Source: Tetraselmis striata
Lineage: Eukaryota; Chlorophyta; Chlorodendrophyceae; Chlorodendrales; Chlorodendraceae
Direction of reading: 5' to 3'
Assembly (NCBI GenBank): GCA_006384855.1
Contig: VCJN01001734.1
Coordinates: 1-64,000 of the forward strand
Length of the DNA: 64,000 nt
Shown in pieces: positions 1 to 64,000 of this stretch; the first letter of the stretch is position 1, and every line of letters begins with the position of its first letter. Below the pieces are notes generated by a model. That model searched no databases. It was not told the DNA's origin and saw nothing but the letters and a program-made list of their open reading frames with translations. The position numbers were made by a program, and so were the translations under genes.

Positions 1-1420
1 GCATTTACAGTACAAGCCCACTTCATCCCTTGCCGTATCCACGTAGACGCTCCTCGGCTTGCCCGTTTTACTTATTTACAATATTTTCCGCCCTAACGAC
101 CCTTGTCGCATAATAATGAAAGACCGTAATCCCCGCTTCACCTCGGTTATAACAAAACATTTACCGCTCATGCTTGTTACGTGATAACGCATGGCAATAT
201 ACGTCATCCCTCGTCGGTTTTATATTATGCCACGATGCCTACCAATCCGCAACTGCATGCACTCCGCTTGACGCCCGCTACGGCACAAACCCGCTCACAC
301 CCGCTAACTTGTTATACCAACACGTTGACTCTGCGGATTACATTGACATCGCCAAACTACCATATGCAGAAATACATGACTGAAAGTTAGAACTCGCCAA
401 TACCTGTGTATCGAGCATACGTAGCATATGCCAAACTCGCCCCAATAAAGTCTGGATGTCAACGTCTCACATATTGCTTCGCAGTCAGCTTGTCAAACCC
501 CGCCTGCCAACTCCTGCCAACTCCGCTTGCCTTTTGCCATGGCAACGTCACACATATTGCTTTGCAGTCATTCAGCTTGCCACAATCCGCCTGCCAACTC
601 CTGCCAACTCCGCTTGCCTTTTGCTATGCACTGCCATCCCGTATTCCACAATTCCTGGGCGACATATGCTATTTAACCTGACAGGTCGTAGTGATATGCT
701 CCATGATTATGCCCGACACAATCTACTTGTCCCTGTCGCAATGCTTGCGCACACCGATCATCGTGCCATGTCCGCCGAATACCGCACCCGCTTCCCTTGC
801 GTATCATTCCCATGGGTCTGCTTTTTTTGGGGCCGGGATGGAATGTTAGGGTTACCACCATAACCCTACCTGCATACCTATACCCGCATTCATGTGTACA
901 CCCATACCCATACTGTCCACTCACTTATATACTAGCACGCCTATTTACATACTGCTCATCCGCCCATACATGTAGACTGTGTACATGTTACACGTGATCA
1001 CGCCCACGTGATCATGCCCTCGTCAGCCATTACGCCCCGATGACTCCATGGTGACTCCAAGCCTAGATTGCATACCCAAGCCGTATGCCTGCGCATGCGA
1101 CCGACTGCTGAGCCGATAGTTGTATAAAGCCATGTACACCCCGGTACACTGTAACAATTTCCTTTGCTGCAAACCTTTTCCTTGCCTATGCTAAAGTCCC
1201 TCGCCTAAAGCTTACACCGGGGATTGCCCCATTTACTTAATGAAGCCACAGTAGCCGGCTGTGATACGTTATCAACTTTATCAGCGGGTACATTAACATT
1301 TTCCGAGTCACAAATATTTTGGCAAACTATTCTGACTCTACATTCAAATTCCGAGTGTCTACATGCACCTCCTAATCATCATCAAGTGAGCAGGATTCCT
1401 CCATAATATCATTAGGTACA
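1..1420. other. Intergenic, no gene recognised
   Basis: This stretch is less GC-rich than the rest of the window. Only short open frames are present and none has recognisable protein character. A local duplication at 461-627 is listed separately. Confidence 0.5.
461..627. repeat. Two-copy tandem repeat, about 83 bp
   Basis: A unit containing cacatattgctt, a gcagtca box and the doubled phrase ctgccaactc occurs twice, from about 461 and again from about 543. The copies differ by small indels. No coding potential is seen. Confidence 0.6.
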
Positions 1421-1559
1421 CTGCATTTATTTTCCATGAACCATATACGAATGGGGCACGGCGCATAGCGAACATTTATACGGATTGACAGTAGCCTTAT
1501 CTGGTGATAAGCGGGTAAACATATGCGTTTTAGCCGGGAACTCTTGGACCAACGTCCAA

Positions 1560-1935
1560 GACTCCAAGTGCTCGGACAGCGGAAGCGAATAGGGGTATGT
1601 GGCGCTTGGTGGCCCGTTGGCGCCGACTAGCTGCTTGCCCGGGCCAAGGAAGCGACCGCCAAGGGCACATGGCGCAGAGGCGGCCCGATGATGTTCCCGA
1701 CCATCAGCTTCTTGCCCATCAAGCCGCGGAAGCGGCCGGAGCAAAGGGAGCATTAGCGGCTCGATGATGTCGCCGACCATCTCCGCGACCTGATGGCGGA
1801 AGCGACCCGAGAACACGCTGCAGCGACGGCTTGAAGAGGCCAACTAGCTGCGCGTAGTGGCGGCACGATAGCGCCGGCTGTCTACGTGGGGGCCCGGAGG
1901 CGGCACGCACCGGTGGTCGGTATGCGCCGACCAAC
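1560..1935. repeat. Degenerate GC-rich tandem repeat
   Basis: A theme of roughly 70-85 bp recurs with many changes: gaagcg(a/g)cc, then aaggg, then cggc(c/t)cgatgatgt, then ccgaccat. It looks like an old minisatellite. Open frames on both strands here are products of the repeat composition. Confidence 0.4.
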
Positions 1936-2109
1936 TGCGTGCGTGGGGGTGCAAGGGGCAGCCCCGTTGTGGCGCGGAGTAGCGCGCGTTGAAACCGCAT
2001 GTCCCACCGGCGCATGGGTCGTCCATGCCCGAAAATTGCGGTCTTATTCTTCGCCGGCGTGCCGAAGGCCGGCGGCATGGGGTGCTCTTGTGTCGCGAGG
2101 CGTGAAGCG

Positions 2110-2132
2110 CCCCCCCCCCCCCCCCCCCCCCC
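2110..2132. repeat. Poly(C) tract, 23 nt
   Basis: An uninterrupted run of C, one of about seventeen G or C homopolymers of 16 nt or more in the window. Confidence 0.9.
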
Positions 2133-2179
2133 GAGAATCAGTCGAACGGTTGTTCGTGTGAAGCGCCGATTGTCGGCTC

Positions 2180-3590
2180 GAGGATGACTGGGGCACGGTG
2201 CCCTTTGCTCATCAATGGTCGACTGACCAACGATACATGTCCTCGGGAAGGCTGCGGGGCGGCATCACTTCTGAGTGGCTTGTATACCAAAGACATGCAT
2301 GTCTCGAAGACACGAGCTATGTCGCGGCGCTACCCCATGGTGGTTGATGATGGGGACAGACAAGCCCCCTACTTGGTGCTTTTACGCGCATGACGAATCA
2401 ACATGCGAGAGCTCCGCTACTCATCGGGATGATTGCGTCGGGAACCGCGCGCAGGGTGGTGCCGTATGGGCGTACGGCAACTTCCGCCGGACGATGAGAT
2501 TGCCGGGGGGCTGCTGGGTCGATGCAGCTCCTAGGGCGGTACGGGCACGCCACATGGGCAGAGTAGCACCGTAACGGTGCCGTATCGATGAGCCTGCTAA
2601 GTAGACAACGGAAGAGGAAACCCCAACTACTAGGAATAACCAAAACTCACGAGGTCTCAGTCTCGTCGTTTCGTTTTTTTTTTAATTTTAGAAGCAACAT
2701 CCTGCAGGCCGAATTTCAATAACTTGTAGTTGGTTATGAGGATACATACCCAAGCACGAATAGCTTGCGTATGTATGTATCAGTGTCTCACTCACTGACA
2801 GATACAGGGAGATTCATACATACTGCTACAGTTACATGAGCTAGCTAACTACAGTGAGATATATGCATATTGGTCGCCATGCATGTATATCTGTCAGTGA
2901 GATACACATGCTGTCTGCTGTTATCTCACTGTAGCGAACGACTAGAGGTACCTGCTGCACTGGTGTGAATTACAAGAAGGGCAGTAACAAATCCACCTAC
3001 TGCTAGAGGTACCCTGTACCCGTACTGGAACCAGTAGCGTTGGCTTCTTGCGGGACGAACGCGGGCGGCCGCTTTTACGCGGCTTGCTTTGTTGATCTTT
3101 TACGGCTGCTTCTGATCTTTTGCTTCTGAGCTTTTAGGCGGCTTTGCTTTCTTGATCTTTTAGTACTGCCGCTTCGGTGGATTTGTTCCTGCCATGCTTG
3201 TAATTCACAGCACTAGCGTTGGCGCAGGTGCCGACTTCTGTGCCAAGGAGCAAAACCGACGATAAAGCGCATCAGTACCATCTCGGGTACGCCAGAATTA
3301 TCGGACTTTTACTACAGGTACCAAACTGGCGGTATGTATCTGTAGTTGAAAAACAGAATTTTACGGTGGAAAGTTAGGGTTTACGACGGTATGTGAGTTG
3401 AGTGCGGTGATTGTTTCGTAGTGGTTTTAGGTTTACTACAAGTAACTGGTCGCCATATAACATTGTCGCTCCTGCCTTATTTTTTCATGAAAAAAACATG
3501 CCGGGGCATGCTAATATCACATCACATCATTCGCTTAATTAATATCACATCACATCCCAAAAAACAAATCAAATCACACATCACATCATA
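2180..3590. other. Intergenic region with hairpins, no gene
   Basis: No plausible gene is visible. The stretch holds the inverted repeats at 2791-2934, a short degenerate direct repeat around 3060-3165 (variants of cttctgatctttt) and a CACATCA-rich AT stretch at 3515-3595 just before the LINE tail. Confidence 0.5.
2791..2934. repeat. Nested inverted repeats (foldback)
   Basis: Two perfect 13-bp inverted pairs interlock. ctcactgacagat at 2791-2803 pairs with 2889-2901, and ctacagtgagata at 2849-2861 pairs with 2922-2934. The overall form resembles a decayed foldback element or MITE. No coding content is present. Confidence 0.65.
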
Positions 3591-3595
3591 TTTTA

Positions 3596-3808
3596 AACGC
3601 GGCGGGGGTTGTTGCAGCGATTCTCTGCTTGCGTGCATGGTACCTTGGGCGGCATTCTCTGCCGGAGTGCAGACGGCCGAGTCTGATGCGTTTGCCCGTG
3701 CTCGGTCCGCACCGTCTTCTGGTGCTGCTTCCACCTCGCAACTGCTGTAGTGGACGTTTCCTATTGCCTATTCGGGTGGTTTCCTGATCGGCTTTTGCAG
3801 CTAGCTCA
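3596..3808 (+). mobile_element. 5'-truncated tail of a non-LTR retrotransposon
   Basis: The segment matches the last codons and 3' flank of the reverse-transcriptase element ending at 14829: the same ggcgggggttgttgca start, the same run through the stop near 3750, then the shared 3' sequence containing gtagtggacgtttcctatt. Only the tail is present, as expected for 5'-truncated target-primed insertion. It abuts the left end of element A. Confidence 0.65.
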
Positions 3809-3927
3809 TGTTTCAAGTTGAGTCTGGTTTTGCCAAAAAGGTCGCGCAGGCTTTTTTACACGGTCAAGAGCCGAAATTGGCAGGATGGTTTAGCGAAAGC
3901 GTGGAGGGAAAACGGAGTCAGGGGGGG

Positions 3928-4112
3928 CGCTGCGTGGAACGCAGCGAAAACTGGAAGATGGCAGGCTCAGTTGTTATGGCTGCTTTTATATCTACTCCTG
4001 CTGCACCCAACAAGGGCGCAACGATAGATGCCTAGTTCCCGTACCACTGAACAACACTTGTAGCCGAAAAACGGTTAGGTCAAGGGAGGAAACACCATAA
4101 ACTAGTTTAGAT
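3928..4112. repeat. Terminal repeat A2 of element A
   Basis: Near-identical to 6651-6835 in the same orientation. It opens with the hairpin CGCTGCGTGGAACGCAGCG (3928-3946) and ends at aaactagtttagat. It is flanked by the short repeats at 3811-3835 and 4113-4139, both versions of ttcaagttgagt followed by ttttgcca. Confidence 0.85.
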
Positions 4113-4140
4113 CATTTCAAGTTGAGTATGCTTTTGCCAG

Positions 4141-5488
4141 TCATGAGCGAACGGAGAGAGCGGTGGATTGACGGAGAAGGAGTAGCGCCAGGTCATGAAG
4201 TAGGCACCGGGAAGGCCACCGCTGCGGAGTCCTGTTGGACGTAGAAGTGGCGGAGTGGGGCGGTGTGGCCAAAGAAGAACTATGCGCCATGTGAAGGAAG
4301 AACGTTGGGGTCGATGTAGTCCAAAACGACGTCGGAGTTAGTGGCCCAGCCGGCTTGGTAGCGAATGTGGGACAATGGTACTCCGATGGCGTTGGCTGTA
4401 GACGCGGCTCCCTTGCGAAGGCTGTGTATGTGAGGTCCAGGAAGTGCCGGCGGGAGGGGCAGCACCGACAAGACGGACGGCTGTAGACAACCAGTCCGAC
4501 ATTGTAGCGGCGGTCCAAGGTTTTGAGTGCTCGCTCGGGGTGACCCCCCAGAAGTTTGTTTCAGCCAAGGCAGCAGTAACCAAGGGGGCAGACTGTACGT
4601 TGTCGATGAAGTGGTGCAAGAGACGTGCAATTCGGGGGTGGGAGCAGACACAATCAGCTCGGCCTTTGTGACGAAGCGGTAAGCTACATCAGCAGGCAGA
4701 GGAATTCGCAAAGGGGCGGCTTCCAGACGGCGCTGCCGCAGCATCAGCCCACGCCTTGCCGAAGTGAGGTGAAGGCTGTCCTTGGCGATTGGGTCGAGGT
4801 TGTGCATCTCGAAGAACGTGTTGATCGCAGACAGGTAGGGTTGCAATGACTTAGCTCCAATGTGCCCTCGCTCACCAATCCATGCGACGTCCCGGACGAC
4901 AGTAGCAGTGGTCGCCTCCAGCGGGCTGATGTTCTCGGAGTCGTGGCAGAACTCCGCGAAGTGAGACAGTCTGCCGGCGCAGCTCTTGAGTGTCTGGGCG
5001 GTGAGGGAGCTGGAGAGCAGATCGAGTGTCCGTTGTCCTAGCTCTTCTGAGCCGAAAGCATCATGCATTCGAGATCGCAGTGAAGCAGCCTAGGGAGCAA
5101 CAACCTCGGGCTCGTCAATTACGTAAGTGCGTCGTTTTACCGACAGAGTTCCAGAGGTGCGACTACTGTTTGCAAAGTACTCGGCAACAACCGTTAGGTT
5201 CCCGGCGGTTGGCCGGTAGATGATGGACGGGTTTGCAGTAGTACCAGTACGGGTTGCGGGCAAGGTTAAGGTAGGAGGGCCGCCCCGCGCGCCCTTCGCG
5301 CTCGTAGCGCCTGTCGCGCGCGTAACGTACGCGCGCGAAGCTTGGTCGTTGCGAACCAGTTGTGACACGCAGTGTAACAACCGACGGACGCAGTGATGGA
5401 ATGGTACGGGAGGCGGTTGGTTGAGCCGCCATGTCCAGGTGGCGGATGGTTGAGCCGCACTCGGCTGTATCTGTAAGAAGCGCCGCAC
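4141..5488 (-). pseudogene. Tyrosine recombinase, copy A (broken)
   Basis: Related to the recombinase of copy C (62162-63739) over its whole length. The core-binding region is clear (for example TLDLLSSSLTAQTLKS and AWIGERGHIGAKSLQPYL). The C-terminus keeps the catalytic HSLRK (H-x-x-R) and the tyrosine in LDYIDP. Two lesions are seen relative to copy C: a TAG at 5090-5092 where C has Trp, and an internal deletion that removes the part of the catalytic domain carrying the first Arg and the Lys, leaving the next block in another frame. It is therefore inactive. The family would carry out strand exchange during integration. Confidence 0.8.
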
Positions 5489-5518
5489 CGAGGAAGGTCT
5501 AAATGAAGTCTATAAGGT

Positions 5519-5538
5519 GGGGGGGGGGGGGGGGGGGG
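5519..5538. repeat. Poly(G) tract, 20 nt
   Basis: Lies between the recombinase and the Gag-like gene of element A. The homologous position has about 5 G in copy B (near 22080) and about 10 in copy C (near 63755), so this tract varies in length between copies. Confidence 0.9.
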
Positions 5539-5657
5539 TCAGGTCCTGACACATGGCGCTCATCCCGCCGTTGAGCCGCAAGGGTGCGCTTTGCGGCGGT
5601 CACCGAAAGGTGGCCTCGCAAAGCTCCAGCAGCTCCGACGAAAGGCGCCCCACAATG

Positions 5658-6537
5658 TCACTCGTGCTCACCTTCGCGACCACGTCCGCGTCCACCGCCA
5701 CGTCCTCGTCCACGTCCGCGACCTGCAGCTGCTGCCGCCACCCGAGCAGTAGCGGTTGCTTTGGCGCTGCTGGCCACAGTCGCCTCGAAGACGCGACGCT
5801 CGTAGTCCCTCACGAGGTCCCCAAAAATCGCGGAACTCAGATGCTCAGAAGCATGCTGAAAGTGCTGAGCTCGCAGCACGTCCAGAACACCTTGGTCACC
5901 GTGCACACGCTTGACCTCATTAAGCCTCCGTAGGAAGGCCAAACGAAAGCGAAACGCCTTGTCGATGGCTTCGGCGTGGTTCCGAGCTCTCGCGAGGTAG
6001 GGGGTGAAGTCCTGATTTGCAGCAAGGACGTAAGACAGCAGCTCGTCGAGAGCCACGAAAAGTGCGGCCATGTGGGCGCCAAAACACGACATCCATAGAT
6101 ACTCCTCCTGGGCCGGCAGACGCCGGTCATCCTGCTTGAGGTACTCGTTCGTTAGGTCGGTGCTTAGGGGGAAGAGTCGAGTCACTCGGCTGACCGGTCG
6201 AACGGTAACCTCGTAACCAGACTCTGCTCTCTGCAGTAGCTTCTGGCACCGCGAGGTAGTCATCCTCGCCACTCACGGATTTTGCTCCGACACGGCCGCT
6301 CTGGGCTAGCTCTAGCAAGTCGGGGCGCTCTGCGGCTCCCCCGCTGCCTGACGGCGGTCCCGCGATGCGCTGCCCGGAACCGGAACCATGTGCTCCTTCT
6401 CCATCAACAACGCGCTCACGAGCCGTCAATTGGGCCATCGTTGTAGCAAGCTCTCGCAGTACTGTAGACTGGGCCTCCACATCTGCGTATAGCGACTCGA
6501 GCGTCGGCTCAACGACGGGTTCTTCTCCATCTGGCAT
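5658..6537 (-). pseudogene. Gag-like protein, copy A (frameshifted)
   Basis: The frame opens with MPDGEEPVVEPTLESLYADV at 6537. It passes a helical region ending near ARERVVD and the conserved block ERPDLLELAQSGRVGAKS. Copy B reads continuously through the next part, but A needs a frame change near 6245 before LFPLSTDLTNEYLKQDDRR. The C-terminus is an alanine-rich stretch followed by an RG-rich tail (RGRGRGRGGGRGRG), a nucleic-acid-binding composition. Position upstream of the recombinase and the RG tail suggest a Gag-like or DNA-binding structural role. No zinc knuckle is seen, so the name is an inference. Confidence 0.65.
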
Positions 6538-6650
6538 GGTAACGCACGGGCGTACGGATGAGAATATCACACACGGGTGGTGAGCCGGGTGTGGTCTTGA
6601 ACAACCTGGGGTGACCTTGCTCGCAACATGTTACGAGACAGTTTTAACAT

Positions 6651-6835
6651 CGCTGCGTGTAACGCAGCGAAAACTGGAAGATGGCAGGCTCAGCTGTTAT
6701 GGCTGCTTTTATATCTACTCGTGCTGCACCCAAAAAGGGCGCAACGACAGATGCCTAGTTCCCGTACCACTGAGCAGCACTTGTAGCCGAAAAGCGGTTA
6801 GGTCAAGGGAGGAAACCCCATAAACTAGTTTAGAT
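6651..6835. repeat. Terminal repeat A1 of element A
   Basis: Direct copy of 3928-4112. It begins with the hairpin CGCTGCGTGTAACGCAGCG at 6651-6669, just after an AACATGTT palindrome at about 6624-6631. Confidence 0.85.
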
Positions 6836-7127
6836 ATTAACTATTATATTTTAAGCAGCAATGCAGGGGTCTCGCAGCTTTGCCGAAAAGGTTTCAGATG
6901 CTTTACATTTTTGGGCACATGGGCTCATGCCCCATATATAGTACGCAAGAAAGGGCTGGGAAGGGTGGGTTATTGCGCTGGCTGCAAGCTGGCGCAAAGG
7001 CAGAAGGTAAAGACACCGCCGCGTCGCGGGGCGTCATATAGGGGTGAGGGACAGACTTGGGCACACGGCTGCAGCGTACTAGCCGCGTACGGCGGAATTT
7101 GTAACGTCAGGGTAATGTATGGCGTAC

Positions 7128-8310
7128 TTAGCCTCGTGTATAATTCAAACATGTGTAATTCTCAATATGACCATTAGCAAAGCAGGGGGCTCGCAGTTTG
7201 GCCATCATGTCGCCACTTGGCGTCGCAGCGCGGCTAGCTGACCGCCCCAAGCAAGGGGTCATCCAGCCAAAGAGGTGCCATGCTGCCGGACAAGGCAGCA
7301 CTTGTGGGTCGATGTAGTCGAGCACGAGCACGCCGGACTCCATCGCCCAGCCGCCGAAGTACTTGATCTTCTGAATCACGCCCTAAACCCTAAACGCCGA
7401 AGTACTTTATCATCTCGCCGATCACGTACGCGGCTGTGGTGGCCCCCTCCCGGAGGGAGTGGGACGCCCGCGCGACCCCTACGGGGATGGAAGAGGGGGG
7501 GCTCTTGCACGGCTGTCAGCACCAGTCGCTGCCAGCTGGTGAGGGTGTCCGCCGTCCACTTAGCATGCCCCTCGCGTTGGCTGATGGCCTATCTGGCCGT
7601 TGGCCCGCGCCCGCCGGCGAAAAACCTGACAAGTGGACTCGAAATAGCGCAGCAGCTCCGCGATGTCGGCATGCGCTGACGCTGGCAGCTCGCACAACAA
7701 CTACTTGCTCGCACAAGCGCCACGCTGTCGTCCTTTCCGGTCACGATGGTATAGGAGGACTCTGCCGTCCGGGCCGACCGCGAGGTCTCCTGTACGACAC
7801 TCTACTACTACTCCCGCTCCTCCGCGGCAGGGAAAACGGAGATACGATGACTGCTATGCTGGCGCGGAGCAACTCAACGCGCACCACGGTACCCGGGTCC
7901 GTGGCCCAGGTAGGTCCCAGCTCTAGCCGTAGTAGGCTTTTTGCTAGGGTCATGGCTTTCAGCACCACACGCGCGGGCAACGGAGCCCGCAGCAGCTCGG
8001 GGTGTAGCGTCACATGGGATGCCGCAAGGCCCTTGCGGACCCTGCCCACCAGATAACCCACAACCATCGGCTCCCGGCCGTGGTCCTTGAAGAAGTTGGT
8101 GACGGCCGACATGTAGTGCATGCTGGAGGCCTTGATCGTCCCCATGTTGCCAAGCCACGCGATGTACCGTCGTGCCATAGCAGCAAGGGCGGGTCGCTGC
8201 TCCTTCTCGCAAAAACGGAAATATAGCTTCATGCAGCTGGCGAACGACGCCGTAGTGGCCGGCGCCCACGCAGCTGATAGTAGGAGCTCCGGGGTTATTT
8301 TGGGCGCCCA
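7128..8310 (-). pseudogene. Second, diverged tyrosine recombinase
   Basis: A core-binding-like segment (MARRYIAWLGNMGTIKASSM, then YMSAVTNFFKDHGREP) lies at about 8232-8050. The catalytic end has HSLREGATTAAYVIG at about 7460-7416 and GGWAMESGVLVLDYIDPQVL at about 7350-7290, giving H-x-x-R and the nucleophile Tyr. The middle is out of frame in places. It is the same fold as the recombinases of copies A-C, but divergent. The C-terminal part is interrupted by a short duplication with a telomere-like insert (7352-7407). A direct repeat related to its 3' end (gctcgcagtttggcc near 7189 and gtctcgcagctttgcc near 6872) mirrors the B1/B2 arrangement of element A. Confidence 0.65.
7352..7407. repeat. 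Short duplication around CCCTAAACCCTAAA
   Basis: cgccgaagtactt occurs at 7352-7364 and again at 7395-7407. Between them lies CCCTAAACCCTAAA (7381-7394), two units of the plant-type telomere repeat. The event breaks the diverged recombinase gene. Confidence 0.75.
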
Positions 8311-9092
8311 TGGTGTCAGACCTTAGCATCCGTGTCATGTACGGTCGCATCGAGTAAGCCCACAGTGTCGTACAGTTCGCGACCTCAACGCGGTACTTCA
8401 CCGTTGTAGTTCGTACCGGTACCGCACGTACCACCGGGAGTGGATGGCCGCTGCCCGGAAAGATGGATAGCGTAGCACTCACGGCCCCTCGGCGTAGGTA
8501 CACCCATGATGGAAGGGAACGTGGAATACAATCACGGGCCAGGGACACTGTGAGATTCAGATGTGACATACGGGTGACGAAGCACTACTACTAGCGACTA
8601 TTATTTATCCGTGAAGGCTGCTGCTGGTGGCGGCACGTCCATCCAGTTACGTGCGAGTACATCCGGCGTTATTGCCGGCGGGCGATAAATCCTTTTTGTA
8701 ATCATTTTGGTAGTCGTACTAGGGCGGTCACGTGTTACATGGCACTGACGTATAAGGTACAAGGTTGTCATCCGTGTAGTACCGGGTAGTACGCGATATA
8801 TTTATTAAGCCGGTACCGGGTATCTAGTACGAACCCGGGCGCGATGACGAGTCGTCCTGTGGATAACTACGACTATTAGTACATGGGAGCGCAAATCGCA
8901 GCCGTACGTATTTGGTAACAGTGGGGAGTTTTGTGTACATTATAGCAAGTACTGTTGAACGGGCCTGCCAGCCGTCCGATCAAAGGTCATCAGATGGGCG
9001 GTTTGGCTGCCATGTTTTGCCAAAGAGTGCTCACGTTACATTCGCGAGGGGGAGGGCGGGGGCAGGCAGCGGTTTGCCGAAGAATGTTTGAA
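8311..9092. other. Intergenic, no gene recognised
   Basis: No convincing coding sequence. Around 9012-9046 and 9069-9105 there is a loose direct repeat (ttgccaaagagtg and ttgccgaagaatg, each followed by acaatattcgcga or attcgcga) that resembles the short repeats at the ends of the recombinase elements. Confidence 0.4.
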
Positions 9093-9820
9093 TTACAATA
9101 TTCGCGACAGCTGCCGTCGGGGCATGTGGCGGGGGGGGCGGGGGGGGGGGGGGGGGGGGGGGGAAGGCGGGCGGGCGTGCGTGGTCCCCCGCCCCCCCCC
9201 CCCCCCCCCCGCCGCCCGCCGCTCCCGCCGGGGGAGTGAGGGGAGGGGGGTAAGGGGGCGGGGGCTACTGCTTGTTCTTGTTCTTGCGTGCCCGGGGACC
9301 CTCCGCTTCGACGATCTTGCGGCCTCCGCCTCCGCCTCCGACTCCGCGACCGTCAGTTTCTTACCTCGGCGCTTCTTCACTGGCCTCTTCCGCTTCTTGT
9401 CATCCGTCAGTGTCTTCACCACCCCGGGAGGCTGTGCCGTCGACGACGCCGCCATGAGCTTCCTTACCTTGGCGTCGGGACGCCCCCTGTGCCCGGAACG
9501 CCCACAACAAGCCACAATCGTTTCGCCTATAAGCGGCTGAGGATGCGGCCTCCTCGGCCACCACGAGTTGCGCCGCTGGCACTGTGGAAGCCTTGGCGTT
9601 GAGGTGGGCCTTACGGCGCTCCCGGACGAACCTGCGCGCGGCACAAGTTAGCCACGAGTGGGTGCGTGCTAATGTGGAGGGTGGAGTGTTTTGTTGCGCG
9701 CCCACCTTGTCACGCGTTTCCTCATGTCTTTCTCGTCCTCCTCGATGCCGGCGGCGCGGACACGCGAGACAACAAGGCTCGCCGCCCACTTTTGCCAGGG
9801 GGGCGAGGTCTGCCATGGCG
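9093..9820 (-). CDS. Possible basic hypothetical protein (low support)
   Basis: Two overlapping minus-strand frames have protein-like character. The first (from about 9816) starts MADLAPLAKVGGEPCCLACP and holds several Cys and His residues. The second carries the Lys/Arg-rich block DDKKRKRPVKKRRGKKLT followed by an acidic AESEAEAEAA, as in nuclear proteins. They would join by a frameshift near 9520. The C-terminal part runs into the poly(G)/poly(C) tracts and is probably not real protein. No family is recognised. It might be a Gag-like gene of another element. Treat as tentative. Confidence 0.3.
9131..9210. repeat. Facing poly(G) and poly(C) tracts
   Basis: G8-C-G24 (9131-9163) is followed 28 bp later by C19 (9192-9210). 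The two runs could pair into a hairpin, and the G side could form quadruplexes. Confidence 0.9.
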
Positions 9821-9899
9821 CTGTGAGCGGTGAAGGGGGGGGGTGGGGGCGGCCGAGGTGGAGAAACTAACACCCAGTCGACGACCGCCTTCCGCAGCA

Positions 9900-10633
9900 G
9901 TCAACGACACATCGGAGGCGAGGAGCAGCGCGCCACTACTATTTATATGCACGTATTGTCAAGAGCTAATCGGTGCGGCATTGTGTCGGTGTAATTTCGC
10001 AATGTTTATTGTTGAAGTAGCACGGCGTAATGGATACGGCGAGTGAATCCGGGATAATATGTGCTTTTTTTGTAGGGCGCGCGTATATGTGCGCGACGAA
10101 TGTGCGCGGATGTGCGCAGCGTTGTGCGGCGGTGTGCGGCGGTGTGCACCGATGTGAATATAGTGTGAATATTATATCGGCCGTAGACGATCGGGTCTGG
10201 CAGCACCGCCCGTGCTTGTAAATAAGCGACAATGGATCACGTCATGCTCCGGTTGTACTCCTACACTTCCTCCACTTTGGCGGGGGGGGGGGGGGGGGGG
10301 GGGTCCTGTCCTTCTTACTTGCATCGGTGGACGTGCTGGATATGGAGGTCACCGGGCACATCGCGTGGTTTCGGAGCAGTTCTTTCGCGCCTCCTCGTTT
10401 TGTTTGCAATCGTCGCCCTAATCCAATGCAGGGTGAGTAGCGGGACACTGTGCCCCCCCCCCCCCCCCCCCCCACCCCCCGGTTTATGTAAACAAATATC
10501 TAGCCGTGCATGCGCCGCAATCGGTACCCAATGAGCGGGGTATGTGACAGTGGTTTCGGAGCAGTGCAAGCATTCCGTGCGTGTGCACAAGCACGTACGA
10601 CTGGGAATGAGGCGGGGGTTGCGGATGGCTGGA
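9900..10633. other. Intergenic with two homopolymer tracts
   Basis: No gene is recognised. The stretch holds poly(G) at 10282-10303 (22 nt), poly(C) at 10453-10473 (21 nt) and a short gtgcggcggt repeat near 10120-10150. The tgtgaatatagtgtgaatatta box at about 10153 recurs in the satellite that follows. Confidence 0.5.
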
Positions 10634-11560
10634 GTGCATTGGCGGTGCATAGAATAGCGTGTTCTTGGGGTTTTGGCTGCATCAGACGCCGTATTCCCAT
10701 CAATCCGGCACGGAATGTCCGGTTTTCACACATTTGTGTGTTAATATAGTGTGAATATTACGCGTCTTTTACGCCGGGTGGATGGGCATCCGGCGCCCGA
10801 TGCACCCCAATTATGTGCAGCACGCTAGTTTGTGCACCACCAGTGCACCCCGCAAGCCCCGCCTCCATCCGCGTGGGAACCGGTAGTAAGTGTTGTGTGC
10901 GCACATCGTGACAACATTACACGGTGGCAATTGCAATTAGCGGTGGATAATGTGAAGGCGTTTTCGAAATCGACAGAGAATGAGGCGGTGCTGGCGGAGT
11001 GCATTGGCGGTGCATAGAATAGCGTGTTGCTTGGGTTTTGGCTGCATCGGACGCCGTATTCCCATCCATCCGGCACGGAATGTCCGGTTTTCACACATTT
11101 GTGTGTTAATATAGTGTGAATATTACGCGTCTTTTACGCCGGGTGGGTGGGCGTCCGGCGTCCGATGCACCCCAATTATTTGCAGCACACTAGTCTGTGC
11201 ACCGCCAATGCACTCCGCAAGCCCCGCCTCCATCCGCATCGGAACCGGTAGTAAGTGTTGTTGTGTGCCCACATCGTGACAACATTACACGGTGGCAATT
11301 GCAATTAGCGGTGAATAATGTGAAGGCGTTTTCGAAATCGACAGAGAATGAGGCGGTGCTGGCGGTGTGCATTGGCGGTGCATAGAATAGCGTGTTGCAG
11401 GGGTTTTGGCTGCATCGGACGCCGTATTCCCACCCATCCGGCACGGAATGTCCGGTTTTCACACATTTGCGTGTGAATATATGTAGTGTGAATATTACGT
11501 ACGCGTCTTTTACGCTGGGTGGATGGGCATCCGGCGTCCGATGCACCCCGTCCGATGCTC
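10634..11560. repeat. Tandem repeat, period about 366 bp, 2.5 copies
   Basis: Copies begin at 10634, 10999 and 11367, each with gtgcattggcggtgcataga. They share a tccggcacggaatgtccgg box, a tagtgtgaatattac box and caattgcaatta. Spacing is 365 and 368 bp and identity by eye is high. Open frames of about 89-134 aa on the minus strand are repeat shadows. Confidence 0.9.
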
Positions 11561-11799
11561 TTGTGCACGTGGGTGCGGATGCGCGGGAAGCCATGGGCCC
11601 GGTACAACGCAGCTTTCAGGCGGGTGCTCGCTGTGAGACGGCGTGTATGAGCATGCGGGTGGCGCTTCGACTGCTTTTCGGCGGGCGTGGTAATGGCGGG
11701 AAAAGGCTACTACTCCTGGATGGTCGGAATAAGTAGCCCCGCTGCATGTGTGTGTAAAACAGCGAGCCGCAAGGATCAATCGTAGTAGTAGCTACACGG

Positions 11800-12060
11800 T
11801 ACAGCCCCGCGTCCGCCGACCCGCCGACCCGGGGCCCGGCGTCCGTCGACGGACGGGCGGCAAGGCGGACGGGCGACGGTCGTCCGGCGTTCGGCGACGG
11901 ACGAATGACGGCGTCCGGCGTCCGGGTCCGGTCCAGACCTGTAGACCTGAAGAACGTCCGGGTCCCGTAGACCTGAAGAACGGCGACGACCGGCCCGACC
12001 GGCGGCGGCCGGTCGGCCGGGCGGCCGGCGACCGGTACCCCTACCGGTACGGGTAGTAAG
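11800..12060. repeat. GC-rich low-complexity block
   Basis: Composed of CCG/CGG/GACC words, with a direct repeat of gtagacctgaagaacg (near 11940 and 11971). Both strands stay open because of composition. No gene is inferred. Confidence 0.6.
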
Positions 12061-12179
12061 TAGCATGTACAGGTAAGCGCGACAGCTATTTTGGCATGCG
12101 CAGAATTATCACGGAAGCAACAACGGAAACGTTTTGGATCTATCTAATAATCTGTGCGAATCTGTTCCGAAAGTCGGCG

Positions 12180-12224
12180 ACAGACAAACAGACAGACAGC
12201 CAGACAGACAGACTCACGGACAGA
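12180..12224. repeat. CAGA microsatellite
   Basis: Imperfect run of (CAGA)n with a few interruptions. Confidence 0.85.
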
Positions 12225-12339
12225 CTTGCTCGTAATCAATATGGTAGGATGCCTTCAATGAGGTATGCCGGCGTGCGATACTTTACGGGTTCCTTCAGCA
12301 CCCGCGTCTACATGGCATGATCCCTTTTTTCCGGATGTT

Positions 12340-14829
12340 GTACGATCGTACTACTATGCGCCGGATGATCCCGGTACTTTGCGCGCCACCCTACAGTCTC
12401 GTACGGGTGTGCGCTAGGGTGATGTATTGGCCATATTTCTGCCTCGGTATCGCGGGCCCGGTGGAAGCGGTTGTGGCGCATACAATCAGACCGTCGCTGA
12501 TACTTTCTGCCAGAGTTTCGCGGATGATTGCGGCGCGGCTATTGCCGCGGATCACGTTATTCCGCGTGTTTTTGACGAGTATTGTACGGAGCTTTTCAAA
12601 GTCGGACTGGTGGTACATGACAGTAAGACGCGGTACGTTCGTCACCCCGGTGACAGCGAGGCCGAGTTGCGGGCATTGCGGGCGAAGTTGGCCCCGGGAG
12701 GGTTTCATACCCCAGCCGAAGACCCTGTCTAGGATGGCGCCGTGTACCTGGGTGCTCATATTAGTCATTACCCCGGATGGATGACCGGTGCGTTGGGTTG
12801 GCGCCGGGAGGCCCACGCCGGACTGTTGGAGCGCATCGTCTCCTTTGGCATGTCGGGATACGGCTGCCACCATGGGGCCATGTTGCTGCTGGTCGTATGC
12901 GCGGTGCGGCAGACGGCTTTCTTAGCCGCATGATGCCGCCGTCGGAGCAGGACCCTTTCTTAGAGGCCGTGGACGCCGCCAACATTTCGGCGGCATTTTC
13001 GTTGCTTGGTTTGTACGCTTGCGAACAGTCTACACCGCGAATGGAGACTGCGATCGTCCAGATAAGTATGCCCGCGGATTTTGGCGGAAGGAATATGGCC
13101 TTGCTGCAGTCTGAGGCCCCTGCGGCGTTTTTTTCCGCGCGATCGGTTGTCATGCGAAAGCAGGTACGGGCGTACGGGCCCGCTCTCGGCCCCTTGTACG
13201 AGGCGGTTATTCGCGCAAAGGTGTCGTCCGTGGCTACGAGTGCTTTGCCACGGGCGCGCGAGACAAACCGCGTATACGAACTTGTACGGCCCCTCACCAC
13301 GTTCCGGCAAGCAGACGTGCGGCGCGCACGCCCCGTGTACATGCACACCCACGAGATCTTCGAATTACTTACGATCGGTATTGCTACAACCACCGTTGCA
13401 CCGGATACATCAGCGGGTACTACGGGCCGTACGGGTACTAGCGCACTAGCGGAGGACTGCACGTCACCACATCTCCTTTTGCTGCCACTCCCCATGGAGT
13501 TGGTACTGGTGAGGCCGCCTCTGCTGCCCAACAATCGCTTCCTATCGGTGGTGCGAGTATTGCCAATACCGTTACTACATGCGCTTCTATAGCTCTCCGG
13601 GGCGAATGAGTGGCACCCCCTCCGTCAGTGGCAACTCCTTTCCTACTAGAACCGCAGCCATGCGATACTACAGCTCCACCCTCGGGTACGGGTACGGGTC
13701 TGCCTCCGATGATCAACCCACGACCATGCATGGTTGTCCAACGCCACCTCAACCGTGCGATTCGCTTGCGTGACTTCGTGGCCCTCGCTCGTGGCTTCTA
13801 GCGTATGGGTGCCGCGGCCTCGCGACTTGATACCCTGCGCTTGTACAACCCGTGTAAGCCGGGATCCCTATCGCTTTTCCAGTCGGACCATGATTCAGTG
13901 AGCCCGCAAGATTCCCCTGGATGCTTCGGCCGCCGCTGCGCGGGTGCGGGGCCTTCGCCCGCGTGGGGGTTCCGCGCTTGTCACATGCCACACGGCCCCA
14001 CGTGTGGTATTGAAGCTTCGCCCTACGGATGGGCTCAAACCGGAACGCTACGGATTTCGCCGTGCTGGATCGTCTGTCCATCTGCCCCGTCGCGAACTAC
14101 AAGCACCGCATGCATACCGCTTTGAAAAATCTGTGGGCTTCCGTGGCGATTGAAGCGGGGGCGGAGACCGCTCGGGAATCGGCGACTTGACCCTTGAGAC
14201 GAGTGGGCTGCGCCCAACGGACCGCTCGCGGCCGTCATATTTGACGCTGGCGGGGTGTGTGTGTGTGTGTGGGGGGGGGGGGCGGCGTTCGATTACATGA
14301 TCGATTTAGCGTGCGTGTCTTCCACGACCCCCACTTATTGGGGCAACGAACCCCGCTGGTGCACCCCGGGGATCGCGGCGACCGAGGCGGATGGAGCACA
14401 ACAACCTGGCGGCAGACCATGAGTCATCTTCCGCCCTAGTGCAAGGTGTTCACCTGTATTACCCTTTATTTGTGGTCGAGGACCGCGTCCGCGTCGGAAA
14501 ACCCGCTTTGACGGGGGGTCTACATCTTTGCGGTGTTACTTGTTGTGCGCAACTTCCCTGGCGATTCTTCCGCCTTGACTTCATGCTTCCTTCGTGGTAT
14601 GTCCGTCCGGAATCTTCGGAACTTGGTTGCCAGCCAGCCCGCTGAGTTCCGCCATGACCTGCCGCGCAGGCGGCGGGGGTTGTTGCAACGAGTCTCTGCT
14701 TGTGTGCATGGTACCTTGGGCGGCATTCTCTCTGCCGGCGGCGGAGTGCAGACGGCCACGTCTGATGCGTCTGCCCGTGATCATTCCGCATCCTCTTTTG
14801 GTGCTGCTTCCACCGCGCAATTGTTGTAG
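12340..14829 (+). pseudogene. Reverse transcriptase of a non-LTR-type element (decayed)
   Basis: The start is lost. The frame enters at the RT motif normally written GVRQGD, here GVR-TAG-GD with the stop at 12415-12417. The catalytic box FADDC follows at 12517-12531, then GLVVHDSKTRYV and a thumb-like block with LGAHIS and LERIVSFGMSG. Frames change near 12730 and again near 12930 before MPADFGGRNMALLQSEAPAA and further C-terminal text. Around 14290-14390, DYMIDLACVSSTTPTYWGNE resembles the C-terminal nuclease-like region of algal and protist elements of this kind. The end, with RRRRGLLQRVSACVHGTLGG and a stop at 14827-14829, is duplicated at 3596-3808. Several frameshifts make this a pseudogene. 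Assignment to non-LTR rather than another RT class is an inference from motif style and the truncated sibling. Confidence 0.65.
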
Positions 14830-15218
14830 TGGACGTTTCCTATTACCTTTTTGGGTGGTTTCCTGATCGCCTTCTGCAGCTACCTCGTGTAGCGCTAAAT
14901 ACAATATAATATCATCACTCGCGAGCATTCGTCACCCGCCGGCCAATTGTCCACGTTACAGGGTTGTATAGGGTTTTAAACGTTAGGGTCGCAGTTTTTT
15001 TGTTGCTGCTGCTCCAATAAAGCGGCCGATTGCCGCCATACGCATCAGCATCAGCGCCAGATCTTATCTGCAGATGACCATATCCAGCAGCACCCCAATG
15101 CTCGCACCGTCAGCGCCGACCGCCCCAAGCCGTCTCAGCAGCCTATCCGTCCGCGCCGCCTGACCTCTGCGTGACCGATCTCCAGCCTTCTATACGCCAT
15201 CACGGGGCCCGTGTAGCG

Positions 15219-18200
15219 ATGGTGACGACGGCGATCACAGCTGCGGCCGCGGCCGCGCGCACGCCCGGCGCTTGTCGTCGCGGCTGGCCGAGCGGTGCCG
15301 CCGGCATGCCGATGATGGCGCCGATGCCGCTGGCGGTGGCGCGATCCACCCGCCTCAGCCGCCGGGCGCTGCTTCCGGACCGCCTCGATCCGACGGGCTG
15401 GCCTCGGCCCCTGGAGGCCCGCCGCCGCGCACCCGGGGCCGCGGCGGCGGCACCGGGAGTCGAGGCGCTGGGCGGCCTCGCCGCCGCGTCCTCGGGCGGG
15501 CTGCTGGGCCCGCTGCTCGGCGTCGCGCTCTTCTTCACCCCGGGCCTCCTGCTGCTGGCGTACGCGACGGTGAAGGGCAAGGGAAACACCAAGGACGGCC
15601 TCAGCCGGCTGCTGACGGAGGTGAGCAAGGGCTACTTCCAGCCCAACGTGGGCGGGGAGTCCATCCCGGTGGCTACTGGCGAGCTGTCGGACCTCGCGGG
15701 CGACGAGCCGCTCTTCAAGGCGCTCTTCCAATGGTGACTTCCCTCCCCTCGCGCCACTGGGCCACTCCTTGCGCCTCCTCTCCAGCCCGGCTGGCCTCCT
15801 GACCAGCGCGTGTGGCGTGGCGCAGGTTTATCGAGTCGGGCGCCGTCTTCAAGCTGGAGTTTGGGCCCAAGGCATTCATCGTGGTGTCGGACCCGGTGGT
15901 GGTGCGGCACCTGCTGAAGGAGAACGCCACTAACTATGACAAGGGCGTGCTGGCCGAGATCCTTGAGCCCATAATGGGCAAGGGCCTCATCCCTGCGGAC
16001 CTGGAAACCTGGAAGCCGCGGCGTCGCGCCATCGTGCCGGCGTTCCACAAGGCCTACCTCGACCGCTGCATCGACATGTTTGCCGACTGCACGGAGCGCA
16101 CCATCGATCGGCTGGAGGGGCTGCTGGAGGGGCCGCCGGGCACAGCGACGGTCAACATGGAGACGGAGTGGCTCAACCTGGGGCTGGACATAATCGGGCT
16201 GGGTGTTTTCAACTACGACTTTGGATCGATCAACAATGAGTCACCCGTCATCCAGGCACACAGCCCCCCCCCCCCCCCCCTTCCCCCTCCTACCGGTGGT
16301 CCTACTTGGCTGCTCGCATGCCAAACGCCCTCCTGCCAGCCTGTACTCTATCCTCTGCGTCCGCAGCCATGCCCACCTGTTGAGGCGGCCTGATGCGTAT
16401 GCAGGCGGTGTACGGCGTGCTGAAGGAGGCTGAGCATCGCTCTACCTTCTACATCCCGTACTGGGACCTTCCCCTTGCAGACAAGCTGGTCCCGCGCCAG
16501 ATCGAGTTCGCCCGTGACATCAAGGTGTGGAGGGGGGGCGGGGGGGGAGCTGCAGGCAAAAGCACCGGGGACGAGGGGACGACCTGGTGAGCGCTGTGCC
16601 TGTGCGTGCCGCAGGTCATCAACAACTGTCTCAACGAGCTGATCGAGCTGGCCAAGCAGACCCGGCAGCAGGATGACCTGGAGGCGCTGCAGGCGCGCGA
16701 CTACAGCCAGGTAAGGAGGCTGCAGCGGGAGTCCTGCAGGAAGAGGGCGATGGGGGGGGGGGGGGGGGGGGAGGGGGAGGGGTTGTTTTCTCCATGGGGC
16801 ACCCAGCCTTGACATGACCTCCCCCCCCTTTGGCGGCTGGCCAGGTGAAGGACCCCTCGCTGCTGCGCTTTCTGGTAGACGCGCGGGGCGAGGACGTGTC
16901 CAACAAGCAGCTGCGCGACGACCTCATGACGATGCTAATTGCCGGGCACGAGACCACCGCCGCGGTGCTCACCTGGACCACGTTCTGCCTGCTGCAGGTT
17001 GGGCCAGAACCCCTCCCCCCCCCCCCCCCCCCCGTCCTTCATGCGTCCACCCCCTCTGCCCCCGCTGCGAGTATGCGCACTCTTGCAGGGGAGCATGCGG
17101 CCACTGACGCGCGGCTTGGCGTGGTGGTGCGATTACCAGAATCCTGACATCATGTCCAAGGTGCTGGAAGAGGTTGACCGCGTGGTGGGCGACGGCCGGC
17201 CAGGTGCGAGCACCGGCACGCCGACGCTGCTGGGCCACCGCGTGCCACAGAGGCAGAAGCATTGACGGGTTGGGTGGACGCGATTCCTGGCAACCATGCG
17301 CAGCTGATGCGGGAACGTGGACGTCAGTTAGTAGCCAGCTGTGGGCAAGCAGACTGCCGGCGAGCGGGTAGTCTGACTGCGTGCCGCTGCGTGTGCCTTT
17401 TTGTAGGATTTGAGGACATTGCCGCGATGCCCTACCTCCGCGCCACGCTGGCCGAGTCGCTGCGGCTGTACCCTCAGCCCCCTATCCTCATCCGCCGGGC
17501 CCTCTCGGACGACGTGCTGCCAGGTGCGCGTACCCGCAGTAGGCGCGCTCGTGGCAGCCCTGCCCCGCCTCCCTTGCTTCACGCGCCACGGCAGCATCCG
17601 CACTCCAGCTCCTACAGGGTACCCTCGCCCAGACATGTGCACCATTAGCTGGCGTGAGCCTTCGCTGGCCTGGGGCGTCATCACAAAGGGGGTGCTGTGT
17701 CTCTTTGGCATTATTATTGATATTGCGACGGCAATTTTGGGATTCCCTACACGCCGGTACTCAGACTCCGGAAATGTGCGGCCGCGTATCAGGCGTATTG
17801 CTGCAAAATCTACAATGAAAGTGCCTCACAAGTACTCGCCAGGGAAGGGATGGAACATACGCAGTCTCTTCATTCTCATTCTACATTCTCTTTTACGTGC
17901 ACTGCTACGAATGAGTACCTATACAATTTCTCTCCCTCTCCCTCTCCCCCCCTCCCTCATGTGTGACGGGCGCCGCAAGATTATAAGAATCCACATTTTC
18001 ATTTCCAAAATCTGAAGGGCAGGTTTTCTTGCTTATGTGTCGTTGTAAGTATGTACTGATATACACGCATGCCCGTGTAAATGATTGATTAATCGAAAGC
18101 TCATCGCTCGGGTCGATTGGGAATTGTGGGCATACCTGGTTAGATTTCAGGGTTCATATTTTGACTGTTTGGGCAGAGGCATTAAAGTATGTGGTACACT

Positions 18201-19610
18201 CGAGGCCAATGTCTCCAAATGCGTTCCCCACGCGGTTGTAACGCCTCTAGTGGCTATATAGGGACTACAAGTAAATACATATAGTAATTGCAACTTGACG
18301 AGCATTGCAATGTACATGGAGGTAGCCGACTTCAGGATGCTGATGCTGCCACTCCACTGCAGGTGGCCTGCGCGGCGACAAGCAGGGCTACCCCATTGGC
18401 GCGGGAGCCGATATCTTCATCTCCGTCTGGAACCTGCACCACTCACCGTACCTGTGGAAGGACCCGGAGGCCTTTAACCCGGATCGCTTTTCAGGTGCGA
18501 CACGCCACTGTCGCTGCCACACCCCCGCCGCTGCCTGATGGCCCAATACGAGGTCTCAGCATGGCTACGGACCCGCGGCGTCGCTTTCACCCAGGCGCTC
18601 CTGCTTGCCAGTGCCCTCTCCTTGCCCCATTCCGCCTAAAGCTGTCTTGCAATGGAAATAACAACGCCAGTTTCGAAGCGTCGATAGTATACCTGTCCAC
18701 AAATATCATGTGTATCCATGGTGTACCCAGTACCCAATACCACGGATACTACCAGCAGCATGTCAGTGCTATGGACATGTTGTTCCACCTTGTACACCAT
18801 CCCACAAAACAGTTATATACCCCGTCATTGCTCCTGTGGGACTAGAGAGTGCCAATGCAATGTCGTTGCTGATGTGTCGGGAAGACGCCATCACGTTCAC
18901 CAGCCAAGTGCTCGATGAATTCACGGCTTATTATGCGTTTTTTGTTGTTGACCCCATGTGGCAAAATTGCTGATCGATTTGACAATCCACAGACCTCTAC
19001 CTCCACCTGGTGATTGATGACCCCGATGGGCTGGTGCTAATGGGAGTGACATGGCGATTTCGTGTGTTCAGAGGCTTTCAGGAATCCCGAATTTGATGGC
19101 GCATGGGCAGGCTACACGCCCGATCCCAAGCCGCTCTACCCCAACGAGGTGACCTCCGACTTTGCGTTCATCCCCTTCGGTGGCGGGATGCGCAAGTGCG
19201 TGGGTGACCAGTTTGCACTGACGGAGGCTGCTGTCGCTTTGGCAATGATCATTCGCCGCTTCAGGTACGCCATGCTGTAAGGAACTGCCCCTGCTGTGTG
19301 CCAGTAGTGCCTGTCAGTGCATCACACTTTTCCTAATTGCTTCAAGTAGCACGATATTTTCCGGCTCTGCTTGGCGCTGCCGCTGTGCATGAGCCAAGGG
19401 GCGGAAGGGGGCGACATGCTAACTATTGTGGGCGGTAATGTGCTTGTTGACAGCTTCAAGTTTGCAACCTCTTCGGATGATGTGGGTATGGCAACCGGAG
19501 CAACCATCCACACCGCAAATGGATTGAATTTGATTGTTTCTCGCCGAGATTGCCGGAAAGGCGCTGCCAATGATAGTCCGCGTCAGCAGGCATCGACCGC
19601 TAGCAAGTGA
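15219..19610 (+). CDS. CYP97A: Cytochrome P450, CYP97A-type carotenoid ring hydroxylase
   Basis: A ten-exon gene: 15219-15733, 15826-16255, 16405-16524, 16615-16710, 16845-16997, 17140-17203, 17407-17523, 18363-18494, 19072-19264, 19454-19610 (TGA). Joined, it gives about 658 aa in a single frame. The N-terminus is Ala/Arg-rich like a plastid transit peptide, then [17 protein letters not shown] opens the P450 domain. The I-helix oxygen-binding motif AGHETT is at about residues 420-425, the K-helix ESLR at 476-479, NPDRF near 540, and the heme loop [10 protein letters not shown] puts the ligand Cys near 585. The end [20 protein letters not shown] is typical of CYP97A. Members hydroxylate beta-rings of carotenes (lutein pathway) in plastids. 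The start is the first in-frame ATG; the true 5' end is uncertain. It looks intact and is the only clear host gene here. Subfamily A over B or C rests on motif resemblance. Confidence 0.92.
16256..16404 (+). other. GC-AG intron of the P450 gene
   Basis: The exon junction demanded by the protein (VIQ then [10 protein letters not shown]) places the donor at CAG|GCACAC and the acceptor at TATGCAG|GCGG. The donor is therefore GC, not GT. The intron also contains poly(C) at 16264-16280. Confidence 0.75.
17524..18362 (+). other. Long P450 intron with AT-richer insert
   Basis: At 839 bp this intron is much longer than most others in the gene (about 90-200 bp). From about 17690 to 18300 the composition becomes AT-richer, with pyrimidine runs near 17920-17955. 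This looks like inserted sequence, but no terminal repeats or coding region are recognised. Confidence 0.45.
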
Positions 19611-19641
19611 TTGCCAGTATAGGCGAGCGACCACGGTAGCA

Positions 19642-19682
19642 TGTAACATGCTGCGATAATGCCGACAACCTCAACTATGTAA
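19642..19682 (+). terminator. TGTAA polyadenylation signals
   Basis: TGTAA occurs at 19642-19646 and 19678-19682, 32 and 68 bp after the P450 stop codon. TGTAA is the established chlorophyte poly(A) signal. Confidence 0.6.
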
Positions 19683-20206
19683 CCAACAAATCAACAAACT
19701 TACATCTTCAACCGCAAATTTAATAGCTACTAGAGTACCAGTAGGTAGGTCGCTACTGATGATACTAAAAACATGATGAACACCGAAATGATAGATTTCT
19801 GGTAGATGTTGCTGCTGCTGCGCCGCTGCATGTTAAGTCACGTGTGTTTGTTTTTAACTACTACTAAATAAATTACGAGTGTACCTGCGGCCGCCGCACA
19901 CCCGAATGTTCGTACAAAGGTTATTGAGACCCATAGCGCATCAGGGGCAGTATGGCTACCTGCCTGGATTTCCATCTCACCTGGTAGGCGCGGCTACCAG
20001 TACCCGTACGGCATTATTTTGTGCTTCTTGTTCGCGCGCGAGTAGCCGCAGATTTCGTACAGGCACCGGTACCTGTAGGACTATAGCTAGCTAGGGATGT
20101 TTCGAGTCTGGTTTTGCAAAGACAATCGCGCAGGCTATTTTACACCGTCAAGAGCCGGAAATTGGCAGGAAGGTTTAGTGAAAGCGTGGAGGGAAAACGG
20201 AGTCAC

Positions 20207-20235
20207 GGGGGGGGGGGGGGGGGGGGGGGGGGGGG
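20207..20235. repeat. Poly(G) tract, 29 nt
   Basis: Directly beside the A2 hairpin of copy B. The same position in copies A and C has only about 7 G. Confidence 0.9.
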
Positions 20236-20452
20236 CGCTGTGTGTAACACAGCGAAACTGGAAGATGGCTGGCTCATCTGTTGCGGCTGCTTTTATGTCT
20301 ACTCGCGCTGCACACAAACGGGCACAGCGTCGGATGAACTAGTAACCCGTACCACTTAGCATCACATGTAGCCGGAAAAGCGGTTAGGATTGGAGGAAAC
20401 CCCTTAAACTTGTTTAGATCGTCATTTCAAGTTGAGTCAGGTTTTGCCAGTG

Positions 20453-22040
20453 AAGAGCGAACGCGGAAAGCGGCAGGTTGACGAATGGGCATGGGTAGCG
20501 CCAAGTCACGAATGGGGCACCGGAAGGGCCTACTGTTGCTGCGGAGTCTTGTTGAACTTGGAGGTGGCGAAGGGGCGCGGTGCGGCAAAAGAAGAACCTA
20601 ACGCTAGGTAAAGGGAGGACATTGGGGTCGATGTAGTCCAGAACGACGTCGGAGTTGGTCGCCCACCCGCCCTAATGGGGAATGCGCGACAATAAGACTC
20701 CGATGGAGTTTGCAGCAAAAGGTTGCACCCTTGCGCAGACTATTAGAGGTCCATGAAGTGCCGACATGGGGAGGGGGTGGGGGTCAGCACCGACGAGGCG
20801 AATGGACGTAGAGAGCCAATTCGACAGCGTAGCGGTAATCCACGACTTGGAGTGCTCGCTCCAGGTGACCACCCAGAAGTTAGTATCGTCGGCCAAGCAA
20901 ATATGACCTAGGGGGTCAGACTGGCATACATTGTCGATGAAATTGTGCAAGAGACGGGCGACACGGGGATGCTCCGACACGGGAAGGAGCAATACCGTAG
21001 GTCGTTGGGGCCGCGCCGGCCGGCACGGCCCTTCTCGCGGTGCACTTGGAGGGTGATGTTGTAGGAGTCGACGTGCACGTCCCGCACTCGGAAGGGCACA
21101 CCAATAAGCCGCCCCGGGCAAAGAACATGAAGTTGACGACCGCAACCATGAGGGCGCATGAGTCATATTGGTACTCGGGGAGGGGGACGCGCAGATACAA
21201 GTAACTCAACACGCTCAACGAAAGTGGAAGCGACATCGGCAAACAGTGGGACGCGCAAAGCAAGAGCCTCCATGCGGCGTTGCATGACTAACATGCCACG
21301 ACGAGCGGCGGTGAGGTGCGCGCTGTCCTGAGCGATAGGGTCGATCTTGTGCAGTTCCAAGAACGTATTGATTGCCGACAGGTAGGGCTGTGACGACTTA
21401 GCCCCAATGTGGCCCCGCTCACCGATCCAAGCGACGTACCGAATGACGGTGGAAGTAGTCGTATCAATAAGCGGGCTGATGTTCTCCGAGTCGTGGCAGC
21501 ACTCGGCGACCTGTAACATCTTGTCAGCGTAGCTTGGTAGAGTCATGGAGCTGAGGGAGCCGGAGACCAGGCCGAGTGTGCGCTACCCCATATCGTCCGA
21601 GCCGAACGCCTCCTATAGACATGCCCGAAATGAAAAGTCCGCTCAAGCGGTGAGAGCCTTAGGCTCGTCAATCACGTAAGCGCGACGCTTGACCGATGGG
21701 GTATCTCGATGCTAGGCTATAGTCCGGCAAAATAATCGGATGCGGCCGTTGATCTGCCGACAGTTGAACGGCAATTGTTGGACGGGTTAGTGAGGGCATC
21801 AAAACGGGTTTGCGGGGTACAATTCAGGTAGGCGGGCCGCCCCGCGCGCCCGTTGCGCTCGTAGCGCCTGTCTCTCGTGTAAAAAGAACGCGCGCGAGTT
21901 AGGGTCGTTGCGAACCAGATGTAAATGGTAGAGTAACAACCGACGGACACAGTGATGAAATTTATGGTACGGGAGACGCGTTGTTTAACCGTCACGTGTG
22001 GGTGTCCGGATGGTTGAGCCGCATTCGGCTGTGTAAGAAG
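20453..22040 (-). pseudogene. Tyrosine recombinase, copy B (decayed)
   Basis: Aligns with copy C along its length: SSYRPTVG-like and VIDEP blocks, then FGSDDMG, AECCHDSENISPLIDTTT, VAWIGERGHIGAKSSQPYLS and INTFLELHKIDPIAQDS. Further blocks for the catalytic half follow in other frames, including LRKGA-like text near 20740. Stops relative to C include TGA for Trp at 21643-21645, and TAG for Gln at 21613-21615 and 21583-21585. Several frameshifts are also present, so no function is expected. Confidence 0.75.
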
Positions 22041-22119
22041 CACCGCACCGAGAAAGGTCTAAATGAAGTCTGTAGGGTAGGGGGTCCCGCTCCGGACACG
22101 GGCGGGCGCTCTTCCTGTC

Positions 22120-23089
22120 GTTGAGCTTCCAGGGTTCGCCGTGCGGCGGTCACCGAAAGGTGGCCTCGCAAAGCGATGGCAGCTCCGACGGAAGGCGCCC
22201 CACGCCGTCACTCATGCTCACCTTCACGCGGCCATGCCCCCAGACTGCCACCGCGTCCGCGTTCACGCTCACGACCTGCGAGTGTCGCTACTACATGAGC
22301 ACTAGCGGTGGCCTTGGCGCTGCTGGCAACTGTCGAGTCGAGGCCTCGACGCTCGTAGTCGCGCTCCATGTCGCCAAAAACCAGCAGCGCCCAGCAAACG
22401 CTCCCCCGTAGGCTGAAAATGTTGAGCCCTCAGCACGTCCAGCACCCCCTGATCACCGTGCACTCGTTCCATCTCGTTGAGTCTCCGCAGGAAGGCCATA
22501 CGGAAGCGAAACGCCTTGTCGATGGCTTCGGTGTGGTTCCGAGCGCGCGCCAGGTAAGGGGTAAATTCCTGATTAACAGATGGGACGTACGGGTAGCAGC
22601 TCGTCGAGAGCCACGAAGAGAGCGGCTTTGTGAGCCCCAACACATGTCATCCAAATGTACTCCTCCGCGCCGGCACACGCCGGTCATCTTGCTTGAGGTA
22701 GTTGTTCGTCACGTCGGTATGCAGAGGAAAAAGCCGAGGTACTCGGCTGAGCGGACGAACGTCCTCGTACCCAGGCTTTGCTTTATGCAGTAGCTCTGGC
22801 ACCGCGAGATAGTGGTCCTCATCACTCGAGGATTTTGCTCCGACACGGCCGCTCTGGGCTAGCTCTAGCAAGTCGGGGCGCACTGCGGCTGCCCCGCTGC
22901 ATATCGGCTGTCCCACGACGCCTACCCCGTTCTAGAGCCATGTGCTTCGTCTCCTTCGACAACACGCCCACGAGCCGTCAATTGGGCCAACGACGATGTG
23001 AGCTTGAACAGCAATGTAGATTGGGTCTACATGTCTGCTTGAAGCGATTCGAGCGTCGGCTCAGTGACGGTGTCTTCTGCATCTGTCAT
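22120..23089 (-). pseudogene. Gag-like protein, copy B (decayed)
   Basis: Starts with an ATG at 23089-23087 and has VTEPTLESLQADM, then a TAG where copy A has Glu. It then reads AQLTARGRVV, RPDLLELAQSGRVGAKSS and PLHTDVTNNYLKQDDRR, continuing to YLARARNHTEAIDKAFRFRM and GDQGVLDVLRAQHFQ. The RG-rich tail is only partly recognisable. It preserves the frame at the point where copy A is shifted. Confidence 0.6.
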
Positions 23090-23241
23090 GGTGACGCACG
23101 GACGTACATATGAGAATTACACACGGATGGTGAGCCGGGATTGGTCTAAACAACATGTAACCTTGCCCGCAACATGTTACATGACAGCTAATCGTTGTGT
23201 GTAACATAGCGAAACAGGAAGATGGCAGGCTCAGCTGTTGC

Positions 23242-23491
23242 TAAACGGCTCAACCGCGGAGGTGATGGTGAGTGGAAGTGCTCGGAGAATCTTACATTAG
23301 GAGCAGCGAGCCGGGCTCGAGCTGCGGAGACTGTGGACATGAAGAGAGTGGAAACAGCGCGCCCGGCGGGCCGGGATATATAGGCTCGGGCCGGGCCCGG
23401 GGACAGATGCGCGCGCGGAAAGACGCGTGACCATCTGTCCGGGCGGTGCTAGGGTATCGGACGGTGCTAGGGGATCGGACAGATCCCAACA
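23242..23491 (-). repeat. 3' LTR
   Basis: Minus-strand 3' LTR, preceded in element orientation by the polypurine tract. It differs from the 5' LTR by several substitutions and indels, so the insertion is not very recent. Confidence 0.8.
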
Positions 23492-23604
23492 GCCCCCTCA
23501 ATTGCACATGGGGGTCTACAATTCACTATTAACCGCTGCGTGCAATTGGAGCATCAGTGGGAATCTGAGTAATTGCTAGCATTACTTAATTTGTATTGTA
23601 GCGA

Positions 23605-24931
23605 CTACCCTACATCTCTTCTTGTGCGACTCGTCATCATGCCACATATGACTGGCTGCTTGGCCGCCATCGCAGTAGCGCAGTCGGTGAGGTTTGCTGC
23701 CTCATCGTCGAGGCTAGCCCCATCGCGTAGGCCCGCCTCCAGGCCGAAGGGCAGATAGCCAACGCAGTCGGGGGAACCCAGGCAGTTCATACGCATGCTG
23801 CTCGTAGCTCGGCTGCTCTTATCCCGCTTGCTCACATGCGCGGGCTGCTCGTAGCTGTGCTGCCGGCACCCAATATTAGGCTGCTCATATAGGCGCGCTG
23901 CTGATCCGGATGGTGCACTCGCCCTCCTCGCGGTCGCCACTGCATTTGCCGATGATGCAACAGCAGTACTAGCCGTCGGGCGCGGCGCGGAAATTGGTGT
24001 TCCCGCACGCCCAGCCGCCGCAGTGGCCGGCCTAGTCACCGCCATCATCGCTGCTCGTTGCAGCCGACGAGCGAAGGGCACGATTCGGAAATATATCAGG
24101 GAGGGGCACCGCGGCCTCTGGAGCGGGGGCTTTAGATTCAACGCGGCCTCATGTAGTGCATCGGGTTGGCCATGAAGATCGGCGCAGTAGTACACGCAAG
24201 GTTCATCGCAGCGGCCACCCATATATATGATCCGCGAGCACGGTGTCGTAGATGCGCGTTCTTGCCATGGGGTCGCCCTTGCCTGTGGCGATATGTTGCC
24301 GTTGTATGAAGCACAAGTCACGAAGCACTGCACTAAACACACATCACTGCACGAAGTCGATGCCCGCTAGCGGCCTTGTGTCGGCGGCAAGAGCACCACG
24401 TTGTTGCTTCCGGTAAGTGGGACCGGTATGCGGGATGTGTTAGGCGGGACCTGGGTAGGTAGGCGCCGGGCTGTGTAGCCGTAGCCGGGCTGCTCATACG
24501 CACACTGCTCGTAGGCGGGCTGCCTGGAGATGTGTGCTGCGATATTGGGAGCGCTCGTATTGTCCGCGTACGCCGAATGTACGCGTGGTCGACGAGTGGC
24601 CAGCGGCACCATAGCGGCCGTTCACTCCGGCGAAGGTGGCAGGCGGGACGTTCCACTGTGTTGTCGCTGTCCGCGGGGTACGGGGATCTAATTCTAAACA
24701 TAAAAACCAGGCACAGCGGTGACTTGTCCCGGAGACTTGTCTGTTGAGCGCAACCCCGGAGGCTGGCTCTCTCGGGCCGGTAGGCGGAACCCCGATACGG
24801 TGTCGGGAGGGTTGTGTACTGGTCCGGAGGCTCAGCGTGCATCCCTCGCCCCTTGTGGGCTTATTCTCGGCGCCCTTGTGGCAGTCGCCTCGGGCGTTTT
24901 CCGAACGACTCCGGACGTGCGCTGAACGCAC
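23605..24931 (-). pseudogene. Interior ORF remnants of the LTR element
   Basis: Minus-strand frames of 145-245 codons overlap but change frame. They contain repeated YEQP words (AYEQCAYEQPGYGYTARR and NIGCRQHSYEQPAHV), an Ala/Thr-rich stretch and RLPTQVPPNTSRIPVPLTGS. A Gag-like, low-complexity protein is possible. No catalytic domain of a retroelement is recognised. Confidence 0.35.
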
Positions 24932-24980
24932 AGATTTCTCCCTGCACCCCGCTTGCCCGCACGTGACGTGTGAGGGCCCA

Positions 24981-25221
24981 TAACCGAAACGCTCAACCGC
25001 GGAGGTGATGTTGAATGGAAGTGCTCGGATAATCTCGGAGCTGGGCTCGAGCTGCGGGGACTGTGGTCAGGAAGAGAGTGGAAACAGAGCGCCCGGCGGG
25101 CCGGGATATAGGCACGCGCCGGGCCGGGATACAGTTGCGCGCGCGGAAAGGCGCGTGATTATATGTGCCGGGGCGGTGCTAGGGTATCGGGCGGTGCTAG
25201 GATATCGGGCAGATCCCAACA
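24981..25221 (-). repeat. 5' LTR
   Basis: Direct repeat partner of 23242-23491. Its end abuts the putative primer-binding site at about 24980-24965. Confidence 0.75.
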
Positions 25222-25226
25222 ATTGC

Positions 25227-26298
25227 GGCTGCTTGCTGCGGGCTGCGACTACCGTTACGAGTAGCGAGTAGACTTGCTCACGAGTGCCGCTATTTACTGC
25301 ACAGCTACGTGTGCAATACCATGTAGCAGTTGCTGGCCGCTTTTGAGTACCGGGGATAGTCGCTAGTAGGTCGGCGGCTGCCGATAGGCTGCGTGCCGGT
25401 CTAGATATTATCACGCCGCGTACACACTGTACTTGTACATCAACGCTGCTCCTGCAACTCAGAACCCCTCTCTTCGTCCTCCGTGTCCTATGAGCAGTGC
25501 CTTGGCGGCTTTGGCGCTGCCACCGGGGGTTGAAGAGCGCTTGCCGGGCGGGCACAGCTGCCAAGCGTGCCTTGCGCTGATCTTGCTGGTGCAAAGGATC
25601 AGCATGTGCTATAAGAAGCAACGTGTGCACTGCATGCTGCACGCAGATGGTCACTTGGACCTGGTATGGTCAGCGCCCGGCATTCATGTTCTGTACAGTG
25701 GCGATGAATTACTATAGTTTGATGTTTCAGGGGATTTCTGGTATTTTCCCCGTCGACGGAAGCGGTGCACTCTGCAGTATGGTGCCAGGCGATACTGATA
25801 TGAAGGGCATTATGCACAACACCCCCACCGTGCAGTTTTTGGCAGTGCAGGTCTGCAGGGACAGCCTGGCTATCCAGGTCTTGTGTTCTATGCTATGCTT
25901 TTCGCCTTCGGGAATTTTGTCATCAATGCGCCAGTGCGACGTGCTACGGCGAACCATGCTCCATGTGAAAAGCGCGCTGTACTTTGGTTGGCTGTGCCAT
26001 TCCAGTGCATGTACCATGACGCCTCCGCGGCAACGAAGAAGGGCTGAATTACGAGTCGGCCAATAGTGTGATATCTGGTGTGGGCAAACTAGCGTACTAT
26101 GAAAGCCGCTCATCTACAGCATACTATTATTATCATTCCTCAGGATGGAAGACACGAGTACATTATTAGTTTCTCCCCAGCCGTGTAATTGTGCATTGGA
26201 ATGCTGCATGGCGACATTTGGTCCTGCCCTGCCTATTGCCGCCCCCTCCCTGCAAATAAGTATCAATATCCGAGAAGCTGTCGCTGCCGGCCCCAGCC
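25227..26298. other. Intergenic, no gene recognised
   Basis: About a dozen bases after the LTR match the continuation of repeat A1, then similarity stops. The remainder, down to the end of the hAT gene, holds only short frames without recognisable content. Confidence 0.45.
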
Positions 26299-28231
26299 CT
26301 AGGGGTTCCTCCACTCCCTGTTAAGCCTGAGCAGCAGCATTTTCTCAATCTTGTGCAGGGGCTCTGTGGCTCGCAGACCCGACATCCGGAATCCCACATG
26401 CGCAAAGAGGCTGCTTGCTTGGACGCTGGCTGGGTCAATGCTGTGATACTGTGCAGCAAGGAGAGGAAGAACAACCATCGAAGGATGCCCTGGGTTTCCG
26501 GAGTCGCTTCCGATGGAAGTAGCCTTGCTCTGCCCACCATCCCAAAGAGTTGTGAGTGTCGCCATCCAGGGACTGCAGCTGTTGATAGTAGTCCACCTCG
26601 CCTGTGTCTGATGCCATGGGTACAGGTGTGCGACATGAATCGCCGGAAGGGCGCAGGATCTTGTGCTGCTTGTACTTGCTCAACCACTTCCTCTTTGTGC
26701 CATCCTCCTCCGGGCCATCCTCCGATGCACTGGGCAGATAAGCTGAGCTCAGGTGCAGAGCGCTGGCTGCCCCCTGATATAGCTCTTTCAGCTCTGCCCA
26801 TGCTGTCTCGAAGTCCACATCTGTGCATTGATTGATGTCATGCTTATGGCATGGGTTCAGAAGAGTGGCCAGCCGCTCTTCCTTGCTGCGCATTCGGCCG
26901 GGGCTGACAGTCTGAAGGTGTTTTGAAATGATGTCACGCATGCGCTGCACGGACTGCTGCAGCTCACCGGCGGGTTTCTCCAGCCGATGGAGTTCAGGGT
27001 CAACCGTGAGGTCCGGAACGTAGACTGTATCCTCGCCAAGATATTGCTCCAGCTCCTGCACCAGGGAGGCGCACGCAGCCAGCGGGGCTACTTGCGCCGT
27101 CCGCATCCCGTTGTCGACTTCGGCGCATGCCTCCAGCACTCCCATGGCATCTTGGAGCGTCGACCAGTCGGTCTCCCCAAGTTGCTGCCTGCTGGGGAGG
27201 ACCTCGGAGTAGAACTGCTCCATACGGGGCTTTGCAGCCAGCACACGGCGGTACAGCGCGAGAACATTGGTCAGGCTCTGAGTCTGCGTAGTCTCTAGAA
27301 TTGTCGATGCCAGTGACCTTTGCAGAGACTTGTGCAGCTCATCGTTGCCAACGGGCTCCATCAGAGGCGCCAAGATCTTCAGTATCCTGGCTGTGAAGGA
27401 TGCCACACTTGCTCCCTCAGCGCCGGCCATGCCAGCGCGCACAGCCTTCTCCAGGGAACTAATGCTGCACATCAGGTGTGGGACCCCAAGGTTCATCACC
27501 GCCTCTCTCAAGTGGCTACCATTGCCTACTGTGCAGACAAGGAATGCCATGGATGGCAAGATGTTTTTCCCGAATAACTCCGCTGTCGCACCAACCACCC
27601 AAGATTCGATGCTGCTGGAGTTGTAGTCGCGCGGCAAGGCTTTCACAGACAGGCCCAACCGCCTCCACTGGAAGTCGGGATTGACGAAGGTCACCGACAT
27701 TACTGCGTAGACCTGATCGCTGCCTTCGACTGAACAGGTGTCAACCTGCATTGAACAGCAGGGTCCAAAGTGGATGAACGTCCTCTGGCGCTGCAAGGTC
27801 GACTGCATGGATGCCACCAGGTTGGCGTGCTCTCTGTCAAGTGCTTCATCGAAAGTCTGCGCAGTTATGTTCCAGCTGCCAGTGGAGCTGTGCGGCAGAC
27901 TGCCTACCAGCAACCTGCACCCGGACTCGCTCACTGTCCGCCAGGGGTGAAGATCGTACGCACAGAAAAGAACAAACTTGCGGTTGATAGCTTCGGTACT
28001 AAGACCCGGGCCGTGCATCCCGGAAATGCCCAGCTCCTGGAACATCATCTGGTCACCGCTCTCAGCTGCTTCCGCGATGGCGCGCTTCGCTCTGTGCAGA
28101 CCCGAGTGTTTACTCGCGTCCAGGCAATTCTTGGCCTCCTCAGGGTGCTTGACCTTGAGATGCTTCAGCAAGTTGGTTGTTGATGAGCCTGTACAACGAT
28201 GGCACGGCCAGTCAGGACCGAGTCGCTACAG
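26299..28231 (-). pseudogene. hAT-family transposase, one frameshift
   Basis: A BED-type zinc finger starts the recognisable protein: CHRC followed by NLLKHLKVKH (C-x2-C, H-x4-H) at about 28205-28150. It is followed by a long uninterrupted frame to 26435. Typical hAT landmarks are PWRTVSESGCRLLVGSL, the central RNase-H-like region, and DWSTLQDAMGVLEACAEVDN. The dimerisation end is reached only by a frame change near 26490, after which HPSMVVLPLLAAQYHSIDP and HKIEKMLLLRLNREW complete the family pattern. An in-frame TAG at 28229 coincides with a good 3' splice site (pyrimidines then tgtag), so an upstream exon is likely. hAT enzymes cut and paste their element. Terminal repeats were not found. 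The single frameshift could also be an assembly error. Confidence 0.8.
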
Positions 28232-28554
28232 GCAATTTACGGGAACGGAAACCTGACGGGGGAACGATTCCACAGCACATCGTAGACGCACAGCTGATGT
28301 TGCAAATATCGTAACACGGTCGGCACCGCGCAACGACCGCACCGCACCGGGAAGGGTCGACACTGCGAAAACAATGACGTGTGCGAGCTGTGGTGCGGAG
28401 GGGATCAAGCAAGACCGAACACGGACACACGCGCGACAAAAGTGCATCAGAGCTCGCTGAGAAGTCCCTACCGGTACCAGTATGCACATAGCACGAACCA
28501 GGGCTCTGGGAATGTGATACGCTGTGTGCTGTACTACGGGGGGGGAATACATTA

Positions 28555-29172
28555 AACACGTCGCAAAACCACCGAAGTGGGATCACGGTGCGGAATAAAC
28601 AACAGGGGAAGGGAACGGGTCTTGCAAACCGTGCAATCCCCGAAACGAAGCGGTAAAAACTTATCAGCCCGGGTTGCGGAGTTGCGGGTAGCGAGCAGTG
28701 GTTTGACGGCGGTATGGAGCCTACCAAGATTGTGCTTCAAAGTGGAGCCGCACGGCCTGACCACACCGTCCTCTCCCATGACAGGGATGCAGCACTCGAC
28801 ATTCCGGCCGCTGGAGGTGGATGGCTGAAAGGGGCGCATGTATCCAGCACTCCACAGCCGCGCCTGGCTGGCGTCGTTGCGCGGCCTGGGCGGGTCCAGG
28901 TACACTCGTGCTTGCTCATATGTCTCCTCGTAGTCATCCATAGAAGGGCAGCCCCCGCGGAGGGGCGGAGGGGGCGGCCGGCCTCGCTCTCGCTCAGCCC
29001 CGACGTTGGCTGACGGGTACGTCGTTGGCGAGGCGCCAGTGGTGTGATAGTGGCCGAGCTCGGGCGAACAGTGTAACGGCGGGGAGTTGTAGTAGCCCCC
29101 TCCGCGACGCCCTGTGGGCCGCCCGCCTGCTGGCATCATTTCACCTCCGGACTGACGGCCTCGCTGGGCCAC
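28555..29172 (-). CDS. Possible upstream exon, Cys/His protein
   Basis: A 206-codon frame on the same strand as the hAT gene and just upstream. Its second half has MDDYEETYEQARVYLDPPRP and a zinc-finger-like block running CCIPVMGEDGVVRPC then GSTLKHNLGRLH. It could be the first exon of the hAT gene, the intron ending at about 28229, or a separate small gene. The first third is Gly/Pro/Arg-rich and may not be translated. Confidence 0.35.
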
Positions 29173-30410
29173 TAGCCGCCTCGGCGAAGCAAGTCAGGCA
29201 GCCCCGTCAGTCTCCAGTGCAAAAGCCAGCGATGCCTGCAGGATGCGGGGGGCATTTTTATCAGAATCTCCCACAGCGGCAGCGCACGGGTCCAAACGCC
29301 TATCGAGTCCAGCAAATTGAGATATGGTGGCGCCCTTCATATCTGTAGCTCGCACTATCGAAGAGCGAGAGCAGGTCGGGACATTGGACAACACGTACCT
29401 CTAGTGTAGCAGCGTAGTGGAAGACAGAGGTGTAGACGTGTCTGACGGGTGTCGACGACTGGAGTGCATTACTTGTACACACTGGACGCTGTGGTGTAAG
29501 CTGGCGGGCTGCTCTTCCGAAGACGGCAGCAAGGCTGTATTAGGGAACGATGATATGTGATAGTCAAGTATGAGAGGCGCGGTGTCCTCATTTCATTATT
29601 TATTCATCTCGCTGCGCTCTAGCCAGTAGGTTCCTGATAACTAGCTGACTGGCGTGGATCAAAAACGGGCAGTAACCCACTGCTGAGTGAACAAGCTGGA
29701 GTGAATTACTGTATTTTTTTAAATAATTTAGTAGTCTTTTATCAAAAAATATTACCCTCTCAATTTAGAATTTTTCCCTGGTCTGAAGAAGAATGCTCAG
29801 TATTATTTTGCTGCAGTCTGCATAGTGCAGAAAAGAGCTTGCCAATCACATCTGAGTTGACAAAGGGTGGTCGGGAATGGTTAAATGCATCGAACAACAG
29901 TTCTAGATAGGTAGCATCCCAACATCACTCTAGAGCAATGGCGTCATCGGCAAGGGGTGCTGGAGGTGCTGCCCAGGGAGCTTGTCATCAGCCTCAATGG
30001 CATCTAGCAGAGCATCCTCGACCATGTTCAACACATGATATCATAATTCTCCATAAGTAGGCGCAGATTGACATAGCAAAACTAAAGCTTGACAACATTA
30101 AGAATAGAATCACTGCCTTTGGTGGCCACTCGCTTGTGAACAGAGTTCATGCGCTCCACAAGGCAAGCACCGCGGTAAGACGCTGGCTCATCGCGAAACA
30201 GGTCACCATGGTTGCCTGCTCGCAACGTGGCGACAGATGTTGTGTACTTTCTGGAGGCTCTCGGCGGTACGGAAGGCGGTCGAAACACTGTGCGACGGCC
30301 GCTACAGGTAGGTTGTCCGCCGCCTGCTGCGACTCCACGCGCGCCGCACGCCCGAAACTATTACTTACCAGTAAATTACGACCGGTAACATTACTTAATA
30401 GTATTTTATT
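29173..30410. other. Intergenic with a small coding remnant
   Basis: Mostly no signal. On the minus strand at about 30290-29935, short protein-like blocks occur (LFRDEPASYRGACLVERMNS and, in another frame, MVEDALLDAIEADDKLPGQH), suggesting a decayed gene of unknown type. An AT-rich stretch lies at 29700-29790. Confidence 0.35.
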
Positions 30411-30429
30411 GTAATTAATACGCCCGAAG

Positions 30430-33400
30430 CAAAAAAAATACCGGTATCCATAAATCAGCTGTACCTACTGCTAAAAAGTAGGTACTAAAAATCAACGCAC
30501 CAAGCAAGCCGCCTAAAAGCGGCCCGCATCCCGGAGACGGGATGGAGGTGGGATGGATGAGGCGGGATGGATGAGTGATGCGCACACGGTTCAGAGTCGG
30601 GGCCACGCGTGCACGTGTGTGTGAGGGTGATCCTCGGACGTGCTGAGTGTGCAGCTTCATTCGGGAACGGGATGGCAGACGAATCTGCGCCGTCGGATGA
30701 GGTAGCGAGCACGCTCTCGAGCCGCCACCAAGCTCAGGACCCCGAGGAACTCTCTTGCGAGTAAGACCTCCTTGGTGAGCCCGGGTGGTGCACCGAGTGC
30801 CCCACGATGAGAGGGCACCCCGATCCGCAGCCAAGCATGCGACACCACGCACAATGCGGCGCACCCACTTGCTCACCTCACCCACTGTGCCGAAGACCAT
30901 GCCCGTGTACTCCGACATATCCAGGATGTCTCGAAGAGGGTCCTTCTCTCCGGGCTCCATGTTGAGCCACGCCGCATCCCGCGCTGCCAACCCCCGTACG
31001 TTGTATGTCGCCTTACATGGAGCGCTCAAACCGATCCACAGCCGTGGCCCGGGGCACTGCAGTGTACTTGACCCCGTACCCCATAGTCTTGAACTCTAAC
31101 AACGTAGACTTCAAGCTCCGGGGATCATAGCTCCCGGTCACGACGTTGAACACCGGCAGGGAGAGCTCTGCGTCCGGCACTAGGTCCTTGAGTTCATCTC
31201 CGGGTACAGTGTTGCCGTAAGGCACTGCCTTCTGGAACAAGTCATCCACCTCCCGGCGTACAGCGATACGCAGGTCGTGAACACAGTGATCGCGGAAGGC
31301 GTCTGCGATAGAGTCGTGTTGTACACGCCGGTGGGCGTCTCCAGGTGACGGGAGGCTCATGAGCGCGTCGCCGTATACGTCAACAGTGACGGTTGTGCTT
31401 TGTCGAGGGCATAATGATTTGGATCCCAACCACCGGGGCCAAGCACGGGCTAGGCAGAAAGAAGTACCCGGCAGCGACCTCCCGCCGCTCGTGCGGAGTC
31501 ATCACCGTCCGCGCCGTGGGCGGGAATGGCCACTGTCCACATGCCCGACGCCGCATCGAGCTGGTTGAACAAGATCCGTTCCCTACATGTGACAGGGATA
31601 GCGCACACCTCATTTCGAAGCCAAGAGTTGTCGGCATGATCTAGAAATGCCGTCAGCTCCTTTTGCGAGCCCGACGCAGCCTCCGCTTCCCGCTCCATCA
31701 CGCGCGCATCTGCGTCGCTGAGGTGGCCAGCATCAGTAGCCACTTGCAGGCGGCCCCACGCCTCGCGCATCGCCGCGGCGTAGCTGTCCGACCCACGAGC
31801 GTCGTTGAGGAAGTGGTCATACCGGCGGGCGGAAGAAGTTGCGTTGAAGCGCTGCGTCGGCCAAGTACGGACCCAAGCTGTAGGTAATAAAAGAAACCAC
31901 TGGTGGGGGTGTTGGTGCCGGAGTTCCTAGCAAGGAACCTGGGGAGGATTTCATTCATGCAGCCGATACAGGCGGCATCACGAAAAGTAGCCATGCGGCG
32001 GATGCCAGCGCCCTTCAACCGAGTGGGGAGGTGAAGCATGCTGCGCGCCCTGGCCACTGCATCCTCGCTCAAGGTAGCCTCCACTGCCATGGGGTCGGGG
32101 TCGTGCAAAATCTCCGCCAGGAAATTGCTGGGTGACCACCCTACGGGATTGGTGTCGATGCCGGACGTGGAGGGATCAAAACGGACCCCTAGCACCCGCT
32201 CGACCGCCGCAAGGACGGTGACATCCACCGCCTCCGCAAAGGCCTCCACCTCGGACGGAAGGCAGTTGCGGAGCAAATATCCCGCCTTGTGTTGCATGCA
32301 ATACTTGAGCAAGGCCCATGCGTGGTGATGCAGGGCGTGGGTGTACCGACGGATGGACTTGGCAGACAACTAGGAGCTTGCTCATGCTAGCGTCCACCTC
32401 CACTCGTAGCTCCTCCGCCTTGCCGCGCATGTACGCATGCATATACTCTGGCGATCCGACCGGCACATTGAGGACCGGCATGCTGTGGTGGCCATTTGGC
32501 TCGGGCCACTCGATGTCGGCCGGACGAGCCACACGCCGCGTGGCCTCCAAAATTGAAATTGAAATCGAAATTGATTACAACGTGCTAGTATGATGTTCTC
32601 CACTGCCCAGACGGAATTGCTCTTATTAGGGCATGCCATCGGCTATATGTGTTCCCTACACGCTATATGTGTAGGGAACACATATAGCGTACTTAAAGCT
32701 CAGCCTCCCGGCCATCCTATTTCGTCTTCCATGTCTGCGTAGTTGTATGCGTGCATCTTGTCGAAGCGCACCTCAAGCAGTCAAGCCCCACGGACGCCTT
32801 GATAAACGTGCGGAAGGCGTGAAGAGCCGGCCAAACGAGCTCCGGGAGGCCCGCCAAATATCCATCGTCGGCGTTGAAGCGCGCCGCCCCGTCTGTGACC
32901 TCCAACGTGCTGTGACATTGTTGCACCTCGGGGTGAATCGCGACGCAAAAGGAAGTCGTGGTCAACGGTGCGCCCTGTTGCGCGCCGTCCTCCGACCGCA
33001 GAGGGGCGGACCGATCGTCCACGACCAAGTACGAATCCGTGGAGAGGGAGGCTAGGAGCGCAGGGATGATAGGGTGTAGTGGAGAGCAATCGATGTGGCG
33101 TTGGATGATGGTGCGTCGCCATGCCTCGTTGTAAGCGTTGCGAAGGTGGGTGTGGACGATGGCAGCACGTGTGCCAAGCTTCACGGCGATGAGCCGGACG
33201 CTGTGGATGAGCATAGAGTCGGTCGCGGAAATGCCAGCGCCGAGCTGAGATGGCTCGAGCACCCACACATATGCCTCCTTCATGTTGTCCACCACTGCCC
33301 GCTCCGCTGCGCGCCACTCCGCCTCCCCAACTGCCACAAGCCGCACGTCCGGGGCCCCGCTCTCGCCTAGCTTCTTGACGGGTGCCACGAGCCTAGCAGA

Positions 33401-35050
33401 GGCGAAGAGCCGGTTGAAACACCCGGGCAAGCGACCTTGGAGATACATTGAGGTGACCTCCGACATAGCGCGGACCGCCGCATGCCCCGACGCCGGGGCG
33501 TATTCGCCCAACAAGCAGCGGAGATACTCGTTGCGCATGCCTGAGGGCCCCGCCGCCACGTGCTGCTTGAGTTGTTGGTACGGCATCCGCATGTCCACCG
33601 TCAGGGCGACCTCGTTGACCGGAATGTGGTACGCGGCGTCTGAGATCGGGTGGCTACGGGACGGGTGCTTGTCGCGCGGCTAGGCGAGGATAGCATGATC
33701 GGATAGGTCGCCCGTACCCTTAGAAGATAGTCGGCCCGCCGCTCGGGAAGGCTCTCCGTCAGTCCGTCCTCCATCAACGCCACAACGGTGTCCGCGGTGC
33801 CCACGAGTAGCGCCGCAAAGAGGTCAGCGTCCGTTCGACGATGGCGGGCATGTCCGGCGTAGAACGCCTCAGTGCGCGCGTCGTCCCCTGAGCGCACGAG
33901 TTCGGTCATGCGCCTCTCCGCGAAAGCACGGAAGCGCCACGCCGTGGCTTGTTGCCGCGCCGCCGCCCGCCTCGGCTCGGGGCCCTAAGCAACAATTGCG
34001 GCACCGGGTCCTTCCACTTCAACAACCTATCCAACACCACAGAGTCATCGGCCTCCACTGCCGCCACCACCCGCTCATTCACGCAGCGTTGCGCCTCCGC
34101 TCACGCTTCTTGAAAGTCAATAGGCACCGCCGTCTCCATGGACATCTCTGCTGGCTTGTGCACCATGTCCACGTCGGAGAGGTGATCCACCGCACCCCAC
34201 CTCACCCCGTCGCCGGCTGGAGATGGGCGAGTAGGGGAGGGGGAGGGGGGCGGATACCGAGCCCGTGAGGCCTGGCTACCGGGGCGGCCGGCCGGTGCAC
34301 CCACCTCTGGCGGCGCGGGAGCAACAACCGGGGGCGTTGCGACGCCCCGGAACGCCGCGACGGGCGGCAATGCGGGCGACGACAGCACCGGCGATTGTCC
34401 AGCTCCACCGGCGCGGCGCGCCCCCCGACGGCGGTGCCGCTTGGCCAGCACGGCGCGCGCGCCTTGGCTAGCCACGCGGCGGCGACCTCAGCGAAGGCCA
34501 CCACGTCGGCCGGGTGGTGCCTGACGCGAGCGGGTTGGAGTGACCTGGCTGCGGAGTCGATCCTCGGCGCCCACGCGGCGCCCGCGGCGACGCCAGCGAC
34601 TGAAAGCGCGTCGGCGACTCTCCAAGCCGCCGCCGACGCCCCGCCCCGCCGCGCCGGCCCGCTGCCGTGTAGCATGCCACGCCCGTCGCGGACTTGGGAC
34701 TCGACGACCGGCTCGCCGCCTGGGCGTACGTGGGAGCCGGCGGGGCAGCATGCGTGGACGGGCTTCGCCTTGGCTGGGTGGCGCCGGGCGCACTGCCGCT
34801 GGACGGCGATGCCGCGGGCGACGCTCCCGCTGCCTGCGATGCGCCGCGGCTGCCTGATGTATTGGACATGTAATGGGGGCGGCGGGGACCCGGGGTCAAC
34901 GGCGCGTTCAGCCGCATCGTCGACGGAAGGCGCAGACATCGCGCGGCGCCCCGCCGGATACACGCGACCCGCCACGGCCCGGGCATAACGGTGCCGTCGC
35001 GTGGGAGGGGGGTGAGGGCAGCTACGCGGTCTAAGCGGCGGGTGAGGCAT
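30430..35050 (-). pseudogene. Retrotransposon with RT and nuclease-like end (decayed)
   Basis: A single decayed element read right to left. At 35.05-34.1 kb lies a Pro/Ser/Ala-rich ORF1-like part (APPAPTYAQAASRSSSPKSA; VDHLSDVDMVHKPAEMSME). At 33.6-32.7 kb lies the RT with AAGPSGMRNEYLRCLLGEY, RLVAVGEAEW, THLRNAYNEAW (motif A, His where Asp is normal), DGAQQGAPL (motif B) and FNADDGYLAGLPELVWPALH (motif C). The frame then shifts and is broken by an insertion (32548-32715), resuming at WPEPNGHHSMPVLNVPVGSP. The C-terminus has LLEFKTMGYGVKYT, an E-x-K pattern like a PD-(D/E)XK nuclease, then YNVRGLAARDAAWLNMEPGE. Element type is inferred from motif style; several frameshifts mean it is dead. 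Confidence 0.7.
32548..32715. mobile_element. Hairpin insertion inside the RT gene
   Basis: A segment with no counterpart in the RT protein separates two coding blocks. It contains a perfect inverted repeat, ctatatgtgttccctacac (32643-32661) and its complement (32669-32687), with a 7-nt loop, and an attgaaattgaaat microsatellite near 32550-32575. The form suggests a MITE-like or other palindromic insertion. Confidence 0.5.
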
Positions 35051-35149
35051 GGCGACGCACGGCCCCGGGGCGCCTCCGGGGCCGCTGGGCCGGTGGTGGT
35101 GGCGGTGGTCTAAATCTAGCCAAAATGCTGACTGGCTAGTGACTGCACG

Positions 35150-35225
35150 CCGTTTTTTGTTTTTCGCCCGAGGACAGGATTGGCACCAGTGAAACCCTTG
35201 CAGCGTCTCTACGACAACCGTTTAG
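35150..35225 (-). repeat. Module shared with 61441-61510
   Basis: Read on the minus strand: gtagagacgctgcaaggg, then ACTGGTGCCA, then tcctgtcc and an A-rich end. The same order appears on the plus strand at 61448-61510. Here it lies upstream of the RT element, so it may be its 5' end or promoter. Confidence 0.6.
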
Positions 35226-36208
35226 GCGTGCGTGTTCATACTGGAGCTTAGCAGCATGGCAACACAATGTAGGCAATTTGGAGTCGGGCGTGGGGGGTTT
35301 GGGGGGGTGCTGGTGGGGGGGGGGGGGGGGGGGGGGGGCTTTATTCAGAAATTGCGCTTCCGTCTTTGTGTCCTAGTATACGATATACATAGGTAGCCAG
35401 GAATGATGTCCCCTTACCTATCTTGGACAGGTTATACATGTTGTACCTGCGGGGTAGTGAAACAACCTCATTATCCATAGTCAACAATCATGACGAATCA
35501 TTTTCGACCGCAGATAGGAGTTGAATCGACTCCTATCCGTCGATTTCACAAATCGCATTTCCTTTGCTAGCGCGGCCGGGGCAGCGGGGCGCCCATGCGC
35601 CGCGGCCGGGGCTGTAGCGGGGCGCCAACGCGCCGCGGCCCGGGCAGCGGAGCACCAACGCGCCAAACTCGCTGCGGCCGGGGCAGCGGGTCGCCAACGC
35701 GCCGCGGCCGGGGCAGCGGGCAGCGGGGCGCCAACGCGCAGCAGGGTTGCAACGCGCATCATGGTACGCAGTAGGCGGTTCACATGGTAGTAGGAAGTTG
35801 CGTATATACCCGGAACTTTCTGACTGATGACATGCATTACGATTCCGACTGGGGGTAGAGGGGCGGCATGGGGCCGGTTGGGGGGGGTCACTTGATGTCA
35901 TGGGGGTCGAGCCCCATTTCATATATATGCGTGCTTCTAGGCCGGCTCAAGCTCCAGTGTGTCAGTTCTTAGACAAAACTTGTTCAACGCCTCTGCGCAG
36001 GCCGCCCAAGTGGCGGGGGGGGGCTGAGGCGCATGGCTTCGCGGCGGCGCCCCTACAGCCCGGTGCCGTGCCCTTCAACATATCCACCACATAGTCTGTC
36101 CCAGCGGCCTCCCACAGTCCCACAAAGCATGGCCGCCACAAAGGCAGGCTTGGGAAGTCTGGGTCCAGGCATGCACGCGGAAACTCTATGCGTGCCTCCA
36201 GTAAGATA
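35226..36208. repeat. Intergenic with poly(G) and a 30-bp minisatellite
   Basis: Poly(G) of 24 nt lies at 35315-35338. At 35572-35749 a unit of about 30 bp, cgcggccggggcagcggggc plus gccaacgcgc, repeats about five times. No gene is recognised; the frames over the minisatellite are its shadows. Confidence 0.7.
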
Positions 36209-38061
36209 TCAGCCGCCCATATGCATGCTCCGTGTCAATGGTGCCACTGCCTCTAGCCACGCACTTAACGTCTCGCATAGGCATATGACATAGGGCATGT
36301 ATTCATATGACACCAGCCTAGACACAATGCGTATGAGGGCAGAGGGGGAGAGCGCACGGTACGCTCCATCTAGAGCTCTGAACGAGTCGCGGGCAGTGCT
36401 GCCCCTGTCCGCCTCATGGGCTATGCCTCGGCAGACCAGATTGTGCAGGTTCAGCTTCATCATCTCACCAGGCGAATGCACGCCGCACATCTGCACATAT
36501 GTCAGCATGCACTTGCAGTCCTTCCCCCGCTGCTTCTTGATGGACTCGTTGACACGCGCTGGCACTCCTCACTGTCAGCAATAAGAGCGTCACACTCATC
36601 CTCGCAGTCCCTCAGGCACTGGATGACCGCCGCTCCTTGCAGGATATGCCCCATGACTGCTAGGTGTTGATGCTCTGCGCTGTCAAACATAACCCTGCAG
36701 GAATCGCCACCGACGCACGCTACGTACTCAGTAAACAACACACCGTCCCCTAATAGAGCGGAGCTAGGCGTTTTTAGTCCTAGCAATAGTGGAGCGGGCC
36801 CCTCACCCAAGGACTAGCACTGCCACAGTCTCCGCGAAGTGCAGGAAGTCCTCGCGTGTCCGGTTGGCACACACCACACCGCTTGTGCCGGTTGACGGCA
36901 GCATTGACCGGACTGGTTTACCGAAGTCAATGGTAAGGGCAAACATCGCCATCTGTCTGTCCATCTTCGTCATCTCGGGCCGCCTATCCTGTGAAGGCAC
37001 ACACATATCAGCAACGCCCCTTGCGGCGGGAACCACGGGCGGGCAGCAACCGCGGTGTAAAAGATCACTAACCTTCAGGGTGCCGACATACTCCCAAAAG
37101 TCCTTGACTACCCCCAACATTAGTGCATGTGCTATCGGCAGCGGCCGGAAGTCAGCATAGCTTATATGCGGCAGCCAGCGCACAAATGGAGACATGCATG
37201 AAGTGCCGGCTATCGTCTGCACGATGCGCCCTGCGCCGGCCTCCACTGTCAGGAACCGCATACCCGCGCTGGACAACTACAGGTGCTGGGCACCCCCGCC
37301 GTAGGCAATGCTAGGTTCACAGTCATCGTCGGCAGTCTTTTCCTGCGCTGCGTCTTTCACCACCATGTGCACGCCGTATGTATGGCCGTCACTTCAAGGG
37401 GCGTCTAGACGGCAGACTCCGAAGCAGTACTTGCTTGCACCCGAAGCCACCCATGTATGATCGGCATCATCCAGAGTAGTAATACGATATCTGCATGCAA
37501 ACACATCACGCATTCAGTCACACCTTTTTACTTGTCCCCGCCCTCAGTACTCTGTAGCAAATAGTGGGAGCAGCCGTGCCACGATGCAATCCACCACGCT
37601 TCATAGCCTTGAAGCGTCCAGGCATGTTAGCAAAGAAGGCGCCAATGTATATAATTATGTAGCTCATGATCCCACATTGTGCATGTCAGTGTTATGTGCC
37701 AGTAACAACCAATCGCAGGCCAGCATGCCCACTTCCGGTTGACAGTGGGTGCACACCTCATGCTGCAACTCATGGCGCGCTCTGGACTTCTTACCATCGC
37801 TGTCAGTCACCTCATACACATCATGAACAGTCAGTGCGCCCTCCGCACTCTGCGTTCTATATGCTGGCAATTGCCTTGAGTGTCCCCTCCACCTATATGT
37901 CAATGTGCTTTGGTGCAATGGGGCCTGAGATGATGATCAGCACCTTCACGTTGCGCTTCTCCCCCCAATTTGATGATGGCATGTCTTGACACCTGCAATA
38001 GTAGGCCACGCCGCGCAGCACGTCAAAGCACCCAACTATAATTGTATTCATATATCTCGCA
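36209..38061 (-). pseudogene. CACTA/tnp2-like transposase, C-terminal part
   Basis: Exon blocks on the minus strand follow the order of tnp2 (EnSpm/CACTA) proteins: KRNVKVLIIISGPIAPKHID (matching the family's IIPGP-P-ID block), ALTVHDVYEV, HELQHEVCTHCQ, then DFRPLPIAHALMLGVVKDFW (matching the algal LPIAHALL-GVVK block). Two introns are clear: 37078-36992 (CTGAAG|GTTAGT to CACAG|GATAGG) and about 36798-36690 (TTGG|GTGAGG to TGCAG|GGTTAT). The gene carries an in-frame TGA and a TAG upstream of 37276, and a frameshift near 36545. Its N-terminal half is at 50205-51690, on the other side of the 12-kb element. CACTA transposases excise and insert their element; this one is broken. Confidence 0.65.
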
Positions 38062-38092
38062 GAACAGTAATGCAACCTATTTTGCCCCGAGG
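38062..38092. repeat. Left terminal inverted repeat
   Basis: About 30 bp, imperfect. It pairs with 50175-50204 and is preceded by GCA. Confidence 0.75.
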
Positions 38093-38169
38093 CACGCGGT
38101 GCATTGTGGTTAGGTCTAAATTAGGGTTTGGGGGCAGCAGTGGGATTGAAAGCTAATATGAATGCCGGT

Positions 38170-38385
38170 TGGTTCATTTTGTGCCAAGTCGGGGAAACCA
38201 ATTCCGTCCAAGCAGGGACAAATCAAAAGAGGGAAGGAAACGGGATGGTTACAAGAAGTTTGCGCCATCGGGGGCTGAAACTCTGTCCAAACTGGGACAA
38301 AAAAAGTGCGGGGGCCGTGATGGCTACAAGTAGTTTGTGCCGTCCGGGGCTGAAACTCTGTCAAAGCCGGGACAAAACATATGAG
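38170..38385. repeat. Subterminal tandem repeat with GGGACAAA
   Basis: About 2.7 copies of a 76-bp unit containing gatgg(c/t)tacaag, ggggctgaaactctgtc and gggacaaaa. The gggacaaa word also marks the other end of the element. Confidence 0.7.
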
Positions 38386-38407
38386 CGGCTAATTTTGCGG
38401 AATTGTA

Positions 38408-41400
38408 CTACATATCATCATCTTCGATCACATAATCCCCTCGGCGCTCTGCCGCCTCTTGCCTCCTCTTCTCCGCCGCAAGACGCTCTGCGAACTCCTC
38501 TGACACGGTCATTGGATGGGGTAGACCCGGCCACTTCTCGAAGTCATTTGGACGCAGTCTTTGAGTCTCGTCCCATGGCTTCTCTTTGAACCATGAGGTC
38601 ATCCTGGACTTCATCCCAGCGATTTGCGTCTTCTGGTTGTGAATGGGGATCGTCTTCAAGTTCCTGTGTGTGAACGAGTAGCTATGATCCATATGGTCCC
38701 ACCACACGGAAAAGGCCGCAGCGACCTGGAAAAGGCGTGGCAAACCGCACAAGGCGTTAATTGTTTTATGTTGATCCCATTAAGACACTCACCCGGGTTG
38801 CACCCCTCACGCACCGCGGTTGTCCCGGTTCCGGCTGTGACGTCGACGATTGTTGTACCGTCTGCTGCCGCCATCTTAAGGTGCTTGGCGAAGAGAGCGA
38901 TAGGCTTTTGGTACTTGTTCACCGTCTGTCTGTTCTCGTCCTTCAATTTCGAACTGTCTTTGAAGTGACCCAACATGATGGATGTAGAGAATCTGGAAAG
39001 GCACAACCGGCTTAGCGAGTAGAATATACAAGCCGGCTATTTTCCACGGATCAAATCTCACCTTCGGGGATCATCGAAACGGATGTTGTCAGCTATGATG
39101 CTTGGCGGGGGCTTCCTGACGTAGAGGTAGTACTCAGCGTCGTGACGCAGAGAGCTGCCCATCTTCATCCCGCAATCCTTAGCCCAAGTCAAGACGTGAT
39201 AGATGAGGTCCTCAGCTTGTTTTTGAACGGCTGTGATTGCGGATCCAAGTTGCTGGTCCGAGAGGTGAATGAAGAAATGGCACCCATCGAGAGCAGTGTG
39301 GACGTCAGAAGATCCAGTCAGGATATTCAACTGCCTGCGCGGGGGAAAAATCGGGAATGAGATAAATGAAAGCACAGTCATCTACGCACCGGGGTTGTGG
39401 GGGTTGTCTTGCCTGGCGAAAGCAAACACGTCGTTGAAGTCGTCCGTACCCCACGCAGCATCCTTCGAGTCCCATGTGCGCGAACCAGCTCCGAAAAGCG
39501 CGTCGGCAATGAAGACTGTTGCCTTTCTGGCACGAACTGCCGACATGGCGTCCGCGACGAATTGTTTTGTCGCGGGAGCCTTGAAGTTCCCCTCCACAAT
39601 GCAAGTCTTGCAAAGCTCCGTGTTCAACCACACCTTGTCATCCTTGTCGACCCCTTCTCCCTTGGGCATCACCGGAAGTTCCTCGGCTTGTGCGTATTAG
39701 AAAACAGATTCGGGTTAATAGCTCACAACGAAAATTCAGAAGAGCATTTGTGGTTGCACAAGATCTTAGTTACCTTCATCGATATACACAGCTCATTAGA
39801 AACATTCGGAGCGGAAACCGCGATAAGCTCCGGCGCACATGCCAGAAGAGCAAACTATGTGAAGAAGGAGATGACCAAGTCCGGCATCTTATTCTTGATG
39901 CGATACGCCTCACTCCTGATGGTGGTGTTGGTGGCCGCGATATGCTCTCGAACCGGTAGTGGTGTGAGACAATCGGCGGATTTCATGTCCCCCCCATCTG
40001 GCAGGAGGGGTCAGCAAGACCATCAACGGACCGGAGCGATGAGCACCTTTGAACAAATCCTGGAACTTTCTGGGGAAGCCTGTTGGGCCGAGGTCATCAA
40101 CCTTGGCTCGGAACTTGGTGATGGCGTCAAGGCGAGCGGCCGCTTGCTCATCCGACACATTGTCATCCACATCCATTTCGATGATGTGGTCCGAGAGATA
40201 TTTCCCCCAGTTCCTGGCCGGTTCGTCCGGCGTCAGCAGTTGGAGTTCCTGTCCGTGTCCCTTTGCCGTGCCAATAGCATTCATGAGCTTGATGCTTGCT
40301 CGACGCAAGAGATCGCGAAACCTCCAGGTCTCAATCATCGCGAGCCACTCCGCGTTGGTGTGCGTAACAACCATGGGGCCATTGTCGCCGGCATGCTTAA
40401 TGTCATCCACCAGCTCGTAGAGGAAAGGGGTCACACTGTGCTCGCCTTGGATGAGCAGTCCAACCACCAGGTACATCTGGCCCACAGGGAGATCCGCGCT
40501 GTCGCTCTGCTTGGCAAGAGACGGCTCGTCTAGCCAGGGCGCATGGGGTCCAAAGCCGACATCCTGGGTCGAAAAACAAACTTCAGTACGGAGAAAGGAA
40601 TCAATGATAGTATTCCATATGATTAAGACACTGGGGTCGGTCACAACTTACCTCCATGAGGGCGACTCGGAAGTGAGCTCTGTCTTTCCCGAAGCCGTAC
40701 TTCTTGTTATCGAGGAATGTATTGATAGGCTTCCGAATTGCTTCGTAAACCTTCCTCACTTCCTTCTGGGTGAGTTGCCTGCCGGAATTGAGACGCTCGA
40801 CTCTATCGAGTTCTTGCTGGTAGTGCACAAATAGGTCTCCGAGTTTGGTTCTGGCTTCGTCCCATCCTCGAACCCCGAGGTCCACATGCCGGTAGGCTTC
40901 AGAAATCTGCTCAAGGGGCTCAAAAACACTGCGCAAATCATTTGTCAGAATCTAGCAGCATTAACAACACGATAAATTTTCATCGTGTACGCAGCTCACC
41001 GTTATGGGCGCGAGCAGAGGTCAATCAAATTTGAGAACTCGCTGCTCTTCTCATCTTTGATGCCGATCTTCTCAAGTTCAACTTGAAGAACTTCAGACTT
41101 CTTGAACTCCTTCACTACCCTGATTTGCGGAAGTGCCCTAAAGCCGGGGCGATTTGCATCCTGTTCTGCATACCAGCTCTCGAAACATCTGCGAAGGTTC
41201 TGCAGAAACAATTGCACCGATTTCAAAATTCCGAACGATTGTACCTCGATGACAAACCGTTTCGTCCCGCTGATGACAGAACGTTTCGTCCCACTAATGA
41301 CATAACGTTTCGTCCCACTGATGACAAACCGTTTCGTCCCACTGATGACAGACCGTTTCGTCCCGCTGATGACAAACGGTTTCGTCCCACTGATGACAAA

Positions 41401-44400
41401 CCGTTTCGTCCCACTGATGACAAACCGTTTCGTCCCACTGATGACAAACTGTTTCGCCCCACTGATGACAGACCGTTTCGTCCCACTGTCACATATTTTT
41501 AAACCGCTAACGACAGAACGACTTTTGTCACACTTTACGCCTATTTGCTGCCACGGTCAGCTAAATAGTAATTTGGGAGAATGGGCCACCCACCAGGAGT
41601 TTGTGCATCGACGTGTCTCCCACGACGGTGTGACCCGCCTCGTTGAGCTTCATAGACATGTAGCGGCAGACTTCCGGCGAGAGGCAGATGTACATCTTAG
41701 CCGACGTGAGGTGGATGCCTTTGTTGGCTTTGTAGATTTCCGGGTAGTTTTCTTTCACCATGCGCTTCGTCTCCCGTCTGTGGCTGCCGTCGATGTTGGC
41801 TTGAAGCGCGCCGTAGGCGCAAAGAAACTCGATGATGACGTCGATCTCTGGCTTGTAGGAACTTGAATCCGCCAACCTCGGGTTCTCCCCGCCTTGGAAT
41901 GCTGCGACTAGCTCCTTGAAGTTGGCCATGGTCAGAGCGAGGGGCTCGTACTCTTCGGAGAAACAATCGCGGTTCTTGTGGACTACTGGAAAGGACACCG
42001 AGAAATTCTCGGCGGACAGGGAAGGATTCCTCTGAATAACAAATGCAAGAAATGGATGTCAGTAAGTTGCATTGTGTATTGATTTATATGTAACTACACA
42101 TATCTGATCCGGATAGGTACAACAGGTCGCGATAGGCTTTTACCTTGTAGCTTTGCGCCACCATATTGCAGTCTTGCAGCTTTGGGGAACGGAATTCAAA
42201 TTCCGGCGGCGGAGCGACGAACTTATCGGATATGAAGCTGAAAATGTGAGGCAGCCCCGTATCCTTGTCGACGACGAGGTTGACTCTGTCGGCGTATAAC
42301 GTGTTGATGTCGCCACTGTGAGATGTCTTCACCTCTGGATCAACAATCTCGACTCTGAGGTGGCCGTAAGAGATCCAGTCGACGGCACCGGTGTTGTGGA
42401 AGCCATTCAAGGCCGGCGGGACGGCCAACGTGTTGACGTATGGAAGCGCGTACTTAAAATCCTTGTCAATGTTGGCCAAGTCATCGATGTCAATCTCACC
42501 AGACGCGAAACCTGTCAGCGCCTGCGCCGGCACATTGCGCTCGACCAAAGTCCATGCGTAGTAAGACTGGAACCGCGGTTGGAAACAGAGTTGCGGTTGG
42601 ATCGCGTGGAGTAGCAACCTCTCAAAGCTGACATTGATCCTGAACTCCTTGGGCATTGTCAAGCGATAAGGTTCAAGACAGATCTGCGGTAACAAGCATA
42701 AGAATATTAATACTTATTGAAACACGACATTGACACGAATTCAGACATCATAGAAGCTTTACTCACCCCGTAGTTTCCGGCCGAGTCCAGCTCGACGTCC
42801 TTGATCTTTCCGATACACGAGAGAAGTGGCCCCTTCGGATCATAGAAAAAGTCCTTGCCAGTCAGCAAGCTCGCCTTGTGCAATTCGATGTACAAATAGA
42901 TTTGTACCTCAGCACTTGTGTTCTTGAACCAGTGGATAGTCCAGCTCCTTGAGGTAAAGTCGCTGTAGGAGTCATGTTCTTGGGACCCGTCCCTCTCGTC
43001 AAAGAAGTCGTCGTAAGAGGCGACCGTCATCAGCTTTGTCTTCCTCTCGGGTCCAGGAGTGCCGGTGATGTCGAGAGCTTGCTTACGCTTCTCTGCCGCC
43101 CGTTACCTCTGTTCTTCCTATGTGCCGAAGACCTCTTCATCCGTGCACATACTGAGGAATTCAAGAACCCTTCTCGGAGCCTCGGCAATAGGGGCTCGAG
43201 AACCAGAGGCTCCAGAACAGGACGCTTGCCCGGTAGTCGGCGCTGGAGTCTCGAGCTCGGCCTCTGGCTCCAGGTTAAGCCGAGTGGGCTCGGGCTCCGG
43301 CTCCGGCTCCGGCTCGGGCTCCATCTGAGTGGGCTCAGTTTCAGGCTCATGCCGAGGCTCTGGCTCGGGCTCATTGGGCTCTGTTTCAGGCTCCGGCTCG
43401 GGCTCCGGCTCCGGCTCAGTGTGCTCTATTTCAGGCTCAGGCTTTGTTTCCGGTACTTGAGATGGGCCTTTAGACAAAGAAGAGCCTTGATTCGGGGAAC
43501 CTGTAAAGAATGAGTAGAGAGTACTCAACACACCTGCAGTGGGCGTCACGATTAACTACTGAACGGTATCGCCATACACCATCAAAGCCAAGCGTATTTT
43601 TTCTTACCTGGGGATCCCGATTTACCAGCTGCTTCCGACGCGGTTGCCTGCGCCAATTTACGACATGTTGGAACGTCAGATAACTCATTGACGAGAAAGT
43701 AATCGAAGGGAGTGAGAAGGCAGGGATTGATACTTTCAGTCACAATTACCTGGAGTCACAATCGTCTCTGAAACCTTTTCTTTCCCCTTGGATTCGTTTG
43801 AAGCTTTAGTCGCTACTGGCTCATGTGCGCGTCCTTTCGAACCTGTCAACACACATGATTTCAAACAATGTCAATATGACACAGTGCACTCACAAAAATC
43901 ATATGATTTGAGAGGCAAGGACCTGATTGATAGTAAGCTTGCATGAGCTTTTCGTAATCGATTAGCCTTCGCGCTGTCTGCATTTGAGTATCTGAGAGGA
44001 CCTGGCCGCTCTTGATTCGGGCCGTCAAAAGAGCGGCGGCCGATCTTTCTCCTTGCGAGTGCGTGCCGTAAACCGGCACCCTACCTCCTAAAAGGCTCGG
44101 TTTCCAGGGGTTACATGATGCCTCAGCGCCCGCTCTAGCTGCATAAGCTGAGGCTGCACGGCTCTTCTTCGCCGCCGGCTGCTCGGGCACAGAAGATGAC
44201 GCCTTGTGTTTTCTCCCGACTAGCGCTCCGAGCGCATCGAATTCTTTTGCTTTCTCGGTAGGTTTTGATGTCCGCTTGGACCTTCGACCTATAAATATCA
44301 TATCCTGTCAGACCGTTTCGTCCCATTGATGACAAACCGTTTCGTCCCACTGATGACAAACCGTTTCGTCCCACTGATGACAAACCGTTTCGTCCCACTG

Positions 44401-45397
44401 GTGACAAACCGTTACGTCCCACTGATGACAAACCGTTTTGTCCCACTGATGACAAACCGTTTCGTCCCACTGATGAAAGAACGTTTCGTCCCGCTGATGA
44501 CATAACGTTTCGTCCCACTGATGACATATCGTTTCGTCCCACTGATGACATGCCGTTTCGTCCCACTGATGACAGAACGTTTCGTCCCACTGATGACAAA
44601 CCGTTTCGTCCCGCTGATGACAAACCGTTTCGTCCCACTGATGACAAACCGTTTCGTCCCACTGATGACAGATCGTTTCGTCCCACTGATGACAAACCGT
44701 TTCGTCCCACTGATGACAAACCGTTTCGTCCCGCTGATGACAAACCGTTTCGTCCCGCTGATGACAAACCGTTTCGTCCCACTGATGACAAACCGTTTCG
44801 TCCCACTGATGACAAACCGTTTCGTCCCACTGATGACAAACCTATTTTCAATACATTATGTACTGCGGTTTAATAATGTAATGTCTTTAAGTACTGCGCT
44901 TCACACTAATATTAAACCACTCCTTACGGCGGAGTACAGGCAGAGGTTCCCCCTGGCCGCTCTTCACCCCCACCCCCTCCCACCACCAATTAGCATCCTT
45001 ACTGCTTGCCGCAGCTGCCTCGACGGGACGTAATACTAACCTCCAGGACCCTGATGCCGCTCGTCTCGTTTGGGTTTCTATTCCCACTCGTCTGCCTACA
45101 CCTCGAGCGGTCCTAGATTACACCGCTTCTACAGGGAACCCTAACCGAACTCGCTAGATCTGGCCGTATCACGCGTCGAGCAGGCAGGCGGCTACTGTAC
45201 GCTCCCACTCGTCTGCCTACACCTCGAGTGGTCCTAGATTACACCGCTTCTACAGGGAACCCTAACCGAACTCGCTAGATCTGGCCGTATCACGCGTCGA
45301 GCAGGCAGGCAGCTACTGTACGCGCGCGCAACTCACCTGGGGTGGCGTCGTCCTTGTCTTCCTTGTCCTTGGCAGGCTCGTTCTTCTTCGGCGCCAT
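38408..45397 (-). CDS. Large spliced protein with degenerate DNA-methylase end
   Basis: Fifteen exons fit good splice sites: 45397-45337, 44288-43923, 43843-43750, 43628-43608, 43500-42767, 42683-42144, 42031-41594, 41199-41000, 40928-40652, 40563-40047, 39997-39774, 39681-39390, 39330-39062, 38992-38815, 38725-38408. About 1,500 codons. It begins [17 protein letters not shown], then a basic stretch ([18 protein letters not shown]) and a Glu-Pro repeat (EPEPEPEPE). The middle is unrecognised. Near the end, [15 protein letters not shown] followed by [12 protein letters not shown] matches the motif IV region of N4/N6 DNA methylases, but DPPF has become [16 protein letters not shown] and [17 protein letters not shown] match their C-terminal SAM-binding motif. 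Four in-frame TAG/TAA codons (43118, 43103, 41002, 39855), all where Gln would fit, and frame conflicts in exons 3 and 12/13 suggest decay or sequence error. Methylation activity is doubtful without the catalytic prolines. Confidence 0.65.
41248..41491. repeat. 24-bp repeat array 1 (about 10 units)
   Basis: Units of CGTCCCACTGATGACAAACC plus GTTT, with A/G variation after CCC and a/g/t variation in aca(a/g)a. It lies wholly in the intron between exons 7 and 8 of the minus-strand gene. Confidence 0.95.
44307..44842. repeat. 24-bp repeat array 2 (about 22 units)
   Basis: Same unit and same orientation on the plus strand as array 1. Wholly in intron 1 of the minus-strand gene. Frames such as repeated PFRPTDDK are translations of the array, not proteins. 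Confidence 0.95.
45082..45323. repeat. 121-bp perfect-phase tandem duplication
   Basis: 45082-45202 is repeated at 45203-45323. The two copies differ visibly only at gagCGg/gagTGg and ggCGgc/ggCAgc, both CpG transitions. Located in intron 1 of the minus-strand gene. Confidence 0.9.
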
Positions 45398-45937
45398 TCT
45401 GGCGGTAGGTAGGTTGACGCGGTAGATGAGCGGGTTTCTTGGTGGGAAGCGGTGAGGGAGAGGTGGAAATGACGTGGTTTCTGTAAGCCGCCGCTATGAC
45501 CCCTGCTGGACCAACGGCGCGCGTGCGCACACTATAGTGTACCTCGTCGTCGTCATCAGGTTCATGTATTTTGCACCGCGACGAATATACAAGGCTAACT
45601 ACTGCGACTTTATATTACTATTACTGGAAGATAAAATATTCCCTACTCGAGAGTCAGAACGGTACGAGAGTACAGTGGCGTGGCAATAATATTCCTTCAT
45701 GGGATGACATATTCCTTGGATTGGATTCGGGTGTACTTACTAGTATAGAACTATTACCGACATACGAAAGAAACACGAAATAATTCGGTATTTGAGTCAT
45801 CAATTATTTTGACCCGTAGCTGGATATTATGCACCCCGGTCAACGGCCCGTCCGAGAACGGTCATCGGCCGTCACTCTTCCTCACCACAGATCACAGTCC
45901 TTCACCCCCCCCCCCCCCCCCACTCGCCCCGCGCTGC
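45398..45937. promoter_or_regulatory. Shared divergent promoter region
   Basis: The 540 bp between the two start codons (ATG at 45397 on minus, 45938 on plus) must hold both promoters. It is AT-richer than the genes. Poly(C) at 45905-45921 lies just before the plus-strand start. No defined promoter element is recognised. Confidence 0.45.
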
Positions 45938-48900
45938 ATGGCGGCGGTCGAAAGCATGGCCTCTTCTCCAGGATCCGGCGCGTCGGACACTACAGTTACA
46001 TTACCGCTGTGTTCGTGCCGCAGCGGGTACTCGTGTGATTGCGACGCGCGTGCGAGTGATCGTAAGGAGCCTGAGAAAAGGAAGTACACGTGGGGCAAGG
46101 GCTCCGATGAGGTCGCCGAAAGCGATAATGGCAAGGTCTCGTCTCTGATCAGCAAGCGCACCTCTCGCGATTGTATCCGCCTCATGCTCGCCAAGGAGGC
46201 TAGCGAGCAGTCGCCATGCTGTTCGCGCAAGTGCGTGCACAAGCTATACACACAGTGCGGAGAGGCCCTCGTTGATGCAGTGTTGGACCGTGCGTTGACC
46301 GTATACTATGGCAATCAGAACCGCTCCTTTGACCGGCTCGCTCAGGTTCTCAGGGGTGGGTACGAGTCAGCATCCGACAAGTTCGATTACATGTTTGATC
46401 ACGGTGGCTACTTACGCTCTTTCGACCATCGGGGCCCCATCTACACGTGTGGGCGTGCGTGGGAGGCCTTGCATAAGGTCTCGAAACACAGACGTCTCGT
46501 GATCCAGCGGTCGGTGGTGGATAACGAACCCACGTACATCAGGCAGCGCAAGCAATACGAGAGCAGACAAACCGGACCGAGGGAGCATGTGCGCATGTTT
46601 CTCGAGCACTTCTTCTCGGATGACCTCGGTCACGTCGAGATCATGCCTTTTCATGACGGAAACAGCGAGACCTTCAAGAAGCACCTACCTCCCTGGATGA
46701 TCAAGATTTGCGTCTACTACTACTACAAGTCGTGGGCCGAGGACGACAACGCCATTCTCCGTGGTGAGGCCCATTTTGTCCCACTAATGACATACCGTTT
46801 TGTCCCGCTGACGACAGACCGTTTCGTCCCGCTGATGACAAACCGTTTCGTCCCACTGAGGACAAACCGTTTTGTCCCGCTGATGACATACCGTTTTGTC
46901 CCGCTCATGACAGACCGTTTTGTCCCGCTAATTACATACCGTTTTTGTCCCGCTGATGACAAACCGTTTCGTCCCACTGATGACAAACCGGTTCGTCCCG
47001 CTGATGACAAACCGTTTCGTCCCACTGATGACAAACCGTTTTGTCCCGCTGATGACATACCGTTTTGTCCCGCTGATGACAAACCGTTTCGTCCCACTGA
47101 TGACAAACCGTTTTGTCCCGCTAATTACAGACCGTTTTGTCCCACTGATGACAAACCGTTTCGTCCCACTGATAACAAACCGTTTCGTCCCACTGATGAC
47201 AGACCGTTTCGTCCCAATGATGACACACCGTTTCGTCCCTCCTTACAAACCGTTTCATCCCGCTATCGCCAGAACGTTTAGTCCCACCGACGCCGGACCG
47301 ATTTCGTCCCACTGATGACAGAACGTTTCGCACCGCTCATGGCATACCGTTTCGTCCCACCGACCACAAAAGTATTTGTCCCACATAATTAGCCGATATC
47401 GTCCCACTGCAGAGAGAACGTCTTGTCCCACTGCTGAGAGACGGTTTTGTCCCACTACTGACATACCGTTTCGTCACACTGATGACATATTGTTTCGCCA
47501 TGCTGATTACATAATTATTCACCCACTACCGATATAATCATTTCGACCACTTTAGACCGAACTTTTCTGTCTCGCATTATGAGACCTTATTTGTATACCG
47601 ACCTATCATGCCCATGCCCCTTTGTAGATTTGGCTACCGAGAGCGAAGTGAAGCTCGCATCGTTCGACACTTTCCGCCGGACTTGGAAGGAAGACTTCCC
47701 GGATGTCACCACGCCGAAGGTGAAGCGATTCAACCACTGTCCCATATGCGCGGCGGGCAAACCACTCAGAGACCAAGCTCGCGAGATTTGCACAAAGGAC
47801 ATGACGCCAGAGGAACGTCAAGTGCACCGTCAACATCAGCAGCTGGTGAGGCGTCATGTCAGAGCTGAGCAAAAGGTACACCTCGAGAGAGTGCGCAAGG
47901 AACGAAGGGATCTGAACAACGCCGTCTTCCAGTCGCGCCTTGGCCATGGAAACTTCTTCTTCTTCGAAATTGATAGCATGGACTCCGCAAAGACCCTGCT
48001 GCCTCACTGGGTTCGCATCCCCAAGACTGTGAAGCCCGACATGCTCCTCAAGTACCACCTCACCTGTGTGAAGTACGACGGATACCGCCCGGACGACATC
48101 TACTACTACAGCAACACCATCCCCCACGATTCGTCCACGACGTGCACTCTGATATGGATCACGATCATGAAGGTGAGCTCGTTAGCCTCCCGATAGGTTC
48201 GCCGCGGTTGTCCGGTAGCCATGGACTGATGAAATATTGTCTGCGATGCAGGAAATTCAACACCGTGGTAGAAAGATTCCGTACATCTGAATCCAGATGG
48301 ACAACACCGTCAGGGAGAACAAGAATAGGAACGTGGCGGCCCTCTGCAATTGGCTTGTGTCTATCGGCATCTGCGACGTCATTCATTTGGTCTTCTTGCC
48401 TGTCGGGCACACTCACGAACGGGTTGACCAGATCTTCAGCCGCGTCAGTCTTGCGCTATCTCGCTCTCTCGCTAGCTCCGCCTACACAATCGAGGCCTTT
48501 CTTGACTTGGTGGCGAAGGCATTCTCGCCCACTCCGGAGATTGCTGAGCTCTCATTCTCCCTCGACTTCTCTGAGTGGTTAAGGCCCCATTTCCAAGACC
48601 ACATTCAGGACATCAGTAAGCCGCACAAATTCGAGTTCACCCGTGACGACGCCGCCGCGTCTGGCGGCTCGTTGCGCACCGCCTTGTGGTCCAACACACC
48701 GCTTTCTGAGCCCGTGCAGATCTTGAAGAGCGCGCCAACTGGGACGCCCGAGATTCGTGCGGGCCGGCCCCTTTTGTACGCTCTCTGCGACAAAAAGAAG
48801 CCCGACGCGGTGAAGGTCCAGAGGTACTTGGATGATTTCAAGAAGGTCAGGTCGTACATCACGGACCTGGCGGTACAGTGGCACTTCTTCCCAGTCGAGC

Positions 48901-49911
48901 GCGAGAGCTGGAAGAATCTGCTCGACGACTTGGATGAGATGCAAACTGCTCCTTCGGCAGCTTTCTCCGGGTTCTGGCCGCAACGGAAAGAGGACGTTGA
49001 CGACTTCTTGCGCGAGCACGGGCAAACCGCGCATGCTGAGGCACGTCACACGATGGCTACCAATGCAGACCTCAACAATGCCGAAGCCGCTCGCGTTGAA
49101 GCCGAGGTTCGTGCTCAAGTGCTTCAAGATGACAGCGCCTTCCGGGGAGTTCACGCCGGCGCCAAGGAGAGGCTTCATGACAACACATCGCCCAGCGATG
49201 CAAAGGGCTCGAACCTCGCTCGTTGTCATCGACGTCTCCGATGTGAGTCCCATTGTTTGTCATTTTTGTCCTTTACGGGACAAAACAATTTGGTTCATCT
49301 ACCTTGCTTGTTAATTTGTCCCAACTGGGACAAAAATGGCGTGGCCTCTCGCTCGGGACTAACATAGCTCGCGGTCTTGGTCATCGTTAGGTGCATGAGG
49401 AAGACAAGTGTCCTGAAACTCTTGGTGATTGGGAGTCGAGATTCGTCATCGGGCTTGTGAAGTCGCGCGGGACTACCGAAGACACGTTGACGTGGCCGTA
49501 TACGAGCCCTTCCATGCCGATGCAAAGGGCAAACCCCTCATGCCCCTATGGTTGTACGCGCAGACAAAAGGAGGGAAGAAGCCAGTTGACACAAGCTGGG
49601 AGAAGTGCCTGACGCTTCCTTGGAAGCTTGTTGAAGCCGTCCCCCTATCGTACGCGAAGGCCATCCACGACGCGTCGGGAAGTCGAGAGGTGTTCAACGA
49701 GGACGGCACCATGGTCAGAAAGAAGTGGTACGGTAAAAGCGTCCAAGTCGTGAAGACATATGCGCAAACTGGGTGGCAAATCAGCCAGCCACGAAACAAC
49801 TGCGTCCACGTCATGTCAACCACCCCAGCGCAACGCAAACCCGGCGGAGTCGTCAAGTTTAACGCAGCCACGAAGAAGGACTTGCTTGAGTTGGGGATGC
49901 TCAACGAATAA
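45938..49911 (+). CDS. DUF7869-like transposon protein
   Basis: Exons 45938-46763, 47628-48172, 48252-49242 and 49391-49911. Exon 1 has a Cys-rich start (CSCRSGYSCDCD) and the block CSRKCVHKLYTQCGEALVDA. Exon 2 carries FNHCPICAAGKPLRDQA, a charged helical stretch, FFFEIDSMDSAKTLLPHWVR and DDIYYYSNTIPHDSS. Exon 3 has QMDNTVRENKNRNVAALCNW and FLPVGHTHERVDQIFSRVSL. The D-N-ENKN and GHTHE-VD-FS pair is the hallmark of DUF7869-type transposon proteins, probably an RNase-H-like fold. The C-terminal exon (FVIGLVKS, then PLMPLWLYAQTKGGKKPVDT) is unrecognised. An in-frame TGA lies at 48288-48290, and frame changes near 49100-49200 and 49480 are needed. It may be the element's transposase. Intron 1 holds array 3. 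Confidence 0.65.
46770..47500. repeat. 24-bp repeat array 3 (about 30 units, degenerate end)
   Basis: Same unit as arrays 1 and 2, with many TTTTGTCCCGCTGATGACA variants. It decays after about 47250. Wholly in intron 1 of the plus-strand gene. Confidence 0.9.
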
Positions 49912-50010
49912 ACTATCAGCAACGTCTTGTGGCTAGCTAGCCGCTGGATGTAATAATCATAATAAATATTGATTTCATTGCCTCATCTTGTCCCATTTTG
50001 GACAAAATGC
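49255..50010. repeat. GGGACAAA palindromes near the right end
   Basis: tttgtcccaactgggacaaa at about 49314-49334 is a near-perfect palindrome. Related words are tttgtcctttacgggacaaa at about 49264 and cttgtcccattttggacaaa at about 49986. They match the left subterminal repeat and resemble the 24-bp unit (cgtcccactgatgacaaa). The first two lie in the last intron of the plus gene, the third beyond its stop. Confidence 0.7.
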
Positions 50011-50174
50011 TCCAAAACCAACATTGGATATGCGTCGCGGCTGGCCTTCATGCTGTTGAATGCTGCACTGCACCCAAGGTCTACAAACCCAAGCTACATC
50101 ACCAGTGAGTCTTAAGTACTGATACTTGACCCGGGAACTAGGGTATAAACAAACCCTACGGTGCAAAATGAATT

Positions 50175-50204
50175 CCACGGTGCAAAATAGGTTAAATTAC
50201 TATT
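50175..50204. repeat. Right terminal inverted repeat
   Basis: Inverted partner of 38062-38092, followed by GCA at 50205-50207. A second, weaker copy of acggtgcaaaat lies just inside at about 50158. Confidence 0.75.
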
Positions 50205-51690
50205 GCATGATATAGCAACACTGGGGTACGAACCTAATGGCAAATATCCAGCAATGAAGAATATGTTTTGCTCTAGTGCATCTCCACCCCATCTCCACAT
50301 GAATCATACAACCCATGGTCTTTGTGAAAGAACTGCCCGTTGGCGAAAGCATCCATGGCCTTGCATGCTTCAGAGTTCCAAAACCCATTGATGTATTGGT
50401 CTATGCATGTGCCTCTACGCAGAGCCCATTTCTCATCCAAAAGAATTGCTTGACCAACTGCAACGTGTTTCGTGCCACAGCAACAATAATAGCTCAATTA
50501 CGCTATGCGCTGCTAACGATGCTGACGAGGGGGGGCAAACGGAAAGGGGGGGGGGGGGGGGCGCATCACCTCACAAACGTTGCAGTCGTAGAAAAGTTTG
50601 CGCGGTTGAGGCGTGGCGGGGCGCCGGTGGCGCATTGACTCGGGTGTCCAGCGTGTCAATTTGCAGCGAGGGCAGCGTTCATCGTAGGTCATGTCACCAT
50701 CTAGGGAGTGGTCGTACCGATGCTCGTCGCACGGGCAGCAGTGAACGATGTCATTCTTGATGTCCGGGACGTTCAGGCATTGCTCCACATGGTACCACGT
50801 CTCGGTAAGCTCCGACCCGTCCTTCGGTAGAATGTGTTTCTTCAGCAGCTTCGACAGCCTCGATCTCAAACGCAGCCGCCGTCTTGATGTTATGCTTCAG
50901 CTCCCACTCGCAGAGATTGAGTGCGGCCTCCATCAGGGTGGCGTCGGCACCGGTGTACAATTGACGGCGTCTATTGCGAAGAGGGTCGAGAAGCATGTGT
51001 TAGCAACGGACTAGTAGGCACCACACAAGGGGGGAGGGGGAGTCGACACGATACATGCTCACCTCTTCCCGTCGTCGTACTTCCCTCGAGCGCTGCTGGT
51101 CCCGGTATTGAAGTCATACCTCGCGCCATCGCTGAAGTCTCCTTCACCGTCTATGTCGTTGCGGTTGTTGTTAGAGGGGTTGCCTTCCACAACCCCCGCG
51201 ACAATGCCTTCGGCGACGCTATCGGCGTCGCTGTCGGCGTCGAGAAGTTCGCGTAGCTCATGTCAGGTGCACATGCGCACAAGCATCTAAAGGAACGCGC
51301 GTGTAATAATGAAGCACATCAAATCATCGTTTGCACGGTGCCAGTGCGATACTCTCACCCCATGCAGCAACTACATCGCGCTTGGCCGCGCGCGATAGGA
51401 ACCGGAGCTGCGTATCAGTAGGAGCGGACAACTTGGCGACGAGTGCGAGCAGAACTGTTAAGGTAGGATGAGTACGGGTTGCACGCGCGGGCGTGCAAGC
51501 GCGCCGCGTACAGACAAGTGAAGTACGGCACGTTTTACGCGACGCGACGGTAACCATGCACTTATTGTACTGACGGTGTACATTACGAGTGGTGGACACG
51601 TGGCGCCGCACGACGACGGCACTGCATGGCCGCTTCCGTCACCAACGGCGGTCGTCTTGACATCTTGCCGGAGCAGCGGCACCGGAAACG
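50205..51690 (-). pseudogene. CACTA/tnp2-like transposase, N-terminal part
   Basis: Minus-strand exons in the order expected before the part at 36209-38061. Near 51600 lies a finger-like RRHVSTTRNVHRQY. Further exons have DFNTGTSSARGKYDDGKR up to donor 51062 (GAAGAG|GTGAGC), then from 50970 RQLYTGADATLMEAALNLCE and ELKHNIKT. After a frame change comes LTETWYHVEQCLNVPD with Cys pairs (CCPCDEH, ERCPRCKLTRW). HKDHGLYDSCGDGVEMH ends at a TAG (50273-50275), beyond which SKTYSSLLDIC continues the frame to the 12-kb insertion. A 16-nt poly(G) at 50546-50561 lies inside. Decayed. Confidence 0.6.
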
Positions 51691-54640
51691 AATGGCATGT
51701 TTGTTGTCTGAGTCTAAACCTCTAAGACTGTCGAACTGGTTTCGGAGCACAACGCTTGCCACTTATTGGCAGCATTATACGGTACATATACCCGTAGTCG
51801 CAGGTACACATCGTACTAATACTCGTACACATTGAACATGTACTAACTCGTAGGTAGTATACCGTACTCGTATAATTGTCACATTTTTAAGATGGCCCGG
51901 CCGCGGACCTTTCCGCGGCGAGCATCAGCCCCTAACGCGACCAACCATCAGCCCGCATTAGTATGGGATAATTATTTCGGCTAGTATACACCTTCTTGTG
52001 GCCCATGGTGGCGGGTGGGGGTCTCAATGACGTTGAGCGTGACTAGCTTGCGCATGGGTCGAAACTTAGGGCATCCTACATAGATTATCACCAAGTGCCA
52101 CACCCACCGCTGCGGCGATCCAATTGACCTAGAGTATGACCACCTAGACATGGCCCATGCCTAGGGATGGGCCGAGCGGGGGCTGTGCCAAATGCCTGGC
52201 GTCACGGCAACATAGGGTCTACGTGGGGGCAGCATTACATGTGTCGAAAACATGGCGTTTTCTCGCTACTACCTACGAGTACCAATGCTACTTCTACGGG
52301 CCGCACATGGTAGGTACAAGGAGCGGATTTCAAGAACAAAATTTATGGAACAAACACGATATATGATCTCAGAAGCACAATTGAAACTTGGCGAATATTA
52401 GGTTCCGGACATACATGTAGAAAATCACAATTATTCAATTCTTCGGCGCAGCTCTAGGCCTAGAGGAAGGTAAGCGGCTCGTCGCAAAACACCTCACAAA
52501 CCACAGTCACAGTGCGCGTCATCAATTGACGTGGCGGTATCGGAGAAACGCCGTCAAACTTGTCCCGTGGAGGCTTCAAGTGATAAGTGGTAGTGGTTTT
52601 GATGGGGTGCTCACTAGCACAAGTGGTAGTGGTTTAGGTGGGGTGCGCGCTAGAACAAAAATGAAGGTATTCTCTGTATTGTCCTCCTATTTTCTCTGTA
52701 TTGTCATCCGTATGCCCGAACTTGAAGGTGAACGGGTGCCGACGCGAATGCAAGGGCCGTTCTATACAATATGTTGGATGTCCTTTTTCGCGGATGTTGG
52801 AAGAATCTACGGCTGCCATTTAATCGCGGCCATCGCATTCGACATGATAATGGATATCCTCCGATGGCGCGTCGGAAAGTTTCTCTGCTCGCGCTCTCTT
52901 GTGTTGGAGCACATATAAGGCGTAGTTGTCGGAAGATGAACGTACCATTACCGTACCATAAAGGTTCCGCGGGCATCTCCATGCAAGGACCCGTGGTCCA
53001 TACCATCCCACCGCGCATTACCCATGTGCCCCCACGGCGACGGATCTGTCACGGGGGAGGGGGCGGGGGTGGGGAGGTCTTGTACATGGTCGGCATGAAT
53101 GGCACATGTTGCGGGTGGCCAGTTGGCTTCGCTTGTAGCGGGAGGCGCAGCGACCACGACCGCCCGACATGTACTGAGATCCGCCACCGTGAGTCTTGCT
53201 TGAAGCGGCGTGGACCACGTCACCGACGATGGACAAGCGAGCGTTGCGCGGTGTCGTGTCGGGGATGGTCTATACGGGTCGCTCTTCTCGGAGGTCGTGG
53301 TGGATCGAGACAAATGGTCATCAAACTAGCATATTGTATAGACAGTGTTCCTAAAACTCAGGACACATGGTGGTTCCTAATCCTAACATGCTTCTTGGGA
53401 CCGTTCGCCCGACACATTTTGCCCGACTCGTGTTCACCGGTCGTCAGACACATTTCCCTCGGTTAAACGGACGTTGTCATTCAAGATCTCGAGATTTCGA
53501 GTCAATGGCTGGAAACAATATACGTATCTTCTGAAATAGAGTCCGAAATAGAGTCTTCCGATATCCGCCAAATCCGACATCCGCCACCTTGCATATAACG
53601 AGCATGACCCAAGATTGCAAGATCTCAACCGTCCGCTTGACCGACGGAAATGTGTGTGAAGACCGTTGTATGCGAGTCGGGCAACAGGTCGCCTTCGGCG
53701 TCTCGGGTTTCGCATTTGGCTCGGACTTGTGCTTCCGGCCGGAGTAGCCCGGCTTGCGTGCGTATGTTGGCGGGTGATGGCACGGGCGGCGGTGATGAAG
53801 GGGGGGGGGGGGGGGGGGAATGCATGGGGGTCGAGCAAGGCACGTCGGCTAGGGGCACCATGTCGGGGACTTGCCGACCATACGGGGCTTGGCGTCGGTG
53901 AGGTTTAGCAGCTCGGCTCCGTGGACAGCCAACCACCGGGGTGCGCGGTCGTCATGATCCGTCGTCCGAGGGAGGGGGAGGCGGCGGGGGTGTGGGGGTT
54001 GCGGTGTCGTGTCGTCGCCTCGTGGTGGGGGGGGGGGGGGGGAGGGGGGGGAGTCATGAGGGGCGGGGAATCTGTTGTTGTATAGCAATGGGCGGCTTGT
54101 TGTTTCACCGCTGGCTGACAAACGGTTGCCAGTGGCTGGCGAGGTGCTGGTTGAACCTAAGAGATCACCAACCCGTAGTATCCGCACTACCGGCGTAGAC
54201 GCCGGTGGCGCCGTAACTCCGCTCACTGCACATGTCCACCTTGCTCGCTGCCCTCCCACGCCATGTCGCCGGGTCGCGATTGCGCCGCTCGGACCGCGCC
54301 CTTCGCCGCGTAATCCGCGTTTCTCCCGCCTCATGATTCCCGCCGCGCCGTGCCCGCTCCGCCGCTCCCGCGCGGCCATGTCGCCGCCGCGTCCCTTGTA
54401 GGACTCGCATGTGGGCAAATATTGGGGAGGTTCGGGTTAAAGTAGCAATATACTTGTGCCAGATGGTTTGAAGCCGTTACTTATCCAAATGGCCTCAGAC
54501 TTGTTGCGCCCGAAAGCCCACCTGTTGAGAACCATCCTGTCCGTTGGGATTGTCGAAAGGGGGCCACAGCTGCTCTGGACAAAAATGCAAACTAGAGGTC
54601 CTTTTTCGATTTGTGCCAGGCGCTGACCGATTTGATTAAA
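51691..54640. other. Intergenic, no gene recognised
   Basis: Open frames are present on both strands but none has family character. Seen are a 37-bp direct repeat at about 52583-52657 (agtggtagtggttt, then gtggggtgc), and poly(G) at 53800-53818 (19 nt) and 54027-54042 (16 nt) amid G-rich low-complexity DNA. Confidence 0.5.
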
Positions 54641-54768
54641 ATAGTTGAACGAAGTTCACCCGACAAATAAACTAAGTTTTACGGGGCGCCGATGCGCCGA
54701 CACCCGGCGCCACCCTGGACCACCATCTTTAGCACTGCCGACAAAACTTGTTTGTCACTCACCGCTCG

Positions 54769-55330
54769 TCACCGAGAGGCGCCTTCGCCCAGCGTTGCTA
54801 GCGCCGGATAGCAGCCCCAGTACGTACCATACGCTGGACGGTCGCGGTAGCTGCTGCACTCGAACGGGCCCGCATCGGATCGATATGCTAAGAGCGTGGA
54901 GGATATGAAGGCCCAATCTTGGTGCATGTTGCACCTGTGGGCCTTCGAATGCTTCTTCATCTTCTCAACCTCGGACATGCCGACCTTGCAGTAATAACTG
55001 TACTGCTCCCATATTTCCGCGCAAACTTGCAGCACAGGTCGAGCGTCAAATAATAGTCGGTGCCCATAACTTTTAGGATGTTGTCGTGCATGTCCTTGAG
55101 TTTGCAATTGTTGATCTTTCGAAACTTCAGCTTTGCAGCCCTCCTGTCATATTCGCCTCACTTACCCACCAGCTCAGGGTGCCCTTTACGGCTCATGAGT
55201 AGGATGTGTTCACGCTTGTGCACGACCTTTTGCTGAGCTGTCTTCTCTACGGAAGTCCTCCAACTACGCGAGTAGCGTCTGCGCACTTTCCGGCTTGAGT
55301 CCGTCCTTCCACAGACCTCTTTCCCACAAT
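54769..55330 (-). pseudogene. Coding remnant of unknown family
   Basis: Two adjoining minus-strand frames read like one protein with a frameshift near 55030. The upstream part contains KTAQQKVVHKREHILLMSRK, then (after a TGA) YDRRAAKLKFRKINNCKLKD and GTDYYLTLDLCCKFARKYGS. The downstream part contains GMSEVEKMKKHSKAHRC and HQDWAFISSTLLAYRSDAGP followed by SSYRDRPAYGTYWGCYPALA. The style resembles other mobile-element genes in the window, but I do not recognise the family. Confidence 0.4.
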
Positions 55331-56155
55331 ATTTGCTTTATTCCCTTGTTCTTCCTCAGATGCCCATGAGTAACCACCACCACCTCTTATTTTGCGTTGG
55401 TGCCCGTGACATCGCATGCATGAGCATCGGGCTGGTACCATGGGGGTGGGGGAAGGGGGGCACCATCAGTTGGCTCCATGAAGACGAAGTGCTGCACCTG
55501 CCCGGCGTAGACACGGCAGTCATGAGAGTGGATTGCTCCATCCGCCCCTACGAACACATATTGCACATGCTTGAGTTCGTGTCAAGTCATGCCATTGTCC
55601 TAGCCTGCAAAAGGCATATAGAATTTGGGGGCATGCATGTGTTCTTCTCTCACATGTGCTTGTATGAGCAACGCAATATGAAGTGGCAATCGAGCTAGCG
55701 GGACGACAACAGGCACGCGCTCAACCTTATCGTGTTGCTGCAATCCTGAGGGGATGTCGGGGGCGGCACTTGGGATGGGAGACGGGCCGCGATCCCGCTT
55801 ATGCGGTCGCCCCGCGCGGTGCTTGCGCTTTGTGGGTGTTTCCGATGGTCATGCCATGACGCGCAAGCACCTCACACGGAAAAAGCGCAACGGCGACTGC
55901 GACGGCAATGCGTGCTCGCCACCAAGCCACGGTAGGCGTGTTCGGACTACGTTGCTGGATGGGTCACACTCTGTGTCGAGTGTCACGGGTGAGGTAAAGG
56001 CAAGAAGTTGGCGTGCTTGTGCATGTGGCGAGTGTGACGTCGACCTGTCAGCCCGGGAGTTGTTATTTAAGTTGCGAGCGCTGATGACGCGTCGGAGCGC
56101 GCTGTGCGCGCAATAATCCGGCATACTAGATTACTAATAACATACTAGGCTATAC
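55331..56155. other. Intergenic or unrecognised frames
   Basis: A 121-codon frame at 55333-55698 (+) and a 120-codon frame at 55754-56116 (+) exist, but neither shows known motifs or convincing composition. Confidence 0.35.
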
Positions 56156-56351
56156 GTGCAGCTAAAATGCATCTTCCACAAGATTTTTGGTAGAATCAAA
56201 AAAGTTTTGAGAAAGAACTGTCAGACTGAAGTAAAAATCTACTACCTAACTCCTCGACAGGTACTAAATTATTACTAGGGGTTGACACTTCTTTCTCAAA
56301 ATATTTTTTTATTGTACTAAAATTCTTGTGGAAGATGCTTTTTATCTGCAC
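56156..56351. mobile_element. Foldback MITE, 196 bp
   Basis: Imperfect terminal inverted repeats of about 62 bp: gtgcagctaaaatgcatctt at 56156 pairs with the complement of the end at 56351 (gtgcagataaaaagcatctt). The arms run inward to gttttgagaaagaa. The sequence is AT-rich and has no coding capacity. A target duplication is unclear (tatac and atata). Confidence 0.75.
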
Positions 56352-56615
56352 ATATAACCCCAAAGCACCTTATTATGCATTGGCCAACAGATAATACGAG
56401 AACATTTGCACTTGTTGCTTTGCGAGTTTTGCGTTCTACCAAAATTATGCTTGTAGCTCTCAGGAATCTGGTCTCAGATTCTCATTTGGACATTATATGA
56501 AACGAGAACAATTTGGCACATGTGTATTGCCATTATAAGTCGAAACTCCCCTGCAGTAGGAAAACAATAGCTGGTCCATTAGTCCTCGTATCCGAATTCT
56601 CGTCCCGGAAACTAA

Positions 56616-57733
56616 CACTGGTGCTATGCCGCTTATTGCTTATTGCCTTCGCGTTATGAACTTAGGGTTTAGGGTTTTTAGGGTTTTGCGACCGTGCGAT
56701 TACCGTAACGGTATATATATCGTACGGCCCGTAGTCGCTAAATGAATAATGAATGAATAAGGATGAAAAGCCCTTATTCCTTATTGGGTGTCACGCAGGG
56801 GGGTCCGCAGGCCCCCCGTGACACGCAATTAGGAATAAGAGCTTATTCAGCCCTTATTGACTGCGCGGGAACGTACATTGCCGGTGGGCGAAATGGACGG
56901 CGGCCAACGCGATTCAGAGGGCGCCCACTCCATCGGACGGCTCATCCGGATCGAATGCGGGATGGTGCACCGGCCTCCCGCCACCACTTGCGTGGGGATC
57001 TTGCGAACGCAAGCTCCCGGCCGCCGCCCATCCCTCCCGCGTTGGGCTCCCTCAGCAACACCCGCAGCCTCGCTTCAGCAAACCCAATGACGGAAGCACC
57101 CCTCTTTTCATCCAGCAAATAACAGGCCGGCTCAATCCGAGGCTGCAACGGTGGCGTTTAGTCGCACGGAAGCCGCCGCTATCGCCTAGCGGCGGGCTTT
57201 TTTTCGCAAACGTCCTGGCGGCCGTTGCTGTCCTCACCAGTCGCCGCCACAAAGGCAGACTCGCGTCCTTGCTTAACCGGGGACTCGCCAGAAGCGGGGG
57301 GGGGGGGGGGGGGGGGGGTCGGCTGGGGCGCGAGTTCGGGGGCTCGGCGGTGCGGCTGCCGGCGCGCGCACGGGTGTGCGGAATGGCGCAGAAGCAATAA
57401 CACTAGACCCTTTCCCCCCTCCCCCGGCCTCTAGCTGAAGTACCGCGGCCCCGACCTCCACCTCCTCGTTTGTCCTTCCCGCGCGCCATTGGATGGTGCC
57501 ACGGCGGTGATAGCATGGCCGTCAGGTAGGGAATGCGATGCGCATTGCCACGCCGTAAGCCTTAGCGACTACTGGTACAGGTAGCCGTGACCGTTACAAC
57601 GAGCGTTCGTGAATAAGGGAGAGCAGTAAGCAATAAGCCTCCAAATCCGGCATAGCACGGTCACCGGTTTCCGCTTATCCATTAAGGAAAAAAATCCTCG
57701 TACGAATAAGCAATAAGCGGCGTAGCACCAGTG
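56616..57733. mobile_element. Non-autonomous element, CACTG ends, TAA duplication
   Basis: Inverted ends CACTGGTGCTA(T/C)GCCGCTTA, continuing ttgcttatt, at 56616 and at 57733. TAA flanks both sides (56613-56615 and 57734-57736). CACTG ends with a 3-bp duplication fit EnSpm/CACTA elements. Many AATAAG/CTTATT words near both ends look like subterminal repeats. The interior holds a telomere-like run at 56662-56687, a hairpin at 56768-56844 and poly(G) of 23 nt at 57296-57318. No transposase is seen. Confidence 0.75.
56768..56844. repeat. Long hairpin
   Basis: Arms of about 28 bp (56768-56795 and 56817-56844; gtgtcacg/cgtgacac at the base of the loop) with ggggggt/ccccccg inside. Located within the CACTG element. 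Confidence 0.75.
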
Positions 57734-57839
57734 TAAGTAGCTACGTAACCATCACACCGCACTGTCAGCACGAGGAGGTGCATGATGAAATACGGAAAGG
57801 GGGGTTACTAGGTACCAAGCCAAAGGTATGACGACAATA

Positions 57840-60800
57840 TGAAATCACCTATACCTATAAAAAAGGTACCTGGACCCTATGCATGTTCTCCCCCACATTG
57901 GATGTATCATTGTATCATGCCAAACGACGAGCTCCTCCGGTTGCATCCCCATACCCCGGACTCTGTTGCTTGCGCGCTCCCGGATCCGTTCTCGTTGGAC
58001 CGCCTCACTTTCCCTGAGGCCTCGGTGGACGTTTGCGACGTGTTGTCTAGCAGCCCCAAAATGAGATCATGAACAAGCCATGCATCCAGCGCGGCTTGTC
58101 TCGGATGGTGGGCCGTCCGATGCCCATTTCCTCATGGTTCCTCGATGGCATCCGCTTTGAAGCTCTCCTCGCCCTATGCTCGCGCTCCCACCTCCATGGC
58201 ATCGCTGAGGCCATCGCGAATGCGGCGGTCCCTGTTGGCGTCGCCCATTTCCTTTCCTCCGCTACCTTGGTACCCCTAGATAAGCTCACGCCGGCGGAGC
58301 GTAATGCGTTGGAACTTAGTGTTGGCGACATGAAGGGTTCCGTTCGGCCCATTGGCATCGGCAGCGTGCTCATCCGGTACGCTATGCCCGTCTTCTGCTC
58401 GCGCGCTCGTGGCGAGCCCATCGCTCAATGGCTTGCCACCCGCGGCCATTTCGGTTGTGGCGTTAAGGGTGGCGTGGAATTAGTTCAATTCCTTGTGTGA
58501 TCTGTACTAGACTCGGACCCATCCCCCGTCTTGGTGCAGCTCGACTACGCCGAGAACGCGTTCAATTATTTCTACCGTTCCGAAATGTTCCGCACACTGC
58601 TCGTTTGGCAACCTCTGTTGCGTTCGGCGATCATGCTTTATTGTCAAGAGTCCAATTTGTACGTTTTCGACGGCTCCCAACCCGGCCCCTCTGTCCGGAT
58701 TCCAAGCCGTCGACGGGTCCGCCAGGGTTGCGTCCTCGGCCTCGTCATGTTCGCCGCCATCGCTGCTCGAGTGTATGCTCGCATCGCCGTGGCGGCCCCC
58801 AATCACTCGGTGTTGGCAACCTTCTTTGACGACGCCAAATGGTCGGAATTGGTGACGGACTTGCGCTTGCTACGTGGGTGGCCCCGTCCGCTTCTTTTGC
58901 CACCGTTGGTTTAAGCGTCAGCATTTGCAAACGACATGCGCATTGTCAGCCTGGCTATTCGTCCCCATTCGGCGCTCTACCTTTTGAGCATTTAATGCAT
59001 GGTGTTGCAGCCTCCGTGTCCGGAATCAAGGTGCTTGGTGCCCCTGTGGGCTTGGCTGCTTTTGCCCGGGACCTGTGTGACAAAACGGTCGAAAACTTTC
59101 ACCAATTTGGCTCTCGGCTTATCGGTTTGGACGACCACTTCCACTCCCACACCGCTACTCGTTTGTTGCAAGTTTGCGGCCGGCATTTCGGCCACCAACC
59201 CCGCTCCACGCCTCGGGGCCTGAGTCGCTTTGAGGGGTATGGCAACACTTTAGCGTCCTTCCTCGAAGATGCAGACGCCGCCGCGTTTTTAACGCTCGCC
59301 GGCATTTGGGGTGTTGGCCCCGACCTCTTGGACACGCCCTTCATGCGCACGCAGATGTCCCTCCCGGTACAGTGCGGCTGCCTCGGCATCGGCGATAACG
59401 CGGATGTCGCAGATGCCTCCCACATCGGTTATGCGGCCCTTGTGGTTGGCCAAGGCGTGACTTTCCTCCGTGCTCAACACGCCACCCTGAGCGACGATAG
59501 CGCCTTCCTTTCCGAGCCGCCATGCGCAGTATCCAGCCCTCATAGCATCTACCTTGTTGATGCGTCCTCGATTCACCAGGCTTTGGCCAACGTTGATGAT
59601 GCCCGATGATGCCGACACCAACGTGTCGGTGCCGATGTGGGCTGTCGAGCTTTACGCTGCTCATACCCGTGTCGTTGACGAGTGTGGGGACGGGGTGCTC
59701 GAGGATCTAGTGGAGCCGTTGGCCTCTGCCATAAAGTTGCTCCCCTCTAAGCACTCTCCCGTTGTTCGTGCCGGCTGCTCGGCCGCCGGGGCTGAGCCGG
59801 CGCATCTGCGATGCGCTCGGCGGCCGACCTCCAAGCTATCCCGCATTATTACTCGGACTTCCCCATGCATGTCATGCAGAAAGTCCGGGAGACCTTGAGC
59901 CACCGCATTCACACGCTTCGCTTCGCAAAGCTTGATGCGCATACGCATGCAAGCGGCCTTGACGGTAACCGCTTTCGGGGCCGCCTCTTACGCGTTGCGG
60001 TAGCGTTCATGGTGACTGATCCTCCAAGTGAGGGTCGCGCCTTGGTGACGTCCGTGAGCGTTCCCCCGAGTACTACGATTCCATGTTCCGCGCTGCCGTT
60101 ACCCGCCCATTCGGCCTTCCGGCGGCTCCTGTCCTCGCCCTCGGCGAGCCCTGCCTTTGTGCTTTTTGCTCCTTGATTTCTCGGTACACGGCAGCATGCT
60201 GGCCCGTTTTGAGGTTGTTGGCGTGGAGCTCACCCCTTCGGCTTGGGCGGTTGCGTACACTGATCACATGGCACGTTGCTCTGGGGGCGACTCCAATCAT
60301 GCTACACACGTGTGGGCGGCACATGGCTTTCCGACGTTTGCCACGACGTTAAGTCCGCCCGAGGCCTGAGTGTCGAGATCCTCACGGACCCGTCGGTGCT
60401 TGTTTCTCTTCCGAAGGGCAGCGACGGCCGGCCGATGTAATTATTGGGCTTTTGGGTATGATGGTATCCGCGGGAACACGGTTGCTGTCGATACCACCAT
60501 TGCCCCTATCCTCGGCGTGTCAAGCTCGGATGCAACGATTGCATTCCGGGCCGCATATCGCCACAAAATCCAAAATATGATGAGTAGGGTGTCCGAAACG
60601 CCGCCGGCATGCTTCGCTTTGTTCCTTTCGCCGTCTCCGAGTTCGGCTCGCTTGCCCTGCACGCTGAGGCCTTCTTGGGTAGCTCGCAAAAGCTAGCCAC
60701 ACGCACACTAGCCAGAAAATCGGCCAACTCTTGTCAGCGTGGCGCCGCCGTTTCTCCTTGCTCATCAACATGGCGCATGCACGCAACGTTCTTGGCGGGG

Positions 60801-60850
60801 TTGCGGCGGCATGCGCGGCACGTGATGGTGCTCCGTCTCGTCGCTCGTTA
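57840..60850 (+). pseudogene. Reverse transcriptase element (decayed)
   Basis: Plus-strand blocks in several frames. ALPDPFSLDRLTFPEASVDV and CIQRGLSRMVGRPMPISSWF precede SVRPIGIGSVLIRYAMPVF. RT motifs are LDYAENAFNYF (A), RVRQGCVLGLVMFAA (B, intact Gln) and ATFFDDAKW (C). Then come ASVSGIKVLGAPVGLAAF and a long clean frame to 59609 with MSLPVQCGCLGIGDNADVAD. Beyond 59.8 kb, HRIHTLRFAKLDAHTHASGL, VDTTIAPILGVSSSDATIAF and FVPFAVSEFGSLALHAEAFL follow the C-terminal order of protist non-LTR-like elements. The T-rich 3' region contains TGTAA at 61172-61176. Several frameshifts are present. Confidence 0.7.
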
Positions 60851-61826
60851 GCATGTGTTGCTATGACCCGGATAGTCATCGGTTGCACGCGCACTCGCCG
60901 CAGTTGATGGCCTACCCTTGGGCGGTGGTCCCCATTGGTGTCTTCTTTCCCTTTCGGGTTTTTTTCCTGGTCATTCGTTTTCTTTCAGTGTTTCCCTAGA
61001 CACTTTGGTCTCTTGGCGATTTCCTGGTTCTCATGGCTCTTCCTTGGTTCTTGGCTCCCTGGCGTGCTTGACCCTTGGTTTCGTCAGGCTTATATGTCTC
61101 TTTTGCTGGCAACATTTCTCGATTGCTTTTGTAGTTCTGCTTTTAGTGCGGATATATGTTACAAGCACTTATGTAAGATTTGTATGCCAAACGGGTCGGG
61201 CAGACCTTTTGGGGTCAGTACCGGGTATTTTCATGGCAGTGTTTTAGACGGTGTTCAAACAAACAATGTAGTTGGAAATTCCTGGCACTGGCCTTTAAGT
61301 GAGCTTTAACTAGTCTTTCGGAAAGTTTCGGCAATAATGTGCGACTAGTTGCGGCAATTATTTGCGGCAATTCGGCAAGGCGACTAAAAACGGATCGTCG
61401 CCTACCGAGGGCGTTCCCTAACTGGATTGCTGCCCAAACGGCCGTCGTAGTAGAGACGCTGCAAGGGTTAAGGATTATACTGGTGCCAGTCCTGTCCCGG
61501 GGACGAAAACGAAAATCATCCCTCGTCAACTCTGCTGCACCGTATGAAATGTTCCAGCAAGTGCTGTCACCCGTACAAAACTGCAGTATTCGTATGGCCA
61601 TTGCAACGCATATTGTCACAGGGGAAATGGGTACCCCTGGTCACACCCCTGGTCATACCCGATATTATTATCATTCGGATATCGTCGAGATTTGTGATGC
61701 GCATGTTCATGATGGTGGTAGTCGAGTATTCGCATACTGGCGGTGGTACCTGTACTCGCATACTGGTACTCGTCATGCCGTTCTCGATGTACAGGCCAGA
61801 TGAGGGTGCCAGTTTAAAAATGTAGG
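60851..61826. other. 3' region of the RT element and junk
   Basis: A T-rich stretch (60935-61200) is probably the 3' untranslated part of the RT element. At 61441-61510 lies the module shared with 35150-35225. ggtcacacccctggtcatac and a tactcgcatactgg duplication follow (61640-61780). No gene is recognised. Confidence 0.45.
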
Positions 61827-62161
61827 TTTCAAAGTTGAGTCTGGTTTTGCCAAAAAGGTCGCGCAGGCGCTTTTACACGGTCAAGAGCCGAAATTGCCAG
61901 GATGGTTTAGCGAAAGCGTGGAGGGAAAACGGAGTCAGGGGGGGCACTGCGTGGAACGCAGCGAAAACTGGAAGATGGCAGGCTCAGCTGTTCTAGCTGC
62001 TTTTATATCTACTCGTGCTGCACCCAAAAAGGGCGCAACAACAGATGCCTAGTTCCCGTACCACTGATGAGCAGCACTTGTAGCTGAAAAGCGGTTAGGT
62101 CAAGGGAGGAAACCCCATAAACTAGTTTAGATCATTTCAAAGTTGAGTCTGGTTTTGCCAG

Positions 62162-63739
62162 TCATGAGCGAACGGAGAGAGCGGTGGATTGACGGAGAAG
62201 AGGTAGCGCCAAGTCATGAAGGAGGCACTGGGAAGGCCACCGCTGCGGAGTCCTGTTGGACTTATCTTGGAAGTGGGGTAGGGGGGCGATGTGTCCAAAG
62301 AAGAACCATGCGCCAAGTGAAGGAAGAACATTGGGGTCGATGTAGTCCAGAACGACGTCAGAGTTAGTGGCCCAACCGCCTTGGTAGCGAATGTGGGACA
62401 ATGGCACACCGATGGCGTTCGCTGCAGAGGCTGCGCCTTTGCGAAGACTGTGCGAGGTCCAGGAGGTGCCAGCAGGGGGGGCAGTGTTGACCAGACGGAT
62501 GGCTGTGGACAGCTAGTCTGACATTGTAGCCGCAGTCCAAGGTTTTGACTGCTGATCCGAACTGACAGCCCAGAAGATCGTCATAGCCAAGCCAACAGCA
62601 ACCAGGGGAACTGACTGGACGTGATCGAGGAAGTGGTGCAGGAGACGGGCCACTCGGGGGTGCTCTGACACTGGGAGGAGAAGTACACGTAGGTCGTCGG
62701 GTCCCCGTCGACCAGCGCGACCCTTCTCTCGGTACACTTCCAGGGTGATGTTGTAGTCGTCGACATGCACGTCTCGCACTCGACAGGACACGCCAGTAAG
62801 GCCCCTGGCAAAGAACAGGAAGTTGACAACCGAGGCCAGGAGGGCTCGGAAGTTGTGGTGGTACTCTGGGTAGGGAGCAGACACAATCAGCTCGGCCTTT
62901 GTGACGAAGCGGTAAGCTACATCAGCAGGCAGAGGGACACGCAAAGGGGCAGCGTCCAGTCGGCGCTGACGCTGCATCAGCCCACGCCTTGCTGAAGTTA
63001 AGTGTAGGCTGTCCTTGGCGGTTGGGTCGAGGTTGTGCAACTCGAAGAACGTGTTGATTGCATACAGGTAAGGTTGCAGCGACTTAGCGGCGATGTGCCC
63101 CCGCTCGCCGATCCAGGCAACGTACCGAACGACAGTCGCAGTAGTCGCCTCCAGCGGGCTGATGTTCTCGGAGTCGTGGCAGAACTCCGCGAACTGAGAC
63201 AGCCGGCCGGCGTAGCTCTTGAGTGTCTGAGCGCTGAGGGAGCTGGAGAGTAGGTCGAGCGTCCGCTGGCCCAGCTCGTCTGAGCCGAACGCGTCCTGCA
63301 GCCGAGATCGCAATGAAGCAGCCCACGGAGCGACAGCTTCGGGCTCGTCAAGTACGTAAGTGCGTCGTTTTACTGACAGAGTTCCACCGGTACGACTACT
63401 GTTCGCAAAGTACTCGGCATCGACAGTTAGGTTCCCGGCGGTTGGCCGGTAGCTGCTGGACGGGTTTGCAGTAGCATCGGTACGGGTTTGCGGGGCTAGG
63501 TTCAGGTAAGAGGGCCACCTTGCGCGCCCTTCGCGCTCGTAGCGCCTATCTCGCGCGTAACGTACCCGCGCGAAACTTGGTCGTTGCGAACCAGTTGTAA
63601 CACGTAGTGCGACAACCGACGGACGCAGTGGTGGAATGGTACGGGAGGTGGTTGGTTGAGCCGCCATGTGCAGGTGTGCGGATGGTTGAGCCGCACTCGG
63701 CTGTAGATGTAAGAAGCGCCGCACCGAGGAAGGTCTCAA
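62162..63739 (-). pseudogene. Tyrosine recombinase, copy C (one stop)
   Basis: Reads as one frame from 63739 to the TGA at 62162-62164 except for a TAG at 62513-62515, where copy A has Trp. About 525 codons. The N-terminal third is Arg/Pro/Ser-rich. The core-binding domain runs from TLDLLSSSLSAQTLKSYAGR to about LRVPLPADVAYRFVTKAEL. The catalytic part has GVSCRVRDVHVDDYNITLEV (first Arg), YREKGR (Lys), HSLRKGAA (H-x-x-R), GGWATNSD and LDYIDP (Tyr nucleophile), so all residues of the recombinase pentad are present. It would catalyse integration through a 3'-phosphotyrosine link. Reading through or reversing a single G-to-A change would give a full product, so this family may have been active recently. 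Confidence 0.85.
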
Positions 63740-63752
63740 GGAAGTTTGTAAG

Positions 63753-64000
63753 GTGGGGGGGGGTCAGGCCCTAACACGGGGCGCTCATCTCGCCGTTGAG
63801 CTGCAAGGGTGCGTCTTGCGGCGGTCACCGAAAGGTGGCCTCGCAAAGCTCCAGCAGCTCCGACGAAAGGCGCCCCACACCGTCAATCGTGCTCACCTTC
63901 GCGGCCACGCCCGCGTCCACCGCCACGTCCTCGCCCACGCCCGCGACCGGCAGCTGCAGCCGCCACTCGAGCAGTAGCGGTCGCTTTCGCGCTGCTGGCA
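63753..64000 (-). pseudogene. Gag-like gene, copy C, C-terminal end
   Basis: Matches the end of the Gag-like gene of copy A (5570-5800), including the RG-rich tail coded by the cgcggcc/acgcccgcg repeats at 63900-63950. The gene continues past the window. Whether it is intact cannot be seen. Confidence 0.55.

Follow-up and report, generated by a model that had tools for sequence, protein, structure and literature searches.

The window, which comprises positions 1 to 64,000 (64,000 nucleotides) of contig VCJN01001734.1, carries at 38063-50204 a degraded member of a DNA transposon family that is present in high copy number in Tetraselmis striata. As claimed in a sequence-only reading of the window, two divergent spliced genes lie back to back between its ends: gene A encodes an N4/N6-methylase-like protein, and gene B encodes a DUF7869 protein that is a candidate transposase. 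Both spliced genes are broken by stops in the window copy, and copy C154 is open. An Rfam scan of the window gave 0 hits. The element has the following features.

38059..38062, no strand: target duplication on the left, 4 bp, GCAG (one mismatch within the window pair)
38063..50204, no strand: whole transposon copy, degraded, 12,142 bp (sister copies have empty sites)
38063..38085, plus strand: left terminal inverted repeat, AACAGTAAT-NN-AACCTATTTTGC
38202..38378, no strand: three left-side GTCC..GGACA palindrome-like sites, at 38202, 38284, and 38359
38408..45397, minus strand: gene A, with 13 exons predicted; the open copy C154 encodes 1504 aa, the window copy has stops
38408..39687, minus strand: gene A exons 10-13, N6/N4-methylase-like C-terminus (PF01555), DALF at the motif IV position
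41260..41475, plus strand: 24-bp array 1 in gene A intron 6, 9 units within 5 mismatches
44316..44843, plus strand: 24-bp array 2 in gene A intron 1, 22 units within 5 mismatches
45938..49911, plus strand: gene B, with 4 exons predicted; the open copy C154 encodes 956 aa, the window copy has stops
46774..47492, plus strand: 24-bp array 3 in gene B intron 1, 22 units within 5 mismatches
48291..48653, plus strand: DUF7869 match in part of gene B exon 3, profile positions 63-179
49263..50008, no strand: three right-side palindrome-like sites, at 49263 and 49315 (both in gene B intron 3) and at 49988
50182..50204, minus strand: right terminal inverted repeat, 1 mismatch vs the consensus
50205..50208, no strand: right 4-bp target duplication GCAT

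The matching inverted ends described earlier (core 17 of 19) are borne out by arms of 30 nt (38063-38092 and 50175-50204) that are 83% complementary. The core AACCTATTTTGC occurs in the window at these two ends only, even when one mismatch is allowed (chance mean 0.09). Genome-wide, the exact 12-mer core was found 563 times (294+269) vs 10 times (4+6) for the reversed control, which provides the further copies with the same ends that had been suggested as a check; all copy-number figures for the element are lower bounds.

The first base of the element is 38063, and the G at 38062 is part of the flank, because the 4-bp flanks of the window copy are GCAG and GCAT, which are equal at three of four positions. 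A perfect 4-bp target duplication is present in 18 of 29 elements, with 0.76 expected from the shuffled mean, and nine of the 29 have no duplication within one mismatch. The sequence-only reading was thus right in expecting flanking duplications at other copies, but not in their length: the 3-bp duplication (GCA in the window) was found in none of the 29. Two insertions have matching empty sites elsewhere in the genome, which lie inside two different repeated sequences. With inverted repeats, a duplication of fixed length, and empty sites, the element is a cut-and-paste TIR DNA transposon, and its family is abundant, recently active, and includes uninterrupted copies.

Both genes are present in all ten full-size copies retrieved (including the reference itself), which were picked by the spacing between the ends. 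Among the matches listed, 150 scored gene B hits are accompanied by a scored gene A hit in the geometry of the window in 76 cases and in another geometry in 2, and the separate occurrence of the two genes that would have spoken against a unit was not the pattern found in this genome. The 74 unpaired scored gene B hits cannot be read as lacking gene A, because only 145 of 445 gene A candidates were scored. Copy C70 has a scored gene B hit and no scored gene A hit. Shortened copies also occur: an internally deleted copy of 7.4 kb retains both ends and matches the array sequence of L097 around positions 4349-4801, and C200 is a copy without most of gene A.

The earlier guess of a DUF7869-like gene is confirmed by PF25273, which matches gene B with an E-value of 1.1e-43 (149.5 bits vs a gathering score of 26) and the window exon with 2.4e-33; the domain starts in exon 2. 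Five acidic residues (D385, D388, D468, E507, and D510 in P0002 numbering) reach a conservation of 90% or more across 62 rows, and D385 or D388, D468, and E507 or D510 are candidates for three catalytic acidic residues. Gene B is constrained, with a dN/dS of 0.11-0.27 in 7/9 comparisons, and is judged from its sequence to be likely a DDE/D transposase. A comparison with PDB sequences gave one hit (E 0.23), and DUF7869 was not found by name in the literature searched.

The methylase-like assignment of gene A likewise holds. In C154 its C-terminus matches PF01555 with an E-value of 1.7e-7 and 31.8 bits, above the cut-off of 26.7, and in a genome scan in which stops were read through, the corresponding part of the window (38812-39282) scores 27.3 bits. 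Four of the five JGI gene A models score slightly under the cut-off (24.8-26.2 bits), and the fifth is without a match. NCBIfam gave weak CcrM matches only (E 0.0012-0.002), and gene A and its methylase part found 0 hits among PDB sequences. By these profile matches, the C-terminus is a divergent N4/N6-methylase domain. The catalytic motif IV of N4/N6-methylases is (D/N/S)PP(Y/F/W), with DPPY or SPPY as the standard form. This pattern is absent from the family I rows that cover the position, which read DALF, and from the single family III copy read, which has DSNY; methylation by gene A may therefore be lost. The GxGTT of motif I is retained, as are an Asp and an aromatic residue in motif IV. 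Profile scans of the C154 protein and the five JGI models recognised no DNA-binding domain; ParB in particular gave no match in the spliced C154 protein, scanned in two parts with an E-value limit of 1, or in the five models, which are partly incomplete, with a limit of 3.

Gene A evolves faster than gene B, with a dN/dS of 0.41-0.70 in 8/9 comparisons. Of nine gene A stretches, the methylase core shows the smallest pN, and its pN/pS of 0.41 is level with the 0.42 of the N-terminal part. The pN/pS exceeds 1 in residues 1149-1248 (1.09) and in the last 105 residues (1.22), which could reflect adaptation or weak constraint.

The three arrays of one 24-bp repeat noted earlier were found, all intronic and on one strand, and GTCC..GGAC palindromes are indeed present towards both ends. 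The arrays occupy the same three places on the same strand in 11/11 copies, with 5-36 units per array; a full-size element carries 52-76 GTCCC units of 24 bp in three introns. The arrays and the palindromes towards both ends share a half-site.

The gene pair is also found in two distant families, II and III, whose DUF7869 shows about 30% identity and to which DUF7869 hits were assigned by visual judgement of their identity values. Where both genes were found on one contig no more than 25 kb apart, a methylase gene lies on the opposite strand at the head side of the DUF7869 gene in 8/8 cases of family III and 2/2 of family II. That these families lack gene A was considered and ruled out, since the distance from gene B to their methylase genes, on its head side, is about 10 kb or more, beyond the at most about 7 kb of head-side sequence behind that idea. 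Between gene A and the methylase of family III, identity is 32% (E 6.6e-18). As it is shared with two further, distant families in this genome, the divergent pairing is old. At the one locus with upstream sequence, family III has its own, different array; a search for the family III inverted left end found none.

The presence of a transposase-like gene, a gene with a methylase fold, and dozens of short repeats in one element suggests that it may control its own silencing. The reading that is considered probable is a two-gene transposon in which gene B is the transposase, and gene A binds or marks the 24-bp arrays and alters the element's own chromatin. Gene B would join the AACAGTAAT... ends to target DNA cut with a 4-bp stagger. 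Gene A would be an old accessory protein that the element itself encodes; ending in an N6/N4-methylase domain, it may, alone or together with gene B, recognise the 24-bp GTCCC units and the palindromes. It would then mark, putatively by methylation, or open the chromatin of the element, which might thereby escape host silencing or regulate itself. This reading is supported by the boundaries, the inverted repeats, the duplication, the empty sites, the copy number, the gene pair in full-size copies and in two distant families, the PF01555 and PF25273 matches, the constraint on both genes, and the conserved arrays; catalysis by gene B, and array binding, methylation, and an anti-silencing role of gene A, are putative. 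Against it stand the altered motif IV, the faster evolution of gene A, the lack of a recognised DNA-binding domain in gene A, the elements without a duplication, and the copies without most of gene A.

Gene A could instead act as a transposition partner, which binds the arrays and palindromes to join the ends or to control the transposase dose, while its methylase fold no longer methylates. TnpA of the maize Spm element has a somewhat similar role. This alternative is rather unlikely; it draws on the altered motif IV in both families read (I and III), the half-site shared between the arrays and the palindromes towards both ends, and the 7.4-kb derivative that keeps both ends and an array match. 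However, the retained residues of motifs I and IV and the low pN and unexceptional pN/pS of the methylase core argue against a discarded enzyme, and the arrays sit kilobases away from the ends that they would help to join.

That gene A is a passenger without function for the element is improbable, as its dN/dS is below 1 in 8/9 comparisons and the same head-to-head geometry is kept in families about 30% identical, even though its constraint is weaker than that of gene B, two stretches exceed a pN/pS of 1, and deletion derivatives dispense with most of it. The idea that the repeats represent two families of host genes joined through segmental duplication would account for the high copy number, and nothing else was found in its favour; the empty sites, located within two distinct repeated sequences, refute it and practically exclude it, and inverted ends, 4-bp duplications, and a deletion derivative with both ends also speak against it. 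A viral origin was rejected as far as tested: gene A and B profiles (few short patterns) found no relative in viral contigs, nor did the DUF7869 piece among phages. The reading of gene A as an accessory protein that marks its own element can be set beside several known systems.

The duplication of the Tetraselmis element agrees with the 4 bp known for Sola transposons in general. For Sola2, this length is given in the available part of PMC3627910. Sola1-1_Ec32 (2025), a giant transposon from the alga Ectocarpus, similarly combines a transposase with an opposite-strand gene for a large N4/N6-methyltransferase-domain protein, and its authors suggest that proteins of this kind attach to the transposon that encodes them and modify it epigenetically (PMC12477816, available part). 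It differs in its size (21.5 kb vs about 11-13 kb) and in its methylase protein of 1104 aa, which has a ParB-like domain whereas gene A has no ParB match; intronic arrays are not mentioned in the available part of PMC12477816. The comparison with Sola-1 covers the described architecture and the 4-bp duplication. The pairing of DUF7869 with a methylase had been proposed as a new architecture. A transposase with an opposite-strand N4/N6-methylase is already present in the Ectocarpus element; new, as far as the searches show, are that the putative transposase is a DUF7869 protein, that the pair is conserved across three families, and that the arrays lie in introns.

VANDAL elements of Arabidopsis are Mutator-like, and their anti-silencing protein VANC is not known to be a methylase. 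As far as covered by the available parts of PMC5735166 and PMC10398659, they also carry an accessory gene beside the transposase. Their target arrays (PMC5735166, available part) resemble those in the introns of genes A and B in layout only: the motifs share one orientation, also occur in introns, and are gained and lost, so that unit number varies between copies. No sequence relation is claimed, and array binding in the Tetraselmis element is putative. DNA methyltransferases are also encoded by virus-integrated Mariner elements (PMC3627910, available part) and by retrotransposons with cytosine methyltransferases (PMC5890265, available part), but these are other element classes with Methyltransf_26 or cytosine-C5 enzymes.

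Self-methylation has been voiced for algal elements (PMC12477816, available part), and the Tetraselmis element offers a test system: it is high-copy, recently active, and has open copies in which self-directed N6-adenine/N4-cytosine methylases can be tested. Family-specific arrays beside family-specific proteins, seen at one family III locus, raise the question of whether each protein binds or marks only its own array. More speculatively, the DUF7869 elements may form their own lineage, in which a transposase and a divergent N-methylase co-diverged with family-specific GTCC/GGAC arrays into a self-marking system of writer, arrayed target, and mover that would have evolved independently of VANDAL/VANC with a similar layout. 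With gene B, DUF7869, a domain of unknown function in many invertebrate proteins, gains a concrete putative role as a transposase. Corals, bivalves, echinoderms, lancelets, and a sponge have PF25273 proteins, mostly annotated as uncharacterised, that share their conserved core with gene B.

The element at hand is a real, abundant and recently active two-gene transposon, in which gene A (minus strand, methylase-like C-terminus) faces away from gene B (plus strand, DUF7869). The inverted ends claimed by the sequence-only reading are present in the window's degraded copy as 30-nt arms (38063-38092 and 50175-50204) that are 83% complementary. Their core, AACCTATTTTGC, occurs within the window only at the two end positions. 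Further copies with the same ends were sought and found: the 224-Mb genome that contains the window has 294+269 occurrences of AACCTATTTTGC, compared with 4+6 of its reversed control. Ten pairs whose ends lie 11-13 kb apart, picked from the first 100 of the 563 end places and hence full-size by selection, were extracted whole, and end regions were added from 20 more elements, those heading a list of 45 with an A-to-B match distance of 8.2-9.4 kb. Including the window, the set comprises 31 elements; both ends are located in 29, and in C1496 and C753 one end lies outside the stretch examined.

In these 29 elements, the end sequence is AACAGTAAT-NN-AACCTATTTTGC. A perfect 4-bp target duplication flanks 18 of them; in two more, C1481 and the window (GCAG/GCAT), its two copies differ by one base, and the other nine show no duplication. 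The 3-bp duplication (GCA) read earlier has to be given up, as duplications of 3, 5 or 6 bp are found in 0 of the 29. With shuffled flanks, perfect 4-bp duplications arise at a mean of 0.76 and a maximum of 4 (2000 trials). The 18 perfect ones lean toward purine-pyrimidine-purine-pyrimidine. The flanks of two copies, C30 and C154, were joined minus one duplication and matched against the genome; both match elsewhere over their entire length, with the length unchanged (C30, 218 bases at 100% in the top match, best 40 of 1877 candidates; C154, 189 bases at 99% in 40 of 40 matches scored, best 40 of 307 candidates). The matching places are empty sites, which fixes the element boundaries to the base. 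The repeat around the C30 insertion is high-copy and resembles the tyrosine-recombinase ORF at window 4280-5089.

A 253-aa piece of gene B has at least 150 matches (150 scored of 703 candidates), of which 16 tie at the top with 553.6 bits and 119 lack an internal stop. A 263-aa piece of gene A has at least 145 (145 scored of 445 candidates). The two genes recur together at many places in the genome: at least 76 of the 150 scored B matches have a scored A match in the window geometry (head side, opposite strand, 2-20 kb, median 8843 bp), against two in any other geometry among the matches listed, and at least 78 of the 145 scored A matches are paired with a B match. Shorter elements with ends 7.3-7.5 kb apart are represented by three pairs (C48, C70, C200) among the first 100 end places. 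C200 retains its two ends, array-like sequence, the C-terminal 91 residues of A, and gene B residues 690-956 plus short early pieces, the make-up one would expect in a non-autonomous derivative; its two flanks differ (CTAG/ACAG). C70 has a scored gene B match and no gene A match among the matches listed.

Both spliced genes, predicted earlier on opposite strands, are open in C154, where 13 predicted exons of gene A encode 1504 aa and 4 of gene B encode 956 aa without internal stops. Several predicted splice junctions are common to JGI gene models. Identity to jgi/Tetstr1 models, taken to be those of the green alga Tetraselmis striata, is 100% for gene B and reaches 100% for gene A. The ten whole copies, C154 included, cover 1408-1484 of 1505 gene A positions and 740-956 of 956 gene B positions; several carry stops, and the window copy has them in both genes. 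Both domain assignments stand: DUF7869 in gene B matches at E 1.1e-43, and the end of gene A matches the PF01555 N6/N4 methylase at E 1.7e-7 (31.8 bits, cut-off 26.7). In the JGI gene A models, PF01555 scores just below the cut-off in four of five (24.8-26.2 bits) and has no match in the fifth. Residues D385, D388, D468, E507, and D510 (numbering of the DUF7869 protein P0002) are at least 90% conserved across 62 DUF7869 rows, from which we infer a DDE/D transposase for gene B. The JGI models P0003, P0006, and P0040, in which DUF7869 is fused to kinase, UCH or methylase domains, probably reflect chimeric annotation at insertion sites.

Both genes are under constraint, A more weakly than B and with fast-changing stretches, as follows from the comparison of nine copies against C154 and from pN/pS along gene A pooled across eight copies. 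Seven of the nine comparisons give gene B a dN/dS of 0.11-0.27; in the remaining two (C226, 0; C140, 0.98) the changes are few. For gene A it is 0.41-0.70 in eight of nine, the ratio of 1.74 in C140 being uninformative in near-identical sequence. The methylase core of gene A (1249-1399) has a pN/pS of 0.41, and the six stretches ahead of residue 1149 have 0.42-0.61; the ratio reaches 1.09 for 1149-1248 and 1.22 for the final 105 residues. Decay of dead copies contributes to the gene A ratio; that of B is nevertheless low in the same copies.

The three arrays of one 24-bp repeat, TTTCGTCCCACTGATGACAAACCG, noticed in the window recur at matching positions in each of the 11 copies. The window exon map places them as follows:
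Gene A intron 6, 24-bp array, same strand as the other two
Gene A intron 1, 24-bp array, same strand
Gene B intron 1, 24-bp array, same strand

No unit lies on the other strand in the 11 copies (≤5 mismatches), despite the opposite gene directions; the same threshold gives 5-36 units per array and 52-76 per element. The palindromes described at both ends prove to be palindrome-like sites (GTCC..GGAC) that share the array half-site and sit toward both element ends. Fixed places, one strand despite opposed genes, and half-site palindromes toward the ends point to a possible DNA-level target rather than one in RNA or protein. Gene A intron 1 also holds a 121-bp stretch in tandem duplicate (window 45082-45323, 98%).

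The same pairing extends to distant relatives. P0051, a divergent DUF7869 protein 31% identical to B, leads to two further families of the same genome (II and III). An initial reading of these as lacking gene A was dropped, since the sequence first examined was too short and a PF01555 genome scan found a second group of methylase genes. When the DUF7869 entries assigned to each family (29 per family) were compared with matches of the family III methylase piece, family III gave at least nine same-contig pairs, eight of them head side, opposite strand and <25 kb apart (six of these at 10.0-12.2 kb); the ninth, on C1302, a doubtful member, is 52 kb apart on the same strand. Family II gave at least two, both head side and opposite (11.5 and 16.5 kb). 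The other entries have no methylase on their own contig among the matches listed, the contigs often being short. Gene B shares about 30% identity with families II and III, and the family III methylase piece is 32% identical to gene A over residues 1267-1401 (E 6.6e-18). From pairing and identity levels together, the transposase-like and methylase genes most likely moved and diverged as a pair. C1345, the sole family III locus covered upstream, carries 25/28-bp GTCC..GGAC arrays of its own, both ahead of the DUF7869 gene and between the open frames of that gene; the 24-bp unit of the window's family was not found there, and neither unit type was found at C1519 and C385. Additional methylase matches, with identities of about 29-51% to the family III piece, occur at C1117:94719, C1590:286953, C2214:273243 and elsewhere, some in long open frames; 2 of 16 noted sit on a contig with a family II/III DUF7869 among the matches listed.

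In the proposed, unproved self-marking mechanism, gene B would move the element, and gene A, with its methylase fold and putative DNA-binding parts, would act on the arrays and thereby mark or open the element. The main rival takes gene A as a cofactor in transposition whose methylase fold is dead. Gene A reads DVTAGTGTT at motif I and DALF at motif IV (rows covering motif IV), and the family III methylase piece reads DSNY at motif IV. Self-marking has a counterpart in layout, with no relationship claimed, in the VANDAL elements of Arabidopsis: VANC binds same-orientation motif arrays in non-coding sequence including introns, and motif units are gained and lost between copies (PMC5735166; PMC10398659). 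Gene A has a proline-glutamate-rich repeat at about residues 174-230; tandem peptide motifs are also reported for VANC variable regions (PMC5735166). Methyltransferases occur as well in virus-integrated mariners (PMC3627910) and retrotransposons (PMC5890265), and bivalve Sola1 elements have a mean length of 5445 bp (PMC10294476). The literature search returned no mention of DUF7869 and, judged by titles and abstract openings, no report of this transposon.

Other open frames of the window are:
4280-5089, minus strand, tyrosine-recombinase-like ORF (PF02899, E 0.006, below cut-off)
26435-28225, minus strand, open frame of 596 aa with no significant Pfam match
62513-63763, minus strand, tyrosine-recombinase-like ORF (PF02899, E 3.1e-6)

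Strong PF01555 matches beyond the studied families (E down to 6.9e-32), at C1010:99804, C2009:26599, C1597, and C803, may stem from bacterial contamination, from viral insertions or from host genes.
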